Source: Vicingaceae bacterium (GTDB lineage: Bacteria > Bacteroidota > Bacteroidia > Flavobacteriales_E > Vicingaceae). Taken from it: 64,000 nt of DNA. The notes beneath the pieces are model-generated. The model was not told where the DNA came from, ran no database searches, and worked only from the letters and a program-made list of their open reading frames with translations. Both the position numbers and the translations under genes were made by a program. Location of the stretch: positions 1 through 64,000 of the forward strand of contig JAHYJH010000003.1 in the NCBI GenBank assembly GCA_019429185.1. The letters are read 5' to 3'. Shown here one piece after another: positions 1 to 64,000 of this stretch (position 1 is the stretch's first letter; every line of letters starts with the position of its first letter).

Positions 1-222
1 CCGCTAAATTACTTGTCTAAAGACAATAAAAAAACAAAAAAATGCCACTGATTACACACCACGAAGTAGCATCAACACATCTTGAAAAAATAGATAAACT
101 GTTGATAAATTTTCGCAGATTACATACGCAGATTTGATTTTTCTTTGAAAAATCTGTGAAAAAATCTGTGTGAATATACGTAATCAGTGGCAAAGAGAAA
201 AAAAATAAGCGGCTGAGTAGTA
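1..222. mobile_element. MITE-like non-autonomous element, copy 1 (left tip cut off by window edge)
   Basis: Inverted-orientation copy of 34856-35086; right terminus agcggctgagtagta (208-222) matches the TIR of copy 2. Confidence 0.75.
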
Positions 223-305
223 ACTATTATTTAAATAAATTATTTATTTTTAACAATTAACAACTTGTAATAATATGTTTATCAAATTATTAGAAATGAT
301 AGTTT

Positions 306-827
306 TCACTCCAAAAAATCTTCAGGATTAAAAGGAATATCATCATCAGGGTCGTGGTCGTCATAATTCACTCCGGGAGGGTTAAACAAACCCCACCTGT
401 CTATAATGTAATCCCAAGGGTCAAAGGTTTTTACCCATTCGGCAAATTCAACACGAAACAACTCAATTTCTTCACGTAATAAATCTAAATAGTCGAACCC
501 TTCAATCTTAAACATTTTTAAGCCCGTGCAATTTACCTTTATTTCTCGGGCAGCCTTTCTAATAATAGCGGCATTTTCCATTTTTAAATCATACAAATCG
601 ACAGCATCTGCTCCTGCAATTTTTGCAGCAATAATATAAGCATTACCAACGATGTCATCTACATAGGTTTTAGCCATCATCAACTCTGCATCTTCAAGGT
701 TTTCATCTATGGATTCATTAATAAAACTGGAAATTTTATCCGTTAAATCAATAATCTCCACTGCTTTTTTATAGACAGGGAGTTTTTTATACTTTTCTAA
801 GTCTTCACTTTCTTCTTCTTCAAACAT
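306..827 (-). CDS. hypothetical acidic helical protein
   Basis: Uninterrupted 173-aa ORF, no family recognised. Confidence 0.6.
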   Translation of the reverse strand: MFEEEESEDLEKYKKLPVYKKAVEIIDLTDKISSFINESIDENLEDAELMMAKTYVDDIVGNAYIIAAKIAGADAVDLYDLKMENAAIIRKAAREIKVNCTGLKMFKIEGFDYLDLLREEIELFRVEFAEWVKTFDPWDYIIDRWGLFNPPGVNYDDHDPDDDIPFNPEDFLE

Positions 828-1056
828 AAGTTTAGTTTTATTAATTCAATTTATTCTACCTACTTCCTAAAGAACTACGAAAATAAAACAAAAGCAAGAA
901 ACAGTAAAATCAAAATAACTAAAATCAGAATAAATGAAAAACAACCACCGTTATTGTTATTCCCCCAATAACCTCCTTTATGATTTTTAGGAGAACTAAA
1001 TACTGGAGTTATATCTCTTTGATAATGTTGTTCCATAAAATTTATCAAATCAGTAA

Positions 1057-2028
1057 TTAGCTTAACATTAAATTTACTATCAATTTAATCATCACTTCTT
1101 TTTCTTCAGTATTACTTTCTGCAATCATAATAGTTATAGCAACTAAAGCATTATCAGCAATAATTTTACTGCCATCTGGATTATATAATTTCCTGTTTTT
1201 ATCTAAGAAAAATACAAATAACCCTGCTGCAATCCTTTTATTTCCATCCGAAAAAGAATGGTTTTTAACTACAAAATAAAGTAAGTTGGCTGCTTTTTCC
1301 TCTATGCTTGGATATAAATCAATACCATCAAAAGTTTGGTAGATGGTTTCTAACGAACTTTTAAATGAAGCATCTTTTTCATTTCCAAACAATGCTCCTC
1401 CATTGTGACTATCTCTCCATAACTTTATTTGTTTAATAGCTTCTTCGTAAGTTAACTTATTTATATCCTTATCTACCTTTTTTTGTATAGAAAGTTTTTG
1501 GTGATCGTACTGGTCTAATAAACTTAGTGCATGTGAATACTCTGTAATTACTTTAAGCAGACTTGTTGCCTCATCAGAATTTAATTGTTTTTGATTAACA
1601 ACATTTTCTAACAATTTAATGCTTTGTTGTAATGCTGAAAATTGCTGTTGAGTCTCCTTTAACTTTTTTTCATTTAAAGCGTAGCCTTTAACTAAGAAAT
1701 CTTTTAATACTTTATTTGCCCAAATACGAAATTGTGTTCCTCTTTTCGATTTTACACGATACCCAACGGAGATAATAACATCAAGATTGTAAGAAGCAAC
1801 AGGCTTATCCGAATTAGCAATATGCAAAAAATGCATATTACTATCTTTATCCAATTCTTTTTCTTTAAAAATATTATTAAGATGTCTTGAAATTACAGAT
1901 TGATCTCTTTCAAATAAATCAACCAATTGTGCCTGTGTCAACCATACAGTTTCATCTTGAAGCTGAACATCTATTTGCATTTGTCCATCTTCCGATTTAT
2001 ATATTACTATTTGGTTTTTGTCCAACAT
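1057..2028 (-). CDS. RhuM-like N-terminal domain fused to Fic/Doc-like C-terminal domain
   Basis: N-terminal TVWLTQAQLVDLFERDQSVISRHLNNIF...NLDVIISVGYRVKSKRGTQFRIWA typical of RhuM; C-terminal HSFSDGNKRIAAGLFVFFL is a Fic/Doc motif. Confidence 0.85.
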   Translation of the reverse strand: MLDKNQIVIYKSEDGQMQIDVQLQDETVWLTQAQLVDLFERDQSVISRHLNNIFKEKELDKDSNMHFLHIANSDKPVASYNLDVIISVGYRVKSKRGTQFRIWANKVLKDFLVKGYALNEKKLKETQQQFSALQQSIKLLENVVNQKQLNSDEATSLLKVITEYSHALSLLDQYDHQKLSIQKKVDKDINKLTYEEAIKQIKLWRDSHNGGALFGNEKDASFKSSLETIYQTFDGIDLYPSIEEKAANLLYFVVKNHSFSDGNKRIAAGLFVFFLDKNRKLYNPDGSKIIADNALVAITIMIAESNTEEKEVMIKLIVNLMLS

Positions 2029-2133
2029 TTCTATATATTCACTAATTCAATTATTGAAATGGAAAAATACAGCTAAATTTTTAAATTAGCTCGAGTTTTA
2101 AGCTGTTTTTGAGGTTTACAAGTAAACTCCCAA

Positions 2134-3870
2134 TCAAATCCTCGACTGATATGTAAACAATTCAAAATAACGTCCTTGCTTAGCAATCAATTCATCATGG
2201 TTGCCTTTTTCTTTTATTTCGCCATTTTCAATTACTAAAATTTGGTCGGCTTTACGGATGGTACTCAATCGGTGAGCAATTACAAAAGTAGTTCTGCCTT
2301 GCATTAAGTTGCCTAAACTTGCTTGTATCAACGCTTCGCTTTCGGTATCTAAATTAGAGGTGGCTTCATCTAAAATTAATATTTTAGGGTCTGCCAATAC
2401 CGCTCTGGCAATGGCTATCCGTTGTCGTTGTCCTCCCGAAAGTTTTATGCCTCTCTCACCTATTACGGTTTCTAAGCCTTTTTCAAATCGGTCGGTAAAT
2501 TCATTTACATAAGCTGTTTTTACTGCTGCTTGTATGGCTTCTTCGCTAGCAGTTGGTCGAGGAAAGGTAATGTTTTCCCTAATCGTACCTTCAAACAAAA
2601 AATCATCTTGCAGCACTACTCCCAAATGTTTTCTGTAACTGTTTAAGGTAACTTTTGATAAGTCTTTGCCATCTATGGTTATTTTACCCGAATGAGGTGT
2701 TAAAAAGGAAGAAACCAAACTGGCAATGGTACTTTTTCCTGAACCGGAAGAACCTACCAATGCCGTTACTGAACCTTTGGGTGCATGAATATTAATGTTA
2801 TGAATTACTTCTTTGTTTTCTTCATAGGCAAAAGATACGTTTTCAAAAGCAATATCTCCGTTTACTGCTTCGAGCTCTATTACTCGCTCTTCCTTATCGT
2901 GTTCTGATTCCATATTCATAATTTCTTCTGTTCGGTCTAGTCCGGCAAAACCTTCTGTTAGCTGACTACCAATGTTGCTCATCTGCACTATGGGAGCTAT
3001 CATAAAACCTAAATAAAGCGTAAATGCTAAGAAATCTCCAAAGGTTAGTTCATTATTCATAATCATATAACCTCCAATACCCATAATACCTGTGGAGGCA
3101 AGTCCTAATAAAAAAGTAGCCGAACTGGTAATTAAAGCTGTAGATGTAAGACTTTTTTTGACGTTTAAGAACAACTTTTCTACCCCTGTTTCAAAACTTT
3201 TAATTTCTTGTTGCTCAGCATTAAATCCTTTCACCACCCTCACCCCATTTAAGGTTTCTGTTAAACGACCTGTTACTTCTGCATTTATTTTTCCTCGTTC
3301 TCTAAAAATAGGTCGAATAAATCCAAAGGCTTTCATGGCTACAAATCCGAATATAGCAACTGGAACAAGCACGTAAGCAGTCATCATCGGACTAATTTTT
3401 ATCAATAACACCAAAGAAATAACCGCAGTTAACGTCCCTCCTACCAATTGAACCAAGCCTGTTCCTACTATGTTTCTTACACCTTCTACATCTGTCATAA
3501 TTCTGGAAACCAACTCCCCCGATTTGCTGTTATCGAAAAAACTAACTGGCAGACTCAATATTTTTTGTTGCACTTTCACTCGCAGTTGAGCAATTAAATG
3601 TTGTGCTTCCACACTCAATAGTTTGGTTAGTAAAAAAGAAGTAATGGCTTGAACCAAAATTGCTCCGGCAACAACAAGAATGATGGTGTATAGTTTGTCA
3701 AAATCGTTGTTAACAATAACATCATCAACCAGGTATTTGGAAACTCCTGGTAGTACTAAACTTGCTAAACGGCTAATTACAATAAGAATTAAGCCTACAA
3801 AAAGCAACTTCTTTCTGGGCCAAATAATGGTTTTAAATACACTACCTATAGATACTTTTGTTTTACTCAT
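2134..3870 (-). CDS. ABC transporter ATP-binding/permease (MsbA-like exporter)
   Basis: N-terminal TM region; Walker A GSSGSGKST, signature LSGGQRQRIAIARA, Walker B ILILDEATS. Confidence 0.92.
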   Translation of the reverse strand: MSKTKVSIGSVFKTIIWPRKKLLFVGLILIVISRLASLVLPGVSKYLVDDVIVNNDFDKLYTIILVVAGAILVQAITSFLLTKLLSVEAQHLIAQLRVKVQQKILSLPVSFFDNSKSGELVSRIMTDVEGVRNIVGTGLVQLVGGTLTAVISLVLLIKISPMMTAYVLVPVAIFGFVAMKAFGFIRPIFRERGKINAEVTGRLTETLNGVRVVKGFNAEQQEIKSFETGVEKLFLNVKKSLTSTALITSSATFLLGLASTGIMGIGGYMIMNNELTFGDFLAFTLYLGFMIAPIVQMSNIGSQLTEGFAGLDRTEEIMNMESEHDKEERVIELEAVNGDIAFENVSFAYEENKEVIHNINIHAPKGSVTALVGSSGSGKSTIASLVSSFLTPHSGKITIDGKDLSKVTLNSYRKHLGVVLQDDFLFEGTIRENITFPRPTASEEAIQAAVKTAYVNEFTDRFEKGLETVIGERGIKLSGGQRQRIAIARAVLADPKILILDEATSNLDTESEALIQASLGNLMQGRTTFVIAHRLSTIRKADQILVIENGEIKEKGNHDELIAKQGRYFELFTYQSRI

Positions 3871-4079
3871 GTGGTGGTAAATTCAAGTCGTAAAATTAAT
3901 GGAATTGAAAACCAATCAATCAAAATTGATTTAATATTCTTACTTGGCAGATTCAAGTAAGAATATGATAATTTCGATTGACTGGAGGGTTTAAACTGCT
4001 TAACAAAAAAAGATTCCCGACAATTTTTTGCGTACCTCAAAAATTTCAGGAATAACGTGAAGTGATGGGGAAGGTAAGT

Positions 4080-5390
4080 TTAGTTAACTATCTCTCTTCC
4101 AATACTGCTGTAATAAAAATCTAACTCTTTCATTTCATTGATATCAAATAAGTTTCTTCCATCAAAAATTACTTTTTTATTCATTTTTTCGGCCAATAAT
4201 TTAAAGTCAGGATTTCTAAACACTTGCCATTCGGTTGCAATAACTAATGCGTCAGCACCAATAATTGCCTCATCTCTACTTGATGAAAAAGTAACTTTAT
4301 TACCGTATTTTTCTTTTACATTTTCCATTGCTTCTGGGTCGTAAGCGGTAATTTCCGCACCCAATTTCAATAATTCATCTATGATATATAATGCTGGAGC
4401 TTCTCTAATATCATCAGTATCAGGTTTGAATGCCAGCCCCCAAAGTGCTATTTTTTTTCCTTTCAAAGTATTGTTGAAATATTTTTTAATTTTAGGAATA
4501 ATAATCGTTTTTTGGTCTTCATTTACTTGCATAACCGATTCTAAGATGCTAAAATGATATCCAAATTCATCACCTGATTTTGCTAATGCTTGCACATCTT
4601 TAGGAAAACAACTTCCTCCGTATCCAATTCCTGGAAATAAAAATCGTTTTCCAATTCTGCTATCAGAACCAATTCCTATTCTAACCATATCCACATCTGC
4701 CCCAACTTTTTCGCAAAAGTTGGCAATTTCATTCATAAATGTAATTTTTGTAGCTAAAAATGAATTGGCAGCATATTTAGTTAACTCAGCCGATTTTTCA
4801 TCCATAAAAATAATTGGATTTCCTTGGCGAACATAAGGCTTGTATAAATGTTCCATTACTTTTCTTGCTCTTGCCGATGATGTTCCAATAACCACTCTAT
4901 CGGGTTTTAAAAAATCATCAACCGCATACCCTTCTCTTAGAAACTCTGGATTTGAAACAACATCAAATTCAACCGTTGCATTTTTAGCAATTGCTGCTAT
5001 CACTTTTTCTGCTGTTCCAACAGGCACAGTGCTTTTATCAACGATAACTTTGTAATTTTTAATGATTTTTCCTAAGGTTTCGGCAACACCTAAAATGTAG
5101 GACAAATCAGCTGACCCATCTTCTCCAGGAGGAGTTGGTAGTGCTAAAAATATTATTTCAGCATCTGCAACAGCTTCATTTATATCTGTTGTGAAGTGTA
5201 ATCTTTTTTGTTTAATATTTCGTTCAAAAAGCACATCTAAATGGGGTTCATAAATAGGTACTTCACCATTTTTCATTTTTTCTATCTTTTTCACATCTAT
5301 GTCAACACAAATTACGTCATTCCCTGTTTCGGCAAAGCAAGTTCCTGTTACTAATCCTACATATCCTGTTCCTATTACTGCTATTTTCAT
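4080..5390 (-). CDS. ugd: UDP-glucose 6-dehydrogenase family
   Basis: MKIAVIGTGYVGLVTGTCFAETGNDV; GIGYGGSCFPKDVQAL active site. Confidence 0.93.
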   Translation of the reverse strand: MKIAVIGTGYVGLVTGTCFAETGNDVICVDIDVKKIEKMKNGEVPIYEPHLDVLFERNIKQKRLHFTTDINEAVADAEIIFLALPTPPGEDGSADLSYILGVAETLGKIIKNYKVIVDKSTVPVGTAEKVIAAIAKNATVEFDVVSNPEFLREGYAVDDFLKPDRVVIGTSSARARKVMEHLYKPYVRQGNPIIFMDEKSAELTKYAANSFLATKITFMNEIANFCEKVGADVDMVRIGIGSDSRIGKRFLFPGIGYGGSCFPKDVQALAKSGDEFGYHFSILESVMQVNEDQKTIIIPKIKKYFNNTLKGKKIALWGLAFKPDTDDIREAPALYIIDELLKLGAEITAYDPEAMENVKEKYGNKVTFSSSRDEAIIGADALVIATEWQVFRNPDFKLLAEKMNKKVIFDGRNLFDINEMKELDFYYSSIGREIVN

Positions 5391-5402
5391 GTTATTCTTA
5401 AA

Positions 5403-6527
5403 TTAATTTATTATTTTTAATACTGCTTCTGCAATATATTTCAACTGTTCTTCTGTCAATTCTGTATGCATTGGTAAGGAAAATACGGATTTACAAAGGG
5501 CATTGGTTGTTTCAAAATCTTCTTCTTTCATTTCTATTGTTCTATAGGCTTCTTGTGTGTGCAAAGGAACTGGATAATAAATCATGCAAGGAACTCCTTT
5601 TTCTTGTAGTTTTTGTTGGATTTCAAAATTGTTAATTCCACAACCAACAAGGGTGTATTGATGAAAAACATGAGATGACTTTTTGTCTCTAAAAGGTGTT
5701 TTTAGTTTTGGATGATTGGCAAAAGCAATATCATAATAACTGGCTGCTTTGTTTCTTGCTGCTGCGTAGGTATCCAACAATGGTAATTTAACCCGCAGAA
5801 TTGCTGCTTGAATTGAATCTAACCTAGAATTTACACCTATTCTATCATAATAATAGCGTACTTTCATTCCATGATTTACTATGGAACGACAAATTGCTGC
5901 AAGGTCATTATCATTGGTAAACAATGCTCCTCCATCGCCATAACAGCCTAAATTTTTTGATGGAAAAAAAGAAGTTGTTCCAATGTTACCAATAGTTCCT
6001 GCTTTTTTTGTTTTTCCATTATTAAAGGTGTAAGTTGCTCCTATTGCCTGTGCGGTATCTTCAATTACGAAAATATTGTTTTCTTGAGCAATTATCATAA
6101 TCTCTTCCATATTGGCACATTGCCCAAATAAGTGAACAGGAATAATCACTTTAGTTTTTGGAGTAATTGCCTTTTTTAATTTTTCTGTATCTATACAAAA
6201 CGTGTTTGGATTAACATCAACCAAGACCACTTTTAATTGCAAAAGCCCAACAACCTCAACGGTTGCAGCAAAAGTAAAATCGGAAGTGATAACCTCATCG
6301 CCTGGTTTTAAGCCTAACGCCATCAGTGCAATTTGAAGTGCATCTGTACCATTTGCACAAGGAATTACGTGTTTCACACCTAAATAATCAGCTAATTCTT
6401 CTTGAAACAGTTTAACTTCCTCTCCATTAATAAAATTTGTAGAATCAATAACACGTTGAATAGCGTTATCTATTTCTGATTTCATAGGAAGGTACTGATT
6501 TTTTAAATCAACCATTTCAATTTTCAT
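5403..6527 (-). CDS. DegT/DnrJ/EryC1/StrS family aminotransferase
   Basis: PCANGTDALQIALMALGLKPGDEVITSDFTF; SFFPSKNLGCYGDGGAL lysine motif. Confidence 0.93.
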   Translation of the reverse strand: MKIEMVDLKNQYLPMKSEIDNAIQRVIDSTNFINGEEVKLFQEELADYLGVKHVIPCANGTDALQIALMALGLKPGDEVITSDFTFAATVEVVGLLQLKVVLVDVNPNTFCIDTEKLKKAITPKTKVIIPVHLFGQCANMEEIMIIAQENNIFVIEDTAQAIGATYTFNNGKTKKAGTIGNIGTTSFFPSKNLGCYGDGGALFTNDNDLAAICRSIVNHGMKVRYYYDRIGVNSRLDSIQAAILRVKLPLLDTYAAARNKAASYYDIAFANHPKLKTPFRDKKSSHVFHQYTLVGCGINNFEIQQKLQEKGVPCMIYYPVPLHTQEAYRTIEMKEEDFETTNALCKSVFSLPMHTELTEEQLKYIAEAVLKIIN

Positions 6528-6767
6528 CGCTGCTTTCTTTTTTTATTGGGGAACAAAAATAATTAAAAATATACCGAAACCAAATAGCTTTTCGGAAAAT
6601 AAATGTGATTTAGTTACCAATTTATAATTTCTAATTTTTTCGAGTATCCTCATAACAGAAAGAAGTTATAAATTTCTGTTGTTATGGGTTATGGGTTATG
6701 GATTTCGAGTCTCGAAGGTTAAACTTTCGATAGTCCCGATTCCGATAGCTATCGGAACTATCGGGAT

Positions 6768-6829
6768 GACTGATTTGAAAGTCGAGAATAGCGAAGATAT
6801 CGGACATTTTGGACAACTCAAATTATTTT
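6768..6829 (-). repeat. Partial copy of the gene-end structured repeat (copy R4)
   Basis: gactgatttgaaagtcgagaatagcgaagatatcggacattttggacaactc matches 30547-30600 with a few differences. Confidence 0.7.
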
Positions 6830-6855
6830 TTCTCACAAAAAGCTATTAATTTTGA

Positions 6856-7131
6856 GTGTATCAATCGTTAATATTATACTATATGGACATTTCTATTGCA
6901 TATCCTCAATTTAGAAAATATAAAAACAATAAATCATTTTTTAAATTATATTCAAATAGCGAATTTGAGGAAATTCAAGTTTTAGGTAACACTTATTCTC
7001 TCTATCATTTTAAAGCAAAAATTCTTCCTGATAGAAACCTCATTTATGACCTTACTTTTGATTATCACAACTATTGCGATGTGATTTCAGAAGATGAATA
7101 TGAAGAAATTAAGCAAAAAGTCATCTTTTAA
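6856..7131 (+). CDS. small hypothetical protein (start may be at 6883)
   Basis: ORF MDISIAYPQFRKYKNNKSFF..., intergenic, same strand as hutI. Confidence 0.55.
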   Translation: MYQSLILYYMDISIAYPQFRKYKNNKSFFKLYSNSEFEEIQVLGNTYSLYHFKAKILPDRNLIYDLTFDYHNYCDVISEDEYEEIKQKVIF

Positions 7132-7181
7132 CTTTTATTAATTTTGCAACAATTAAATTCTTATTCTATCAATATAACAAA

Positions 7182-8429
7182 ATGAAAAAAATCTTAATCA
7201 AAAACATCAAAGAACTTGTTCAAGTTGAAAATACGCCTAAAGAAAAGATTGTTGGAAAGAAAATGGCATCACTTAACACCCTAAAAAACGCTTGGCTAAG
7301 TATTGAAAATGGAATAATTACCGATTTTGGTGAAATGATTCATTGGAATGGAATTTCTGATTGGTCAAATTTAGAAGTTATTGATGCTTCCGAAAAAATG
7401 GTATTTCCTTCTTTTTGTGATTCACACACACACTTAGTTTTTGCTGCATCTCGCGAAGAAGAATTTGTTGATAGAATAAAAGGATTGTCTTATGAAGAAA
7501 TTGCTGCTAAAGGTGGTGGCATACTTAATTCTGCTAAAAAACTTCAAGCAACATCTGAATACGATTTGTTTGAAACAGCACTAAATCGTTTATGTGAAAT
7601 ACAAAAAACAGGCACAGGAGCTGTTGAAATTAAAAGCGGTTATGGACTTTCTGTTGAAGCTGAAATAAAAATGCTTCGGGTAATTCAACGACTAAAAAAA
7701 GCAAGTCCACTTACTATTAAAGCCACTTTTTTGGGTGCTCATGCCTTGCCAAAGGAGTTTAAAGAAAACAGAAATGGTTATATAGATTGCATCATCAACG
7801 AAATGTTACCTATTATAAAGGAAGAAAATTTAGCCGATTACATTGATGTTTTTTGTGAAAAAAACTATTTCACTCCAGCGGAAACCGAACGAATTATTCA
7901 AGCAGGAATAAAACAAAGGTTAACTCCAAAAATTCATGTCAACCAATTTAATTCTATTGGAGGAATACAAGTAGGAATTAATAATAATGCTTTGTCTGTT
8001 GATCATTTAGAAGTAATGACACCAACAGACATTGTAGATTTAAAAAACTCAACTGTAATGCCTACCTTACTTCCTTCTTGTTCATTTTTCCTGAATATTC
8101 CTTATGCACCTGCAAGAGCATTAATTTCAAACAACTTACCTGTCTGCCTCGCAACCGATTTCAACCCAGGTTCTACCCCATCAGGAAATATGCCTTTTAT
8201 ATTGTCATTGGCTTGCATTTATTTAAAAATGACTCCCGAAGAAGCCATTCATGCAACAACCATAAATGGTGCTTATGCAATGAATCTAAGTCATGAATTA
8301 GGAAGTATTGCTATTGGCAAAAAAGCAAATCTATTTATCACCAAAAAAATTCCGTCCTACAACCATATTCCTTATGCGTTTGGTTCAAACCCTGTAGAAA
8401 CAGTTATTTTAAATGGAGTTCGTTATTAG
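7182..8429 (+). CDS. hutI: imidazolonepropionase
   Basis: FCDSHTHLVFAASREEEF, KSGYGL, ATDFNPGSTPSGNMPF. Confidence 0.93.
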   Translation: MKKILIKNIKELVQVENTPKEKIVGKKMASLNTLKNAWLSIENGIITDFGEMIHWNGISDWSNLEVIDASEKMVFPSFCDSHTHLVFAASREEEFVDRIKGLSYEEIAAKGGGILNSAKKLQATSEYDLFETALNRLCEIQKTGTGAVEIKSGYGLSVEAEIKMLRVIQRLKKASPLTIKATFLGAHALPKEFKENRNGYIDCIINEMLPIIKEENLADYIDVFCEKNYFTPAETERIIQAGIKQRLTPKIHVNQFNSIGGIQVGINNNALSVDHLEVMTPTDIVDLKNSTVMPTLLPSCSFFLNIPYAPARALISNNLPVCLATDFNPGSTPSGNMPFILSLACIYLKMTPEEAIHATTINGAYAMNLSHELGSIAIGKKANLFITKKIPSYNHIPYAFGSNPVETVILNGVRY

Positions 8430-8459
8430 TCATAAGGTATAAGGTATTAGTCAATCGTA

Positions 8460-8550
8460 ATTCACAATTCATAATTCATAATTCACCATTCATAATTCAC
8501 CATTCATAATTCACCATTCATAATTCACCATTCATAATTCACCATTCATA
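8460..8550. repeat. Heptanucleotide tandem array, 13 units (attcata/attcacc)
   Basis: Read directly; 7-bp period, two main unit variants largely alternating. Confidence 0.95.
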
Positions 8551-8651
8551 TAATGAACCAATAAGATTCCAATAATACCATAGATATACATTTTTTATAT
8601 TCTAATAAAATTCTAACTTTATAACCATATTAATAACTAACAAATTTTATT

Positions 8652-11600
8652 ATGAATAAATTTTTCTCTCTCACATTCGCTTTTCTAATTATTTTCTCAG
8701 TAAATGCTTCTGAAGATGCTAACATATTTTCTGGAAATGAAGCCAATAAAATAGCTGCAAACAGCAACTTAGTTAGAATGAAGAGTTTTACTTCAATCCC
8801 AAATTACGTTCAATTTACTAAAGGAAAGGAACTTCCGTTGAACAAGTTGGAAAATTGGTTACAATCGTACTACAAAACAGATGATAACTTTGGTTTGAAA
8901 TTGCTTAGTGTTGAAAACGATGAATTAGGTTTTACACATTATCGTTACCAACAAACCATCAACACTTTTCCTGTGCGATTAGGGATGTATATTGTTCATA
9001 CCAAAAACGGATTAATTTATTCAATGAATGGTGAATTGTTTGACAACTCCAATATGTCAACGCAACCTGCTTTAGCAGAAAATACGGCTCTTTTTAAAGC
9101 ACTAAATCACATTAATGCTCAATTATACAAATGGGAAAGCCCAGAAGCAGAAAGTCATTTGAAATGGGAACAAGACGACCCAACAGCAACATATTACCCA
9201 AAAGGTGAATTGGTTTTTGTTAATGAAGGAGGAATAATGAGTAATCCATTAAAACTTACTTATGTTTTTAATATTTATGCTCAAGAACCGCTTAGCAGAA
9301 AAGAAATTTATGTAGATGCTAAAACGGGAACAATTGTTTGGGAAGAAAATAAATTACATGATGCAGATGTTGTTGGAACTGCTGCTACAGGATATAGTGG
9401 GACAAAAACAATGACTTCTGATAATACAGGAACAAATTATAGACTTAGAGAAACGGGTAGAGGAAATGGAATAAGAACTTTTAACAACCAAAACACAACC
9501 ACATATTCCAATACTGATTTCACTAATGCCACGGCAAATTGGACAACATTTAATCCGACTGTTGACAAGTATGCAACAGATGCACATTGGGGTGCTGAAA
9601 TGACTTACGATTATTATTTTATTGAACACAATAGAAATAGCATCAACAACAATGGTTTTCAGTTAAATAGCTATGTACACCATGACAATAATTTTTTCAA
9701 CGCATTTTGGGATGGGCAACGAATGACTTATGGAGATGGAAACAATAATGCAACTCCATTAACAGCAATTGATATAGCCGGACACGAAATTACACATGGA
9801 CTTACTTCATTTACTGCCAACTTAGTTTATCAAGCAGAATCAGGAGCATTAAATGAATCTTTTAGCGATATTTTTGGTAATTCTATTGAACTCTATGCTC
9901 GACCTGGTCAAGCCAGTTGGCAATTAGGAGAAGATTTAGGAAACGCTTTTAGAAATATGCAAAACCCTAAACTAAAAAATGACCCTGATACTTATTTTGG
10001 TCAATATTGGGCTTCATTAACTGGTGGTGATAATGGAGGCGTTCATACAAATAGTGGTGTGCAAAACAAATGGTATGTATTACTTGCTGATGGTGGTAGC
10101 GGAACTAACGACAATAATGATGTTTACAGTGTTACTGGTCAGGGAATTATAAAAGCAGGAAAAATTGCATTCCGAAATTTAACTATATATCTAACTTCTT
10201 CTTCTCAATTTGCTGATGCACGTTTTTTTTCCATTCAATCTGCTGTAGATTTATATGGTGGATGTACGCCTGAGGTGGAAGCTACAACTAATGCTTGGTA
10301 TGCTGTTGGTGTTGGTTCTGTTTATGCTCCTTTCACAGTAAGTGATTTTGGTTCTCCTATTGTTAATTCTTGCTCTGCTCCATTCACAGTTTCTTTTAAC
10401 AACACAAGCGTTAATGGAAGTACATTCATCTGGCATTTTGGTGATGGAACAACCAGTACACAAATGAACCCATCTCATACCTATAATACAATTGGAACTT
10501 TCAATGTTTCTTTAGTAGCTGATGGAGGTGCTTCTTGTGGACAAGATTCTGTTTATAAAAATGCTTTTATTACTATAGACACAAATTTGCCATGTATTAC
10601 TATACTTCCAGCAAACGGAACAGCTAATACTCAAACTGCCTGCATCGGTAAAATATTTGATAGTGGTGGAGCCTCTGCAGCTTATGGTGCAAATGAAACT
10701 TCTCAAATAACCATTTCTCCTATTGGAGCATCTAGCGTTACCCTCAACTTTATCTCTTTTGACGTAGAAGCAGGAACTGGTACTTCATGTAATTATGATT
10801 ACTTAAGAGTGTTTGACGGTCCGAACACATCTTCAACTGTTATTGGTACTTATTGCAACAATAATATTCCAACAACAATTTCATCAACTGGTGGTTCTAT
10901 CACTATCCTTTTTAGCTCTGATGGAGGTGTTGAAAATGCAGGGTTTGAAATTGATTGGATTTGCGTTCAATCGAACCAACCTCCCACAGCCGATTTTACT
11001 TCAAACATAGATACAACTTGTACTGGAGAAATTCAGTTTTACGATAATTCAACCAACGGCCCTACAAGTTGGTTGTGGAATTTTGGTGATGGAAACACTT
11101 CTCCACTCCAAAATCCAACGCATATTTATGGTGCAAGTGGAACGTATAATGTACAATTGACTGCAATCAATGGCAATGGTAATGATGTAGAAATTAAAAG
11201 TAACTTTATTACTGTTAACCTTCCTGCTTCTCCTACAGTTACTGGTGATATAATTTGTGAAAACAACACCGCATCGTTATCAGCATCAGGTTCAGGTACA
11301 CTAAATTGGTATAATACACCTTCTGGCGGAACACCTATCAATACAGGATTAACCTTTACAACTCCAACTCTTTCTTCTACTACAACTTACTATGTTGAAG
11401 CTATTACTACTGCACCTATTCAAAATGTGGGTAAGCCAAACAATACAGGAGGTGGTGCTAATTTTAATAACCAACAACACCTTATTTTTGACGCATTGGC
11501 TCAAATGGAAATTGTGAGTGTTGAAGTTTATTCTGGAGCTAATTCTGTAAGAACAATAGAATTAAGAAGCAGTACAAATGCGATATTAGACTCAAGAACA

Positions 11601-12146
11601 GTTACCATTGGAACTGGTCAACAAACAATTCTTCTTAATTTTATTGTACCCATAGGAACTGGTTACCAATTAGGAATGGCAGCTGGTTCTAACATTGATT
11701 TATATAGAAACAATGGTGGTACTAACTATCCTTACACAACTCCTGGATTAGTTTCTATTACATCTAGCAGTGCAGGAAATGGATATTATTATTTCTTCTA
11801 TAATTGGCAAGTAAAAGGTACAGACTGCATAAGTGCTAGAGAACCTGTTACAGCAACAGTAAATAGTTGTACTGGTGTTGATGAATTGAATAATAATAGT
11901 GGCATTTCTTCTTATTTTAATGCCTCTGCTAACAACGTAGAACTTTCATTAACTAATTTACCTCTTGGAAATTATACCATTGTGATAGTAAATCCATTGG
12001 GACAATTAATTAATGAAGAACTAATTTTTGTAACTAGTTCAAGTCAACTGGAAAGAATTTCTTTAGCAAGCAATTCTAAAGGCTTGTATATTTTAAAACT
12101 AATTAATTCAAACAACAATTACACAACAAAGTTTGTGAAGCAATAA
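8652..12146 (+). CDS. Secreted M4 (thermolysin) family metallopeptidase with PKD domains, CUB-like region and T9SS C-terminal sorting domain
   Basis: [32 protein letters not shown] zinc motif; two FxWxFGDGxxSxxxNPxHxY PKD motifs; C-terminal [21 protein letters not shown]...KGLYILKL...TTKFVKQ. Confidence 0.9.
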   Translation: [1164 protein letters not shown]

Positions 12147-12165
12147 GTTCATTTTCTAATATATA

Positions 12166-12199
12166 AAAGGTCTGAATAAAATTATTCAGACCTTTTTGT
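12166..12199 (+). terminator. Rho-independent terminator of the M4 protease gene
   Basis: aaaaggtctgaata...attcagacctttttg hairpin plus T-tract. Confidence 0.8.
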
Positions 12200-12228
12200 T
12201 TTTAATCAAGTAAGGTTACATTTGCCAA

Positions 12229-13014
12229 ATGGAAAAGTTACGTTTGCTAAAAGATTATCTAATCTATTTTTTTAAATCTACCAACCAGCATGGAATTCAT
12301 TCTCCTTTTGTGTTTGAACTTTATAACAATATTATAAAAGACCAAACTTCATTTTATGCTTTTGCAGATATTGAATCCATCAGAGCAATGTTGTTGCTTA
12401 GCAAGCAAGAAATTGAGGTGAAAGATTTTGGTGCTGGTTCAAAATTAACAACATCCAACAAACGAAAAATTTCATCTATCGTTAAAAATGCAGCAAAATC
12501 ACCAAAATATGGTCAATTACTTTTTCGGTTGGTAAATCGTTTTAAACCTTCAACCGTATTAGAAATAGGAACTTCATTAGGAATCAGCACCATGTATTTG
12601 GCTGCTGCAAGTAAAAAAACAAGCGTCATAACCATTGAAGGTTGCCCAACTATCTCAAAAATTGCAGCCATCAATTTCAAAAAAATTGATTTTGAAAACA
12701 TAACGCTTCACAATGGTAGTTTTGATGAAATACTACCTAAAATTATTGCGAAAGAAAACGTGTTAGGTTTTGTTTTTTTTGATGGCAATCACACCAAAAA
12801 TGCTACACTTACCTATTTTAATTGGTGTTTAGAAAAAGCCAACGAACAAAGTGTTTTTGTTTTTGATGACATTTATTGGTCGGAAGAAATGAAATGTGCT
12901 TGGGAAGAAATTAAAAAACATCCAAAAGTAACCACCACCATTGATTTGTTTTTTTTAGGAATTGTATTCTTTAATCCAGAGTTAAGTAAGGAACATTTTG
13001 TGTTGCGATTTTAG
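12229..13014 (+). CDS. SAM-dependent O-methyltransferase-like protein
   Basis: VLEIGTSLGISTMYLAAASKKTSVITIEG motif I; FVFFDGNHTKNATLTYF. Confidence 0.85.
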   Translation: MEKLRLLKDYLIYFFKSTNQHGIHSPFVFELYNNIIKDQTSFYAFADIESIRAMLLLSKQEIEVKDFGAGSKLTTSNKRKISSIVKNAAKSPKYGQLLFRLVNRFKPSTVLEIGTSLGISTMYLAAASKKTSVITIEGCPTISKIAAINFKKIDFENITLHNGSFDEILPKIIAKENVLGFVFFDGNHTKNATLTYFNWCLEKANEQSVFVFDDIYWSEEMKCAWEEIKKHPKVTTTIDLFFLGIVFFNPELSKEHFVLRF

Positions 13015-13021
13015 AAACTAG
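13007..13021 (+). repeat. Junction direct repeat copy A: gattttagaaactag
   Basis: Identical 15-mer at 14622-14636; related sequence at 15439-15452. Confidence 0.9.
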
Positions 13022-13093
13022 TGTGATAATTCATTGTTGGTGCTACGCACCCAACGAAACCCTTGCTGTTATAGGACGTTTTTCTTCTGTCTA

Positions 13094-13879
13094 TCAGTTC
13101 GGGTTTATTTTTCTTAATAGTTTTCTTGAAAAGTCAGTTTCAGCGTCTAATGAAGCTATCATTTCTCCGCCCGCGTTTGAAAGTCTTGCCAAGTCTTGTT
13201 TGGGAATAGAACCTTGGTCTGAAAAAATTAACAAACTCTCAAAATCTGCTTTGCTATTATTCAATCTCTCTAATACAATTGTTGTCAAACGTGCTTTGTC
13301 TCTATTGGGAATTCCAAAAAGAAAAATGGGGGCATACTTACCTTCAATTCGATAATCAATAGGATAGTCTCTCGCATTATCCATTTCATCAAAGTAGTAG
13401 TCTTTTTTTACTTTTTCTTCTCCTACAACTTTGAATAATTGTTCTTGCAGGTCTTCATAAAAAGTTGATTCCGCTCTTGCTCTATTTAGAAAAGTAAGAT
13501 CATTGATTTTTGTCAATGCCTGTCCAAGTCTAAAAATATTAAATCCTAAATTTTCCACAGGTGTGTCTATGAAAAACTCTCCATTGTCTTCGTCAATAAA
13601 TGTTTCAGCTTTTATCTGGTCAAATATTTTACCCCTTGTTCCTTCTCTAAATTTATCAATGTCATTGTCATAACTTAAATGCATCATTGTATGACCCATA
13701 TCAGTTAATCTGATAATACCACCTGGCATTTCCTTAATGTAAATTTGATAAGGGTCTCCGTCAGCAAAGTAAAAAGGCGTTTCAATGAAAAGTAATTTTC
13801 CATTCTTCGGCTTTATATTTACTTCTGCACACATTAGTGAGCAAAGAGTCTCTTGTAGTTTATTTATATCAAGGTTCAT
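13094..13879 (-). CDS. DUF1828-type protein (probable DUF1828/DUF1829)
   Basis: TPFYFADGDPYQIYIKEMPGGIIRLTDMGHTMMHLSYD N-terminal block; ends one base into the upstream ORF. Confidence 0.7.
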   Translation of the reverse strand: MNLDINKLQETLCSLMCAEVNIKPKNGKLLFIETPFYFADGDPYQIYIKEMPGGIIRLTDMGHTMMHLSYDNDIDKFREGTRGKIFDQIKAETFIDEDNGEFFIDTPVENLGFNIFRLGQALTKINDLTFLNRARAESTFYEDLQEQLFKVVGEEKVKKDYYFDEMDNARDYPIDYRIEGKYAPIFLFGIPNRDKARLTTIVLERLNNSKADFESLLIFSDQGSIPKQDLARLSNAGGEMIASLDAETDFSRKLLRKINPN

Positions 13880-14376
13880 TATTCGAATAATTTAGTTTGA
13901 CTAGTATTGTCAGGCGTAGTGTTAATACCTGAAATTTTACAATCTGTCACTAGGCAATGTAAAGCTCCTTCAACAGTATTATATCTATCAGTTGCCATTG
14001 CAAATCCTTCAGCTTTTCTATTAGCCTTTATATACTTTTCCGTAGCCATATGAATGTGGCAAGTATAACCAAGTCTAACCTTTTCTAAATGGTTTGGATG
14101 GTCGTGATTTGGTCCGTTATATCTTTTTAGTGTTAGTGTTTCTCCATTAGGGGCGAGCCAACTTATCCCACAAGAAAAGTCGTCTTCCATACCGTCCCGA
14201 AGATTTTGTCGTTTGTATATCTCAAATTCGTGTCCTAAGTTGTCTAAAGCAACGGCTTTAAAATTAAATTGCTCATGACCTTCCTTATTTTTGCTTCTCG
14301 CTTGTGGATTTGTCAAGCGTTTAGGGCAGTTTAGAAAGTCTGCAATTTTGTCGTCTGTTAAACTCTCAAATGCCAT
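13879..14376 (-). CDS. hypothetical protein, translationally coupled partner of the DUF1828 gene (possibly DUF6978-like)
   Basis: ORF abuts/overlaps 13094-13879 by 1 nt on the same strand. Confidence 0.65.
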   Translation of the reverse strand: MAFESLTDDKIADFLNCPKRLTNPQARSKNKEGHEQFNFKAVALDNLGHEFEIYKRQNLRDGMEDDFSCGISWLAPNGETLTLKRYNGPNHDHPNHLEKVRLGYTCHIHMATEKYIKANRKAEGFAMATDRYNTVEGALHCLVTDCKISGINTTPDNTSQTKLFE

Positions 14377-14494
14377 TCTTTATTATTCAGTTTTTATATT
14401 TGCAATTTTACGAAAAATACTCTTATGTCGGTCATTTTGATTGGAAACTTTGTCTTTCTAAACTTACGCACACTTGTATATATGTCTGACAAAA

Positions 14495-14532
14495 TCATAC
14501 ATATACACCCAAATTTGGGTAGATATGTATGA
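14495..14532. promoter_or_regulatory. 38-bp near-perfect palindrome upstream of the DUF1828 operon, operator candidate
   Basis: tcatacatatacacccaaa/tttgggtagatatgtatga, 17 of 19 pairs. Confidence 0.6.
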
Positions 14533-14621
14533 AAACTATCATACTTTATTTTAGAACAAATGTGTTCATTTGTTTTGAAATACTCAGCATAATGTTGTGT
14601 TTTTTAACTGCCCTTCAAAAG

Positions 14622-14636
14622 GATTTTAGAAACTAG
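14622..14636 (+). repeat. Junction direct repeat copy B: gattttagaaactag
   Basis: Identical to 13007-13021. Confidence 0.9.
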
Positions 14637-14641
14637 GAGCA

Positions 14642-14989
14642 CTAATTACGTTTCTTTAATTTTTCGGGATACATTAGTACAGGAAAAAAGTCCGTTACAT
14701 AGATTTTTCTTATGGATTGATTTACGTAATAAATAATTTTTATTTCAAAATTTCTAGTTTCCTTGTGTAGTATAAACCTAAATTGTTGTGGATATTCTTT
14801 TAATACTGGTTCTAAGCTTCCTCTCTTTGGTATTGTTGAAAGACTTGCTACTAATGCCGTGATATTATCGTCTATTTCTGAGACTCTTTCTAAACTAAAA
14901 TTCTTAACTAAGTAAGCCAAAATCTCTTCCTGATACCTTTTTTCTGCTGGATAGGTTATTTCTATCTTGAAGCTTTGTTGTTCAACCAT
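14642..14989 (-). CDS. RelE/ParE-family toxin
   Basis: KIEITYPAEKRYQEEILAYLVKNF...IPKRGSLEP...FRFILHKETRNFEIKIIYYVNQSIRKIYVTDFFP; partner ORF overlaps upstream. Confidence 0.75.
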   Translation of the reverse strand: MVEQQSFKIEITYPAEKRYQEEILAYLVKNFSLERVSEIDDNITALVASLSTIPKRGSLEPVLKEYPQQFRFILHKETRNFEIKIIYYVNQSIRKIYVTDFFPVLMYPEKLKKRN

Positions 14990-15177
14990 TCTTTATTGTT
15001 CGCTTGAAATGTACTTAATGAAATTGTTTGTCCTTCTTCTATGGCTTTTATTGATTTTTCTGCTCGATATTGTAAGTGTGCTTGCTTCAATAAATTTTCA
15101 TATTGTTGCAATATTCCTTCTTCTTTTATCTGCATTAACTTTTCTATTAATCCTAGTTTTTTTGTTTCTATACTCAT
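14962..15177 (-). CDS. antitoxin-like small protein
   Basis: Upstream of and overlapping the RelE/ParE-like ORF by 28 nt; 71 aa, helical. Confidence 0.65.
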   Translation of the reverse strand: MSIETKKLGLIEKLMQIKEEGILQQYENLLKQAHLQYRAEKSIKAIEEGQTISLSTFQANNKEWLNNKASR

Positions 15178-15391
15178 CTTATTTGTGTTTAGGGTTACTA
15201 CAAATTTAACATTATTTTTTGTTTTTTATTATCAAAATTTGTGATTTCATGTTTAAAATATTTCTTTTAAAACGAATGATTTCCTAAAAACCTTTAATCC
15301 TTAGGCGGACAAACATAAGTTTTTGTAGTTAAAGTCCTTAGCCTCCTCAGATAGCTATCGATGCTCTTGCCTCACTTCAGGGCAGTAAAGA

Positions 15392-15445
15392 ATTGTATTC
15401 TTTAACCCCGATTTAACGAAAGAACACTTTGTGCTAAAGTTTTAA
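15392..15445 (+). pseudogene. Fossil 3' end of an O-methyltransferase gene (IVFFNPDLTKEHFVLKF*)
   Basis: Aligns without gaps to the last 18 codons of 12229-13014 (IVFFNPELSKEHFVLRF*), 41 of 54 nt identical. Confidence 0.85.
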
Positions 15446-16997
15446 AAACTAGGAGCACTTATTGTTCTAAACCTTCTTTTGGAAGCTGATTTTGAAAAAC
15501 CAAAACTTCCATCAAATACTACGGTATAAACCAACTCTTTGTTAAATAGTTCTCCCGGCTTTATTTCTATTGACCATGTTATTTCTCCTGCTTCATAATC
15601 AACTGTTCCGTTAGTTGTTTTATCTAACGTAACTTCTGCACTTTTCGATTGAGATATAGGAAATTGCTCCTTTAACTCAAATACAACAGGAAATGAATTG
15701 TTGTTTTTTAGTGTATATTCATAGGCATAAGTAACTTTTTTCTTTTTATTAAAACTAGTAGGTTCTTTCGCATATTTTTGGTCTGCAATTTCTTTTCGTT
15801 TCATAAAAATACTGTTATCCTTTCCCACTGGAAGGAGCAATGTGTCAGAAAATTCACTAAACTTAATAATCGTTTTTCCTATGTTGTTTTTGTTGTAAGT
15901 AATGTTTGCAACTCCATCCACAAAACCAAGCGTGTCCCAGTTTGTTATTTCTGAAACCAAATAAACTTCAGCATCTATACTTGGAAATCCATAAAAATAA
16001 TAGGTTGCTGGCAGTTTAACTGTCATTATTGGAAAAGAAAAAACAGTGCTGTTTGATTTTATTGAATATGTACCTTTTAGTGTTCTTAGTTTTAGGTATG
16101 AAGGAATTGATATTTCTTGATATTCAACACCTTCCAATTTAGAAATTACTTGCTGTTGTTGAGCTTGTTCTTGCACCAAATTAGTATTATTATTTTGGTT
16201 TGTATATTTAGATCGGCTTGTTAGTGTCCACGGTTCTTCAGGAACAGGGAGTGATGTTGGGTTATTCAATGGGAATGAAGAAGATAAATGAACAACTACC
16301 TTATCCCAATTTTCGCCAGTTTGACTCATAATTCGAGCAAGGTATTTCACTTGTATTTCTTTTTCGGAAGAGCTTTGAACATTTATTTCATAAAATGGAC
16401 TCCACCCTATTCCTCCAGTAATGTATTCAATTTCTAAATCAGAATTTAATGTTTTTTCAACAGAAACAAGCAGTTTTAAAATAGCTGCATTTTCGTTGTT
16501 TAGTTTTACTTCTTCCAATTGTTTTGCTTCTGCTATGGATGAGTCAACAAACCGAAGTTGCTTTTTTAACTCCATTATTTTTTTTGAATAAAAATCGAGC
16601 ATTTTCTCTAAATCTGCAACTTCATTCACAAAATTAGATTCATTGTATTTTACTTCTAACAATGCCAATTGGTTTAACAAGGCATTTCGCTCATCTTCTA
16701 ATTGATTAAATTCTTCTTTGGTGAGTTTTTTAATGAGGGACTTATTGAGAATAGTTACTTCCTTATTATTAAATTATTAATAGTAATGGTATTTAAAACC
16801 AATTTTGAAGAAATATTTTTCAATACAAGTTCTTGAATTCCTACAGTTAATCGTTGATTACTGGTTCTGGAAACCAATGCACCAGAATGATACACCGTAA
16901 TTTCTTGAACATTAGAAAGAATTTCAACTTCCTTTGCAAAAGAAAAATTAATAAACAGGTAGTATATAATTACGGAAACAACTAATTTTAATCTCAT
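15442..16997 (-). pseudogene. DUF4139/DUF4140 (mucoidy-inhibitor-like) protein interrupted by one frameshift near 16765
   Basis: ORFs 16755-16997 (signal peptide, VQEITVYHSGALVSRTSNQRL) and 15442-16680 (LEIEYITGGIGWSPFYEINV) are joined in another frame by NNKEVTILNKSLIKKLTKEEFNQLEDERNA with no stop. Confidence 0.75.
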
Positions 16998-17024
16998 TTT
17001 TTTAAGTTTTATTCTAAGGAATCA

Positions 17025-19310
17025 TCATTCTTTCACAACACGGTAAACCTTACTACCTTCTTGATTTGAAAATTTAACGAAATAAATTCCTTGAGCCAAT
17101 CCATTCAAATCAAAGCTTTCTTTTCGTTGTGTTATTTGTTTGGTAACCAAAGTTCTTCCTACAATATCTATAATCTGAATAGAAGAATTGGTTAGATTAT
17201 TAGTGGAAAAATCAATCGTAATTGTGTTTTTAGTAGGATTAGGATAAATTAAAATTTCTGACAATTTTTGAGGTATTTCCGTTACAGAAATAACGATATT
17301 ACTATCGCCTTTATAAAAGTTAACTCCACCTGCAACATTACCAACAACCAAATCAAAACCTCCATCATTAGTAATATCAGCAACAGAAACCGATGACCAA
17401 CCACCTTGATTGATGTTTAAATAAGTTGAATCTACTAAATAGAAATTACTTCCTAAATTACCTTCGATGCTGTCATACATATAAATATAACCATTTGTTG
17501 CTCCTGAAATTAACTTATAACTTCCATTATCATCAAAAAAGAAAGGAATACAATTTCCATTAAACTCATTATAACGTCTGGTTTTTACTCCTCCAAGCTG
17601 TGTTGTTACTAAAGAAAAGGAAGGTACTGTTGTAGTTCCCATATTTTCATAATAATTTATAAAGCCCAACCGATCGCCAATAATTAAATCCAACAATCCA
17701 TCTCTGTTCAAATCGACCAATTGAGGTGCTGCAAAAACTCCGATGTCAATGCCTCTATATTCAGGCTCATTTAAGACGAAATTAGCTACATTTCCAGGTC
17801 CGGCAATATTTTCAAAATAATGTAATTTTCCATTATCACCCCCAAAAATCATGTCCTCATCACCATCGCCATCAATATCACCAAAAGTAGGTATAATACG
17901 AAAAATAGGTTGATTCATTGCTATATCTAAATTAAGTGTTGAAATTAAAACATAATCAGAATCAATTAGTTGAAACGCTGGGATTGATGCTGTACCAATG
18001 TTTTCATATAAAAACAACGAAGACCTTATTCCAGCATTAGTTGTAGTGTCTGTATAACCTGCATTTCCAATCACTAAATCCATTAAACCATCAGCATTAT
18101 AGTCGAAAAAAACTGGATGAGAACCAAGACCAACTTCTATCATATCTTCTTGCAAAAAAGATTTAGTTATAAAATCGAAATCAGGGAAATTTGTTGCTCT
18201 GTTATTTTTATACATCCAAGTTCCATTGATGTTTTCACAACCAGTAAAACAATTTGGAGCAACAACTAAATCCTTTACCCCATCATTGGTTACATCTAAA
18301 TAATAACCTGCAGGAAAAAGGTCTAAGTAAACAGGAATTGTATTAGCATTATTGCTTGGGAAGGCTGTATCAAATGCAGTAATATGCGAAGAAGTTAAAT
18401 TTGGTGAAGGATCTGAATTAGTTAATAACGTCATACTTTTGAAAGAAACATCTCCCAAAATCAAATCTTTTGTTCCATTTGAATCTACATCCATTGAAAG
18501 TATGGAAGAACCTGAATGTTTATTTCCACCACCAATTCTTTCAGGATTATTGATGTTAAACCCACATGAATCGTATAATGTTATTGTATTTGAAGTAGCT
18601 CCTTCTGTAAAATACCCCCAACACTTATTACGAAGTTCAAAATCTAAACTATCACAATCACCATATCTTTCTTGAGATAAATTTTTATGGTATTCAACTT
18701 GAGATCCTAAAATACTAAAAGTGATAATATCTAAATCGCCATCACCATCAATATCATCAATAACAGGAATATCTATGGTTGTAACAAATAAATTAACCAT
18801 ACTTGGAGTTGGTGAATCGGGCTGAAAATTAGAATATAAAATGGTGCTGGTTGGATTCCCTCCAGTAACCATAGAAAATTGTAAAGCCCCTCCTGTTGTA
18901 GTATTTTTATAAACCGTTACACCACCTGTTCCGGCAGTAAAAATATCCATAAGTCCATCGCAATTATAATCTCTCAACAATACCCAATCATGCAAATCAG
19001 CAGGGAACTGAGTTATATATTGAGGAGCCAATACATAAGAAGACTGATTAGGAATTCCTAAATTAATAAAGGTAGATATCCTATTAATACTTCTATCAAA
19101 CACAAACAAATCCATAATATTATCGTTGTTTAAGTCTATTTCAGAAAATTGAGGCGAATTAAAACCTCCAGTCCAAGCATGTTTTAGGGTGTCTCCATTT
19201 TGATTTAAAACTACAATCGAATCGAAACGAGTGAAATTTAGTTGTGCAAATGATACTGTACTTGTGTAAATTAATAGAAAAAAAAGTGCACATTTATTTA
19301 GTTTTTTCAT
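17025..19310 (-). CDS. Secreted FG-GAP/VCBS-repeat protein with T9SS type A sorting domain
   Basis: Repeated D.D.DGD.D..FG / D.N.DG..D...G motifs; C-terminus ILIYPNPTKNTITIDF...SKVYRVVKE. Confidence 0.9.
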   Translation of the reverse strand: MKKLNKCALFFLLIYTSTVSFAQLNFTRFDSIVVLNQNGDTLKHAWTGGFNSPQFSEIDLNNDNIMDLFVFDRSINRISTFINLGIPNQSSYVLAPQYITQFPADLHDWVLLRDYNCDGLMDIFTAGTGGVTVYKNTTTGGALQFSMVTGGNPTSTILYSNFQPDSPTPSMVNLFVTTIDIPVIDDIDGDGDLDIITFSILGSQVEYHKNLSQERYGDCDSLDFELRNKCWGYFTEGATSNTITLYDSCGFNINNPERIGGGNKHSGSSILSMDVDSNGTKDLILGDVSFKSMTLLTNSDPSPNLTSSHITAFDTAFPSNNANTIPVYLDLFPAGYYLDVTNDGVKDLVVAPNCFTGCENINGTWMYKNNRATNFPDFDFITKSFLQEDMIEVGLGSHPVFFDYNADGLMDLVIGNAGYTDTTTNAGIRSSLFLYENIGTASIPAFQLIDSDYVLISTLNLDIAMNQPIFRIIPTFGDIDGDGDEDMIFGGDNGKLHYFENIAGPGNVANFVLNEPEYRGIDIGVFAAPQLVDLNRDGLLDLIIGDRLGFINYYENMGTTTVPSFSLVTTQLGGVKTRRYNEFNGNCIPFFFDDNGSYKLISGATNGYIYMYDSIEGNLGSNFYLVDSTYLNINQGGWSSVSVADITNDGGFDLVVGNVAGGVNFYKGDSNIVISVTEIPQKLSEILIYPNPTKNTITIDFSTNNLTNSSIQIIDIVGRTLVTKQITQRKESFDLNGLAQGIYFVKFSNQEGSKVYRVVKE

Positions 19311-19391
19311 GCAAAAAGTATTGATTTAGGTGTTGGTGTAAAGGTATATAATTTTAACAATTAAAAAAAAAATAAAGAATTAAAATTAATG

Positions 19392-19422
19392 TTTGTAAAA
19401 CGCATTTGAAATTCTATATTTG
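19392..19422 (+). promoter_or_regulatory. Bacteroidota-type promoter of secDF: TTTG-N19-TATATTTG
   Basis: TTTG 19392-19395, TATATTTG 19415-19422, 19-nt spacer. Confidence 0.65.
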
Positions 19423-19459
19423 CAGGCTTATAAAATTTTATACAAAAAACACATAAAAA

Positions 19460-22400
19460 ATGCAAAACAAAGGACTATTAACAACATTCACAGTGCTTTT
19501 CGCTATAGCGAGTATTTATTCTCTTTCATTAACTTGGGTAGCTGTTGGAGTAGAAAATGATGCAAAAGACTATGCCGAAACTTATCACAATGGAAATTCC
19601 GATGCTGAATTTGCCTATTTAGATTCAATGGCTTCAGTAGAAGTTTATCCATTAATTAACTACACGTATGGCGAGTTAAGAACAAAAATGTTAAACCTCG
19701 GTTTAGATTTAAAAGGTGGTATGAACGTAACGCTTGAAGTGCAAGTGGACGAAGTTGTGAGAGCGTTGTCATCTTATAGTACTGACCCTGCCTTTAATAA
19801 AGCTATTGATGAAGCCAATACAATGCAAATAAAAAATGGTGGAAATTTTGTTTCTCAATTTGCTGATGTTTACAAAAAAAACAATCCCAATGGAAAGTTA
19901 ATTTCTGTTTTCTATACTAGAGATAATAAAGAAAGACTTTCACCAAATGCGACCAATGAGGAAGTTATTGAATTTATTAATGACATCGCAAATGCCGCCA
20001 TTGAACAATCTTTTGAGGTAATTAGAACCCGAATTGGTTTATTCGGTGCCGCTCAACCTAACATTCAACGTATGACTGGTTCTGACCGAATTTTAGTTGA
20101 ATTACCTGGTGTGAAAAACAAAGAAAGAGTAAGACAATTGTTGCAAGGAACAGCAAAATTAGAGTTCTGGACAACTGCACAAAACAATGAATTTTATCCG
20201 TTGTTAGATCAAGCAAACACTCGATTAGCAAAATTATTAAATAAAGATAGTGCTAAAGAAACTGATGACAGCACAACTGTTGCTAATGATTCCACTTTAG
20301 TTGCTGATGCTGATTTAGAGCTAAAAAATGACAATACTAAAAATGATAGTGCAAAAACTGAAACTGATATCTTTAGTGCATTGGATAAAACAAACGATTC
20401 ATCTGCAACTGATATTTTAGATAAGGTTACAAGTGCAGAAGATTCTGTTGCATTATTCCAAAAAAGTGTGAAGGAAAATCCGTTGTTTGCTTTATTAACT
20501 ATTCCAACCTACCAAAATGAACAAGGTCAACAAGTATTTGCTGAAGGTGCTGTTGTAGGAATTGTTGCCGTAAAAGATACAGCTAAAATAAATCGGTATT
20601 TGGGAATGAACGAAATAAAAGAAATTATTTCTCCAAGAAAATACAAATTACTTTGGGCATACAAAGCATTTGATGAAAAACAACAATTTGTTCAATTGTA
20701 TGCAATTAAAGTAACCAATCGTGAAGGTAAAGCAGAGTTAGAAGGAGATGTTATTGTTGATGCTCGACAAGATTTTGGTCAATTTAATGGTGCTCCGGAA
20801 ATTGTTATGCAAATGAATGGCGAAGGAGCAATAAAATGGAAAAAATTGACTGGAGAAAATGTTGGAAAACCTATTGCTATTGTACTAGACAACTTGGTTT
20901 ATTCAGCTCCTGCTCCATCTGAAGAAATTGGAGGTGGTCGTTCAAGCATTTCTGGTTCTTTTGAAATAGAAGAAGCAAAATTAATTGCCAACATTTTAAA
21001 AGCTGGTAAACTACCTGCTCCAGCTCGTATTGTTGAAGAAGCTATTGTTGGTCCTACTTTAGGAAAAGAATCAATTACTAAAGGATTACAATCTTTCCTA
21101 ATTGCCTTGTTAATTGTTTTAGCATATATGATATTCTACTATTCTAAAGCTGGTATTGCTGCTGTCATAGCATTGATTACTAATATGTTCTTCATATTTG
21201 GAATCTTGGCTTCCATGCCTCAATTAATTGCACTAACATTACCTGGTATTGCTGGTATAATACTAACAATAGGTATGTCGGTTGATGCCAACGTACTTAT
21301 TTTTGAGCGAATACGAGAAGAGCTTGCTGCAGGAAAAGGAATGCGTTTAGCTGTTTCTGATGGATATAAATTTGCTTATTCTTCCATTATTGATGCAAAC
21401 ATCACCACGTTGTTAACTGGTTTTGTATTGTGGTTCTTCGGTTCGGGACCAGTTGAAGGTTTTGCTAAAACTTTAGTAATTGGTATCTTAACCTCATTGT
21501 TTACAGCAATTTTTATTACTCGTTTAATTTTTGAATACAATTTGAATAGAAATAAAAAACTGAGCTTTACTTCTAAATTTACTGATGGATTCTTTCAAAA
21601 CTCCAAATTTAATTTCTTAAAAAACAGAAAAAAATTCTACATCCTTTCAGGTGTAATTATCCTTATTGGAATTGGTTCATTAGCTACCAAAGGATTACAA
21701 AAAGGTGTTGATTTTAAAGGAGGAAGAACGTATGTTGTGCGTTTTCAAAATGTTGATAAAATTGAAACAGAAAAAGTATTTAAACAACTTGCTTCACTTT
21801 TTGAAACCGCTCCTGAGGTAAAAACATTTGGTGATGATAATCAAGTGAAAATTACAACAACTTACCTTATCGATAGTAAAGACGAAAAAGCTGATGATAT
21901 TGTAGAAGCAAAATTATTTGAAGGTATGTCTTCAATTATTGGAGCAGAAGTAGATAAAGAAACTTTTTTAAATACCTATTTAATGAGTTCCCAAAAAGTT
22001 GGACCTACCATTGCAAATGACATGATACGATCATCTATACTATCTATAGTTTTCGCATTAATCATTATCTTTTTATACATCTTGTTTAGATTTAAGCAAA
22101 TGTCTTTTGGTGCAGGAGCATTAATAGCTGTTTTTCATGATGTATTAATCGTGCTATCCTTATTCTCAATTTTCTATGGAATTTTACCTTTCTCTTTAGA
22201 AGTAGATCAAGCATTTATTGCGGCTATTTTAACTGTGGTTGGTTACTCCATTAATGATACTGTGGTTGTATTTGATAGAATAAGAGAGTACTTAGGAGCT
22301 TTCAAAAAACGAGATACCGAAGATTTAATTAACTCAGCACTTAATACTACATTAAGTAGAACTGTTAATACTTCTTTAAGTACCATCTTTGTATTGTTAA

Positions 22401-22561
22401 TGATATTTATTTTCGGAGGTGAGGTTATTAGAGGATTTGCTTTCGCTCTACTAATCGGTATTATTGTTGGAACTTATTCATCTCTTTTCATTGCTTCTCC
22501 TATTGTTTTTGATTTCATGAAAAAAAAGAATGAAAAAGAAGCTGCTATCCTAAAAAAATAA
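19460..22561 (+). CDS. secDF: Fused protein translocase subunit SecDF
   Basis: GLDLKGGMNVTLEV, SVDANVLIFERIREEL (SecD); GVDFKGGRTYVVRF, GYSINDTVVVFDRIREYL (SecF). Confidence 0.95.
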   Translation: MQNKGLLTTFTVLFAIASIYSLSLTWVAVGVENDAKDYAETYHNGNSDAEFAYLDSMASVEVYPLINYTYGELRTKMLNLGLDLKGGMNVTLEVQVDEVVRALSSYSTDPAFNKAIDEANTMQIKNGGNFVSQFADVYKKNNPNGKLISVFYTRDNKERLSPNATNEEVIEFINDIANAAIEQSFEVIRTRIGLFGAAQPNIQRMTGSDRILVELPGVKNKERVRQLLQGTAKLEFWTTAQNNEFYPLLDQANTRLAKLLNKDSAKETDDSTTVANDSTLVADADLELKNDNTKNDSAKTETDIFSALDKTNDSSATDILDKVTSAEDSVALFQKSVKENPLFALLTIPTYQNEQGQQVFAEGAVVGIVAVKDTAKINRYLGMNEIKEIISPRKYKLLWAYKAFDEKQQFVQLYAIKVTNREGKAELEGDVIVDARQDFGQFNGAPEIVMQMNGEGAIKWKKLTGENVGKPIAIVLDNLVYSAPAPSEEIGGGRSSISGSFEIEEAKLIANILKAGKLPAPARIVEEAIVGPTLGKESITKGLQSFLIALLIVLAYMIFYYSKAGIAAVIALITNMFFIFGILASMPQLIALTLPGIAGIILTIGMSVDANVLIFERIREELAAGKGMRLAVSDGYKFAYSSIIDANITTLLTGFVLWFFGSGPVEGFAKTLVIGILTSLFTAIFITRLIFEYNLNRNKKLSFTSKFTDGFFQNSKFNFLKNRKKFYILSGVIILIGIGSLATKGLQKGVDFKGGRTYVVRFQNVDKIETEKVFKQLASLFETAPEVKTFGDDNQVKITTTYLIDSKDEKADDIVEAKLFEGMSSIIGAEVDKETFLNTYLMSSQKVGPTIANDMIRSSILSIVFALIIIFLYILFRFKQMSFGAGALIAVFHDVLIVLSLFSIFYGILPFSLEVDQAFIAAILTVVGYSINDTVVVFDRIREYLGAFKKRDTEDLINSALNTTLSRTVNTSLSTIFVLLMIFIFGGEVIRGFAFALLIGIIVGTYSSLFIASPIVFDFMKKKNEKEAAILKK

Positions 22562-22585
22562 AAAGTCAATAAAATTAAATTTTAA

Positions 22586-22622
22586 ATAAGCTGTTCGGAG
22601 TATTCAGAACAGCTTATTTTTT
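22586..22622 (+). terminator. Rho-independent terminator of secDF
   Basis: aataagctgttc...gaacagcttatttttttt. Confidence 0.8.
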
Positions 22623-22630
22623 TTGTAGCT

Positions 22631-23008
22631 TTGCTCTATATTTTCTTATTATTAGTAATTATGATGCTTTTTTTAAATATTGGAGGTGGAGAACTTTTTA
22701 TCATCGCTTTGGTGGTGATTATGTTTTTTGGTTCAAAAAAAATTCCAGAGATAGCAAGAATGATAGGCAAAGGAATTAGTGAAGTAAAAAATGCTACCAA
22801 TGATATCCAACAAGAAATAAAAAGCTCTGTTCCTGACCTCTCAAAAGTAAAAGACTCTATGAATGTTCAAAAACAAATGAAAAGCTACTTTATTGATGAA
22901 CTATCAACCACTCCTTCTCCTCAAAATAACAAAAAAGAACAAAATATTCCAGATACAACTTCTGAAGAAAATCCATTAAAACCAAACAATTCAGTTTCCA
23001 GAAATTAA
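22631..23008 (+). CDS. TatA/TatB-like Sec-independent translocase subunit (start may be at 22661)
   Basis: GGGELFIIALVVIMFFGSKKIPEIARMIGKGISEVKNATNDIQQEI. Confidence 0.85.
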   Translation: MLYIFLLLVIMMLFLNIGGGELFIIALVVIMFFGSKKIPEIARMIGKGISEVKNATNDIQQEIKSSVPDLSKVKDSMNVQKQMKSYFIDELSTTPSPQNNKKEQNIPDTTSEENPLKPNNSVSRN

Positions 23009-23060
23009 TTTTATAATGCAAATAAACGTACATTATTAATCCTAATTCGTAAATCAAGAA

Positions 23061-24002
23061 ATGGATTATATATTACTCATAGGCGGTTTAGCTATTTTAA
23101 TTGCAGGTGGAGATTTATTGGTTAGAGGTGCTGTCGGTATAGCTCTTAAATTCAACCTTTCCCCTTTAGTAATAGGCATGACCATTGTTTCTTTTGGAAC
23201 ATCTGCCCCCGAACTTTTGGTAAGCTTAAAAGCCGCCTTAGAAGGGCATCCTGAAATTGCAATAGGAAATGTAGTTGGGTCTAACATTGCTAACATTGCT
23301 TTGGTATTAGGATTAACCACCATGATACTTCCTATTCCTGTTCAGAAAAACACATTAAAAATAGATTGGCCCATTATGATGGGTTTATCTGTGTTATTTT
23401 ATTTGTTTATCTTAAATGGAGTATTAAACACTTGGGAAGGAGCTATTTTTGTATTACTTCTTCTTATTTTCATTATATACCAACTTAAATCATCAAAAAG
23501 CAATGAAACAGATGATGACGATGAAGCAATAGAAGCAGTAAAATCAAACTATTCAAATGTATATCTTCACTTACTTTTTATTCTTTTGGGTGTTGTTGGC
23601 TTAGCTTTTGGTGCTGATTGGCTTTTGGAAGGAGCTGTAAATATTGCTAAAAATTTTGGTGTTACTGAACACGTTATAAGTGTAACAATAATTGCTTTCG
23701 GAACAAGTGTGCCTGAATTAGCGACTTCCATCATTGCTGCGTTCAAAAAACAAATGGATATTTCCGTTGGTAATTTAATTGGATCTAATATTTTTAATTT
23801 ATTAGCCGTGCTTGGAATTACTTCCATGATTAGAGAAATACCAATCAGCAATCAAGTAATTACCAACGATGTATTTTGGATGTTAGGCACCTCATTTCTT
23901 CTACTTCCATTTATGCTCAACTATAACATCAGCCGATGGAAAGGAGCTGTGCTTACGCTATCTTATTTAGCATACGTTTTTTTTCTGTTGAGAGGAATTT
24001 AA
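23061..24002 (+). CDS. Calcium/sodium antiporter (CaCA/YrbG family)
   Basis: Two internal repeats: VSFGTSAPELLVS...GNVVGSNIANI and IAFGTSVPELATS...GNLIGSNIFNL. Confidence 0.92.
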   Translation: MDYILLIGGLAILIAGGDLLVRGAVGIALKFNLSPLVIGMTIVSFGTSAPELLVSLKAALEGHPEIAIGNVVGSNIANIALVLGLTTMILPIPVQKNTLKIDWPIMMGLSVLFYLFILNGVLNTWEGAIFVLLLLIFIIYQLKSSKSNETDDDDEAIEAVKSNYSNVYLHLLFILLGVVGLAFGADWLLEGAVNIAKNFGVTEHVISVTIIAFGTSVPELATSIIAAFKKQMDISVGNLIGSNIFNLLAVLGITSMIREIPISNQVITNDVFWMLGTSFLLLPFMLNYNISRWKGAVLTLSYLAYVFFLLRGI

Positions 24003-24008
24003 GAAACC

Positions 24009-24042
24009 AAACCTCCAAGGTTTTGAAAACCTTGGAGGTTTT
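24009..24042. terminator. Bidirectional terminator hairpin between convergent genes
   Basis: aaacctccaaggtttt g aaaaccttggaggttt. Confidence 0.75.
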
Positions 24043-24054
24043 AAAGGTTTTAAA

Positions 24055-25302
24055 TTAAAAAACGGTTAAACTAAACCCCATACTAATTAAATAAGAATTT
24101 AGTCCATCGCTTCTATCATAATTGGCATAACGCAAATTGATAGATTTGAATTTAACCATGCGTTTTTTACTCATCGCATTTTGAAAGATGCCAAAAAGAG
24201 GTTCGTATTTGAATCCTAACCCAACATAGTTCGACTCAAAATTAGATAAATCATAATCGGAAGTATAATATTTGTCGGTTAACTGATGTTCGCCAAAAGG
24301 GGCAAAATAGTCAGCGGCCGTTTGCGTATGATAACGATAAAAAGGATAAAACGCAATGGCTTTACTAAATCTTATTGGAGTCTCAATTTCATAGGTGTTT
24401 CCAATTATTCCAAAATCATCATAATAATAGCGATAAAATCCTCTTAAAATAAAAGTACTGTTTAAATAATAATGAAACCGAAGTGCAACTGGTATTTTCA
24501 TTCGTGAATCGGGCAAAAATTCCCTTCTTCTTACTTTCGATGAAATTATGGTTGAAATTTCGTCTAATGAAGTCGTATTAACTCCATCATCAAAATAAAC
24601 ACGATGAAAAGGTGTTGCCAATAAGCCTGATTGGTAGGTGATTTCAGCAGTTAAAGCAAGTTGAAATTTTTTGGTCAACACTTGAGCATAAGTAGTCGCA
24701 AAATTAAGTGTTAAACGCGTATTCTCACCTTCTGGTTCATTTCTCAGCTCAATTGGGCGGTAGAGTGTATAGCTATCATAAAAAACTTTCCCTTTAAAAG
24801 AAAGACTTTTGTTTCTGTTTTTGGATTCAACCTCATAACCAGAACCAACATTAAAAGAAGCAACATCATATTCACTTGAAAAACCAAGTCCAACTTCATA
24901 CGATTTTCGCTTATTAATTTTATGTGTAACACCAATATCTCCATGAACTCTAGTATCTTGCTTAGAATCGGAAGACACATCAATATCTATATTATCTGTT
25001 GATGCTGAAGTAATAAAATCTTGACCAAAGTTTATGGAATAAGTATTTTTTCCATAAGGAATACTTATAATTAAAGAATTTGTAAAATCTTGAAGATTTT
25101 CTGTTCCTCTTCCTCCCGTAACAGGCGAATGAACTCCATCCTGATCATAATAACTCGATAGAATATCAATTTCAATTTGACCTAATTTGGCTTTAACTGT
25201 GTCTTGAGTTGAAACTTCTGTTGAAGTATTTTGAGCGACTAAATTTCCTCCTAAAATTAATATTGCTGCACCAAGTGTTTTTTTAATTAATTGCATCCAC
25301 AA
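24055..25302 (-). CDS. DUF3570-type outer-membrane protein
   Basis: Signal peptide, beta-strand-rich, ends in F; adjacent to DUF4266 and ApbE as expected for this family. Confidence 0.8.
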   Translation of the reverse strand: MWMQLIKKTLGAAILILGGNLVAQNTSTEVSTQDTVKAKLGQIEIDILSSYYDQDGVHSPVTGGRGTENLQDFTNSLIISIPYGKNTYSINFGQDFITSASTDNIDIDVSSDSKQDTRVHGDIGVTHKINKRKSYEVGLGFSSEYDVASFNVGSGYEVESKNRNKSLSFKGKVFYDSYTLYRPIELRNEPEGENTRLTLNFATTYAQVLTKKFQLALTAEITYQSGLLATPFHRVYFDDGVNTTSLDEISTIISSKVRRREFLPDSRMKIPVALRFHYYLNSTFILRGFYRYYYDDFGIIGNTYEIETPIRFSKAIAFYPFYRYHTQTAADYFAPFGEHQLTDKYYTSDYDLSNFESNYVGLGFKYEPLFGIFQNAMSKKRMVKFKSINLRYANYDRSDGLNSYLISMGFSLTVF

Positions 25303-25505
25303 CCTCCTCCTGATTTACCTCCATTAGCACCAGAAGCACCTTCTCGATAAGATTGAAAATTGGTATCAAATACCTTAATTTTTGAATCGGACAGTTTCAT
25401 GTCTTCATCATTGATAGCTCCTTTTTGAAATTCTTCAACGGCTGCACATGAACTCAAAAAGCTTATGGCTATTGTTGAAAGAATTAATGATAATTTTAAT
25501 TTCAT
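25287..25505 (-). CDS. DUF4266-type small lipoprotein, Gly/Cys-rich C-terminus
   Basis: Lipobox FLSSCAA; tail SYREGASGANGGKSGGGCGCN. Confidence 0.8.
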   Translation of the reverse strand: MKLKLSLILSTIAISFLSSCAAVEEFQKGAINDEDMKLSDSKIKVFDTNFQSYREGASGANGGKSGGGCGCN

Positions 25506-25512
25506 TCTTTAA

Positions 25513-26559
25513 TTATTGATTGATTATTAGATGATTGTTGATTATTTTTTTAGTTTCTTTCTGTTCATAATAGTTTAATTTAATTCCATTTGATGTAAGC
25601 ATTTCATCATTGTCAGTAACAATTAAACATTCAATATTTCTAAGTTTATTAATAAGTGTTAAGCCTTTTTCAGGACCTAAAATAAAAACAGATGTTGCTA
25701 ATGCATCCGCTATTTCGGCATCGGCACAAATAATGGTAACACTTTTTGTCCCTGTTGCGGGCCAGCCTGTTGTAGGATTAATAATGTGCGAATATTTTTT
25801 TCCTTCAACCGTAAAAAACTTTTCGTAATTGCCTGAAGTAACCACAGCCATATCGCTAATTATCAACCAACCCATTACCTTGTCTTTTTCTTTTGGATTA
25901 GCAATTCCAATACTCCAATCTGCATTGTTTTCCATTTTCCCCCAAGTAATTAAATCACCAGCGGCATTCACTACTCCATTAGTAATTCCAAGTTCTTGCA
26001 TAATTAATTTTCCTCGGTTTGCAGCATATCCTTTTCCAATAGCACCAAACCCAATTCGCATTCCTTTTTCTTTCAAAAATACGGTCTGATTTTGCTCATC
26101 CACAATAATATTCTTGTAGTTGATTTTAGACACCGAAAATGCAATATCTTCATCGGAAGGTAGTGTGTTTTGTGTTCCATCAAATCTCCATAAATTAGTT
26201 ACTGATGCAAAAGAAATATCAAAAACACCCTCTGTTAAATCTGATATTTTTTTGCTTCGCACAATTAAATTCAACAATTCTTTATCAACCTTAACAAGCT
26301 TTATACCCGCATTTTCATTAATTAAACTCGTTTGTGAGGTTGGTTTCCATGATGAAATTAAATTCTCTATGCGTTGAATTTCCTTAATAGCTGAATCTAT
26401 GCTGTTTTTAGCCAATATTTCATTGTCGGAAACAGCTGTAATTTCAAACCTTGTACCCATTAATTTGAGTACTTGCTTGTAAGCAAATTTTTCATTTTCT
26501 TGCGAAAATAAATTTGTTACAACTAGAAAAATCAGTACAGTTAATCCACTTACTTTCAT
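25513..26559 (-). CDS. apbE: FAD:protein FMN transferase
   Basis: KLMGTRFEITA, GFGAIGKGYAANRG, NAAGDLITWG, HIINPTTGWPA. Confidence 0.92.
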   Translation of the reverse strand: MKVSGLTVLIFLVVTNLFSQENEKFAYKQVLKLMGTRFEITAVSDNEILAKNSIDSAIKEIQRIENLISSWKPTSQTSLINENAGIKLVKVDKELLNLIVRSKKISDLTEGVFDISFASVTNLWRFDGTQNTLPSDEDIAFSVSKINYKNIIVDEQNQTVFLKEKGMRIGFGAIGKGYAANRGKLIMQELGITNGVVNAAGDLITWGKMENNADWSIGIANPKEKDKVMGWLIISDMAVVTSGNYEKFFTVEGKKYSHIINPTTGWPATGTKSVTIICADAEIADALATSVFILGPEKGLTLINKLRNIECLIVTDNDEMLTSNGIKLNYYEQKETKKIINNHLIINQ

Positions 26560-27011
26560 TTAAGCAACTCATTTAAGTGTTTAATATATGCTTCTGCACC
26601 ACCTTCAACAAAGCCTGTTCGTGCAAGCACTTTTTCATTACTATCCATAATAATTACTGTTGGAAACTGCCCTTCATTGTTGTACTTTTTAGCCAGTTCG
26701 GCATTTTGTTCGGAAAGTTCTTTTGAAAGTTTATTTTTAGATTTCATAGGAAAATCAACATTCAACAAAATAAATTTATCCTTTGCATACGTTTTGAATG
26801 CTTCTGTTTGAAAAACACTTTTTTCTAAACGAATACAATTTGAACACCAATCGGAACCGGAAAAATCCATCAAAATTAATTTGTTTTCTGCTTTTGCCTT
26901 AGACAAAGCTTCTTTGTAATTAGTTAGCCAATCTGAACTTTCATTATCAATAAACGATGTTAGCATTACTGTTGTGAACAGAAGTACTATCAGAAATTTT
27001 AAATTTTTCAT
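26556..27011 (-). CDS. Periplasmic thioredoxin-family protein
   Basis: LILMDFSGSDWCSNCIRLEKSVF; signal peptide. Confidence 0.9.
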   Translation of the reverse strand: MKNLKFLIVLLFTTVMLTSFIDNESSDWLTNYKEALSKAKAENKLILMDFSGSDWCSNCIRLEKSVFQTEAFKTYAKDKFILLNVDFPMKSKNKLSKELSEQNAELAKKYNNEGQFPTVIIMDSNEKVLARTGFVEGGAEAYIKHLNELLK

Positions 27012-27026
27012 ATTTCTTTTCTTTTT

Positions 27027-27551
27027 TTAATTTTTTTCTAATGTTAAATAAGTATCTACAATATTAAACCCATTATAGTTTTTCAACTCAATTATTGTTG
27101 GTCTTTGATTTAACAATTTCCATTTATTGTTAACCTGTTTTAAATTAATTAAATAATTGAAATTAATAACTATTTCCAGGTTATCAATACTTGTTACCGT
27201 ATTTCCCACAGGAATAAAAACACCGTTTTCTTCTTCATCTTCGTCTTCGTCTTCATCACCCGATGGAATTCTTCTTATACTCCATGTACCATTGTAAATA
27301 TGGTTTGCTGTATCTCTACATAAAACAATATTATTAGCTTCAAATGAAAAATTATAGTTGGATAAATAGGTTGTGCTGTCAATCCCATTTTTTTCAAAAT
27401 AGGTTATGTTCCAAGTTCCCTGTTGAAGGTTGTTTTTTAATTGCTCTGTAACTGTGTTTGCATTGTCTTTATTACTCTTAGAGCATGATTGAAAAGTTAT
27501 TGCTCCGATAAGGAAAATAGCCAATAGCATTATATTTTTTGTTACTTTCAT
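27027..27551 (-). CDS. hypothetical lipoprotein, lipocalin-like
   Basis: Lipobox ITFQSCSKS; GTWNITYFEKNG. Confidence 0.65.
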   Translation of the reverse strand: MKVTKNIMLLAIFLIGAITFQSCSKSNKDNANTVTEQLKNNLQQGTWNITYFEKNGIDSTTYLSNYNFSFEANNIVLCRDTANHIYNGTWSIRRIPSGDEDEDEDEEENGVFIPVGNTVTSIDNLEIVINFNYLINLKQVNNKWKLLNQRPTIIELKNYNGFNIVDTYLTLEKN

Positions 27552-27645
27552 TTGATAATTTAAGTTTAAAATAAGATTACTTCTGTTTTAGAAAGCCTAA
27601 AAAAGACAGGTAATTAACCCATTTGAGTTGAATGATGAAATGTTT

Positions 27646-28032
27646 TTAGGCTTGAAAAGCAATAGGAGGACCTCTAAATAGAAGTTCAGTGAAAGGATTA
27701 CTACTAATTATCCTGTGAGGGAAATTTCCAGTGAGAGCAAGCTCTTTATAATAATGTTGAGCCTTGAAAATGAATGTTGATAGATAAAAAGTAGAATTAA
27801 AAAATTCTAAATTACTTTCAACTTCTAGTGCTTGTGTAACAAAATTAGTTAAGTGGTTTTCACCAATATTAAGCGAAAAAATATCAGATAAAAAATCCTG
27901 AAGATTAACAGGTTCATTCACTGAATAAAACTGTGGATTCGAATTGTTTTTTTGATGATTATGAGCAATGCAACTATGAAGAACTAAGATAGTTCCTGCA
28001 CAAAAAATAGCTATTTTAACAAATGATTTCAT
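27646..28032 (-). CDS. hypothetical exported protein
   Basis: Signal peptide-like N-terminus; no family recognised. Confidence 0.6.
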   Translation of the reverse strand: MKSFVKIAIFCAGTILVLHSCIAHNHQKNNSNPQFYSVNEPVNLQDFLSDIFSLNIGENHLTNFVTQALEVESNLEFFNSTFYLSTFIFKAQHYYKELALTGNFPHRIISSNPFTELLFRGPPIAFQA

Positions 28033-28214
28033 ACAACTTCAAACACAAAATTAGAACTTTTTATGAGAGTAATCATATTTAGTGCAAATTTAAAAGTAAG
28101 AGTACGTAATAAAAAATGTTAGTTAGGTAATCAAAAAGACATGAAAAATCAGTCTTACAAAAAAAAATCTAATTGTATTTTTATAGTAACTTTGTTATTT
28201 AAAATTTATAAACT

Positions 28215-29282
28215 ATGATAAAAACAATTCAAGGTGGTGTTGTACACGGTGATACTGTTCAGGAAATATTTAAAATTGCCAAGGAGCGTAACTTTGCTTT
28301 GCCTGCAGTGAATGTAACTGGCTCTAATACTGTTAACACAGTTTTGGAAACAGCCAAAGAAATAAATGCTCCTGTAATCATTCAGTTTTCTAATGGCGGT
28401 TGTCATTTTAATGCAGGAAAAGGATTGAACAACGAAAATCAACAAGCTGCAATTGCTGGAGGTATTGCTGGAGCTAAACATATACATGAACTGGCAAAAA
28501 TTTACAATGTTCCTGTTATTTTACATACCGATCATTGTGCAAAAAACTTACTACCATGGATAGATGGCTTATTAGACGCTGGAGAAAAATTTTATAAAGA
28601 AAATGGCAAACCTCTTTATAGCTCTCACATGTTAGATTTATCTGAAGAACCCATAAAAGAAAATATTGAAATTTGCAAAAAATACCTTGAACGCATGAGT
28701 AAAATAGGTATGACATTAGAAATTGAGCTAGGAATTACTGGCGGAGAAGAAGATGGAGTTGATAATTCTAATGTTGACAACACGTTGCTATACACTCAAC
28801 CCGAAGAAGTATCGTTTGCTTATGAAGAACTTTCTAAAATAAGTAATAGATTTACTATTGCTGCAGCTTTTGGAAATGTTCATGGTGTTTACAAACCTGG
28901 AAATGTAAAACTCACTCCAGTTATCTTAAAAAATTCTCAAGATTATATCCAACAAAAATTCAATACAGGAACAAATCCTGTTGACTTTGTTTTTCATGGA
29001 GGTTCAGGTTCTACCTTAGAAGAAATTAGAGAAGCTATTTCGTATGGTGTGATAAAAATGAACATAGATACTGATTTGCAATACGCTTTTACAGAAGGAG
29101 TAAGAGATTATTTTAAAGAAAAATTGGCTTACGTTCAATCGCAAATTGGAAACCCAGAAAGCGATGAAAAACCAAACAAAAAATATTACGACCCAAGAGT
29201 TTGGTTAAGAGAGGGTGAAAAAACTTTTAAAACCAGATTGATTCAAGCATTCAAAGATTTAAATAATGTTAATACTTTATAA
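28215..29282 (+). CDS. fbaA: class II fructose-bisphosphate aldolase
   Basis: VILHTDHCAKNLLPW; FVFHGGSGST; KMNIDTDLQYA. Confidence 0.95.
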   Translation: MIKTIQGGVVHGDTVQEIFKIAKERNFALPAVNVTGSNTVNTVLETAKEINAPVIIQFSNGGCHFNAGKGLNNENQQAAIAGGIAGAKHIHELAKIYNVPVILHTDHCAKNLLPWIDGLLDAGEKFYKENGKPLYSSHMLDLSEEPIKENIEICKKYLERMSKIGMTLEIELGITGGEEDGVDNSNVDNTLLYTQPEEVSFAYEELSKISNRFTIAAAFGNVHGVYKPGNVKLTPVILKNSQDYIQQKFNTGTNPVDFVFHGGSGSTLEEIREAISYGVIKMNIDTDLQYAFTEGVRDYFKEKLAYVQSQIGNPESDEKPNKKYYDPRVWLREGEKTFKTRLIQAFKDLNNVNTL

Positions 29283-29301
29283 CAAATAACAAATAACAAA
29301 T
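29281..29301. repeat. Short heptanucleotide array (aacaaat x3)
   Basis: aacaaataacaaataacaaat. Confidence 0.9.
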
Positions 29302-29413
29302 AACAATAAGCAATTGGCAGTTAACAAAGGCTTTTGCGTGTTGGAAACTCCTCCCTCCCGATAGTTATCGGGATGGGGAGGTTGGGAGGGACTAATAACA
29401 ATTAACAAAAAAT

Positions 29414-30256
29414 ATGGGCTGGTTTAAACGAATAAAAGAAGGGATAAGAACCCCAACAAAAGAGAAAAAAGAAACACCAGAAGGCTTGTGGTACAAATGT
29501 CCGAAGTGTAATCATGTGGTTGCACACGATGAGTTTGAGGAAAGACTTCATGTTTGTGTGTGTGGATTTCATGAGAAAATTGATTCTTTAACTTATTTTA
29601 AAATTTTATTTGACGACAATAAATTTGAAGAATTAAATCCTAATTTATCATCTGCTGATCCCCTTGAATTTACGGACACTAAAAAATATACAGACCGACT
29701 TCAAGCTACTCAAAAAAATACCAACTTAAAAGATGCTATTCGAACTGCTGTTGGAAAAGTAGATAATCAACATTTGGTAATTGCTTGTATGGATTTTGGT
29801 TTTATTGGTGGTTCAATGGGTTCTGTTGTTGGGGAAAAAATTTCTAGGGCAATTGATTACGCTATTGCACATAAAATTCCTTTTTTAATAATTTCAAAAT
29901 CTGGTGGAGCAAGAATGATGGAGTCTGCTTATTCTTTAATGCAAATGGCAAAAACTTCTGCTAAACTTTCGGTATTGGCTAAAGCTAAAATTCCATATAT
30001 TTCACTATTGACAGATCCAACAACGGGCGGTGTTACTGCTTCTTTTGCTATGTTAGGTGATATTAACATTGCAGAACCAGGTGCTTTAATTGCATTTGCT
30101 GGGCCTCGTGTTGTTAAAGAAACTATTGGAAAAGAATTACCAAAAGGTTTTCAAACATCAGAATTTGTGCTTGAACATGGTTTTTTAGATTACATTGTTT
30201 CAAGATGTGATTTGAAAGAACGAATAGCTATTTCCTTGAAATTTTTTAATAATTAG
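29414..30256 (+). CDS. accD: acetyl-CoA carboxylase carboxyltransferase subunit beta
   Basis: Zinc ribbon [12 protein letters not shown]...[31 protein letters not shown]. Confidence 0.95.
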
Positions 30257-30436
30257 AGTCTGTCTGTAAAGCCCGATTTACTCATAAATATATTGTTTTT
30301 TAGATGTATTCGTGAGTTCGCTTCGCTCAGTTCATCGTTATTCTTGTTTTAAAAATCAGTCATTTACAAAAGTAAACTCCTGATTTTTAAAACTGCGAAA
30401 GCCTCGAACTCGAACTTTACAGTTCAGCCTCTCAAC
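30255..30436 (+). repeat. Gene-end structured repeat, copy R1
   Basis: agagtctgtctgtaaag...actttacagttcagcctctc; homologous to 52243-52372 and to the reverse complement of 30462-30606. Confidence 0.85.
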
Positions 30437-30461
30437 ATTGTAAATAGTACCTAATTAATGT

Positions 30462-30606
30462 CTGTCCATAAAGTCGAGAGTTTGGTTCAGAATGTTCGAG
30501 ATTGAGGTTTCGATGACTTGAGAATCAGGAGTGTACTAAAGTACATGACTGATTTGAAAGTCGAGAATAACGAAGATATCGGACATTATGGACAAACTCT
30601 AATTAA
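30462..30606 (-). repeat. Gene-end structured repeat, copy R2 (inverted relative to R1)
   Basis: Reverse complement starts agagtttgtccataatgtccgatatcttcgttattctcgac. Confidence 0.85.
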
Positions 30607-30615
30607 ACTTTTTTT

Positions 30616-31839
30616 CTACTTAAACTTTATTCCTAATAAAGTAACATCATCTGTATAAGGAATTTCTCCTTTAAAATTTTTCAGATTATCCAATATCTGT
30701 TCTAATAGTGTGCTTATTTTATTGTCTTTGTGTTGTATAAGTATTTTGGTTAGTTTATTTATTCCAAACTCAGTATTTTTATTGTTTGTTTGTTCAGTTA
30801 TTCCATCTGTATAACACAATAGAATAGATGATTCATCAATTAATATTCTCCCTTTTTTCACAATAGGAAGTTCTTCAAACATACCTAAAATTGTAGAGCC
30901 ATCTTTCAATAGTTTTGTTTTATTATCGGATAAAAGAATTGGAGGATTATGTCCAGCGTTAACATATACTAACTCTTTGGTTTTACAGTTGTATCTACCA
31001 ATAAAAGCAGTTATAAATTTTTCAGTTTTTGCTGTTGCTAAAATAGAGCTATTTAATTCATTAACTAACGTAATTAAAGAAGATGTTCTTTTAACTAAAA
31101 CTCTTAATGTAGCTTGGAAATTAGACATGAGAAGTGCAGCAGAAACACCTTTTCCAGAAACATCTGCAATGCAAAAAACAACTTCTTCTTTGTTTAAAGG
31201 AATAAAATCATAATAATCTCCCCCAACCAATTGATTGGAAATATAATTTGCGGCAACTTCTATGTGTTTATTATTGGGTAAGTTGTTAGGAAACAGTAAA
31301 GCCTGCATTTCCGAAGCCAATTCCATTTCTTTTTTAATTGTTACTTGTTGTATATTTTCCTTGTACAATCTTTTGTTTTCAATGGCAACTACTATAACAT
31401 TTGTGAGTGTTTGAATAAATGCTAAGTGTTTAATTATGGGACTAACCTCAATACTCTCTCCATCAAAATCAGCTAATAATAAATATGCAATAGGGCTTTG
31501 TTTATGAAAAACCGGAACAACTACATCAAAATCCTTTAAACGCTCATTGCTGCTTGAATTAATAAAAGTAATTTCTTGAATGGGAAGTAAATCCTGTTCA
31601 ACATTAATAAAATCATAAGCAGCTCCTTCACTCAACTCTTGATACCATTTCTCTCCGTCAAAACTATAAAGCAGAATTTTTCCGATGTTTAACTGATTAA
31701 TTAAAACATCTTTATAAATAGCTGTTAATTCTTGCTTTGGTAAATTATTATTAATGCTTTTGGTAACTTGCAAAAGTGTGTTCAGCTTAAACTTTCCTTG
31801 CTGAATACGTTTGTTTTTATTTTGTATATTGTTTGGCAC
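30616..31839 (-). CDS. GAF-like sensor plus SpoIIE/PP2C-type serine phosphatase
   Basis: LVGGDYYDFIPLNKEEVVFCIADVSGKGVSAALLMS; YVNAGHNPPILL; LLCYTDGITEQTN. Confidence 0.9.
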   Translation of the reverse strand: MPNNIQNKNKRIQQGKFKLNTLLQVTKSINNNLPKQELTAIYKDVLINQLNIGKILLYSFDGEKWYQELSEGAAYDFINVEQDLLPIQEITFINSSSNERLKDFDVVVPVFHKQSPIAYLLLADFDGESIEVSPIIKHLAFIQTLTNVIVVAIENKRLYKENIQQVTIKKEMELASEMQALLFPNNLPNNKHIEVAANYISNQLVGGDYYDFIPLNKEEVVFCIADVSGKGVSAALLMSNFQATLRVLVKRTSSLITLVNELNSSILATAKTEKFITAFIGRYNCKTKELVYVNAGHNPPILLSDNKTKLLKDGSTILGMFEELPIVKKGRILIDESSILLCYTDGITEQTNNKNTEFGINKLTKILIQHKDNKISTLLEQILDNLKNFKGEIPYTDDVTLLGIKFK

Positions 31840-31930
31840 AAATTAATTTTAAACCGCTAAGGTAATTTTTTTTTGCATAAAAAAAAACATCCGACTTTTG
31901 ACGAATGTTTTTTTTATGTTTATTTGTTTT

Positions 31931-32635
31931 TTAAAACCTTGTCGAAAAGCCTAACCCAATATAAAAATTTACTCCTTTAATTTTATACTCCATATCTTTA
32001 GAATCATCATAAGAACCTGACAAACTACTACCAGCAAAGCCTAAATCAGCAGACATACCGTACTTACTACTGCTGCCAAAATACAAATTAATTTCAGCTA
32101 TAAGTCCGTAATTTAATCCTGAGGCATCTCCCTTTGCATTTGGACTTAAGTCAATAGTCTCAGTACTACCCGTTGTGTATCCAAAACTAGGTGCTATGTT
32201 AAAATTGAGTTTATCTTTATTAATTAAATAAATTTTGCCTTCTAATCCAATGGCGAAAGTAGAAACAGACATTTCAAAACTGTCTTCAAAATCGTTGTCG
32301 GAAACACTAAAAGCTCCCCATTCTTTTCGAAGTAAAATACCGGCACTGAATGACTTACTTATTCCATATTGACCTCTAAAGTTAAAATTACCTGTTACTC
32401 CAACTCCATTTTTAGTATCTGATTTAGTTAAATTAGTGTTAGTAAGTTCAAAAGAAGTCCAACCTATAGCCATTCCCCCGCCAATTCCAGCTTGTATTAT
32501 ACCAGCTCTGTTGGATTGTCCAAATGCAAATGTAGTTGCAAATAATGTTAAACCTATAAGTAATTTTTTCATGTTTTTACAATTTTTGTTAATATAATTT
32601 TTAGCAATAATAACAATAAATAAAATTAAAACCAA
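31931..32635 (-). CDS. outer-membrane beta-barrel protein (start probably MKKLLIGLTLF)
   Basis: Signal peptide FATTFAFGQ, beta-strand repeats, C-terminal F. Confidence 0.8.
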   Translation of the reverse strand: MVLILFIVIIAKNYINKNCKNMKKLLIGLTLFATTFAFGQSNRAGIIQAGIGGGMAIGWTSFELTNTNLTKSDTKNGVGVTGNFNFRGQYGISKSFSAGILLRKEWGAFSVSDNDFEDSFEMSVSTFAIGLEGKIYLINKDKLNFNIAPSFGYTTGSTETIDLSPNAKGDASGLNYGLIAEINLYFGSSSKYGMSADLGFAGSSLSGSYDDSKDMEYKIKGVNFYIGLGFSTRF

Positions 32636-32636
32636 C

Positions 32637-34814
32637 TTATCTTACCAACGTCATTTCATTAATAAGATGCTTTGCACCAGCATATTTATCAATAATAAAC
32701 AAGGTATAACGAATATCAACTGAAATGGTGCGTTGCAAATCGGGTTCAAAATAAATATCTCCACTCATTGCTTCCCAATTGCCATCAAAAGCTGTTCCGA
32801 TAAGCTCTCCTTTGGCGTTAATCACTGGGCTTCCTGAGTTTCCTCCGGTTATATCATTGTTTGATAAAAACCCAACTGGAAGTTTACCATCTTTGGTGGC
32901 ATATTGTCCATAATCTTTTTTATCATAGAGTTCTTTTAACCTTGCAGGAATATAAAATTCATGATTTTTATTTTCGGTTTTTACTTCCTTTGCCATAACG
33001 CCTTCAAGCGTTGTTAAATAATGGTAGGTAACTGCGTCTTGAGGATTGTAAGGCAACACATTTCCATAGGTTAAACGCATAGTAGAATTTGCATCTGAGG
33101 CAAATATTTTATCGTTTTTTAGTTGTCTCAATCCATCTACAAACAAACGCATACCTTTGTTATAATCGGTATTTGTGGCACGTTGTGGCGTAATAATTTC
33201 TTTAATATAAATATCAATTAATTCATTCATTATATTATAGATAGGATCTTTTTTTATTGATTTTACACTAAATTTAGCTAAATAAGTTTTTAATTTTTCT
33301 TCCGATGTAAATGGAGATTTAGCCATATAATTTGCTGCAAATTTTTTAAAATCATTTTTGTTTTTACTTGCTATTGTTTTTAAGGTTGCAGGATGAAATT
33401 TAGCATCTACATTGTGGTAAAACATACTGAGCATTTCTGCTAAAAGATTTTCATCAATTTCTGCGTTGTAATCTTTAAAATATTCGGGAGCTTCTTCTAA
33501 AATTCCTTTTTTAGCTTCTTCAATTTTTGCAGCATCGTTGGCTAAAATTGCAGCTTGCATATCCGAACGGAAGGCAAAATTTCCTAATACAAAAGTAAAA
33601 ATTTCTGGACCTTGAAAAACAGCTTCCTGAAAATAAACATTTGGTAATGTATAACTTGTATTCTCTTTATAGGAATTTTCTATTAATTCTAATGCGTTAC
33701 CATATTTTTCTTTTCTTGTTTCATCAACATTCGCCCAAGCTAAAAATTCGCTTTCTAATTTTTCTTTTTTCTGTTGCACATTGTTTTTTACCAATTGTTG
33801 GCTTTGCCCTTGAAAATATTTCCAATAGTTACTAATTCTAGCATATTTAGAAGCATATTGAATACGCACTTTTTGGTCTTTTTCCATTCCTTTGTCCATG
33901 ATATCCAACTTTGCTCTTCTAATCATAACTCGGGTTGGTTGTTCAACTTTCACGGCTTCTTCTACACCAAATGAAGTTAAATACCTATCTGTACTTCCTG
34001 GATAGCCCATTATCATTGCATAATCGCCATTTTCAACACCTTTTAATGAAATAGGTAAATGATGTTTTGGTTGATAAGGTTTGTTATCTTTCGAATAATC
34101 AGTAGGTTCGTTATTCGCATTGGCATACACTCTAAACATTGAAAAATCGCCTGTATGTCGAGGCCACATCCAGTTATCGGTATCGCCTCCAAATTTTCCT
34201 ATTGAACTTGGTGGAGCTCCTACCAAACGTACATCATTAAAAATGTTGTATTTAAACATATAATATTCATTTCCATGGTAAAATGATTTAATTTGAACTT
34301 TATAAAATTTTTCATCTTTTCCTTCCATTTCCTTATCTGAAAGGGTTTTTATGGCTTTTCTAATTGCTACACTTCTTTCTGCTTCGCTCATTTCGTCAGT
34401 AACCTCAGCTAAAATGGTTTTTGTTACATCGTCCATTCTATCTAAAAACCAAACGCTAAAATCGGCAGGGAGTTCATCTTCTTTTGTTTTTGCCCAAAAT
34501 CCATCGGTTAAATAATCGTGTTCGGTGGAGCTGTTTCGTTGTATTTCACCATATCCACAATGATGGTTGGTGAGCATTAAACCTTGGTTTGAGATAATTT
34601 CTCCTGTGCAAAATCCGCCTCCTAAGGCAACAATAGCATCTTTTAACGATGAATTATTTACCGAATAAATTTCTTCGGCAGTAAGTTGTAATCCATGTTT
34701 TTGCATATCAACATAGTTTAAGCGTTGAATTAACATTGGAAGCCACATTCCCTCATCGGCTCTTGCTTGAAAAGTTGTAATAAATACGAATAAAATTAAA
34801 ATTGTTTTTTTCAT
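32637..34814 (-). CDS. S46 family dipeptidyl-peptidase (DPP7/DPP11-like)
   Basis: ALGGGFCTGEIISNQGLMLTNHHCGYGEIQ; NNDITGGNSGSPVINAKGELIGTAFDGNWE. Confidence 0.93.
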   Translation of the reverse strand: MKKTILILFVFITTFQARADEGMWLPMLIQRLNYVDMQKHGLQLTAEEIYSVNNSSLKDAIVALGGGFCTGEIISNQGLMLTNHHCGYGEIQRNSSTEHDYLTDGFWAKTKEDELPADFSVWFLDRMDDVTKTILAEVTDEMSEAERSVAIRKAIKTLSDKEMEGKDEKFYKVQIKSFYHGNEYYMFKYNIFNDVRLVGAPPSSIGKFGGDTDNWMWPRHTGDFSMFRVYANANNEPTDYSKDNKPYQPKHHLPISLKGVENGDYAMIMGYPGSTDRYLTSFGVEEAVKVEQPTRVMIRRAKLDIMDKGMEKDQKVRIQYASKYARISNYWKYFQGQSQQLVKNNVQQKKEKLESEFLAWANVDETRKEKYGNALELIENSYKENTSYTLPNVYFQEAVFQGPEIFTFVLGNFAFRSDMQAAILANDAAKIEEAKKGILEEAPEYFKDYNAEIDENLLAEMLSMFYHNVDAKFHPATLKTIASKNKNDFKKFAANYMAKSPFTSEEKLKTYLAKFSVKSIKKDPIYNIMNELIDIYIKEIITPQRATNTDYNKGMRLFVDGLRQLKNDKIFASDANSTMRLTYGNVLPYNPQDAVTYHYLTTLEGVMAKEVKTENKNHEFYIPARLKELYDKKDYGQYATKDGKLPVGFLSNNDITGGNSGSPVINAKGELIGTAFDGNWEAMSGDIYFEPDLQRTISVDIRYTLFIIDKYAGAKHLINEMTLVR

Positions 34815-34855
34815 AATAAATAATTTTTTACCTTGCCAATAATTAAAATTGGTGT

Positions 34856-35086
34856 TACTACTCAGTCGCTTATTTTTTTTCTCTTTGCCACTGATTACGC
34901 AGATTCACACAGATTTTTTTTTACAGATTTTTCAAAGAAAAATCAAATCTGTGTATGTAATCTGTGAAAATTTATCAACAGTTTATCTATTTTTTCAAGA
35001 TGTGTTGATGCTACTTCGTGGTGTGTAATCAGTGGCATTTTTTGTTTTTTATTGTCTTTAGACAAGAATTTAGCGACTGAGTAGTA
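34856..35086. mobile_element. MITE-like element, copy 2 (231 bp)
   Basis: 15-bp TIRs tactactcagtcgct / agcgactgagtagta; near-identical inverted copy at 1-222. Confidence 0.8.
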
Positions 35087-35126
35087 CAAATTGGTTAGTT
35101 TTTTTAAGTTGTTAATATAGTGATTT

Positions 35127-35693
35127 TTAGACTTTAACTCTTTCCGAATAAGCACCATCAACAGTGCTTACTTTAATGTGGTCGCCAATATTTATAAATA
35201 AAGGCACTCTAACTTCTGCACCAGTTTCAACAGTTGCTGGTTTAAAAGCATTGGTTGCTGTGTTTCCTTTTTCGCCTGGTTCGGTATAAGTTACTTCCAA
35301 TATAAGTGATGCGGGCAATTCACATAAAAGTGGTTTTTCTTCGTCTGCATCAAAAACAATTTCTGCAAAATCACCTTCTTTTAAAAATTGGGGAGCATTA
35401 ATAATTGCTTCATCGATAAAGGTTTGTTCGTATGTTTCTTGATTCATAAAATGATACACATTTCCTTCTTTATAAAGATATTGGTATTTTCTGCGTTCTA
35501 CCCGAACTACGTCAATTCGATGTCCTGCCGAAAAAGTGTTATCTATCACTTTTCCATTAGTTAAGTTTTTTAATTTTGTTCTTACAAATGCTGGTCCTTT
35601 ACCAGGTTTTACGTGTAAAAATTCAACAACAGTATAAATACCATTATTAAATTTCATACATAATCCGTTTTTAATGTCGTTTGATGTTGCCAT
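35127..35693 (-). CDS. efp: elongation factor P
   Basis: MATSNDIKNGLCMKFNNGIYTVVEFLHVKPGKGPAFVRTKLKNL. Confidence 0.96.
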   Translation of the reverse strand: MATSNDIKNGLCMKFNNGIYTVVEFLHVKPGKGPAFVRTKLKNLTNGKVIDNTFSAGHRIDVVRVERRKYQYLYKEGNVYHFMNQETYEQTFIDEAIINAPQFLKEGDFAEIVFDADEEKPLLCELPASLILEVTYTEPGEKGNTATNAFKPATVETGAEVRVPLFINIGDHIKVSTVDGAYSERVKV

Positions 35694-35766
35694 GTTGTTT
35701 GTTTTGTGTTTGAAGTTGGAGGTTGGAAGTACGAAAGCCTTACTCCTAACTCCTTACGCCTATCTC

Positions 35767-36549
35767 CTATACCAAAGGTCCTCTAATAATTCCCTTTGTA
35801 GATTCCTTGATAAAATTTAATATAATTTCTTTTTCTTTCGATTTTGGAGCTTCTTGTTCTATTACTTGCACTGCATTTGTTACATTTAATCCTCTTACGT
35901 ATAATGAGCGATAAATGTCTTCAATTTGAAGGATTGTTTCCGTTGAGAAACCTCTTCTTCTTAACCCGACTGAGTTAACACCGGCATAAGTAAGTGGGTC
36001 TCTGGCTGCTTTAACGTAAGGAGGCACATTTTTACGTGCATTAACTCCAGATGCAATAAAAGCATGTTCTCCAATATGGACGAATTGTTGAACTCCAGCA
36101 ACCCCTTCTATAATTACGAAATCACCTAAAACAACGTGCCCAGCCAGGTTAACACAGTTAGCTAAAATACAGTTGTTTCCAACGATACAATCATGAGCAA
36201 TATGCACATAAGCCATTAATAAACAATCTTTACCTACAACTGTTTTATTTCTATCTTTAGTGCCTCTGTTTATTGTAACACATTCTCTAATAATAGTACC
36301 ATCACCAATTTCGGCAGTGGTATCTTCATTATCAAATTTCAAATCTTGTGGAATGGCCGAAATTACGGCTCCAGGGAATATTTTGCAGTTTTTTCCAATT
36401 CTTGCTCCATTAAAAATAGTAACATTGGGTCCTATCCAGGTTCCTTCTCCAATTTCAACATCCTCGTGAATGGTTGTAAAAGATTCTATGATTACATTAT
36501 CTGCTATTTTAGCGTTAGGATGAATGTTTGTTAACGGATATTTTTCCAT
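35767..36549 (-). CDS. lpxA: acyl-ACP--UDP-N-acetylglucosamine O-acyltransferase
   Basis: Hexapeptide repeats; INRGTKD..TVVGKDCLLMAYVHIAHDC. Confidence 0.95.
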   Translation of the reverse strand: MEKYPLTNIHPNAKIADNVIIESFTTIHEDVEIGEGTWIGPNVTIFNGARIGKNCKIFPGAVISAIPQDLKFDNEDTTAEIGDGTIIRECVTINRGTKDRNKTVVGKDCLLMAYVHIAHDCIVGNNCILANCVNLAGHVVLGDFVIIEGVAGVQQFVHIGEHAFIASGVNARKNVPPYVKAARDPLTYAGVNSVGLRRRGFSTETILQIEDIYRSLYVRGLNVTNAVQVIEQEAPKSKEKEIILNFIKESTKGIIRGPLV

Positions 36550-36600
36550 TTATTAATTTATCAATCGTTTCTATAAAATTTCTGCGAAGATAATATTTTT

Positions 36601-38019
36601 TTATTGATGTAGGGATTGTGGGATTTTTTCTTCCTCAACTTCTCTTACCAACTGAGCCATCATTTCTGCTTCTATAACCAATTGTCCATTAACATACCCT
36701 TTGCCTTGCATGTGTACGATTCCTCTTCGTATTGGTGTAATTAATTCTAGTTTAAACACTAACGTATCTCCTGGTATTACTTTTCGTTTAAATTTAACTT
36801 TATCTATTTTCATAAAATAAGTTATATAATTTTCAGGATCAGGAAGATAGCTTAAAGCAAGTATTCCTCCTACTTGAGCCATCGCCTCAACTTGTAATAC
36901 TCCTGGCATGATAGGATTGTTGGGGAAATGACCTGTGAATTGTGGTTCGTTTAAGGTAATATTTTTTACTCCTACAATACTTGTTTCATCCATTTCTATA
37001 ATCTTATCTACCAATAAGAATGGATATCGATGAGGTAATAATTTACTTATTTGATTGATGTCATATAAGGGTTCTTTTGTTAAATCAAAAGTCATCCCGC
37101 CCTTCTGTTGCTTTTTAATTTCTTGCTTAATCATTTTCGCAAAATCTGTATTTCCTTTATGACCTGGTCGAGCTGCTAAAATATGTCCTTTTATTGGTCT
37201 TCCAACTAATGCTAAATCACCTATAATGTCTAATAATTTATGTCGAGCTGGTTCGTTTTGAAAATGTAGAGTCAAGTTATTTAATACACCTGCTTTATCC
37301 ACTTTTATGTGTGGTTTTCCGAGTAAATCGGCTATTTCATTTAATTTTTCCTGTGGCAATGGAGTGTCCACCAAAACAATGGCATTATCTAAATCGCCAC
37401 CTTTTATTAATCCATTTCTGGCTAATACTTCTAATTCTCTTAAAAAAACAAATGTTCTACATTTTGAAATTTGAGCCACAAATTCTCCAGAGTGATACAT
37501 GTGCGCATGCTGTGTCCCTAAAATCACAGAATTATAATCAACCATTACCGTTAAACGAAACTCATCTTGAGGAACGAGAAGCATTTCTGTTTGTCTTTCA
37601 GCATCTTCATAAGTCAAATTATTTGTTACTACAAAATATTCCTTATCTGCATTTTGCTCCACGATTCCTACTTGTTGAATTGCAGCTACAAAAGAATAAG
37701 CACTTCCATCCATAATAGGAACTTCTGGACCGTCTAAATCAATAAGTGCATTATCTATTTCTAAACCAAAAAGTGCTGCTAATATATGTTCTGTGGTGTG
37801 TACTTTAACTCCATTTATTCCTAAAGTGGTACTTCTTGATGTTTCAACTACCAAATTTGCATCTGCATTTATTACTGGTTGTCCTTCCACATCAACTCTT
37901 CTAAATTTAAACCCATGATTCTCTGGTGCTGGATGCACCGTTAATGTTGCTTTTGCTCCTGTATGTAATCCTACTCCAACAACAGAAAATGAGTTTTTTA
38001 ATGTTTGTTGTTTTGCCAT
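36601..38019 (-). CDS. lpxC/fabZ: bifunctional UDP-3-O-acyl-N-acetylglucosamine deacetylase / 3-hydroxyacyl-ACP dehydratase
   Basis: LpxC GVGLHTG...HTTEHILAAL...HKLLDIIGDLALVG; FabZ LPHRYPFLLVD...GHFPNNPIMPGVLQVEAMAQ. Confidence 0.95.
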   Translation of the reverse strand: MAKQQTLKNSFSVVGVGLHTGAKATLTVHPAPENHGFKFRRVDVEGQPVINADANLVVETSRSTTLGINGVKVHTTEHILAALFGLEIDNALIDLDGPEVPIMDGSAYSFVAAIQQVGIVEQNADKEYFVVTNNLTYEDAERQTEMLLVPQDEFRLTVMVDYNSVILGTQHAHMYHSGEFVAQISKCRTFVFLRELEVLARNGLIKGGDLDNAIVLVDTPLPQEKLNEIADLLGKPHIKVDKAGVLNNLTLHFQNEPARHKLLDIIGDLALVGRPIKGHILAARPGHKGNTDFAKMIKQEIKKQQKGGMTFDLTKEPLYDINQISKLLPHRYPFLLVDKIIEMDETSIVGVKNITLNEPQFTGHFPNNPIMPGVLQVEAMAQVGGILALSYLPDPENYITYFMKIDKVKFKRKVIPGDTLVFKLELITPIRRGIVHMQGKGYVNGQLVIEAEMMAQLVREVEEEKIPQSLHQ

Positions 38020-38123
38020 ATTTTTATTATTGAGTTTGTAAGTTTTTAAGGTGGGTGTTTGAGGTTGGAAATTTACTAACTACCAACAACAGTGGGACAT
38101 ATCCCATTGCTAACTACTAATCT

Positions 38124-39173
38124 CTATTTTCCCTTTTCTATTTTATCTAATCGTTCAAGTATTTCGGGCAATTTTTTGAATCCTACATAAGCCCGTTTAT
38201 AATCTCCTATATAAAAAGCTGGAGAGCCTTGCACCACTAATCCTTCTTTTTTAATATTTGCACCTATTCCTGATTGAGCTGCTATTTTCACTCCATCAGC
38301 TATTGTTAAATGTCCTGCAACTCCTACTTGACCTCCCATCATACAATTTTTGCCAATTTTTGCTGATCCAGCTATTCCAACCTGACCTGCAATTGCCGAA
38401 TTTTCTCCAATTACTACATTATGTGCTATTTGTACTAAGTTATCAATTTTAACACCTTTTTTAATAACTGTTGAGCCCATTGTAGCTCTATCTATTACTG
38501 TGTTCCCTCCTATTTCGACATCATCTTCAATAACTACATTACCTATTTGAGGAACTTTGTTATATACATTATTTTCGTCTGGCACAAAACCAAAACCATC
38601 CGAACCGATTACTACGCCAGCATGAAAAATACAATTTTTACCTACAACAGTTTCATCCATCAATTTAACACCTGAAAAAAAAGTACTATTATCTCCTATT
38701 GTTGTATTATCTCCAACATACGTATTTGGGTAAATTTTCACATTATCCCCAATTTTTACATTTTCTCCAATATAAGCAAATGCTCCTACATAACAATCCT
38801 TTCCTAATTTTGCTGATTCAGCAATAAATGAAGGTTGTTCTATTCCTGTTTTGTTGTTTTTATATTGATTATACGTTTTTAATAACTTTGCAAAACACTC
38901 ATAAGCATTTTCTACTTTAATAAGTGTGCAGGTTGCTTTAACAGGTTTATCTGGAATAAAATCTTTATTAATAATTACTATTGAGGCATCGGTTGAGTAA
39001 AGATGAGACTCATAGGCTAAATTTGCTAAAAATGAAACTGCATTTGCTTCTCCATCTTCAATTTTACATACCTTATTTACGGTAACATCTGGATTACCCA
39101 CTATTTCTCCGTTAAGTATGCCTGCTATTTGTTGTGCTGAAAATTCCATAAAAACCAAAAGTAAGGGTTTCAT
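38124..39173 (-). CDS. lpxD: UDP-3-O-(3-hydroxymyristoyl)glucosamine N-acyltransferase (start probably MEFSAQQIA)
   Basis: [42 protein letters not shown]. Confidence 0.95.
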
Positions 39174-39256
39174 CAGAATTTTACTAATTTTTATTTATAA
39201 GATTTAAAAAAAAATAGTAATGACTCTGTGATTCGTGTTTTATTAATTTTTTTTAA

Positions 39257-39928
39257 TCAATGGATTGGTACTCCATTTATATCTGTGGTAAGTGCCAAGC
39301 TCATAAAATCAAAAAAAGGACGCATATTTTTATATGATGCATTCATTTTGTTTATTATGTCTGAATCTAACACTTCTTCATCTGTAAATTTTTGAATAAG
39401 AATAAACTGTTTATAACGCAATAAATCAACCGCACTGTGTTCTTTATCAAATCCTTTCGGACACGTTTTTAGTTGCTCTCCTTCAAAACTTAGATTTCCA
39501 ATTTTGTTTTTTATGATGTTCCTAAATTCATCTTCGTAATTGGCAATTTCTTGTCGAATACGCAGCAAATCTTCTTTTTCTGGATTCCAAAAACCACCTG
39601 CAACAAAGCTATTACCTTGCTCTAAATGAAAATAATAACCACCTCTGAGTTGCTTGGTTGCTCTTGTAAAACTTCCCGACCACCACGTTTTGTAAGGTAA
39701 TTTTTCTTTAGAAAACCGCACATCTCTGTAAATTCTAAAAAGGCTTTTTTTTCCTGAAAGTGTTTCAATGTTGTCGTGTTTCTTGGTTTCTTCCAACAAT
39801 TTATCTGCAAAAGCAACAACAGTAGCAAGAGCCGTTTCATAGTCGGGTTTATTGACTTGAAACCAATCTCTGTTGTTGTTTTCTTTTAAATTAGTTAAAA
39901 AGTGGAAAACTGAGGAATTAAGTTGCAT
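39257..39928 (-). CDS. DUF2461 domain protein
   Basis: FLTNLKENNNRDWFQVNKPDYE; IYRDVRFSKEKLPYKTWWSGSF. Confidence 0.9.
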   Translation of the reverse strand: MQLNSSVFHFLTNLKENNNRDWFQVNKPDYETALATVVAFADKLLEETKKHDNIETLSGKKSLFRIYRDVRFSKEKLPYKTWWSGSFTRATKQLRGGYYFHLEQGNSFVAGGFWNPEKEDLLRIRQEIANYEDEFRNIIKNKIGNLSFEGEQLKTCPKGFDKEHSAVDLLRYKQFILIQKFTDEEVLDSDIINKMNASYKNMRPFFDFMSLALTTDINGVPIH

Positions 39929-39938
39929 ACTAATAATT

Positions 39939-41225
39939 TTAAGAAAGTTTAGCCAACGCTTTTTCTAATTGTACAAACAATTCACTTATTTGGTTGGTAT
40001 GAGCTGTTCCAACGGATAATCTGTACCAAGGCGAGTTTGTTGTTGTTCCGAAAGCATAAAATGGAACAATGGCTAATTTTGCTTCATTGAGTAAATAAGC
40101 AGTTACATCGGCAGTGGTTGCTAATAAATTGCCTTCGGCTGTAGTTTTTCCAATTAAATCAAATTTAACTGTTAAATAAATAGCTGCTTGTGGCGGAATG
40201 GCATCAACATTATATCCGTTGGCTTTTAGGTTTTTCATCCCCTCATAAAAACCAACTAATCGTTTGTTTATTCTGTTTTTAAAAGTTGTGATGTATGCAT
40301 CTACTGCTTTATCGTTTTTTAAGAATTTTGCTGTTGCTTCTTGCTCGGCTTTTGGCGACCAAGCACCAACATGACTTAATATTGCCCGCATTTTATCAAT
40401 TACTTTTTGTGGACCAAATGCCCAACCCACTCTAACGCCTGTTGCTGCAAACGATTTTGAAATTCCATCAACATAAATTGTATAATCTCGCATTTCAGGG
40501 AATAAAGAAACCGGATCAAAATGTTTTGTCTCTCCATGCGTTAACACCCAATATATTTGATCAAACAACAAATAAAGCGGTTTTTCACTTACTCCTCTTT
40601 TTTTATTTTCCTCTAAAATAAGTTCACAAATTTCGCTCAATTTTTCTTTAGTAAAAGTTGTTCCTGTTGGATTTAACGGAGAGCAAAGTGCAATTAAATT
40701 GGCTTCCGAAATAAATGGCTTCAACTCTTCTGCTGTGGGCATAAAATCATTTTCGGGTTTGGTTTCTACAATAATTTGCTGAGCCGCAGCTAAATGACAA
40801 TAATGATTGTTGTTCCATGATGGAACTGGAAAAAGTACTTTATCGTTTGCATCAATAATTGTTTGGTACAACGCATAAATTAATGGACGTGCTCCACCCG
40901 AAATTAAAATAGCATTAGCATCATAAACTAACTTTTGTTTTCGTTGTAAAAATCGGGCTACTTCTTTTCGTAGTGCTTCTACTCCATTTGCTGTTGGGTA
41001 GGTTGTTTCGCCATCATGGTAGGCTTGTATAATTTCATTTTTCAATTCTTCTGGGATAGGAAAGATAGCAGAATCAAAATCGCCTATGGTAAGGTTATAA
41101 ATTTTTTCACCTTGAGCTATTTTAGCCTTTACTTCAGTGGCTAATTTTATAATTTCCGAACCTATTAAGTTTTCTGCCATCACAGATACTTGTTGGTTAG
41201 TTGGTTGTTTCAATGTTTGTTCCAT
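39939..41225 (-). CDS. PLP-dependent aminotransferase, class I/II
   Basis: LTIGDFD, CSPLNPTGTTF, YVDGISKSFAATGVRVGWAFG. Confidence 0.92.
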   Translation of the reverse strand: MEQTLKQPTNQQVSVMAENLIGSEIIKLATEVKAKIAQGEKIYNLTIGDFDSAIFPIPEELKNEIIQAYHDGETTYPTANGVEALRKEVARFLQRKQKLVYDANAILISGGARPLIYALYQTIIDANDKVLFPVPSWNNNHYCHLAAAQQIIVETKPENDFMPTAEELKPFISEANLIALCSPLNPTGTTFTKEKLSEICELILEENKKRGVSEKPLYLLFDQIYWVLTHGETKHFDPVSLFPEMRDYTIYVDGISKSFAATGVRVGWAFGPQKVIDKMRAILSHVGAWSPKAEQEATAKFLKNDKAVDAYITTFKNRINKRLVGFYEGMKNLKANGYNVDAIPPQAAIYLTVKFDLIGKTTAEGNLLATTADVTAYLLNEAKLAIVPFYAFGTTTNSPWYRLSVGTAHTNQISELFVQLEKALAKLS

Positions 41226-41322
41226 TTTTATTACAGATTACATATTCTCACATCAATTTGTTTCCCACAGATTTTCATTCTCGCATTTACACATTTCTTT
41301 TCCCGCAAACAACACAGATTAC

Positions 41323-41378
41323 CGCAGATTTTTATTTTCAAAATTCTACATTTCCATATTCTCACATCCACACATTTA
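41323..41378. repeat. 56-bp repeat block copy A
   Basis: cgcagatttttattttcaaaattctacatttccatattctcacatccacacattta, identical at 42239-42294 and 42344-42399. Confidence 0.9.
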
Positions 41379-41571
41379 AACATTCACACATTTTAAAAAC
41401 CATTAAGAAGTTAAGGAACATTAAGGATTTACATATAACTCTTAACTTCCCAACTTCTAACTACGTTTTTTCTCTACCACAGAGAGGACACAGGAACACG
41501 GAGTTTTTATACCTAACTTCTTATGCCTTATGCATAATTCCTAACTTTTATATCGCGCAACTTTTCTAAAT

Positions 41572-42099
41572 TTATTTCTTACTTTGTTTAAATCCTATTG
41601 GTTCTCTTGGTGTTTCCTGTTGTTTAATAAAGCGTTTTAAATAGTTAAAAATAAGTTCAATTTTTTCGTCTTGTCCTGTAACTTTTTTTCGTATTTCTTC
41701 CATTTCAAATAATAAATCTTTATGCATTTGAAACATTTCACGCATTTTAACAAAAACCTCTATTATTTTAATACTCATTTGTATTGCTCTTCCACTCTTT
41801 AAAACATTAGCTAATTGTAAAACCCCATGTTCCGTAAATACGTAAGGTAAAGCACCACCTAAATGTTGTTTTGATGGTATCGCATTTTGCGATACCATTC
41901 TATCTGCTTCATTTTCTGTTAATTGAAACATAAAATGTTGAGGAAATTTTTCTGAGTTTCTTTTTACTTGTTCGCGTAATCGGATAGCTTTAACATCATA
42001 CAGTTCTGCTAAATCTCTATCTAACATTACTTTTTCGCCTCTAATTTCATAAATTTTACTCATCACCGTTTCTTGTGGCAAGTTTATTTCTTCACTCAT
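41572..42099 (-). CDS. ORF6N (KilA-N-like) domain protein
   Basis: IYEIRGEKVMLDRDLAELYDVKAIRLREQVKRNSEKFPQHFMFQLT...LPYVFTEHGVLQLANVL. Confidence 0.88.
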   Translation of the reverse strand: MSEEINLPQETVMSKIYEIRGEKVMLDRDLAELYDVKAIRLREQVKRNSEKFPQHFMFQLTENEADRMVSQNAIPSKQHLGGALPYVFTEHGVLQLANVLKSGRAIQMSIKIIEVFVKMREMFQMHKDLLFEMEEIRKKVTGQDEKIELIFNYLKRFIKQQETPREPIGFKQSKK

Positions 42100-42198
42100 A
42101 TTATTTTTCTTTTCTCCAATTTTATCCTGAAGATTTAACTTCGTTGAGCTCGCAAGCTCGGTTCACGGATTTTTTAATTTACACATTCTCACATCTAC

Positions 42199-42404
42199 AC
42201 ATTCTCACATTTCTTTTCCCGCAGATTACGCAGATTATCGCAGATTTTTATTTTCAAAATTCTACATTTCCATATTCTCACATCCACACATTTACACATT
42301 CACACATTCTCACATTTCTTTTCCCGCAGATTACGCAGATTATCGCAGATTTTTATTTTCAAAATTCTACATTTCCATATTCTCACATCCACACATTTAC
42401 ACAT
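42199..42404. repeat. Two tandem copies of a 105-bp repeat
   Basis: acattctcacatttcttttcccgcagattacgcagattatcgcag... starts at 42199 and again at 42304. Confidence 0.92.
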
Positions 42405-43334
42405 CTACATATTTGCTAAACTAATATCAAACTGAACCAAATTTATGAATTTATGAACTCTATCTTCCAACTCTGTATTTGTTAAATGAACTAATCTTTC
42501 TGTTCCAAATTTTTCCACACAAAAAGAAGCCATGGCAGAACCATAAATTACTGCACGTTTCATGTTTGCAAAAGAAATATCACCTGTTTCGGCTAAATAG
42601 CCAATAAAACCGCCTGCAAAGGTATCTCCTGCTCCGGTTGGATCAAAAACATCTTCTAAAGGTAAGGCTGGTGCGAAAAATACATTTTCTCTATCAAACA
42701 ATAATGCTCCATGTTCCCCCTTTTTTATGATTAAATATTGAGGTCCTAAAGCTAATATTTTTTGAGCTGCTTTTACTAATGAATATTCACCTGAAAGTTG
42801 TCGGGCTTCTTCATCGTTAATCGAAAGTACATCAACCATAGAAATGGCACTTTTTAATTCATCTAATGCAATGTCCATCCAAAAATTCATGGTATCCATC
42901 ACAATTAATTTAGGACGTTTATGCAACCCATTTATTACTTTCTTTTGAATAGATGGAGCTAAGTTTCCCAACATCAAAAAATCACAATCTTGATAATTAG
43001 CTGGAATTTTTGGGTCGAAAGTTTCTAATACATTCAGCTCTGTGGCTAAGGTGTCTCTGGTATTCATATCATTGTGATATTTTCCTGACCAAAAAAATGT
43101 TTTTTCATTTTCTTTAATTTCCAATCCTTCTAAATCAACATTATGATTTTCGAGCATTTGCATTGCTTCTTTGGGAAAATCTCCTCCTACAACAGAAACG
43201 ATATTGGTTTTTTTAACAAAATTTGAAGCAGAAAGGCTAATAAATGTTGCTGCTCCTCCAACTATTTTATCTGTTTTCCCGAAAGGGGTTTCAATTGCAT
43301 CAAAAGCAACTGTTCCTATAACTAATAAACTCAT
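42405..43334 (-). CDS. PfkB family carbohydrate kinase
   Basis: KIVGGAATFISLSASNF; DVFDPTGAGDTFAGGFIGYL. Confidence 0.93.
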   Translation of the reverse strand: MSLLVIGTVAFDAIETPFGKTDKIVGGAATFISLSASNFVKKTNIVSVVGGDFPKEAMQMLENHNVDLEGLEIKENEKTFFWSGKYHNDMNTRDTLATELNVLETFDPKIPANYQDCDFLMLGNLAPSIQKKVINGLHKRPKLIVMDTMNFWMDIALDELKSAISMVDVLSINDEEARQLSGEYSLVKAAQKILALGPQYLIIKKGEHGALLFDRENVFFAPALPLEDVFDPTGAGDTFAGGFIGYLAETGDISFANMKRAVIYGSAMASFCVEKFGTERLVHLTNTELEDRVHKFINLVQFDISLANM

Positions 43335-43420
43335 TTTTTTATATTTTATAATTTGGTTGGTAAAATTAATGTATTAAAGTTGAAGTTGTTTAAAGAAAAA
43401 CCTATAAATTAAAAAATAAT

Positions 43421-44379
43421 TTAGTTGTATCTATATCTTGTTTTATTTTTTTCTCCAATTTTTTCAATTATACCATTTTCTAATGCAAATTTCAAATCAC
43501 GACTTGCAGTCGCTGATGATATTTCTCTGAAATTTTTTAAGTATTCTTTTCGAGTAAAATAATCGTCTTTCACACATGGTTTAAATAAATCAATCCTATC
43601 GATATTTGTTAAGCTAACATTCTGAATAGTTAGTAATTCCTCCAGTGATTCAAGCATAATTTCAAGCATAAACTCGATGAATACCGTTGATTCCCCTGTG
43701 TTATCAGATTTGCCAAGTGATTCATAATAGTGTTCTTGTCTATTTTTTATTAAAGCCTCTATTGGTAAATATTCGAAAACAGGATATGCATTTTTTAAAA
43801 TTAATGTTTGCCACAACCTTCCCATTCTGCCATTCCCATCAATAAAAGGATGGATAAATTCCATTTCATAATGAAATACACAACTTTTTATTAAAATTAA
43901 ATCATCGTCATTTTTTAAATAGTTAAACAAATCATTCATTAATGGTTTAAGCATTTCACTTGGAGGGGCAATATGTGCAATTTCAGTACCTTTAACAATT
44001 CCCACGGATTTACTTCTAAGTTTGCCCGCTGATTCTATAAGTCCGTTCATTAATATTTTATGTGCTTCACAAAACGAATTTAACTTATATGGATTCAATT
44101 TATCTATATAGTTATACACGGCAATTGCATTTTTAGCTTCCAAAATGTCTTTTTTAGGTCCAACTACTTTTTTATTTTCAATGATTGCCGTTATTTGCTC
44201 AATTGTTAAGGTATTTCCTTCAATTTCAAGCGATGAATGAATCGTCTTTATTCTGTTTTTTTTTCTTAATTCTGTCGGGGGTTTATTTAAATGGGCAGCG
44301 TTTACCGCTCCAATTTTCTCCGAAATCGAAGCAATTAGTTTTAAAATCTTTCCTGTTATTTTGTATGGTGGTTTCATGT
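43421..44379 (-). CDS. Fic family protein
   Basis: IHSSLEIEGNTLT inhibitory-type motif; HPFIDGNGRMGRLWQ active site. ORF extends to 44479 but MKPPYKITGK is the likelier start. Confidence 0.9.
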
Positions 44380-44711
44380 GTTTATATTTATTAGCCCCCT
44401 CTTTCACACTTGCTCGCTCCAAAGTCCACTGGACTTTGTCCGCCCCCGAAGGGGGAGAATTTCCATCACACAGAGCCAATAATCATCCGCCTGTGTGTCA
44501 ATTTTGCCTTAACATGGATGTTTCATCTGTTTGTTAAATTATTTAACATGGCTCGTTTCATTCTATTAGTTAATGATAGTATCATTTGATAGTATCAAAG
44601 GTAAAGAATTATTTTAATATATAGATCGTTTTTATTGATATTGTCAATATATTCAACACACATAGGTATCCAGAAAATAAGATGTAAAATAAAAATTATC
44701 AAGTTGTTCTT

Positions 44712-45326
44712 CTAAAAATCCACTTCGCCAATTCCTTGTCTTATAATTTCTGGTGTTTCGCCTGTACAATCTATTACTGTTGATGCTTCGTTGTTGCCAA
44801 AACCTCCATCTATTACTAAATCTACTTTGTTTTCATAGCGTTCGTGAATTAACTCTGGGTCGGTAGTGTATTCCAAAATTTCATCATCATCGTGCACCGA
44901 TGTTGACAATAAAGGATTACCTAATTGATTAACAATTGTTCGGGCAATGTTATTATCTGGCACACGAATACCAATGGTTTGTTTTTTAGATTGAAATAAC
45001 TTTGGAATGTTTTTATTGGCATTTAAAATAAAGGTAAAAGGACCTGGCAAGGCTCTTTTCATCATTTTATAAAGATTAGTTCCAAACTGAACGGTATATT
45101 CTGAAATGTTACTCAAATCATAGCATATCAACGAAAAATTGGCTTCTTCTAATTTTATTCCTTTGAGTTGTGCCATTTTTTCTACTGCTCTTCTGTTTGT
45201 CATATCGCAACCAATGGCATAAACCGAATCGGTAGGATACACAATTAAGCCGCCTTTTTTGAGTACTTCAACGGCTTGTTGTATTCTTTTTTCGTCAGGG
45301 TTTTCGGGGTATATTTTTATAAGCAT
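44712..45326 (-). CDS. L-threonylcarbamoyladenylate synthase family (Sua5/YciO/YrdC)
   Basis: GGLIVYPTDSVYAIGCDMTNRRAVEKMAQLKG. Confidence 0.9.
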   Translation of the reverse strand: MLIKIYPENPDEKRIQQAVEVLKKGGLIVYPTDSVYAIGCDMTNRRAVEKMAQLKGIKLEEANFSLICYDLSNISEYTVQFGTNLYKMMKRALPGPFTFILNANKNIPKLFQSKKQTIGIRVPDNNIARTIVNQLGNPLLSTSVHDDDEILEYTTDPELIHERYENKVDLVIDGGFGNNEASTVIDCTGETPEIIRQGIGEVDF

Positions 45327-45428
45327 TTATTTTATAGATTACAGATTCTTCTCATTATTTTTTCCGCATATTTTGCAGATTAACGCAGATTTTAAATTAG
45401 TACATTTTCACATTGCTAAATTGCTACA

Positions 45429-46085
45429 TTATTTATTCCCTTTTGCGTGATCGGCTAAAAACTGAGCCAATCCGCTGTCGGTTAATGGGTGTTTTAATAA
45501 TCCCATAATCGCACTTAATGGGCTGGTAACAACATCTGCTCCTATTTGAGCACATTGTAAAATATGCATGGTATGACGAACAGATGCTGCTAATATTTGA
45601 GTTTCGTAGCCATAATTATCATAAATCATTCTTATCTCGGCAATTAAGTGAACTCCGTTGGTAGAAATATCATCTAATCGCCCAATAAATGGCGAAACAT
45701 AGGTTGCTCCAGCTTTTGCTGCTAACAGTGCTTGTCCTGCCGAAAATATAAGCGTACAATTTGTCCTAATTCCTTTTGATGAGAAATATTTAATTGCTTT
45801 TATGCCTTCTTTGGTTACAGGTACTTTTACCACAATTTGAGGATGAAGTGAAGCTAAGAACTCACCTTCTTTAATCATTCCTTCTAAATCGGTAGCGATT
45901 ACTTCTGCACTCACATCTCCATCAACAATATCGCAAATGAATTTGTAATGTTTCATTATGTTGTCATAGCCCGATATTCCTTCTTTTGCCATTAACGATG
46001 GGTTGGTGGTTACACCATCTAAAATTCCCAAGTCTTGGGCTTCTTTAATTTGATCTAAGTTTGCTGTGTCTATAAAAAATTTCAT
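45429..46085 (-). CDS. fsa: transaldolase/fructose-6-phosphate aldolase family
   Basis: [50 protein letters not shown]. Confidence 0.93.
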
Positions 46086-46176
46086 ATTATTTAGTTAAAA
46101 GTTTGTATTATTTTTTGATTTTTTGATTTTGGATTATATGGAATTATTTTTCTTGTCATTTTTATATATTTTATCC

Positions 46177-46260
46177 CCGCTACCCCCGACCCCTAAAGGG
46201 GAGGTCTTACGCTACAACCACTACCACGTGAGTAGGTTCCCTTTAGGGATTAAGGGTGTG
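46177..46260. repeat. 84-bp direct repeat copy 1 flanking DUF559 gene
   Basis: Identical to 46731-46814. Confidence 0.95.
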
Positions 46261-46271
46261 TGCGAAGGTTT

Positions 46272-46673
46272 TCAAATTTTTAAAAGGTTTTTACATTCTA
46301 CCTCAATTATATTTTTTACATCAACACTATTTTCTAAAACTTCTTCATTACTAAACCTAATAACTGTAATTCCATAGTTTTTTAATTCGTCAGTTCGGTT
46401 TTGGTCGTAATCTTTATTGTCTTCGGTATCATGTATTCCTCCATCTACTTCTATAACCAATTTAATAGCATGACAATAAAAGTCAGCAATAAAAATATTA
46501 ATTGGATGCTGCTGTTTAAAACGCAAGCCCAGTATTTGATTCTTTTTTAAAATATCCCATAAAGCTATCTCTGCTATTGTTGGATTTTCCCTCAACACTT
46601 TTGCTCTCTCAAAAATAATCGGTTTTGCTCCGTAAAACATTGTCCTTTCTACTGTATTGCTATATTTTATCAT
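46272..46673 (-). CDS. DUF559 (Vsr/PD-(D/E)XK-like) endonuclease-domain protein
   Basis: LRENPTIAEIALWDILKKNQILGLRFKQQHPINIFIADFYCHAIKLVIEVDGGIHD. Confidence 0.9.
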   Translation of the reverse strand: MIKYSNTVERTMFYGAKPIIFERAKVLRENPTIAEIALWDILKKNQILGLRFKQQHPINIFIADFYCHAIKLVIEVDGGIHDTEDNKDYDQNRTDELKNYGITVIRFSNEEVLENSVDVKNIIEVECKNLLKI

Positions 46674-46730
46674 CGTTTATTTAATTAACTTATACTATTG
46701 TTGTTTGCCCTCACTACTTTTCGCTACTCT

Positions 46731-46814
46731 CCGCTACCCCCGACCCCTAAAGGGGAGGTCTTACGCTACAACCACTACCACGTGAGTAGGTTCCCTTTAG
46801 GGATTAAGGGTGTG
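46731..46814. repeat. 84-bp direct repeat copy 2 flanking DUF559 gene
   Basis: Identical to 46177-46260. Confidence 0.95.
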
Positions 46815-46831
46815 CGTGGGCTTTCAACTTT

Positions 46832-48841
46832 TCACATCAACACCAATTCTTTTAATGCTATTTTAAACCGTTCTTTAGGCATAAAATTTTGTTCTAATTC
46901 TCCTATAAAAGGAACAGGTGTATCGATACTTGCTACTCTTTTAACAGGAGCATCTAAATATTGAAAACAATTTTCAGTAATTAAGGCACTCAACTCCCCT
47001 CCTATTCCGTTAAACATTGTTGCTTCGTGCAGTATAATTACTTTGTTGGTTTTCTTTACAGAGTTATATATCGTTTCCGTATCTAACGGAACTAAGGTTC
47101 TTAAATCAATTAAATCGGCTGAAATTTGCGGGTTTTCTGCTAAGGTTTCTAATGCCCAATGCACGCCCATTCCATAGGTAACTATGGTAACTTGGTTGCC
47201 TTCTTTTAGTAAATTTGCCTTTCCAAAAGGCAAGGTATAATAATCGTCTGGAATTTCTTGATTTATGCTTCTGTATAAGCCTTTGTGTTCAAAATACATT
47301 ACTGGATTTGGGTCTTCAAAAGCTGTATTTAACAAGCCTTTAGCATCATAAGGAAATGCTGGATAAACAATTTTTAATCCTGGCACTTGTGTAAACCATG
47401 CTTCGTTACTTTGAGAGTGAAAGGGACCCGCTGCCATTCCTCCTCCTGTGGGCATACGCACCACCACATCGGCATTTTGTTGCCAACGATAATGTGTTTT
47501 TGCTAAATTGTTGCAAATTTGAGTCATTCCTTCGCTCACAAAATCAGCAAATTGCATTTCAACCATTGCTTTTTGCCCATTTATGGAAAGTCCTAAACCT
47601 GCTCCTAAAATTGCCGATTCGCAAAGTGGTGTATTTCTAACTCTATCTTTTCCAAAAAGAGCTACAAAACCATCGGTAATTTTAAAAACGCCTCCATAAT
47701 CAGCAATATCTTGTCCCATCAACACCAAGTTTTGATGTTTTTCCATGCTTTGACGCAATCCGTCAGAAATTGCATCAATTAAGCGTTTTTCCGATTTTTT
47801 TTCTGATGCAGGTTTTGTTTCAGAAAAAGCAAAAGGAGCATACACATCATCTAATTCTGTTTGTAAATTTGCTTCAATTTTAGGTTCGTTAAAAGCTTGT
47901 TCCCAATCGGTATTTATTTCGGCTTTAATTTCGGTTTTAATTGCTTCGATATTAACATCATCTAACACCTTTTCGGCTAGTAAATAGTTTTCGTAATTAA
48001 CAACTGGGTCTTTTTGCTGCCACTCGTCCATTAATTCTTTAGGCACATATTTAGTTCCTGATGCTTCTTCGTGCCCACGCATTCTGAACGTAATTGCTTC
48101 AACCAACACAGGTCTGGGTTTTTTACGGATAGATTCGGCAATCTGACTTATTTTATGATGTACTTCTAAAATGTTGTTCCCATCAATTAATTCTGTTTCA
48201 ACTCCATAGCCAATGCCTTTATCCACAAAGTTTTTACAAATAAATTGTTCGCTTGATGGTGTTGAAAGTCCATATCCATTGTTTTCAACTAAAAAAATTA
48301 CAGGTAATTGCCAAACGGCTGCGGTGTTAATTGCCTCATGAAAATCGCCTTCACTAGCACCTCCATCGCCTGTAAACACTAAGGTTGCTTTTTCTTCGTT
48401 ATTTAACTTTTTTCCCAATGCAATTCCATCAGCAACGCCCATTTGTGGACCAAGATGCGAAATCATACCAACAATTTTATAGTCTTGCGTTCCAAAATGA
48501 AAAGAACGGTCTCTACCTTTAGTAAAACCATTCATTTTACCTTGAAATTGCGAAAACAAGCGATGCAAAGGAATACCTCTGCTGGTAAAAACACCCAAAT
48601 TTCGGTGCATGGGCAAAATATATTCTTCTTTATCCAACGCCATTGCAGCACCAACAGAAATTGCTTCTTGCCCTATCCCTGAAAACCATTTTGAAACTCT
48701 GCCTTGACGAAGTAGAATCAACATTTTTTCTTCTATTAAGCGAGGTGTTAAAAGTGCTTTATAAAGCGATATTAATTGCTCATCAGTATATTTTCTTCGG
48801 TTAAATTTCATCTGTTCGAAGCCTTTTTTTAAACGTGTCAA
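46832..48841 (-). CDS. fused alpha-ketoacid dehydrogenase E1 alpha/beta
   Basis: E1 alpha: GDGGASEGDFHEAINTAAVWQLPVIFLVENN; E1 beta: MGQDIADYGGVFKITDG...TPLCESAILGAGLG. Confidence 0.93.
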   Translation of the reverse strand: MTRLKKGFEQMKFNRRKYTDEQLISLYKALLTPRLIEEKMLILLRQGRVSKWFSGIGQEAISVGAAMALDKEEYILPMHRNLGVFTSRGIPLHRLFSQFQGKMNGFTKGRDRSFHFGTQDYKIVGMISHLGPQMGVADGIALGKKLNNEEKATLVFTGDGGASEGDFHEAINTAAVWQLPVIFLVENNGYGLSTPSSEQFICKNFVDKGIGYGVETELIDGNNILEVHHKISQIAESIRKKPRPVLVEAITFRMRGHEEASGTKYVPKELMDEWQQKDPVVNYENYLLAEKVLDDVNIEAIKTEIKAEINTDWEQAFNEPKIEANLQTELDDVYAPFAFSETKPASEKKSEKRLIDAISDGLRQSMEKHQNLVLMGQDIADYGGVFKITDGFVALFGKDRVRNTPLCESAILGAGLGLSINGQKAMVEMQFADFVSEGMTQICNNLAKTHYRWQQNADVVVRMPTGGGMAAGPFHSQSNEAWFTQVPGLKIVYPAFPYDAKGLLNTAFEDPNPVMYFEHKGLYRSINQEIPDDYYTLPFGKANLLKEGNQVTIVTYGMGVHWALETLAENPQISADLIDLRTLVPLDTETIYNSVKKTNKVIILHEATMFNGIGGELSALITENCFQYLDAPVKRVASIDTPVPFIGELEQNFMPKERFKIALKELVLM

Positions 48842-48913
48842 AATTAATTGAATTTGTGTAACTTCGCAGCATAATTATTGAATAATAATTTGTTTTATTT
48901 CTAACTCAAAAAA

Positions 48914-49033
48914 ATGAATTTGCAAGATATTATTGTTGTTTTTATTGTTTGTGTTGCTGTATTTTATTTAATTTATAGGTACATAATTAAGAGAAAAAAA
49001 CACGATTGTGACGATTGTGGTTTTAACAACTAA
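48914..49033 (+). CDS. 39-aa Cys-containing single-TM protein (FeoB-associated Cys-rich-like)
   Basis: My translation MNLQDIIVVFIVCVAVFYLIYRYIIKRKKHDCDDCGFNN*; missed by the ORF track. Confidence 0.6.
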   Translation: MNLQDIIVVFIVCVAVFYLIYRYIIKRKKHDCDDCGFNN

Positions 49034-49083
49034 AGATTTAATTTGCTATAAATTCATAAAATCGTAAATCGTAAATCAAAAAA

Positions 49084-51024
49084 ATGCCTAACTATCTTTC
49101 ACACATAATTCCATTTTTTAAACGAATTGGATTGGCGTTTTTGGTTTTTACGTTATGTCGAATTTCGTTTTATATTGTTAATGCGGCACACTTTTCAAAT
49201 GTATCCATAACCGATTTCATTTATGGGATTCGATTTGATGCTGTGGCAATTTCTTATTTATACTTGCCTTTTATTGTTATGTCTGTTATTCCTTTTTCAT
49301 TTAGGAGTTTTAGAAGATACCAACGCACATTAGCCATTCTATTTTACATTCCCAATACTATTTCTATTATTTTAAACTTAGTTGATGTAGCTTATTTTGA
49401 TTTCACACTAAAGCGAACCACTACTGATTTATTTAGCATGATAGGTGTTGGTGGAGGTGCAGATTTCATTAAATTGTTACCCAATTATATTATTGATTTT
49501 TGGTACGACTATATTTTGTTGGCATTTTTAATTTGGTTTTCATGGTACATCTATAAAAAATATTGTCGGTATAAAGGAATGTTTTATCCCTATGTAAGAA
49601 AAAACTACCTTATCCAGTCCAGTATTTTTGTTCTAACAATAGGTTTGTTAATCATTGGAATAAGAGGAGGTATTCAACTTCGTCCGTTAAGTATAGTTAG
49701 TGCAGGTCAATTCACTATTGCTCAAAATACACCTATTTTACTGAGTACACCCTTTACCGTTTTAAAAACATTAGTAAAAAAAAAAGCTAAGGTAATACAT
49801 TATTTTTCAGATGAAGAAATCGCTGATATATTTAATCCTGAAGTTACTATTAAAGGAAATGGCATTTTAAAAGATAAAAATGTGGTTTTTATCATTATTG
49901 AAAGTTTAGCAAAGGAATATGTTGGTTTTTTAAATGATGGAAATGGATACACTCCTTTTTTAGATTCCCTCATGAAAAATAGTTTTGTTTTTACCAATGC
50001 TTATGCCAATGGGCAAAAATCAATAGAATCATTACCTTCCATTTTAACAGGAATTCCTCAACTGATGGCAACTCCATTTGTTGTTTCCAACTATGCTGGA
50101 AATACAATTAGAGGATTACCCCAATTGTTAAAAGAAAAAGGTTACAACACTTCTTTTTATCATGCTGGATCAAATGGAACTATGGGTTTTGATGCTTTTT
50201 CAAAGATAGCTGGTGTTTCTGATTATTATGGATTAAACGAATATCCTGAAAAAAACAAAGAAAAAGATTATGATGGGCTTTGGGGTATTTTTGACGAGCC
50301 GTATCTACAGTATTATGCAAATGAGCTGAACGCAAAAAAAGAGCCTTTTTTTAGCACCATTTTCACGATTTCATCGCATCATCCTTATACTATTCCCAAA
50401 CAACATATTGGAAAATTCCCAAAGGGCTTAATGGGTATGCACAGCGTAATTGGTTATACGGATTATGCATTGAAAAAATTTTTTGAAACTGCACAAAAAA
50501 TGCCTTGGTTCAACAATACATTATTTGTTGTTGTCGCTGATCATTCCACACATTCAATTGCACCAAAATATAACACTCCATTAGGACGATTTGCAATACC
50601 TATCTTTTTTTATGATCCTTCCCAACAATTAAAAGGAACATATAATGAAATATACAATCAAATAGACCTTACTCCTTCCGTTTTGGGTTTGTTAGGTATT
50701 AACACCAAATTAATAACATTTGGCAAGAACATTTTCAATTCATCCAACAACGAATCGTTTTCAATCAATTACATCAATGAAGTTTACCAAATCTATTCAG
50801 AAAATTACTTATTATTTTTTGATGGAGAAACGGTTACTGATTTTTATAGTATTGAAAAAGATGTTTTACTGCAAACGAATTTAATACTCCAACCTTCTAA
50901 GTTAACAAAAGAAGAAATTATTTTAAAAAACAAGTTAGAACAAAAAATAAAAGGTATTGTTCAACAATACAATAACCGCCTAATTTTTAACCAACTGAGT
51001 ACGACTAATTTTCCAAAGAAATAA
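49084..51024 (+). CDS. LTA synthase-like membrane sulfatase
   Basis: N-terminal TM helices; NVVFIIIESLAKEYVG; FSTIFTISSHHPYTIP; VVVADHS. Confidence 0.9.
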   Translation: MPNYLSHIIPFFKRIGLAFLVFTLCRISFYIVNAAHFSNVSITDFIYGIRFDAVAISYLYLPFIVMSVIPFSFRSFRRYQRTLAILFYIPNTISIILNLVDVAYFDFTLKRTTTDLFSMIGVGGGADFIKLLPNYIIDFWYDYILLAFLIWFSWYIYKKYCRYKGMFYPYVRKNYLIQSSIFVLTIGLLIIGIRGGIQLRPLSIVSAGQFTIAQNTPILLSTPFTVLKTLVKKKAKVIHYFSDEEIADIFNPEVTIKGNGILKDKNVVFIIIESLAKEYVGFLNDGNGYTPFLDSLMKNSFVFTNAYANGQKSIESLPSILTGIPQLMATPFVVSNYAGNTIRGLPQLLKEKGYNTSFYHAGSNGTMGFDAFSKIAGVSDYYGLNEYPEKNKEKDYDGLWGIFDEPYLQYYANELNAKKEPFFSTIFTISSHHPYTIPKQHIGKFPKGLMGMHSVIGYTDYALKKFFETAQKMPWFNNTLFVVVADHSTHSIAPKYNTPLGRFAIPIFFYDPSQQLKGTYNEIYNQIDLTPSVLGLLGINTKLITFGKNIFNSSNNESFSINYINEVYQIYSENYLLFFDGETVTDFYSIEKDVLLQTNLILQPSKLTKEEIILKNKLEQKIKGIVQQYNNRLIFNQLSTTNFPKK

Positions 51025-51043
51025 GATTTTTTGAACCTATTTT

Positions 51044-51931
51044 TTGAACCTCAATATGATTAATAAATCCAACATACTTTTTATCATTAACCCAATTTCT
51101 GGAACAGGAAAGCAAAAAATTGTAGAAAAACTTATTGAACAACACCTTAATAAAGAAATTTTCGATTACACTATAATTTATACCCGAAAAGCAAAACACG
51201 CCATTGAAATATCAAAAAATGAAGTGCAAAATTTTGACGTAATAGTTGCCGTTGGTGGCGATGGAACAGTAAACGAAACTGCTACAGCAATTATAGGTAC
51301 AGAAAAAATATTAGCAATTATTCCAACAGGTTCTGGAAATGGGTTAGCAAGGCATTTGAAAATATCTACCAACATAAAAAATGCTATTGAAATCATTAAC
51401 AACAAAAAAATTAAACGCATAGACACAGCAACAGTAAATGATATTCATTTTTTGGGAACGGCTGGTACTGGCTTTGATGCCCATATAGGTTGGAAATTTG
51501 CTACTGCCGAAAAAAGAGGTTTTTGGTCTTATGTAAAAATTACCATAAAAGAATATTTTAATTATGATGAGGCAAATTATACGCTTATCGTAGATGGAGC
51601 AAAATCACAACAAAAATCACTTCTAATTACATTTGCAAATTCAAATCAATATGGCAATAATGCTTGCGTATCACCAAACTCTGTTATTGATGATGGATTT
51701 TTACGTATTATAATTTTAAAGAAATTTCCTTTAACCTACTCCTTTGCTTTTGCGTATAAAATGTTTACTAAAAAATTCAATACATTTAAGTATGTAACAG
51801 AAATGAAAGGTAAAAATATTACCATTCATTCCCCTAAAAAAGAATTACATATAGATGGAGAACCCTATTTGCTCGACACCAATTTAACATTAAAAATAAA
51901 CCCTAAATCATTAAATATTTTTGTGCCATGA
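51044..51931 (+). CDS. diacylglycerol/lipid kinase family (YegS/BmrU-like)
   Basis: FIINPISGTGKQKIVEK; VIVAVGGDGTVNETATAI; IIPTGSGNGLARHL. Confidence 0.93.
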   Translation: MNLNMINKSNILFIINPISGTGKQKIVEKLIEQHLNKEIFDYTIIYTRKAKHAIEISKNEVQNFDVIVAVGGDGTVNETATAIIGTEKILAIIPTGSGNGLARHLKISTNIKNAIEIINNKKIKRIDTATVNDIHFLGTAGTGFDAHIGWKFATAEKRGFWSYVKITIKEYFNYDEANYTLIVDGAKSQQKSLLITFANSNQYGNNACVSPNSVIDDGFLRIIILKKFPLTYSFAFAYKMFTKKFNTFKYVTEMKGKNITIHSPKKELHIDGEPYLLDTNLTLKINPKSLNIFVP

Positions 51932-52245
51932 GTAAAAACAACATTGTTTATTCAACCAATCCAAATTTTGAATTTGAAGATGAAAATGAAGAAATAGAAA
52001 CACTTCCCAAAGAAAAACAGCAACTAAAAGTAACTATTGACCGTAAACAACGAAAGGGAAAGTCTGTAACATTAATTACGGGTTTTGTAGGAGAAAAAGA
52101 GGATTTAGATAAAATAGCCAAAGAACTGAAATCGAAATGTGGTGTTGGAGGAAGTGCAAAAAACAACGAAATTATCATACAAGGTGAATTTAAGGAGAAA
52201 ATAGTTAATCTTTTAATAAAAAACGGTTACCTAAAAACAAAATAG
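51928..52245 (+). CDS. SUI1/eIF1-like translation initiation factor
   Basis: KGKSVTLITGFVGEKEDLDKIAKELKSKCGVGGSAKNNEIIIQGEFKEKI. Confidence 0.92.
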   Translation: MSKNNIVYSTNPNFEFEDENEEIETLPKEKQQLKVTIDRKQRKGKSVTLITGFVGEKEDLDKIAKELKSKCGVGGSAKNNEIIIQGEFKEKIVNLLIKNGYLKTK

Positions 52246-52372
52246 AGTCTGTCTGTAAAGTCCAACTTCTTCGTTATTCTTGTTTTAAAAATCAGTCATT
52301 TACGAAAGTAAACTCCTGATTTACAAAACTTCGAATGCCTCGAATTTAAACTTTACAGTTCAGCCTCTCGAC
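52243..52372 (+). repeat. Gene-end structured repeat, copy R3
   Basis: tagagtctgtctgtaaagtcc...actttacagttcagcctctcgac. Confidence 0.85.
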
Positions 52373-52460
52373 TTAATAGATAGACATTATTTGATAATTA
52401 TCAATTTTTAACAATCATTTTCAGTTTTTTATCATTATTATTGTAACAAAACAAACTCAA

Positions 52461-55460
52461 TTGAAAATTAACATCATTAAATATCTTTTTTTAGCTTTAT
52501 TTTACCTGAGTTGTTTCAGTAATTACCTCATTGCCCAATCTTTTAATTTTTCTTACTTTAATGTTCCAGAAGGCCTTCCTCAATCTTCTGTTAATGCTAT
52601 TTATAATGATTCCAGAGGCTATTTATGGATAGCAACAACTGGGGGAGGTGTTGCTCAATTTGATGGTAAAGAATTTATTTGTTATTCCGAAAAAAATGGT
52701 TTAGCAGGCAATGTTGTAACAGGAATTGCCGAAGACAATGAAGGTAATATGTGGTTTACTTCTACTTGGGGTGGAATTTCAAAGTTTAATGGTCGGAAAA
52801 TGATTACTTTAACAGAAAATGATGGATTAAACTCAGCGAATAATCATAGCATTTTTGTTGATACAAAAAATAGAATTTGGATAGGAAATAGTAAAGGTAT
52901 TACTATTTATGAAAATGGCTTTTTTAAAGCGTCAACCAACAAGCATTTCTCTCAGTCAGTAAATTTTATTAATTCCGATAAAAAAGGAAACATTTGGGTA
53001 GGTTCAACCGAAGGACTTATTAAAATTAATGAAAAAGACACCTTGTTTTTTAGTACAAGAAACAATTTGCCATCTAACAATGTTACCGCATTTCTTGCTG
53101 ATAATGATGGCGATTATTACATTGGTTTTAAAAATAAAGGTATTTATAAAATTATAAGCGGAAGTATTTCAAAAAATGCACAATTAGAAATAGAACCCAT
53201 TCATGAAAATTTATCTATTACCTCCATTATTAAAGATAACGATAAAAATAGTTGGTTTTCGACAAAAAAAAATGGAATATTTCGCCTTAATTCCTTAAAT
53301 CAGCTCGTTCATGTATCAAAAGAAAATGGATTAGAAACCAATGAAATTAATTTGTTGTATAAAGACAGGAATGGCAATTTATGGTTAGGATCTAATGGAG
53401 CTGGATTAATTAAATTAAACCTTTCTGCATTTACCTCTTATGACAATATAAACGGATTAAATAAAAACAATATTTTTGGAATCAGCGATGATAATGATGG
53501 CAACTTATGGGTGGTTACTTCAGATGATGGTGTTTTTAAATATGACGGAAAAAATTCCTTTCACTACAAAGAAAAAGATGGTTTAGGCAGCAACAATGTT
53601 AAAGCAGTTATCAAAGATAATAAAGGAAACCTATGGTTTGCAACAAATAACGGGCTTACAAAATATACCAATGGAATTTTTAAAAATTATACAACTAGTG
53701 ATGGGATACCCTCTAACCAAACAAAATCATTATTGATAGATGTTAAAGGAAACTTATGGATAGGCACTAACGGAGGTGGTTTAGTAAAATATAATTACCA
53801 AACATTCAAAACCTTTACTGAAAAAAACGGTCTATCTCATAATTACATTCACTCACTCTTTGAAGACTCTAAAGGAAATATATGGATAGGAACTGGAAAT
53901 GGTATTAATAAATTAACTAATGAAACATTTATTTCATTTTCCACTTCAAAACTCTGTAACCCATATATTAGTAGTATAACCGAAGATAAATATGGAATTA
54001 TTTGGTTTGGTTCGGATAGATGTTTGACAAAATATGATGGTATTGATTTTCGATCATTTACAACAAAAAATGGACTATCCTCTGAAGTAATCTATTTGGT
54101 TCATTTTAACAAACGAGGCAATTTGTGGGTGGGAACAAACAACGGAATTGATAAAATCGGCTTCAATAGTTATGGACAAATTGAAAATATAAAAAATTAT
54201 GGCTTTAAAGAAGGTTTTAAAGGTGTTGAGTGCAATAGTAGAGCTATTTATGAAGATAAAAAAAGTAATTTATGGATAGGTACTGTGAAAGGACTAATAA
54301 AATACAGTCCTACTGATGACAGGGAAAATGTATTTGAATCAAAAACACACATAACCAATGTAAAACTTTTTTTTGAGCCTATAGACTGGTTAAAATTTAC
54401 CACAAATCTTACTAAATGGGATAATTTACCTATCAATATAGAATTAAATCACAACCAAAACCACCTTTCATTCGAGTTTAATTCAATAAATCTTACCCAA
54501 CCAAAAGGAATTATGTATAGTTTTATATTAGAAGGGTTTGATAAAGATTGGGGACCAACTACAACAAAAGATGTTGCTACATATTCTAACCTTCCTCCAG
54601 GAAATTATACATTTAAGGTAAAATCGAGAAACAATGATGGTGTTTGGAACCAAGAGCCTGCCACATTTTCTTTTTCAATAACACCTCCTTTTTGGAAAAC
54701 ATGGTGGTTTTATATTCTTGCAGCTATACTCACTTTTTATACTGTTTTTAAAATATCTTCCATAAAGGAAAAAAGGCAATTAGAAATAAGTAGGGAACTG
54801 GAGTTCAAAGTAAAAGAACGAACTCTAGTTATTGAAAAACAACGTGATGAAAAAGAAGTTTTGCTCAAAGAAATTCATCACAGAGTAAAAAACAATATGC
54901 AAGTCATTAATAGTCTATTAAGCATACAATCTAGTTATACGAAAGACAAAAATGCGTTAGCCCTTTTTAGTGAAGCACAAAATAGGATTAGATCTATGGC
55001 ATTAATTCACGAAAAAATGTATCAGTCGGGCGATTTATCTAAAATTGATTTTGAAGATTATATTGTTGCTTTAACCAACGACTTAATTTCAACCTATTCC
55101 ATAAATAAAGAAATAAAATTAGATTTAAAAATTACACCTATAAAATTTGGAATTGACACACTAATTCCCATAGGACTTTTGCTTAATGAAATTATTTCAA
55201 ACACACTCAAATACGCTTTTGTTAATGCTCCATCAGGTACTATTTCTATTTATTTAAATCAAAAAGACCCTGATGAATATGAATTAATTATTGGAGACAA
55301 CGGCATTGGAATGCAACATGGATTATTGCAAAAAGAGGATGAAACGCTTGGCATAGAACTCATAAAAGTATTTGTAACTCAAGTTGATGGAGAAATAACA
55401 CACCTTGACAAAAAAGGAACTTACTATAAAATCATTTTCAAAAAAAGAGAAAAAAAGTAG
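52461..55460 (+). CDS. two-component regulator propeller / Y_Y_Y / HisKA_2-type histidine kinase
   Basis: Many [NG]xWIGT..G..K.. propeller repeats; YSNLPPGNYTFKVKSRNNDGVW; LLKEIHHRVKNNMQVINSLLSIQ. Confidence 0.93.
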   Translation: MKINIIKYLFLALFYLSCFSNYLIAQSFNFSYFNVPEGLPQSSVNAIYNDSRGYLWIATTGGGVAQFDGKEFICYSEKNGLAGNVVTGIAEDNEGNMWFTSTWGGISKFNGRKMITLTENDGLNSANNHSIFVDTKNRIWIGNSKGITIYENGFFKASTNKHFSQSVNFINSDKKGNIWVGSTEGLIKINEKDTLFFSTRNNLPSNNVTAFLADNDGDYYIGFKNKGIYKIISGSISKNAQLEIEPIHENLSITSIIKDNDKNSWFSTKKNGIFRLNSLNQLVHVSKENGLETNEINLLYKDRNGNLWLGSNGAGLIKLNLSAFTSYDNINGLNKNNIFGISDDNDGNLWVVTSDDGVFKYDGKNSFHYKEKDGLGSNNVKAVIKDNKGNLWFATNNGLTKYTNGIFKNYTTSDGIPSNQTKSLLIDVKGNLWIGTNGGGLVKYNYQTFKTFTEKNGLSHNYIHSLFEDSKGNIWIGTGNGINKLTNETFISFSTSKLCNPYISSITEDKYGIIWFGSDRCLTKYDGIDFRSFTTKNGLSSEVIYLVHFNKRGNLWVGTNNGIDKIGFNSYGQIENIKNYGFKEGFKGVECNSRAIYEDKKSNLWIGTVKGLIKYSPTDDRENVFESKTHITNVKLFFEPIDWLKFTTNLTKWDNLPINIELNHNQNHLSFEFNSINLTQPKGIMYSFILEGFDKDWGPTTTKDVATYSNLPPGNYTFKVKSRNNDGVWNQEPATFSFSITPPFWKTWWFYILAAILTFYTVFKISSIKEKRQLEISRELEFKVKERTLVIEKQRDEKEVLLKEIHHRVKNNMQVINSLLSIQSSYTKDKNALALFSEAQNRIRSMALIHEKMYQSGDLSKIDFEDYIVALTNDLISTYSINKEIKLDLKITPIKFGIDTLIPIGLLLNEIISNTLKYAFVNAPSGTISIYLNQKDPDEYELIIGDNGIGMQHGLLQKEDETLGIELIKVFVTQVDGEITHLDKKGTYYKIIFKKREKK

Positions 55461-55488
55461 TGTTATGATTATTTACGATTTTTGATTT

Positions 55489-55761
55489 ACTATTGACCAT
55501 TGACCATTGACCATTAACCATTGACTATTGACCATTGACTATTGACCATTGACTATTGACCATTGACCATTGACCATTGACTATTGACTATTGACCATTG
55601 ACCATTGACTATTGACTATTGACCATTGACCATTGACCATTGACTATTGACCATTGACTATTGACTATTGACTATTGACCATTGACCATTGACCATTGAC
55701 TATTGACCATTGACTATTGACTATTGACCATTGACCATTGACCATTGACCATTGACCATTG
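55489..55761. repeat. Heptanucleotide tandem array, 39 units of accattg/actattg
   Basis: Counted directly; exact 7-bp period over 273 bp, one aberrant unit (accatta). Confidence 0.97.
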
Positions 55762-55786
55762 AAGATTTTACAAACTTTTCAACTTT

Positions 55787-56548
55787 ATGAATTTCAAATA
55801 CTTAAAATTCCTATTTTTTATTTTATCCTTTCACTATTCCTTACAATCCAATGCTCAACTTAAAGAAATATTCAGCGGAGTTGTTTTAAATTTATCAGAT
55901 TCAACACCTATTTCGAGTGTTCATGTGATTAACAAAACAACCAATTATGGTGTTGTTTCTAAAGAAAATGGAAGTTTTATTATTGCTGCAAAAACAAATG
56001 ACACTTTAGTTATTTCTTCTATCGGATACCTTCCGTACAAACATATTGTTAAAAATTCCTATTTTATAATTCTATTAAAAAAAGCTACTTACGAATTAGA
56101 AAGTTTTAATGTATTACCCTATAAAGATTACGAAGCCTTCAAAGAAGCATTTATTAATTTAAGAGTTGAAGATCCTGCCGCAATTAATCAAAGTATTTAT
56201 CTCTCAAAGGAAGAAATGTTGGCTTATTACTATAGTGCCAATCAGGGAATAATAATTTCAGGAGCTATTTCTTCGTTGATTGGTATGTTTAACAAATATA
56301 TGATTGATAAAAAAAAATACTTAGAACTACTTGAAAAAGATAAAAAAGAGGAAAAAATCAACGAACGATTTAGTCCAGCAATAGTTCAAAAAATAACTTC
56401 TATTGAAACAAAAGAAGAAGCCATTGATTTTATTAACTATTGTGAGTTTTCTGTCTATTTTATTTTAAATGCTTCAGAATTTGAGCTACACAAAAAAATT
56501 CATGAACGCTTTGATGCGTATAAAAATGCCAAAAACAACACTAAATAA
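55787..56548 (+). CDS. carboxypeptidase-like regulatory-domain (CarboxypepD_reg-like) protein
   Basis: FSGVVLNLSDSTPISSVHVINKTTNYGVVSKENGSFIIAAKTNDTLVISSIGY. Confidence 0.85.
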   Translation: MNFKYLKFLFFILSFHYSLQSNAQLKEIFSGVVLNLSDSTPISSVHVINKTTNYGVVSKENGSFIIAAKTNDTLVISSIGYLPYKHIVKNSYFIILLKKATYELESFNVLPYKDYEAFKEAFINLRVEDPAAINQSIYLSKEEMLAYYYSANQGIIISGAISSLIGMFNKYMIDKKKYLELLEKDKKEEKINERFSPAIVQKITSIETKEEAIDFINYCEFSVYFILNASEFELHKKIHERFDAYKNAKNNTK

Positions 56549-56558
56549 ATTCATATAA

Positions 56559-59366
56559 ATGTCTTCTTTTTTAACAAAAACAGCCGAATACTTACTTCAA
56601 AATTACAACAATGAGTTAGAACAAATAGCTATTGTTTTACCTAATAAACGTGCTGGTTTGTTTTTAAAGCAAGAACTAAGTAAACTTATTGATGCTCCTA
56701 TTTGGCTACCCGAAATTATGGGAGCTGAAGATTTTATTGAAACACTATCAAAAACAGAAATTATTGATAATACATTTCAATTGTTTGAACTTTTTGAATG
56801 TTACAAGCAAATCACAAAAGAACCTGAACCTTTTGAAGAATTTAGTAAGTGGGGACAAATTCTAATCCATGATTTTAATGAAATTGATAGATATTTAATT
56901 CCAACCGACCCATTTTTTAAACACATCAACGAGATAAGAGCCTTAGAGGTATGGAATTTAGGTGAGAAAGAAATTACTGAATTACAATCTCAATACATCA
57001 AGTTTTGGAAACAAATAGGATCAATTTATACCCAATTTCATGCTCATCTCGAATCAAAAAAATGTTCTTATCAGGGAATGGCATTCAGAAAAGTAGCTGA
57101 TGAAATTGCTACTCATCCTGAAAAATTTATTAAAGAAAATATTAAATGGAAGAAAATACTCTTTATTGGGTTTAATGCACTAAACAAAGCTGAAGAAACA
57201 ATAATTACCACTTTAATCAATCAAGAAAAAGCAGAAATTCTTTGGGATGCCGATGTCTATTATTTGAACGATGAACTTCAAGAAAGTGGTATGTTTTTAA
57301 GACAATTTCAACAAAAAGAAGTCTATACACCTTTTAAATGGATTAGTGATAAATTTAACACTACTGAAAAAGAAATCTCAATAATTGGTATTCCTCAACA
57401 TATTGGACAAGCCAAGTATATCCCTACACTCTTAAAAAAAATTAATAGTACTACTAATTATAAAGATACGGCTATTGTACTAGCAGACGAAAATATGTTA
57501 GTTCCTGTTATGCAATCTATTCCTGAAAATATAACAGATGTTAATGTTACTATGGGTTATCCATTAAAAAACACCACCCTTGCCAATTTTTTTGATATTT
57601 ATTTTACAGCATTAGTTAATGGAGATAGGTATGGTAAAAAAGATAAATTAACTTATCATTATACAGATTTACTTAAAATAGTGCAGCACCCTTTTGCCAA
57701 AAATATTTTTGGAAAAACTACTTGCGAAACTATTTCACAACACATAATTAAACACAATTGGGTTTTTATTAATAATGATAAATTACAGTTTATTAATTCG
57801 CTTACACATCAATTATTTTCAGAAAGTATTGATCCAAAAACAACAATAACTAACTGTCAACAATTTATAACTCACGGAAAAAATTATTTTCAACAGGTTA
57901 ATAAAAACAATACCAGTGATAATTTTAAATTAGAATTAGAATACCTTTTTCAATTTTCCAAATTATTTAATCAATTAGAATTATTATTAATCAACTATCC
58001 TGTCATATCAAGCATTAAAGGATTTTATTCCATATTTAAGCAATTGATGAACAATTATTCCATAGAACTCTATGGTGAACCACTCCAAGGATTGCAAGTT
58101 ATGGGAATGTTGGAAACAAGAAACATTGATTTTAAAAATGTAATTATTATTGGAGCTAATGAAGATATATTACCTAAAGGAAAATCTTTTAACTCATTCA
58201 TTCCTTACGATTTAAAGAAAATATATGAATTACCCACGCATCAAGAAAAAGATGCTATTTATGCATATCATTTTTATCGATTAATTCAAAATGCTTCTTC
58301 AATATCTATCTTATATAATACTGAAACTAATGAGTTTGGAAGTGGAGAACAAAGCAGATTTGTTACTCAAATAGAGCATGAATTATCAAAAAAAGAGAAC
58401 ATAAACATTTCAAAAAAACTAATAAATTATTCTACTATAAAAACAGAACTGAAAACAGAGGTTATTGAAAAAACACCCGAAATAATTAATGGCATTAAAA
58501 TGCTTTTAGAAAAGGGAATATCTCCTTCGGCTCTGAATACATACTTGGCTTGTCCGCTTGATTTTTATTATAAATATATTTTACAAATATATGAAAGTGA
58601 ACAAGTTGAAGAAACAATAGAACACACAACTTTTGGTAGTTATATACACAAAATACTAGAGTTACTGTATAAAGAGACTATTGGTATTACACTTAAAGTT
58701 GAACATATTGAACAAATGCTTCTTAATTTACCTGAAACAGCAAAAAAAGTATTTTCCGAAGGATTTAGTGATGCAGAACTCAACAACGGTAAAAATTTAA
58801 TCATTTTTTCTGTAGCAGAGAATTACATTAAAACTTTTCTAACTAACGAAATTGATTTTATTAAAAATACTTCATACCCCATAACAATAATAGCTTTGGA
58901 GAAAAAAATGGATTTTGTCCTTTCTTTGCCATTAGAAAATGAGACCCTTATTGTTAATTTAAAAGGTATTGCTGATAGAATAGATTTTGGTGAGCATACT
59001 ACACGAATTATTGATTATAAAACGGGGTTGGTTGAGCCAAAAAATTTAGCAATAAAAGAATTAAATGAATTAATGGATGGATCTTCTTCAAGTAAAGCCT
59101 TCCAGGTGTTATTTTATTCCTATTTATACTCCAAAACTATTACCTTAGAAAATAGCAACCAATCAAACTTAGAAACAGGTATAATTTCATTCCGAAAATT
59201 AAGTGCGGGCTTCATGCCTTTTAACCTTGATAAAAACAATGAAATTTCAACAGAAATTTTAACTGATTTTGAACTGATTTTGCAACATATTTTTATAGAA
59301 ATGTTAGATGTTTCGATACCCTTTACACACTCAATTGAATCAAATTATTGTAAATTCTGTGAATAA
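56559..59366 (+). CDS. PD-(D/E)XK nuclease family protein (AddB-like)
   Basis: YLACPLDFYYKYIL; RIIDYKTG; C-terminal SNYCKFCE. Confidence 0.88.
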   Translation: MSSFLTKTAEYLLQNYNNELEQIAIVLPNKRAGLFLKQELSKLIDAPIWLPEIMGAEDFIETLSKTEIIDNTFQLFELFECYKQITKEPEPFEEFSKWGQILIHDFNEIDRYLIPTDPFFKHINEIRALEVWNLGEKEITELQSQYIKFWKQIGSIYTQFHAHLESKKCSYQGMAFRKVADEIATHPEKFIKENIKWKKILFIGFNALNKAEETIITTLINQEKAEILWDADVYYLNDELQESGMFLRQFQQKEVYTPFKWISDKFNTTEKEISIIGIPQHIGQAKYIPTLLKKINSTTNYKDTAIVLADENMLVPVMQSIPENITDVNVTMGYPLKNTTLANFFDIYFTALVNGDRYGKKDKLTYHYTDLLKIVQHPFAKNIFGKTTCETISQHIIKHNWVFINNDKLQFINSLTHQLFSESIDPKTTITNCQQFITHGKNYFQQVNKNNTSDNFKLELEYLFQFSKLFNQLELLLINYPVISSIKGFYSIFKQLMNNYSIELYGEPLQGLQVMGMLETRNIDFKNVIIIGANEDILPKGKSFNSFIPYDLKKIYELPTHQEKDAIYAYHFYRLIQNASSISILYNTETNEFGSGEQSRFVTQIEHELSKKENINISKKLINYSTIKTELKTEVIEKTPEIINGIKMLLEKGISPSALNTYLACPLDFYYKYILQIYESEQVEETIEHTTFGSYIHKILELLYKETIGITLKVEHIEQMLLNLPETAKKVFSEGFSDAELNNGKNLIIFSVAENYIKTFLTNEIDFIKNTSYPITIIALEKKMDFVLSLPLENETLIVNLKGIADRIDFGEHTTRIIDYKTGLVEPKNLAIKELNELMDGSSSSKAFQVLFYSYLYSKTITLENSNQSNLETGIISFRKLSAGFMPFNLDKNNEISTEILTDFELILQHIFIEMLDVSIPFTHSIESNYCKFCE

Positions 59367-59371
59367 AAAAT

Positions 59372-60673
59372 TTAATCTTCCTTTAATATTTCTACTATTT
59401 TTTCTAATTGGATTCCTCTTGAGCCTTTAATTAAAATATTGAAATTAGAAATGTTTTCATTTTTAATCCACTCCGCTGCTTGTTTATAATTTTCATAAAA
59501 TAAAATTAAATTGGTTTGATAATTAGTTCCTAATGCTCCAAAATTTTTACCTACAAACAATGTTTTTATTTTTGAACGTAAAACTTTATCAATAATTTGC
59601 TGGTGTTCTGTTTCGCTAATAGCTCCAAGCTCCAACATATCGCCTAAAATCATTAACTTATTTTGCTCTTTAATTTCAATAAAAGTATCAATCGCAACAT
59701 GCATACTTGATGGGTTTGCATTGTAAGCATCTAAATAAAATAAATTAGCCCTCCATTTAACCAATTGCGAACGGTTATTGGTAGAAGTATATTCAGAAAT
59801 TGCTTCAATTATTTTATAGTCATCAACTTTAAAATAAGTACCTATGCAAATAGCTGCAACAATATTCGTAAAATTATAAGTCCCATAAAGTTGCGTTTTT
59901 ATTCGGCTTCCTTTCCATTCCAATTCCAAGACAGGTGTACTTGCAGGTGTACTGGAAAGAAGTGTTGCATTACAAAAATCCGATGAAGTTCCATAAAACA
60001 CGGTATTAATACCTTTTGATAACCCGACCAATAATTCATCATCCTTATTAACAAACAAAGTTCCCTTGTTTAGCTTTATAAAATTATATAACTCTGATTT
60101 TGTTTTAATTACACCTTCAAAACTTCCAAAACCTTCAATATGAGCTTTTCCAATATTGGTAATTATTCCAAAATTAGGTTCGGCAATGGTGCATAAAAAC
60201 TCAATTTCTTTAGGGTGATTAGCTCCCATTTCTATAATTGCAAACTCACAATGGTTAGTAATGGATAAAATTGTTAATGGAACTCCTATGTGATTATTTA
60301 AATTTCCAACAGTTGCTACAGTTTTATACTTTTTTGATAAAACAGCATAAATTAATTCTTTTGTAGTCGTTTTTCCATTACTACCTGTTATTGCAACTAA
60401 AGGAATGTTAAATTGTTTACGATGGTAGTTGGCTAATTCTTGCAATGCAACTAAAACATCTTTAACATAGATTATGTTAGGTTGTGTTGCAACTTCTACT
60501 TCATCAACTATTGCGTAGGCAGCTCCTAAATCTAATGCACTTTTGGCAAAAAGATTACCATTAAAGTTATCTCCTTTTAAGGCAAAAAAAATACTATTCT
60601 TAGTTATTTTTCTAGTGTCTGTACAAACAACAGGATGTTCTTTAAACAGTTTATAAAGTTCACTTATTTCCAT
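59372..60673 (-). CDS. murF: UDP-N-acetylmuramoyl-tripeptide--D-alanyl-D-alanine ligase
   Basis: VAITGSNGKTTTKELI; IIEMGANHPKEIEFL; YNANPSSM; LGDMLELG. Confidence 0.94.
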   Translation of the reverse strand: MEISELYKLFKEHPVVCTDTRKITKNSIFFALKGDNFNGNLFAKSALDLGAAYAIVDEVEVATQPNIIYVKDVLVALQELANYHRKQFNIPLVAITGSNGKTTTKELIYAVLSKKYKTVATVGNLNNHIGVPLTILSITNHCEFAIIEMGANHPKEIEFLCTIAEPNFGIITNIGKAHIEGFGSFEGVIKTKSELYNFIKLNKGTLFVNKDDELLVGLSKGINTVFYGTSSDFCNATLLSSTPASTPVLELEWKGSRIKTQLYGTYNFTNIVAAICIGTYFKVDDYKIIEAISEYTSTNNRSQLVKWRANLFYLDAYNANPSSMHVAIDTFIEIKEQNKLMILGDMLELGAISETEHQQIIDKVLRSKIKTLFVGKNFGALGTNYQTNLILFYENYKQAAEWIKNENISNFNILIKGSRGIQLEKIVEILKED

Positions 60674-60758
60674 AATTCAAACATAAGGTGGTTTCTATAA
60701 ATTAGTTTTATTATTATTTTAAATTTTTCCGATGTTCTTTTTGTTTTATTTCGGTATC

Positions 60759-60814
60759 TTTTCCCTTAATTTTATATCAAATAGTGTACTATTTGATATA
60801 AAATTAAGGGAAAA
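60759..60814. repeat. 56-bp palindrome (27-bp perfect arms, 2-nt centre)
   Basis: ttttcccttaattttatatcaaatagt gt actatttgatataaaattaagggaaaa. Confidence 0.97.
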
Positions 60815-60872
60815 TCTATTCAAAATAATTACAAAAATAACAATCGGCTAATTTAAAGATCCCACCATAAAA

Positions 60873-60906
60873 AAAAACCTTCATTTGTAAGAATGAAGGT
60901 TTTTTA
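60873..60906 (-). terminator. Rho-independent terminator of gldJ
   Basis: aaaaaccttcat...atgaaggttttttattt. Confidence 0.8.
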
Positions 60907-60924
60907 TTTGTTAAACAGTTACTG

Positions 60925-62469
60925 TTAATATCCTAATCCAATTGGACTACCAACTCTAGTCATGGCACATCTAAAACCAATATAAGAAGTAGATTGCTCT
61001 TCTGTTAAATACCTTCTAGTTCCTGGTACCATCCAATAAGCCCTATCCCTCCAAGAAGCACCTTTATAAACCCTAGCTCTATCATTAACTAATGAAGTAG
61101 CACCAAATTGATACATTTGCTTTTGTCCATTGGTTTGATCAAAGTCAGAATCAATAGCTCCAGCCTCAACTTCAGAAAAATAGATACTAGATTCCCAATG
61201 TCCATCTAAATAATCAATGTTATCAGCTTGTCTGTAATTTCTTCTATCTAATAAATTATCATCTTTTTCATTCACATCTCTGTATTTGATTCTTCCAGGC
61301 AATCCTATAATCTGCCCAGTAATAGAATCTTTTACAACCTCATCATATTTTTCATCAATCAAACCATCATCATCCAATTTTTTAGTTTGATACACATTAC
61401 CTCTAAAAGGTCTAAAATCATCATTGTCTTCCAATGATAATGGTCTGTAAACATCCATTACCCATTCGCTAACATTTCCAGCCATATTATATAAGCCATA
61501 ATCATTTGGCCAATACGCATAAACAGGAGCGGTTACATCAGCATTATCATTTAGCTTACCAGCAACCCCCATATTATCACCTCTACCTCTTTTAAAGTTT
61601 GCTAATATTTGACCGATATATTTTTCATTAGAATTTCTAACGGCATGACCATTCCATGGATACAATTTTTTATCTGGAATTAATTCATCTATCGTGTTTC
61701 CAATTAAACCATAAGCAGCAAATTCCCACTCAGCTTCTGTTGGTAGCCTATATTTAGGTAACAAAATACCATCTTCCTTAATTACATTTCTAAATTCTTT
61801 GTTTGGGTCTAAATCAGGAATTCCATCAACTCTTTTTCCACTTTCATATTGACCAAGCAAATATGCTTCGGTGTTGAAGTTGTCCTCATTAATTTGGTTA
61901 GGATAATGCTCAAAAAGTCCTTCTCTTATCAATATAATTTCATTTACTCTATCCGTTCTCCATGCACAAAAATCATTAGCTTGTAGCCAATTAACCCCAA
62001 CAACAGGATAATCTCTATAAGCAGGATGTCTTAAATAATATTCCACATAAGGCTCATTATAAGCTAATTTACTTCTCCAAACTAAAGTGTCTGGCACTGC
62101 TTTTCTGTAAACCTCAGGATAATCTAGACTATAAACACGGTTCAACCAGTATAAATATTCTAAATAAGCAAAATTAGACACTTCCGTTTCATCCATATAA
62201 AATGAAGAAATAGAAACAGTTCTTGGAATATTATTCCAATCGTAATTTACCTCTTGTTCCACTCTACCCATTGTAAAACGACCACCTTCAATCAATACTA
62301 GTCCCGGACCAGTTTCTTGTTCTAAGTAAGGAACTTTTTGAAATCCACCATTTTTAGGGTCATTATAATTCCATCCTGTTGAACTGGATTGTTCATACTT
62401 ACATGATGAAAAAAATAAGGGTGCAGCAAAAAGCACCAGTAAAAGAAATTTAAAATTAGTTGTTTTCAT
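60925..62469 (-). CDS. gldJ: gliding motility lipoprotein GldJ (SUMF1/FGE-fold)
   Basis: Lipobox FFSSCKY; FTMGRVEQEVNYDWNNIPRTVSISSFYMDETEVSN; adjacent to murF, porP-like and porU-like genes. Confidence 0.9.
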   Translation of the reverse strand: MKTTNFKFLLLVLFAAPLFFSSCKYEQSSSTGWNYNDPKNGGFQKVPYLEQETGPGLVLIEGGRFTMGRVEQEVNYDWNNIPRTVSISSFYMDETEVSNFAYLEYLYWLNRVYSLDYPEVYRKAVPDTLVWRSKLAYNEPYVEYYLRHPAYRDYPVVGVNWLQANDFCAWRTDRVNEIILIREGLFEHYPNQINEDNFNTEAYLLGQYESGKRVDGIPDLDPNKEFRNVIKEDGILLPKYRLPTEAEWEFAAYGLIGNTIDELIPDKKLYPWNGHAVRNSNEKYIGQILANFKRGRGDNMGVAGKLNDNADVTAPVYAYWPNDYGLYNMAGNVSEWVMDVYRPLSLEDNDDFRPFRGNVYQTKKLDDDGLIDEKYDEVVKDSITGQIIGLPGRIKYRDVNEKDDNLLDRRNYRQADNIDYLDGHWESSIYFSEVEAGAIDSDFDQTNGQKQMYQFGATSLVNDRARVYKGASWRDRAYWMVPGTRRYLTEEQSTSYIGFRCAMTRVGSPIGLGY

Positions 62470-62504
62470 ATCTATATATTTTTAAAACAAATTTTTATTA
62501 TTAA

Positions 62505-63518
62505 CTAAAAAGAAGGGCAACTTATTGTTCTAAAGCGTTTCTTTTTAGGTTTACAGTCAAATTGAATACCTGTTGAAAATTCATGAGAACCAGCTGTTTG
62601 ATTCGTTAATTTTGAAACAGTGATGTCATAACTATACCCAAATTTAAGAATTCCTGCTTTAAAACCAAGAGAAGCAATGAAAGAATCTTTATTTCTGTAC
62701 CATAATCCACCATAAATAGGGCCTTTATTGTAATACATTCCAAAATTAATTTGTAAGAAATCTTCTTGTAATTGAACCAATACGTTTGGAGACAATGTAG
62801 CTGGTTCGCCTTTACTTTCAAGAGGAATTAAATAACCTGCATGAAAAGTGTATTTTCTTGGAAGTGGGCTTACTCCTTCAATTACAGATTCATTGGGTTG
62901 AGTTAAATGATGTACAGCAAAACCAACAAATATTTTGTCGGTATAACCTAAAATACCTGCAGAAAAATCTACATAATTTCTCGGTTCATCTCGTTGAACT
63001 TCATTTGTTTTATAAATAAATCCTCTTCTTGGGTCAATTTGATCGCCAAAAGTCAGTTTATCCCAATCTACTTTCTTTTGAGCCCAAGTTCCTTGAATAC
63101 CAGCTCTCATTGTGAATTTTCTTGTAACTTGAAGTTCATAAGAATAAATTCCACTAACGGATACTGTATTTAAGGTGCCTTCACCTGCTCTGTCATTTAC
63201 CACTAATAATCCAATACCTCCTGAAAGTGCATCAATGTGCTGATCATAAGAAGCACTAGAAGTAACAAACGACCCACTAATTCCAGGCCATTGATTCCTA
63301 TGATTTAAAGAAAGTTTTGGACAATACGAAGAACCCGCAAAAGCAGGATTCAAATACAACTGGTTTGCATAAAATTGAGTGAACTCAGGATCCTGTCCAT
63401 ATAAATTTATAGATAGGAAAAGAGAGTACATCGCAATAAAAACATATTTAATGTTCATATTGTTTTTTAATTTGTTACCTTTTATCATGCAGTTTCTTAA
63501 CGCAAAATCTTTTATCAA
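62505..63518 (-). CDS. PorP/SprF family type IX secretion membrane protein (start probably MNIKYVFIAMYS)
   Basis: QDPEFTQFYANQLYLNPAFAGS; C-terminus RFRTISCPSF. Confidence 0.92.
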   Translation of the reverse strand: MIKDFALRNCMIKGNKLKNNMNIKYVFIAMYSLFLSINLYGQDPEFTQFYANQLYLNPAFAGSSYCPKLSLNHRNQWPGISGSFVTSSASYDQHIDALSGGIGLLVVNDRAGEGTLNTVSVSGIYSYELQVTRKFTMRAGIQGTWAQKKVDWDKLTFGDQIDPRRGFIYKTNEVQRDEPRNYVDFSAGILGYTDKIFVGFAVHHLTQPNESVIEGVSPLPRKYTFHAGYLIPLESKGEPATLSPNVLVQLQEDFLQINFGMYYNKGPIYGGLWYRNKDSFIASLGFKAGILKFGYSYDITVSKLTNQTAGSHEFSTGIQFDCKPKKKRFRTISCPSF

Positions 63519-63642
63519 GTTTCAAATGTAGTTATTTTTTTTACATTAACTCTCAAACAATAAAGATTTTTTAATTTCGTTTACTTCAAATATTTTGTAA
63601 AAATATATTTTTTAATGATACTTTTAAAAAAAAAATAAAAAA

Positions 63643-64000
63643 ATGCTTCATTTTAGATTTTATATTCCATTCTTTTTATCGTTCTTTCCATTGTTTTTGT
63701 TGGCTTCCAACATAATTGTTGAACACAAAATAAATTGGTCATCTCCCGTAGATTTTACAAATGAACAAGGAGTAACTAAAAAATTATCCGTCTTTAATAA
63801 TATAAATTACAATGAAAATGAAGATTTTCTTCCTTATTATTCCAATAAAATAAAAACAAATCAAGAAATTATTTCAGCAATCAACATCTTAGATGTAGAA
63901 TTTATTGCAATATCTGAAAGTGACGCTCAAAAATTATTTGGATTTAATCAACTTAAAAACAATGTTGATTTATCTTTTTTTAATGGAATTGATAAAAAAA
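63643..64000 (+). CDS. porU: PorU-like T9SS C-terminal signal peptidase, N-terminal fragment (runs off window)
   Basis: My translation MLHFRFYIPFFLSFFPLFLLASNIIVEHKINWSSPVDF...ENEDFLPYYSNKIK; position next to gldJ/porP. Confidence 0.7.
   Translation, partial: MLHFRFYIPFFLSFFPLFLLASNIIVEHKINWSSPVDFTNEQGVTKKLSVFNNINYNENEDFLPYYSNKIKTNQEIISAINILDVEFIAISESDAQKLFGFNQLKNNVDLSFFNGIDKK

Follow-up and report, generated by a model that had tools for sequence, protein, structure and literature searches.

In the classical integron, a recombinase gene lies beside an attI site, the attC sites fold into hairpins with extrahelical bases, and arrays of unrelated genes carry GTTRRRY/RYYYAAC-type ends at which the start of a cassette is complementary to its end. 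Such start-end complementarity is a mark of integron gene cassettes. Integrons as such are already on record in Bacteroidota in the open-access literature, and a recent survey named Salinibacter ruber as the complete integron found in Bacteroidetes (PMC9024848). An additional domain of the integron integrase IntI has been claimed to be essential (PMC8138268).

The platforms described here in Bacteroidia share the placing of the recombinase gene beside attI, the types of cassette end, the start-end complementarity and the arrays of unrelated genes, and some of their attC sites fold well into hairpins. Their recombinase lacks the IntI additional domain (~42 residues) and bears an N-terminal extension of ~85 residues; its gene lies just upstream of attI, on the same strand. 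A strict definition of the integron requires that domain, and the platform is therefore described as one that works in the manner of integrons, without being a confirmed case. With XerA/XerC-type enzymes (NF040815, “site-specific tyrosine recombinase/integron integrase”), the platform recombinase has the core domains in common (PDB 4a8e, 5hxy), whereas an adjacent attI with cassettes, an IntI-like SPxD motif and a context other than dif-type housekeeping set it apart. Orphan cassettes, i.e., those of the locus under study and of contigs C60, C147 and C193 of the same genome, resemble CALINs or scattered cassettes in having no adjacent integrase, but they keep an attI-like site and, in several cases, traces of the recombinase 3′ end, and are therefore read as broken platforms.

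A probable decayed cassette in a Vicingaceae genome

The window, i.e., the whole stretch of 64,000 nt analyzed here from a Vicingaceae bacterium, contains an insert (13022-14621, the A-B interval) downstream of an intact methyltransferase gene, MT1 (12229..13014, plus strand; Pfam Methyltransf_24, 1.7e-14), which is 90% identical in amino acids to its counterpart on contig C235 of the sister species G001. With a probability of roughly 0.8, this insert is the decayed remainder of an integron-like platform of Bacteroidia: it comprises an attI-like site, one DUF6978-like/DUF1828 cassette and half an attC, and has lost the recombinase gene that normally lies upstream. The reading is supported by the layout of related loci, by the GTT as the exact point at which sequences change, by start-end complementarity, by cassette arrays and by the attC hairpins of compact sites. 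An intact platform consists of a XerA/IntI-like tyrosine recombinase gene and, within 53-145 bp downstream on the same strand, an attI site that in most cases contains an inverted repeat. Circular cassettes with one attC each would be inserted through recombination at a GTT in attI, so that each cassette starts with a GTTRNN.. stretch complementary to its own end. The cassette reaction would presumably be catalyzed by the XerA/IntI-like recombinase, the cassettes may move as folded single strands, and their expression probably depends on a promoter at attI. Several attI copies are preceded by a TATATTTG motif, which resembles Bacteroidetes promoters.

A search of the window genome with the insert returned a short recurring stretch at each end, namely a hairpin (H1) downstream and a palindrome (H2) upstream of the operon. 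The attI-like element that holds the palindrome lies at about 14474..14570 (minus strand; core 14495-14532) and has homologous copies on C60, C147 and C193 and in genomes G005, G027, G031, G001 and G003. The attC-like site (13028..13080, minus strand) keeps its R''/L'' half and is truncated in the loop, where it breaks off at ...CACCAACAATGAATT, with L'/R' missing. Between H2 and H1 lies the cassette body (13080..14470, minus strand), which is 88.9% identical at the nucleotide level to locus L112 of a Bacteroidales MAG (UBA7960) over exactly 14470-13080. The start of the cassette (14463..14476, minus strand) aligns with the GTT starts of other attI-like copies and is degenerate, reading CAAGTGTGCGTAAG where AAGTTGTGCG is expected; the L112 copy terminates in the complementary GCGCACAAC. 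Since the degenerate start (CAAGTGTGCG) does not match R'' at its own 3′ end, this copy, which itself has no start-end complementarity, can be no more than a decayed or hybrid cassette, and with an attC that stops in the loop it is probably dead as a cassette.

The cargo is an operon of two genes with overlapping start and stop codons. The DUF1828 protein, a defense candidate (13094..13879, minus strand; PF08861, 3.6e-24), matches the PADLOC model PDC-M24B (3e-17), a component of the candidate system PDC-M24, unlike its DUF6978-like partner of 165 aa (13879..14376, minus strand), which matched no PADLOC model and showed only a weak, below cut-off similarity to PF22398 (E 0.066). The pair is probably defense cargo, a candidate phage defense. 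DUF1828 relatives, 57-92% identical, are spread over several phyla (Bacteroidota, Chlorobiaceae, Ignavibacteria, Nitrospirae, a Balneolaceae MAG and Proteobacteria), mostly outside recognizable cassettes, and no obvious att sites were seen at most of them (L113-L123, L126-L130). Rfam gave no match at the insert. A phage origin of the insert was considered and rejected, as no match was found in the phage collection and the H1 core occurred in no viral contig.

Recombinases, attI sites and arrays in Bacteroidia

On contig C35 of the window genome, an intact tyrosine recombinase of 361 aa ends in the codons seen in the H2 copies and is followed by a like element and GTTGTGCC. Across the family, H2 copies end in ACACATATAAAYAAGTT or close variants, each followed by another cassette, and the copies on C147, on C193 and in relatives keep the last recombinase codons (about AAAGCCCTTTTGATGATTTGTAA) and end at GTT with a different cassette. 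From this resemblance, H2 looks like the attI of the platform; in intact platforms attI adjoins the recombinase gene and cassettes join at the GTT, whereas the window retains the attI-like site only. On C60, the H1 and H2 pair flanks a different gene, and the unit starts with GTTAGCAGC and ends with the complementary GCTGCTAAC; likewise, the unit on C163 starts with GTTATGCAC and ends with the complementary GTGCATAAC. No matching end was detectable for the first C35 cassette. The first unit past attI on C35 (L066/L219) is a long block of genes for DNA methyltransferases and restriction-like proteins, possibly a captured defense locus.

The same layout recurs beyond this genome. Most of the 33 recombinase loci examined show the recombinase, then roughly 50-145 bp, a GTT and a different cassette. 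At 20 loci with recombinases 35-62% identical to that of C35, the stop codon and the GTT that opens the cassette are 53-145 bp apart, and the spacer between them usually contains an inverted repeat. With GTT positions picked by eye, an 8-nt complement of the start of the first cassette was found downstream at the own locus in 12 of 20 cases vs. 18 of 376 cross-locus comparisons (Fisher 3e-10). When all GTTs were scanned, a 9-mer complement was present at 12 of 16 testable loci, and absent from the remaining 4, vs. 27 of 150 ordinary gene ends (p 6e-6). Of 13 loci in a second set, 8 had enough downstream sequence, and 4 of these 8 showed a complement; no attI was seen after the L227 recombinase of that set. 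Members of two different genera, G008 and G015 (L202, L203), share 1,714 identical bp over the recombinase and attI, ending exactly at the GTT; this identity could reflect recent transfer or misbinning, most of the genomes compared being probably MAGs. Gillisia mitskevichiae DSM 19839 carries a recombinase (L217:4368-5513, minus strand), attI and attC on contig C7, and also an array whose 7-8 sites measure 149 nt; the array includes a DUF6978-like/DUF1828 pair and has GTTRRRY/RYYYAAC ends, its intervals showing their own start-end complementarity of 7-10 nt in 6 of 7 cases, with the exception spanning a site missed by the pattern. In this species and in a Flavobacterium MAG, the DUF6978-like/DUF1828 pair starts with GTTGGGC and ends with GCCCAAC.

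The recombinase reaches 221 bits against NF040815 (cut-off 220) and 200 against the integron integrase model TIGR02249 (cut-off 265). Residues 179-243 of IntI4 (2a3v) align to ~22 residues of the C35 enzyme, and with ~22 residues against 64 the additional domain (~42 residues) is missing. The C-terminal SP motif of IntI (SPxD) is present, and the KDR-HxLRH spacing is 58 in all ~10 sequences with locatable motifs. The N-terminal region of ~85 residues is conserved (L066:5517-5770), has no Pfam match and lies outside both the XerA and the IntI alignments.

Scattered single cassettes are known for the classical integrase, and the architecture of the attC sites is classical; ordinary IntI might thus have scattered canonical cassettes into secondary, attG-like sites, with the XerA-like recombinases as bystanders. 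This explanation is improbable, since none of 50 genomes (the window genome and its relatives, 47 in all, and 3 reached via cassette loci) passed the IntI cut-off and, at the loci tested, the spacing between the recombinase 3′ end and attI is short and regular. For the platform reading, the balance tilts toward the broader view that Bacteroidia hold widespread functional integrons, with an integrase devoid of the additional domain that IntI is held to need for recombining folded attC sites, that shuttle defense and accessory genes between genera and phyla; because integron surveys identify integrases by that domain, these platforms would have been overlooked. Should XerA-like recombinases without the domain indeed run arrays across Bacteroidia, a large system of gene capture has gone unnoticed in a class of bacteria that is abundant. 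In that case the claimed necessity of the domain (PMC8138268) becomes open to direct test, and many unexplained “hypothetical” genes of Bacteroidota are of cassette origin.

Junction repeats and a second methyltransferase copy

Beyond the insert lies a DUF4140/DUF4139 gene (15442..16997, minus strand), convergent with MT1. It is split here into 412 and 80 aa by a frameshift or a sequencing error, its homologue in G001 being a single ORF of 515 aa. Copy A of the junction repeat (13007..13021, plus strand; 15 bp) coincides with the end of MT1 and is uninterrupted in G001 (C235), and copy B (14622..14647, plus strand) joins the MT1 end to sequence homologous with the 3′ end of DUF4139, in the same order as in G001 (C235). 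The 15-mer GATTTTAGAAACTAG is exact at 13007-13021 and 14622-14636. Copies B and C have AAACTAGGAGCACT in common and agree at 22 of 24 nt, a match that extends into the end of the DUF4139 gene (the 14622..14647 region vs. 15440-15463, 92%). All the repeats quoted in a sequence-only reading of this DNA sit where it had placed them, and its view of the A-B interval as a mobile unit with no resident integrase holds locally: the interval is a gene cassette absent from G001, in which the intact methyltransferase on C235 runs uninterrupted into GATTTTAGAAACTAGGAACCCTAATTGTTCTAA. Relative to that junction, the interval is an insertion with a 15-bp duplication; the fragment possibly entered through capture at a staggered break, or it may be what stayed behind when the other parts of a larger insertion were lost.

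The same reading had gone further, proposing the junction as a hotspot at which the DUF1828 operon and a toxin-antitoxin pair were inserted successively by site-specific attachment, each leaving a copy. In its favor, the 15-bp direct repeat flanks the A-B insert exactly and the G001 junction is uninterrupted, yet this scenario is even harder to sustain than scattering by IntI. Only two exact copies of the 15-mer exist in the 3.66-Mb genome, a third on C194 having one mismatch, so that the sequence is neither abundant by chance nor a recurrent insertion site. It is not the recombination site: cassettes join at the GTT in attI/attC, and the 15-mer is missing from the orphan attI-cassette loci on C60, C147 and C193. 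The methyltransferase remnant that copy C represents is also found in G001, with no toxin-antitoxin pair there. None of the relatives examined carries other cargo at the junction, which leaves the hotspot unsupported.

Copy C has an origin of its own. The 3′ end of MT1 is repeated over 63 nt (12959-13021 vs. 15390-15452, 79% identical), copy C falling within the repeat, and the differences are mostly synonymous or conservative (E/D, S/T, R/K), as a once-functional, divergent gene copy would be expected to show. In G001, DUF4139 lies on another contig, where its neighbor in tail-to-tail orientation is a methyltransferase copy that has decayed and carries an internal deletion (C256:480-780). From the C235 and C256 arrangements it follows that the lineage once had two methyltransferase copies. 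Copy C is the last piece of the second one, MT2 (15390..15452, plus strand), whose longer G001 remnant stands on the same side of DUF4139; MT2 decayed beside DUF4139 down to its final 63 nt, and no repeat marks the B-C interval as another insertion. The toxin-antitoxin pair and copy C have a history separate from that of the A-B insert. The ParE/RelE-like toxin candidate (14642..14989, minus strand) has scattered homologues in 22 of 395 genomes and no Pfam match, two homologues weakly matching ParE_toxin below cut-off (0.004 and 0.023); a small upstream ORF that overlaps it (14962..15177, minus strand) is the putative antitoxin. Locally, then, the picture is that of an ordinary decayed insertion together with a pseudogene remnant.

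In G002, G003 and G004, the methyltransferase gene and DUF4139 are not adjacent: ~37 kb separates them in G003 and in G004, and G002 has them on separate contigs. DUF4139, the VCBS-like gene and SecDF remain grouped in all three. Integration at the methyltransferase 3′ end through a 16-bp core (GAATTGTATTCTTTAA), in the manner of gene-end-restoring phages, was rejected as the main model because the G001 MT2 remnant beside DUF4139 is an internally deleted pseudogene. The G005 contig ends at the same methyltransferase position, possibly owing to a repeat-induced break. A short repeat (..TCTGAAGYGAGGCAAGAGC..CTAAGGACTT) is present in the window at 15311-15385 and on C147 (L064) after the cassette ORF, in both cases at the edge of an insert.

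Predicted hairpins at the cassette ends

The attC-like site of the window has the sequence TAACAGCAAGGGTTTCGTTGGGTGCGTAGCACCAACAATGAA in common with C60, C163, C219 and C221. The complete H1 copy of C163 folds as an attC hairpin of the same shape as the attC beside the intact recombinase of G048; these two compact sites have one hairpin shape with a two-base bulge (folding z -3.5 and -4.2, respectively). Among the longer attC candidates, one folds well (z -3.1) and two no better than shuffles (z -0.9 and -0.8). H1 was also considered as a repeat widespread in Bacteroidia and rejected as such, strong DNA matches being found only in the window genome and G005, while its hairpin architecture is also present in G048. 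On C163 (L060, 2171-3981), an IS91-type transposase gene overlaps a tyrosine recombinase gene beside the complete attC-like site, between cassette-like units.

A rolling-circle element of the IS91 kind (Y1/Y2), or a transposon of another type, might have moved the operon by one-ended transposition, with the shared hairpins as its ends. This idea draws on that transposase, on the hairpin nature of H1 and on the variable 3′ ends of the orphan inserts, but it is the least probable explanation of all. In G048, an intact platform of recombinase and attI has an H1-type hairpin after its first cassette; codons from the recombinase 3′ end are retained in attI-like copies; and start-end complementarity is not known as a feature of IS91. 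At most loci examined here, GTT-bounded cassettes occur without IS91. On C219 (L037:2501-2912), a group II intron (Rfam RF02001 and RF01998) lies near a cassette-like unit that ends in an attC-like site.
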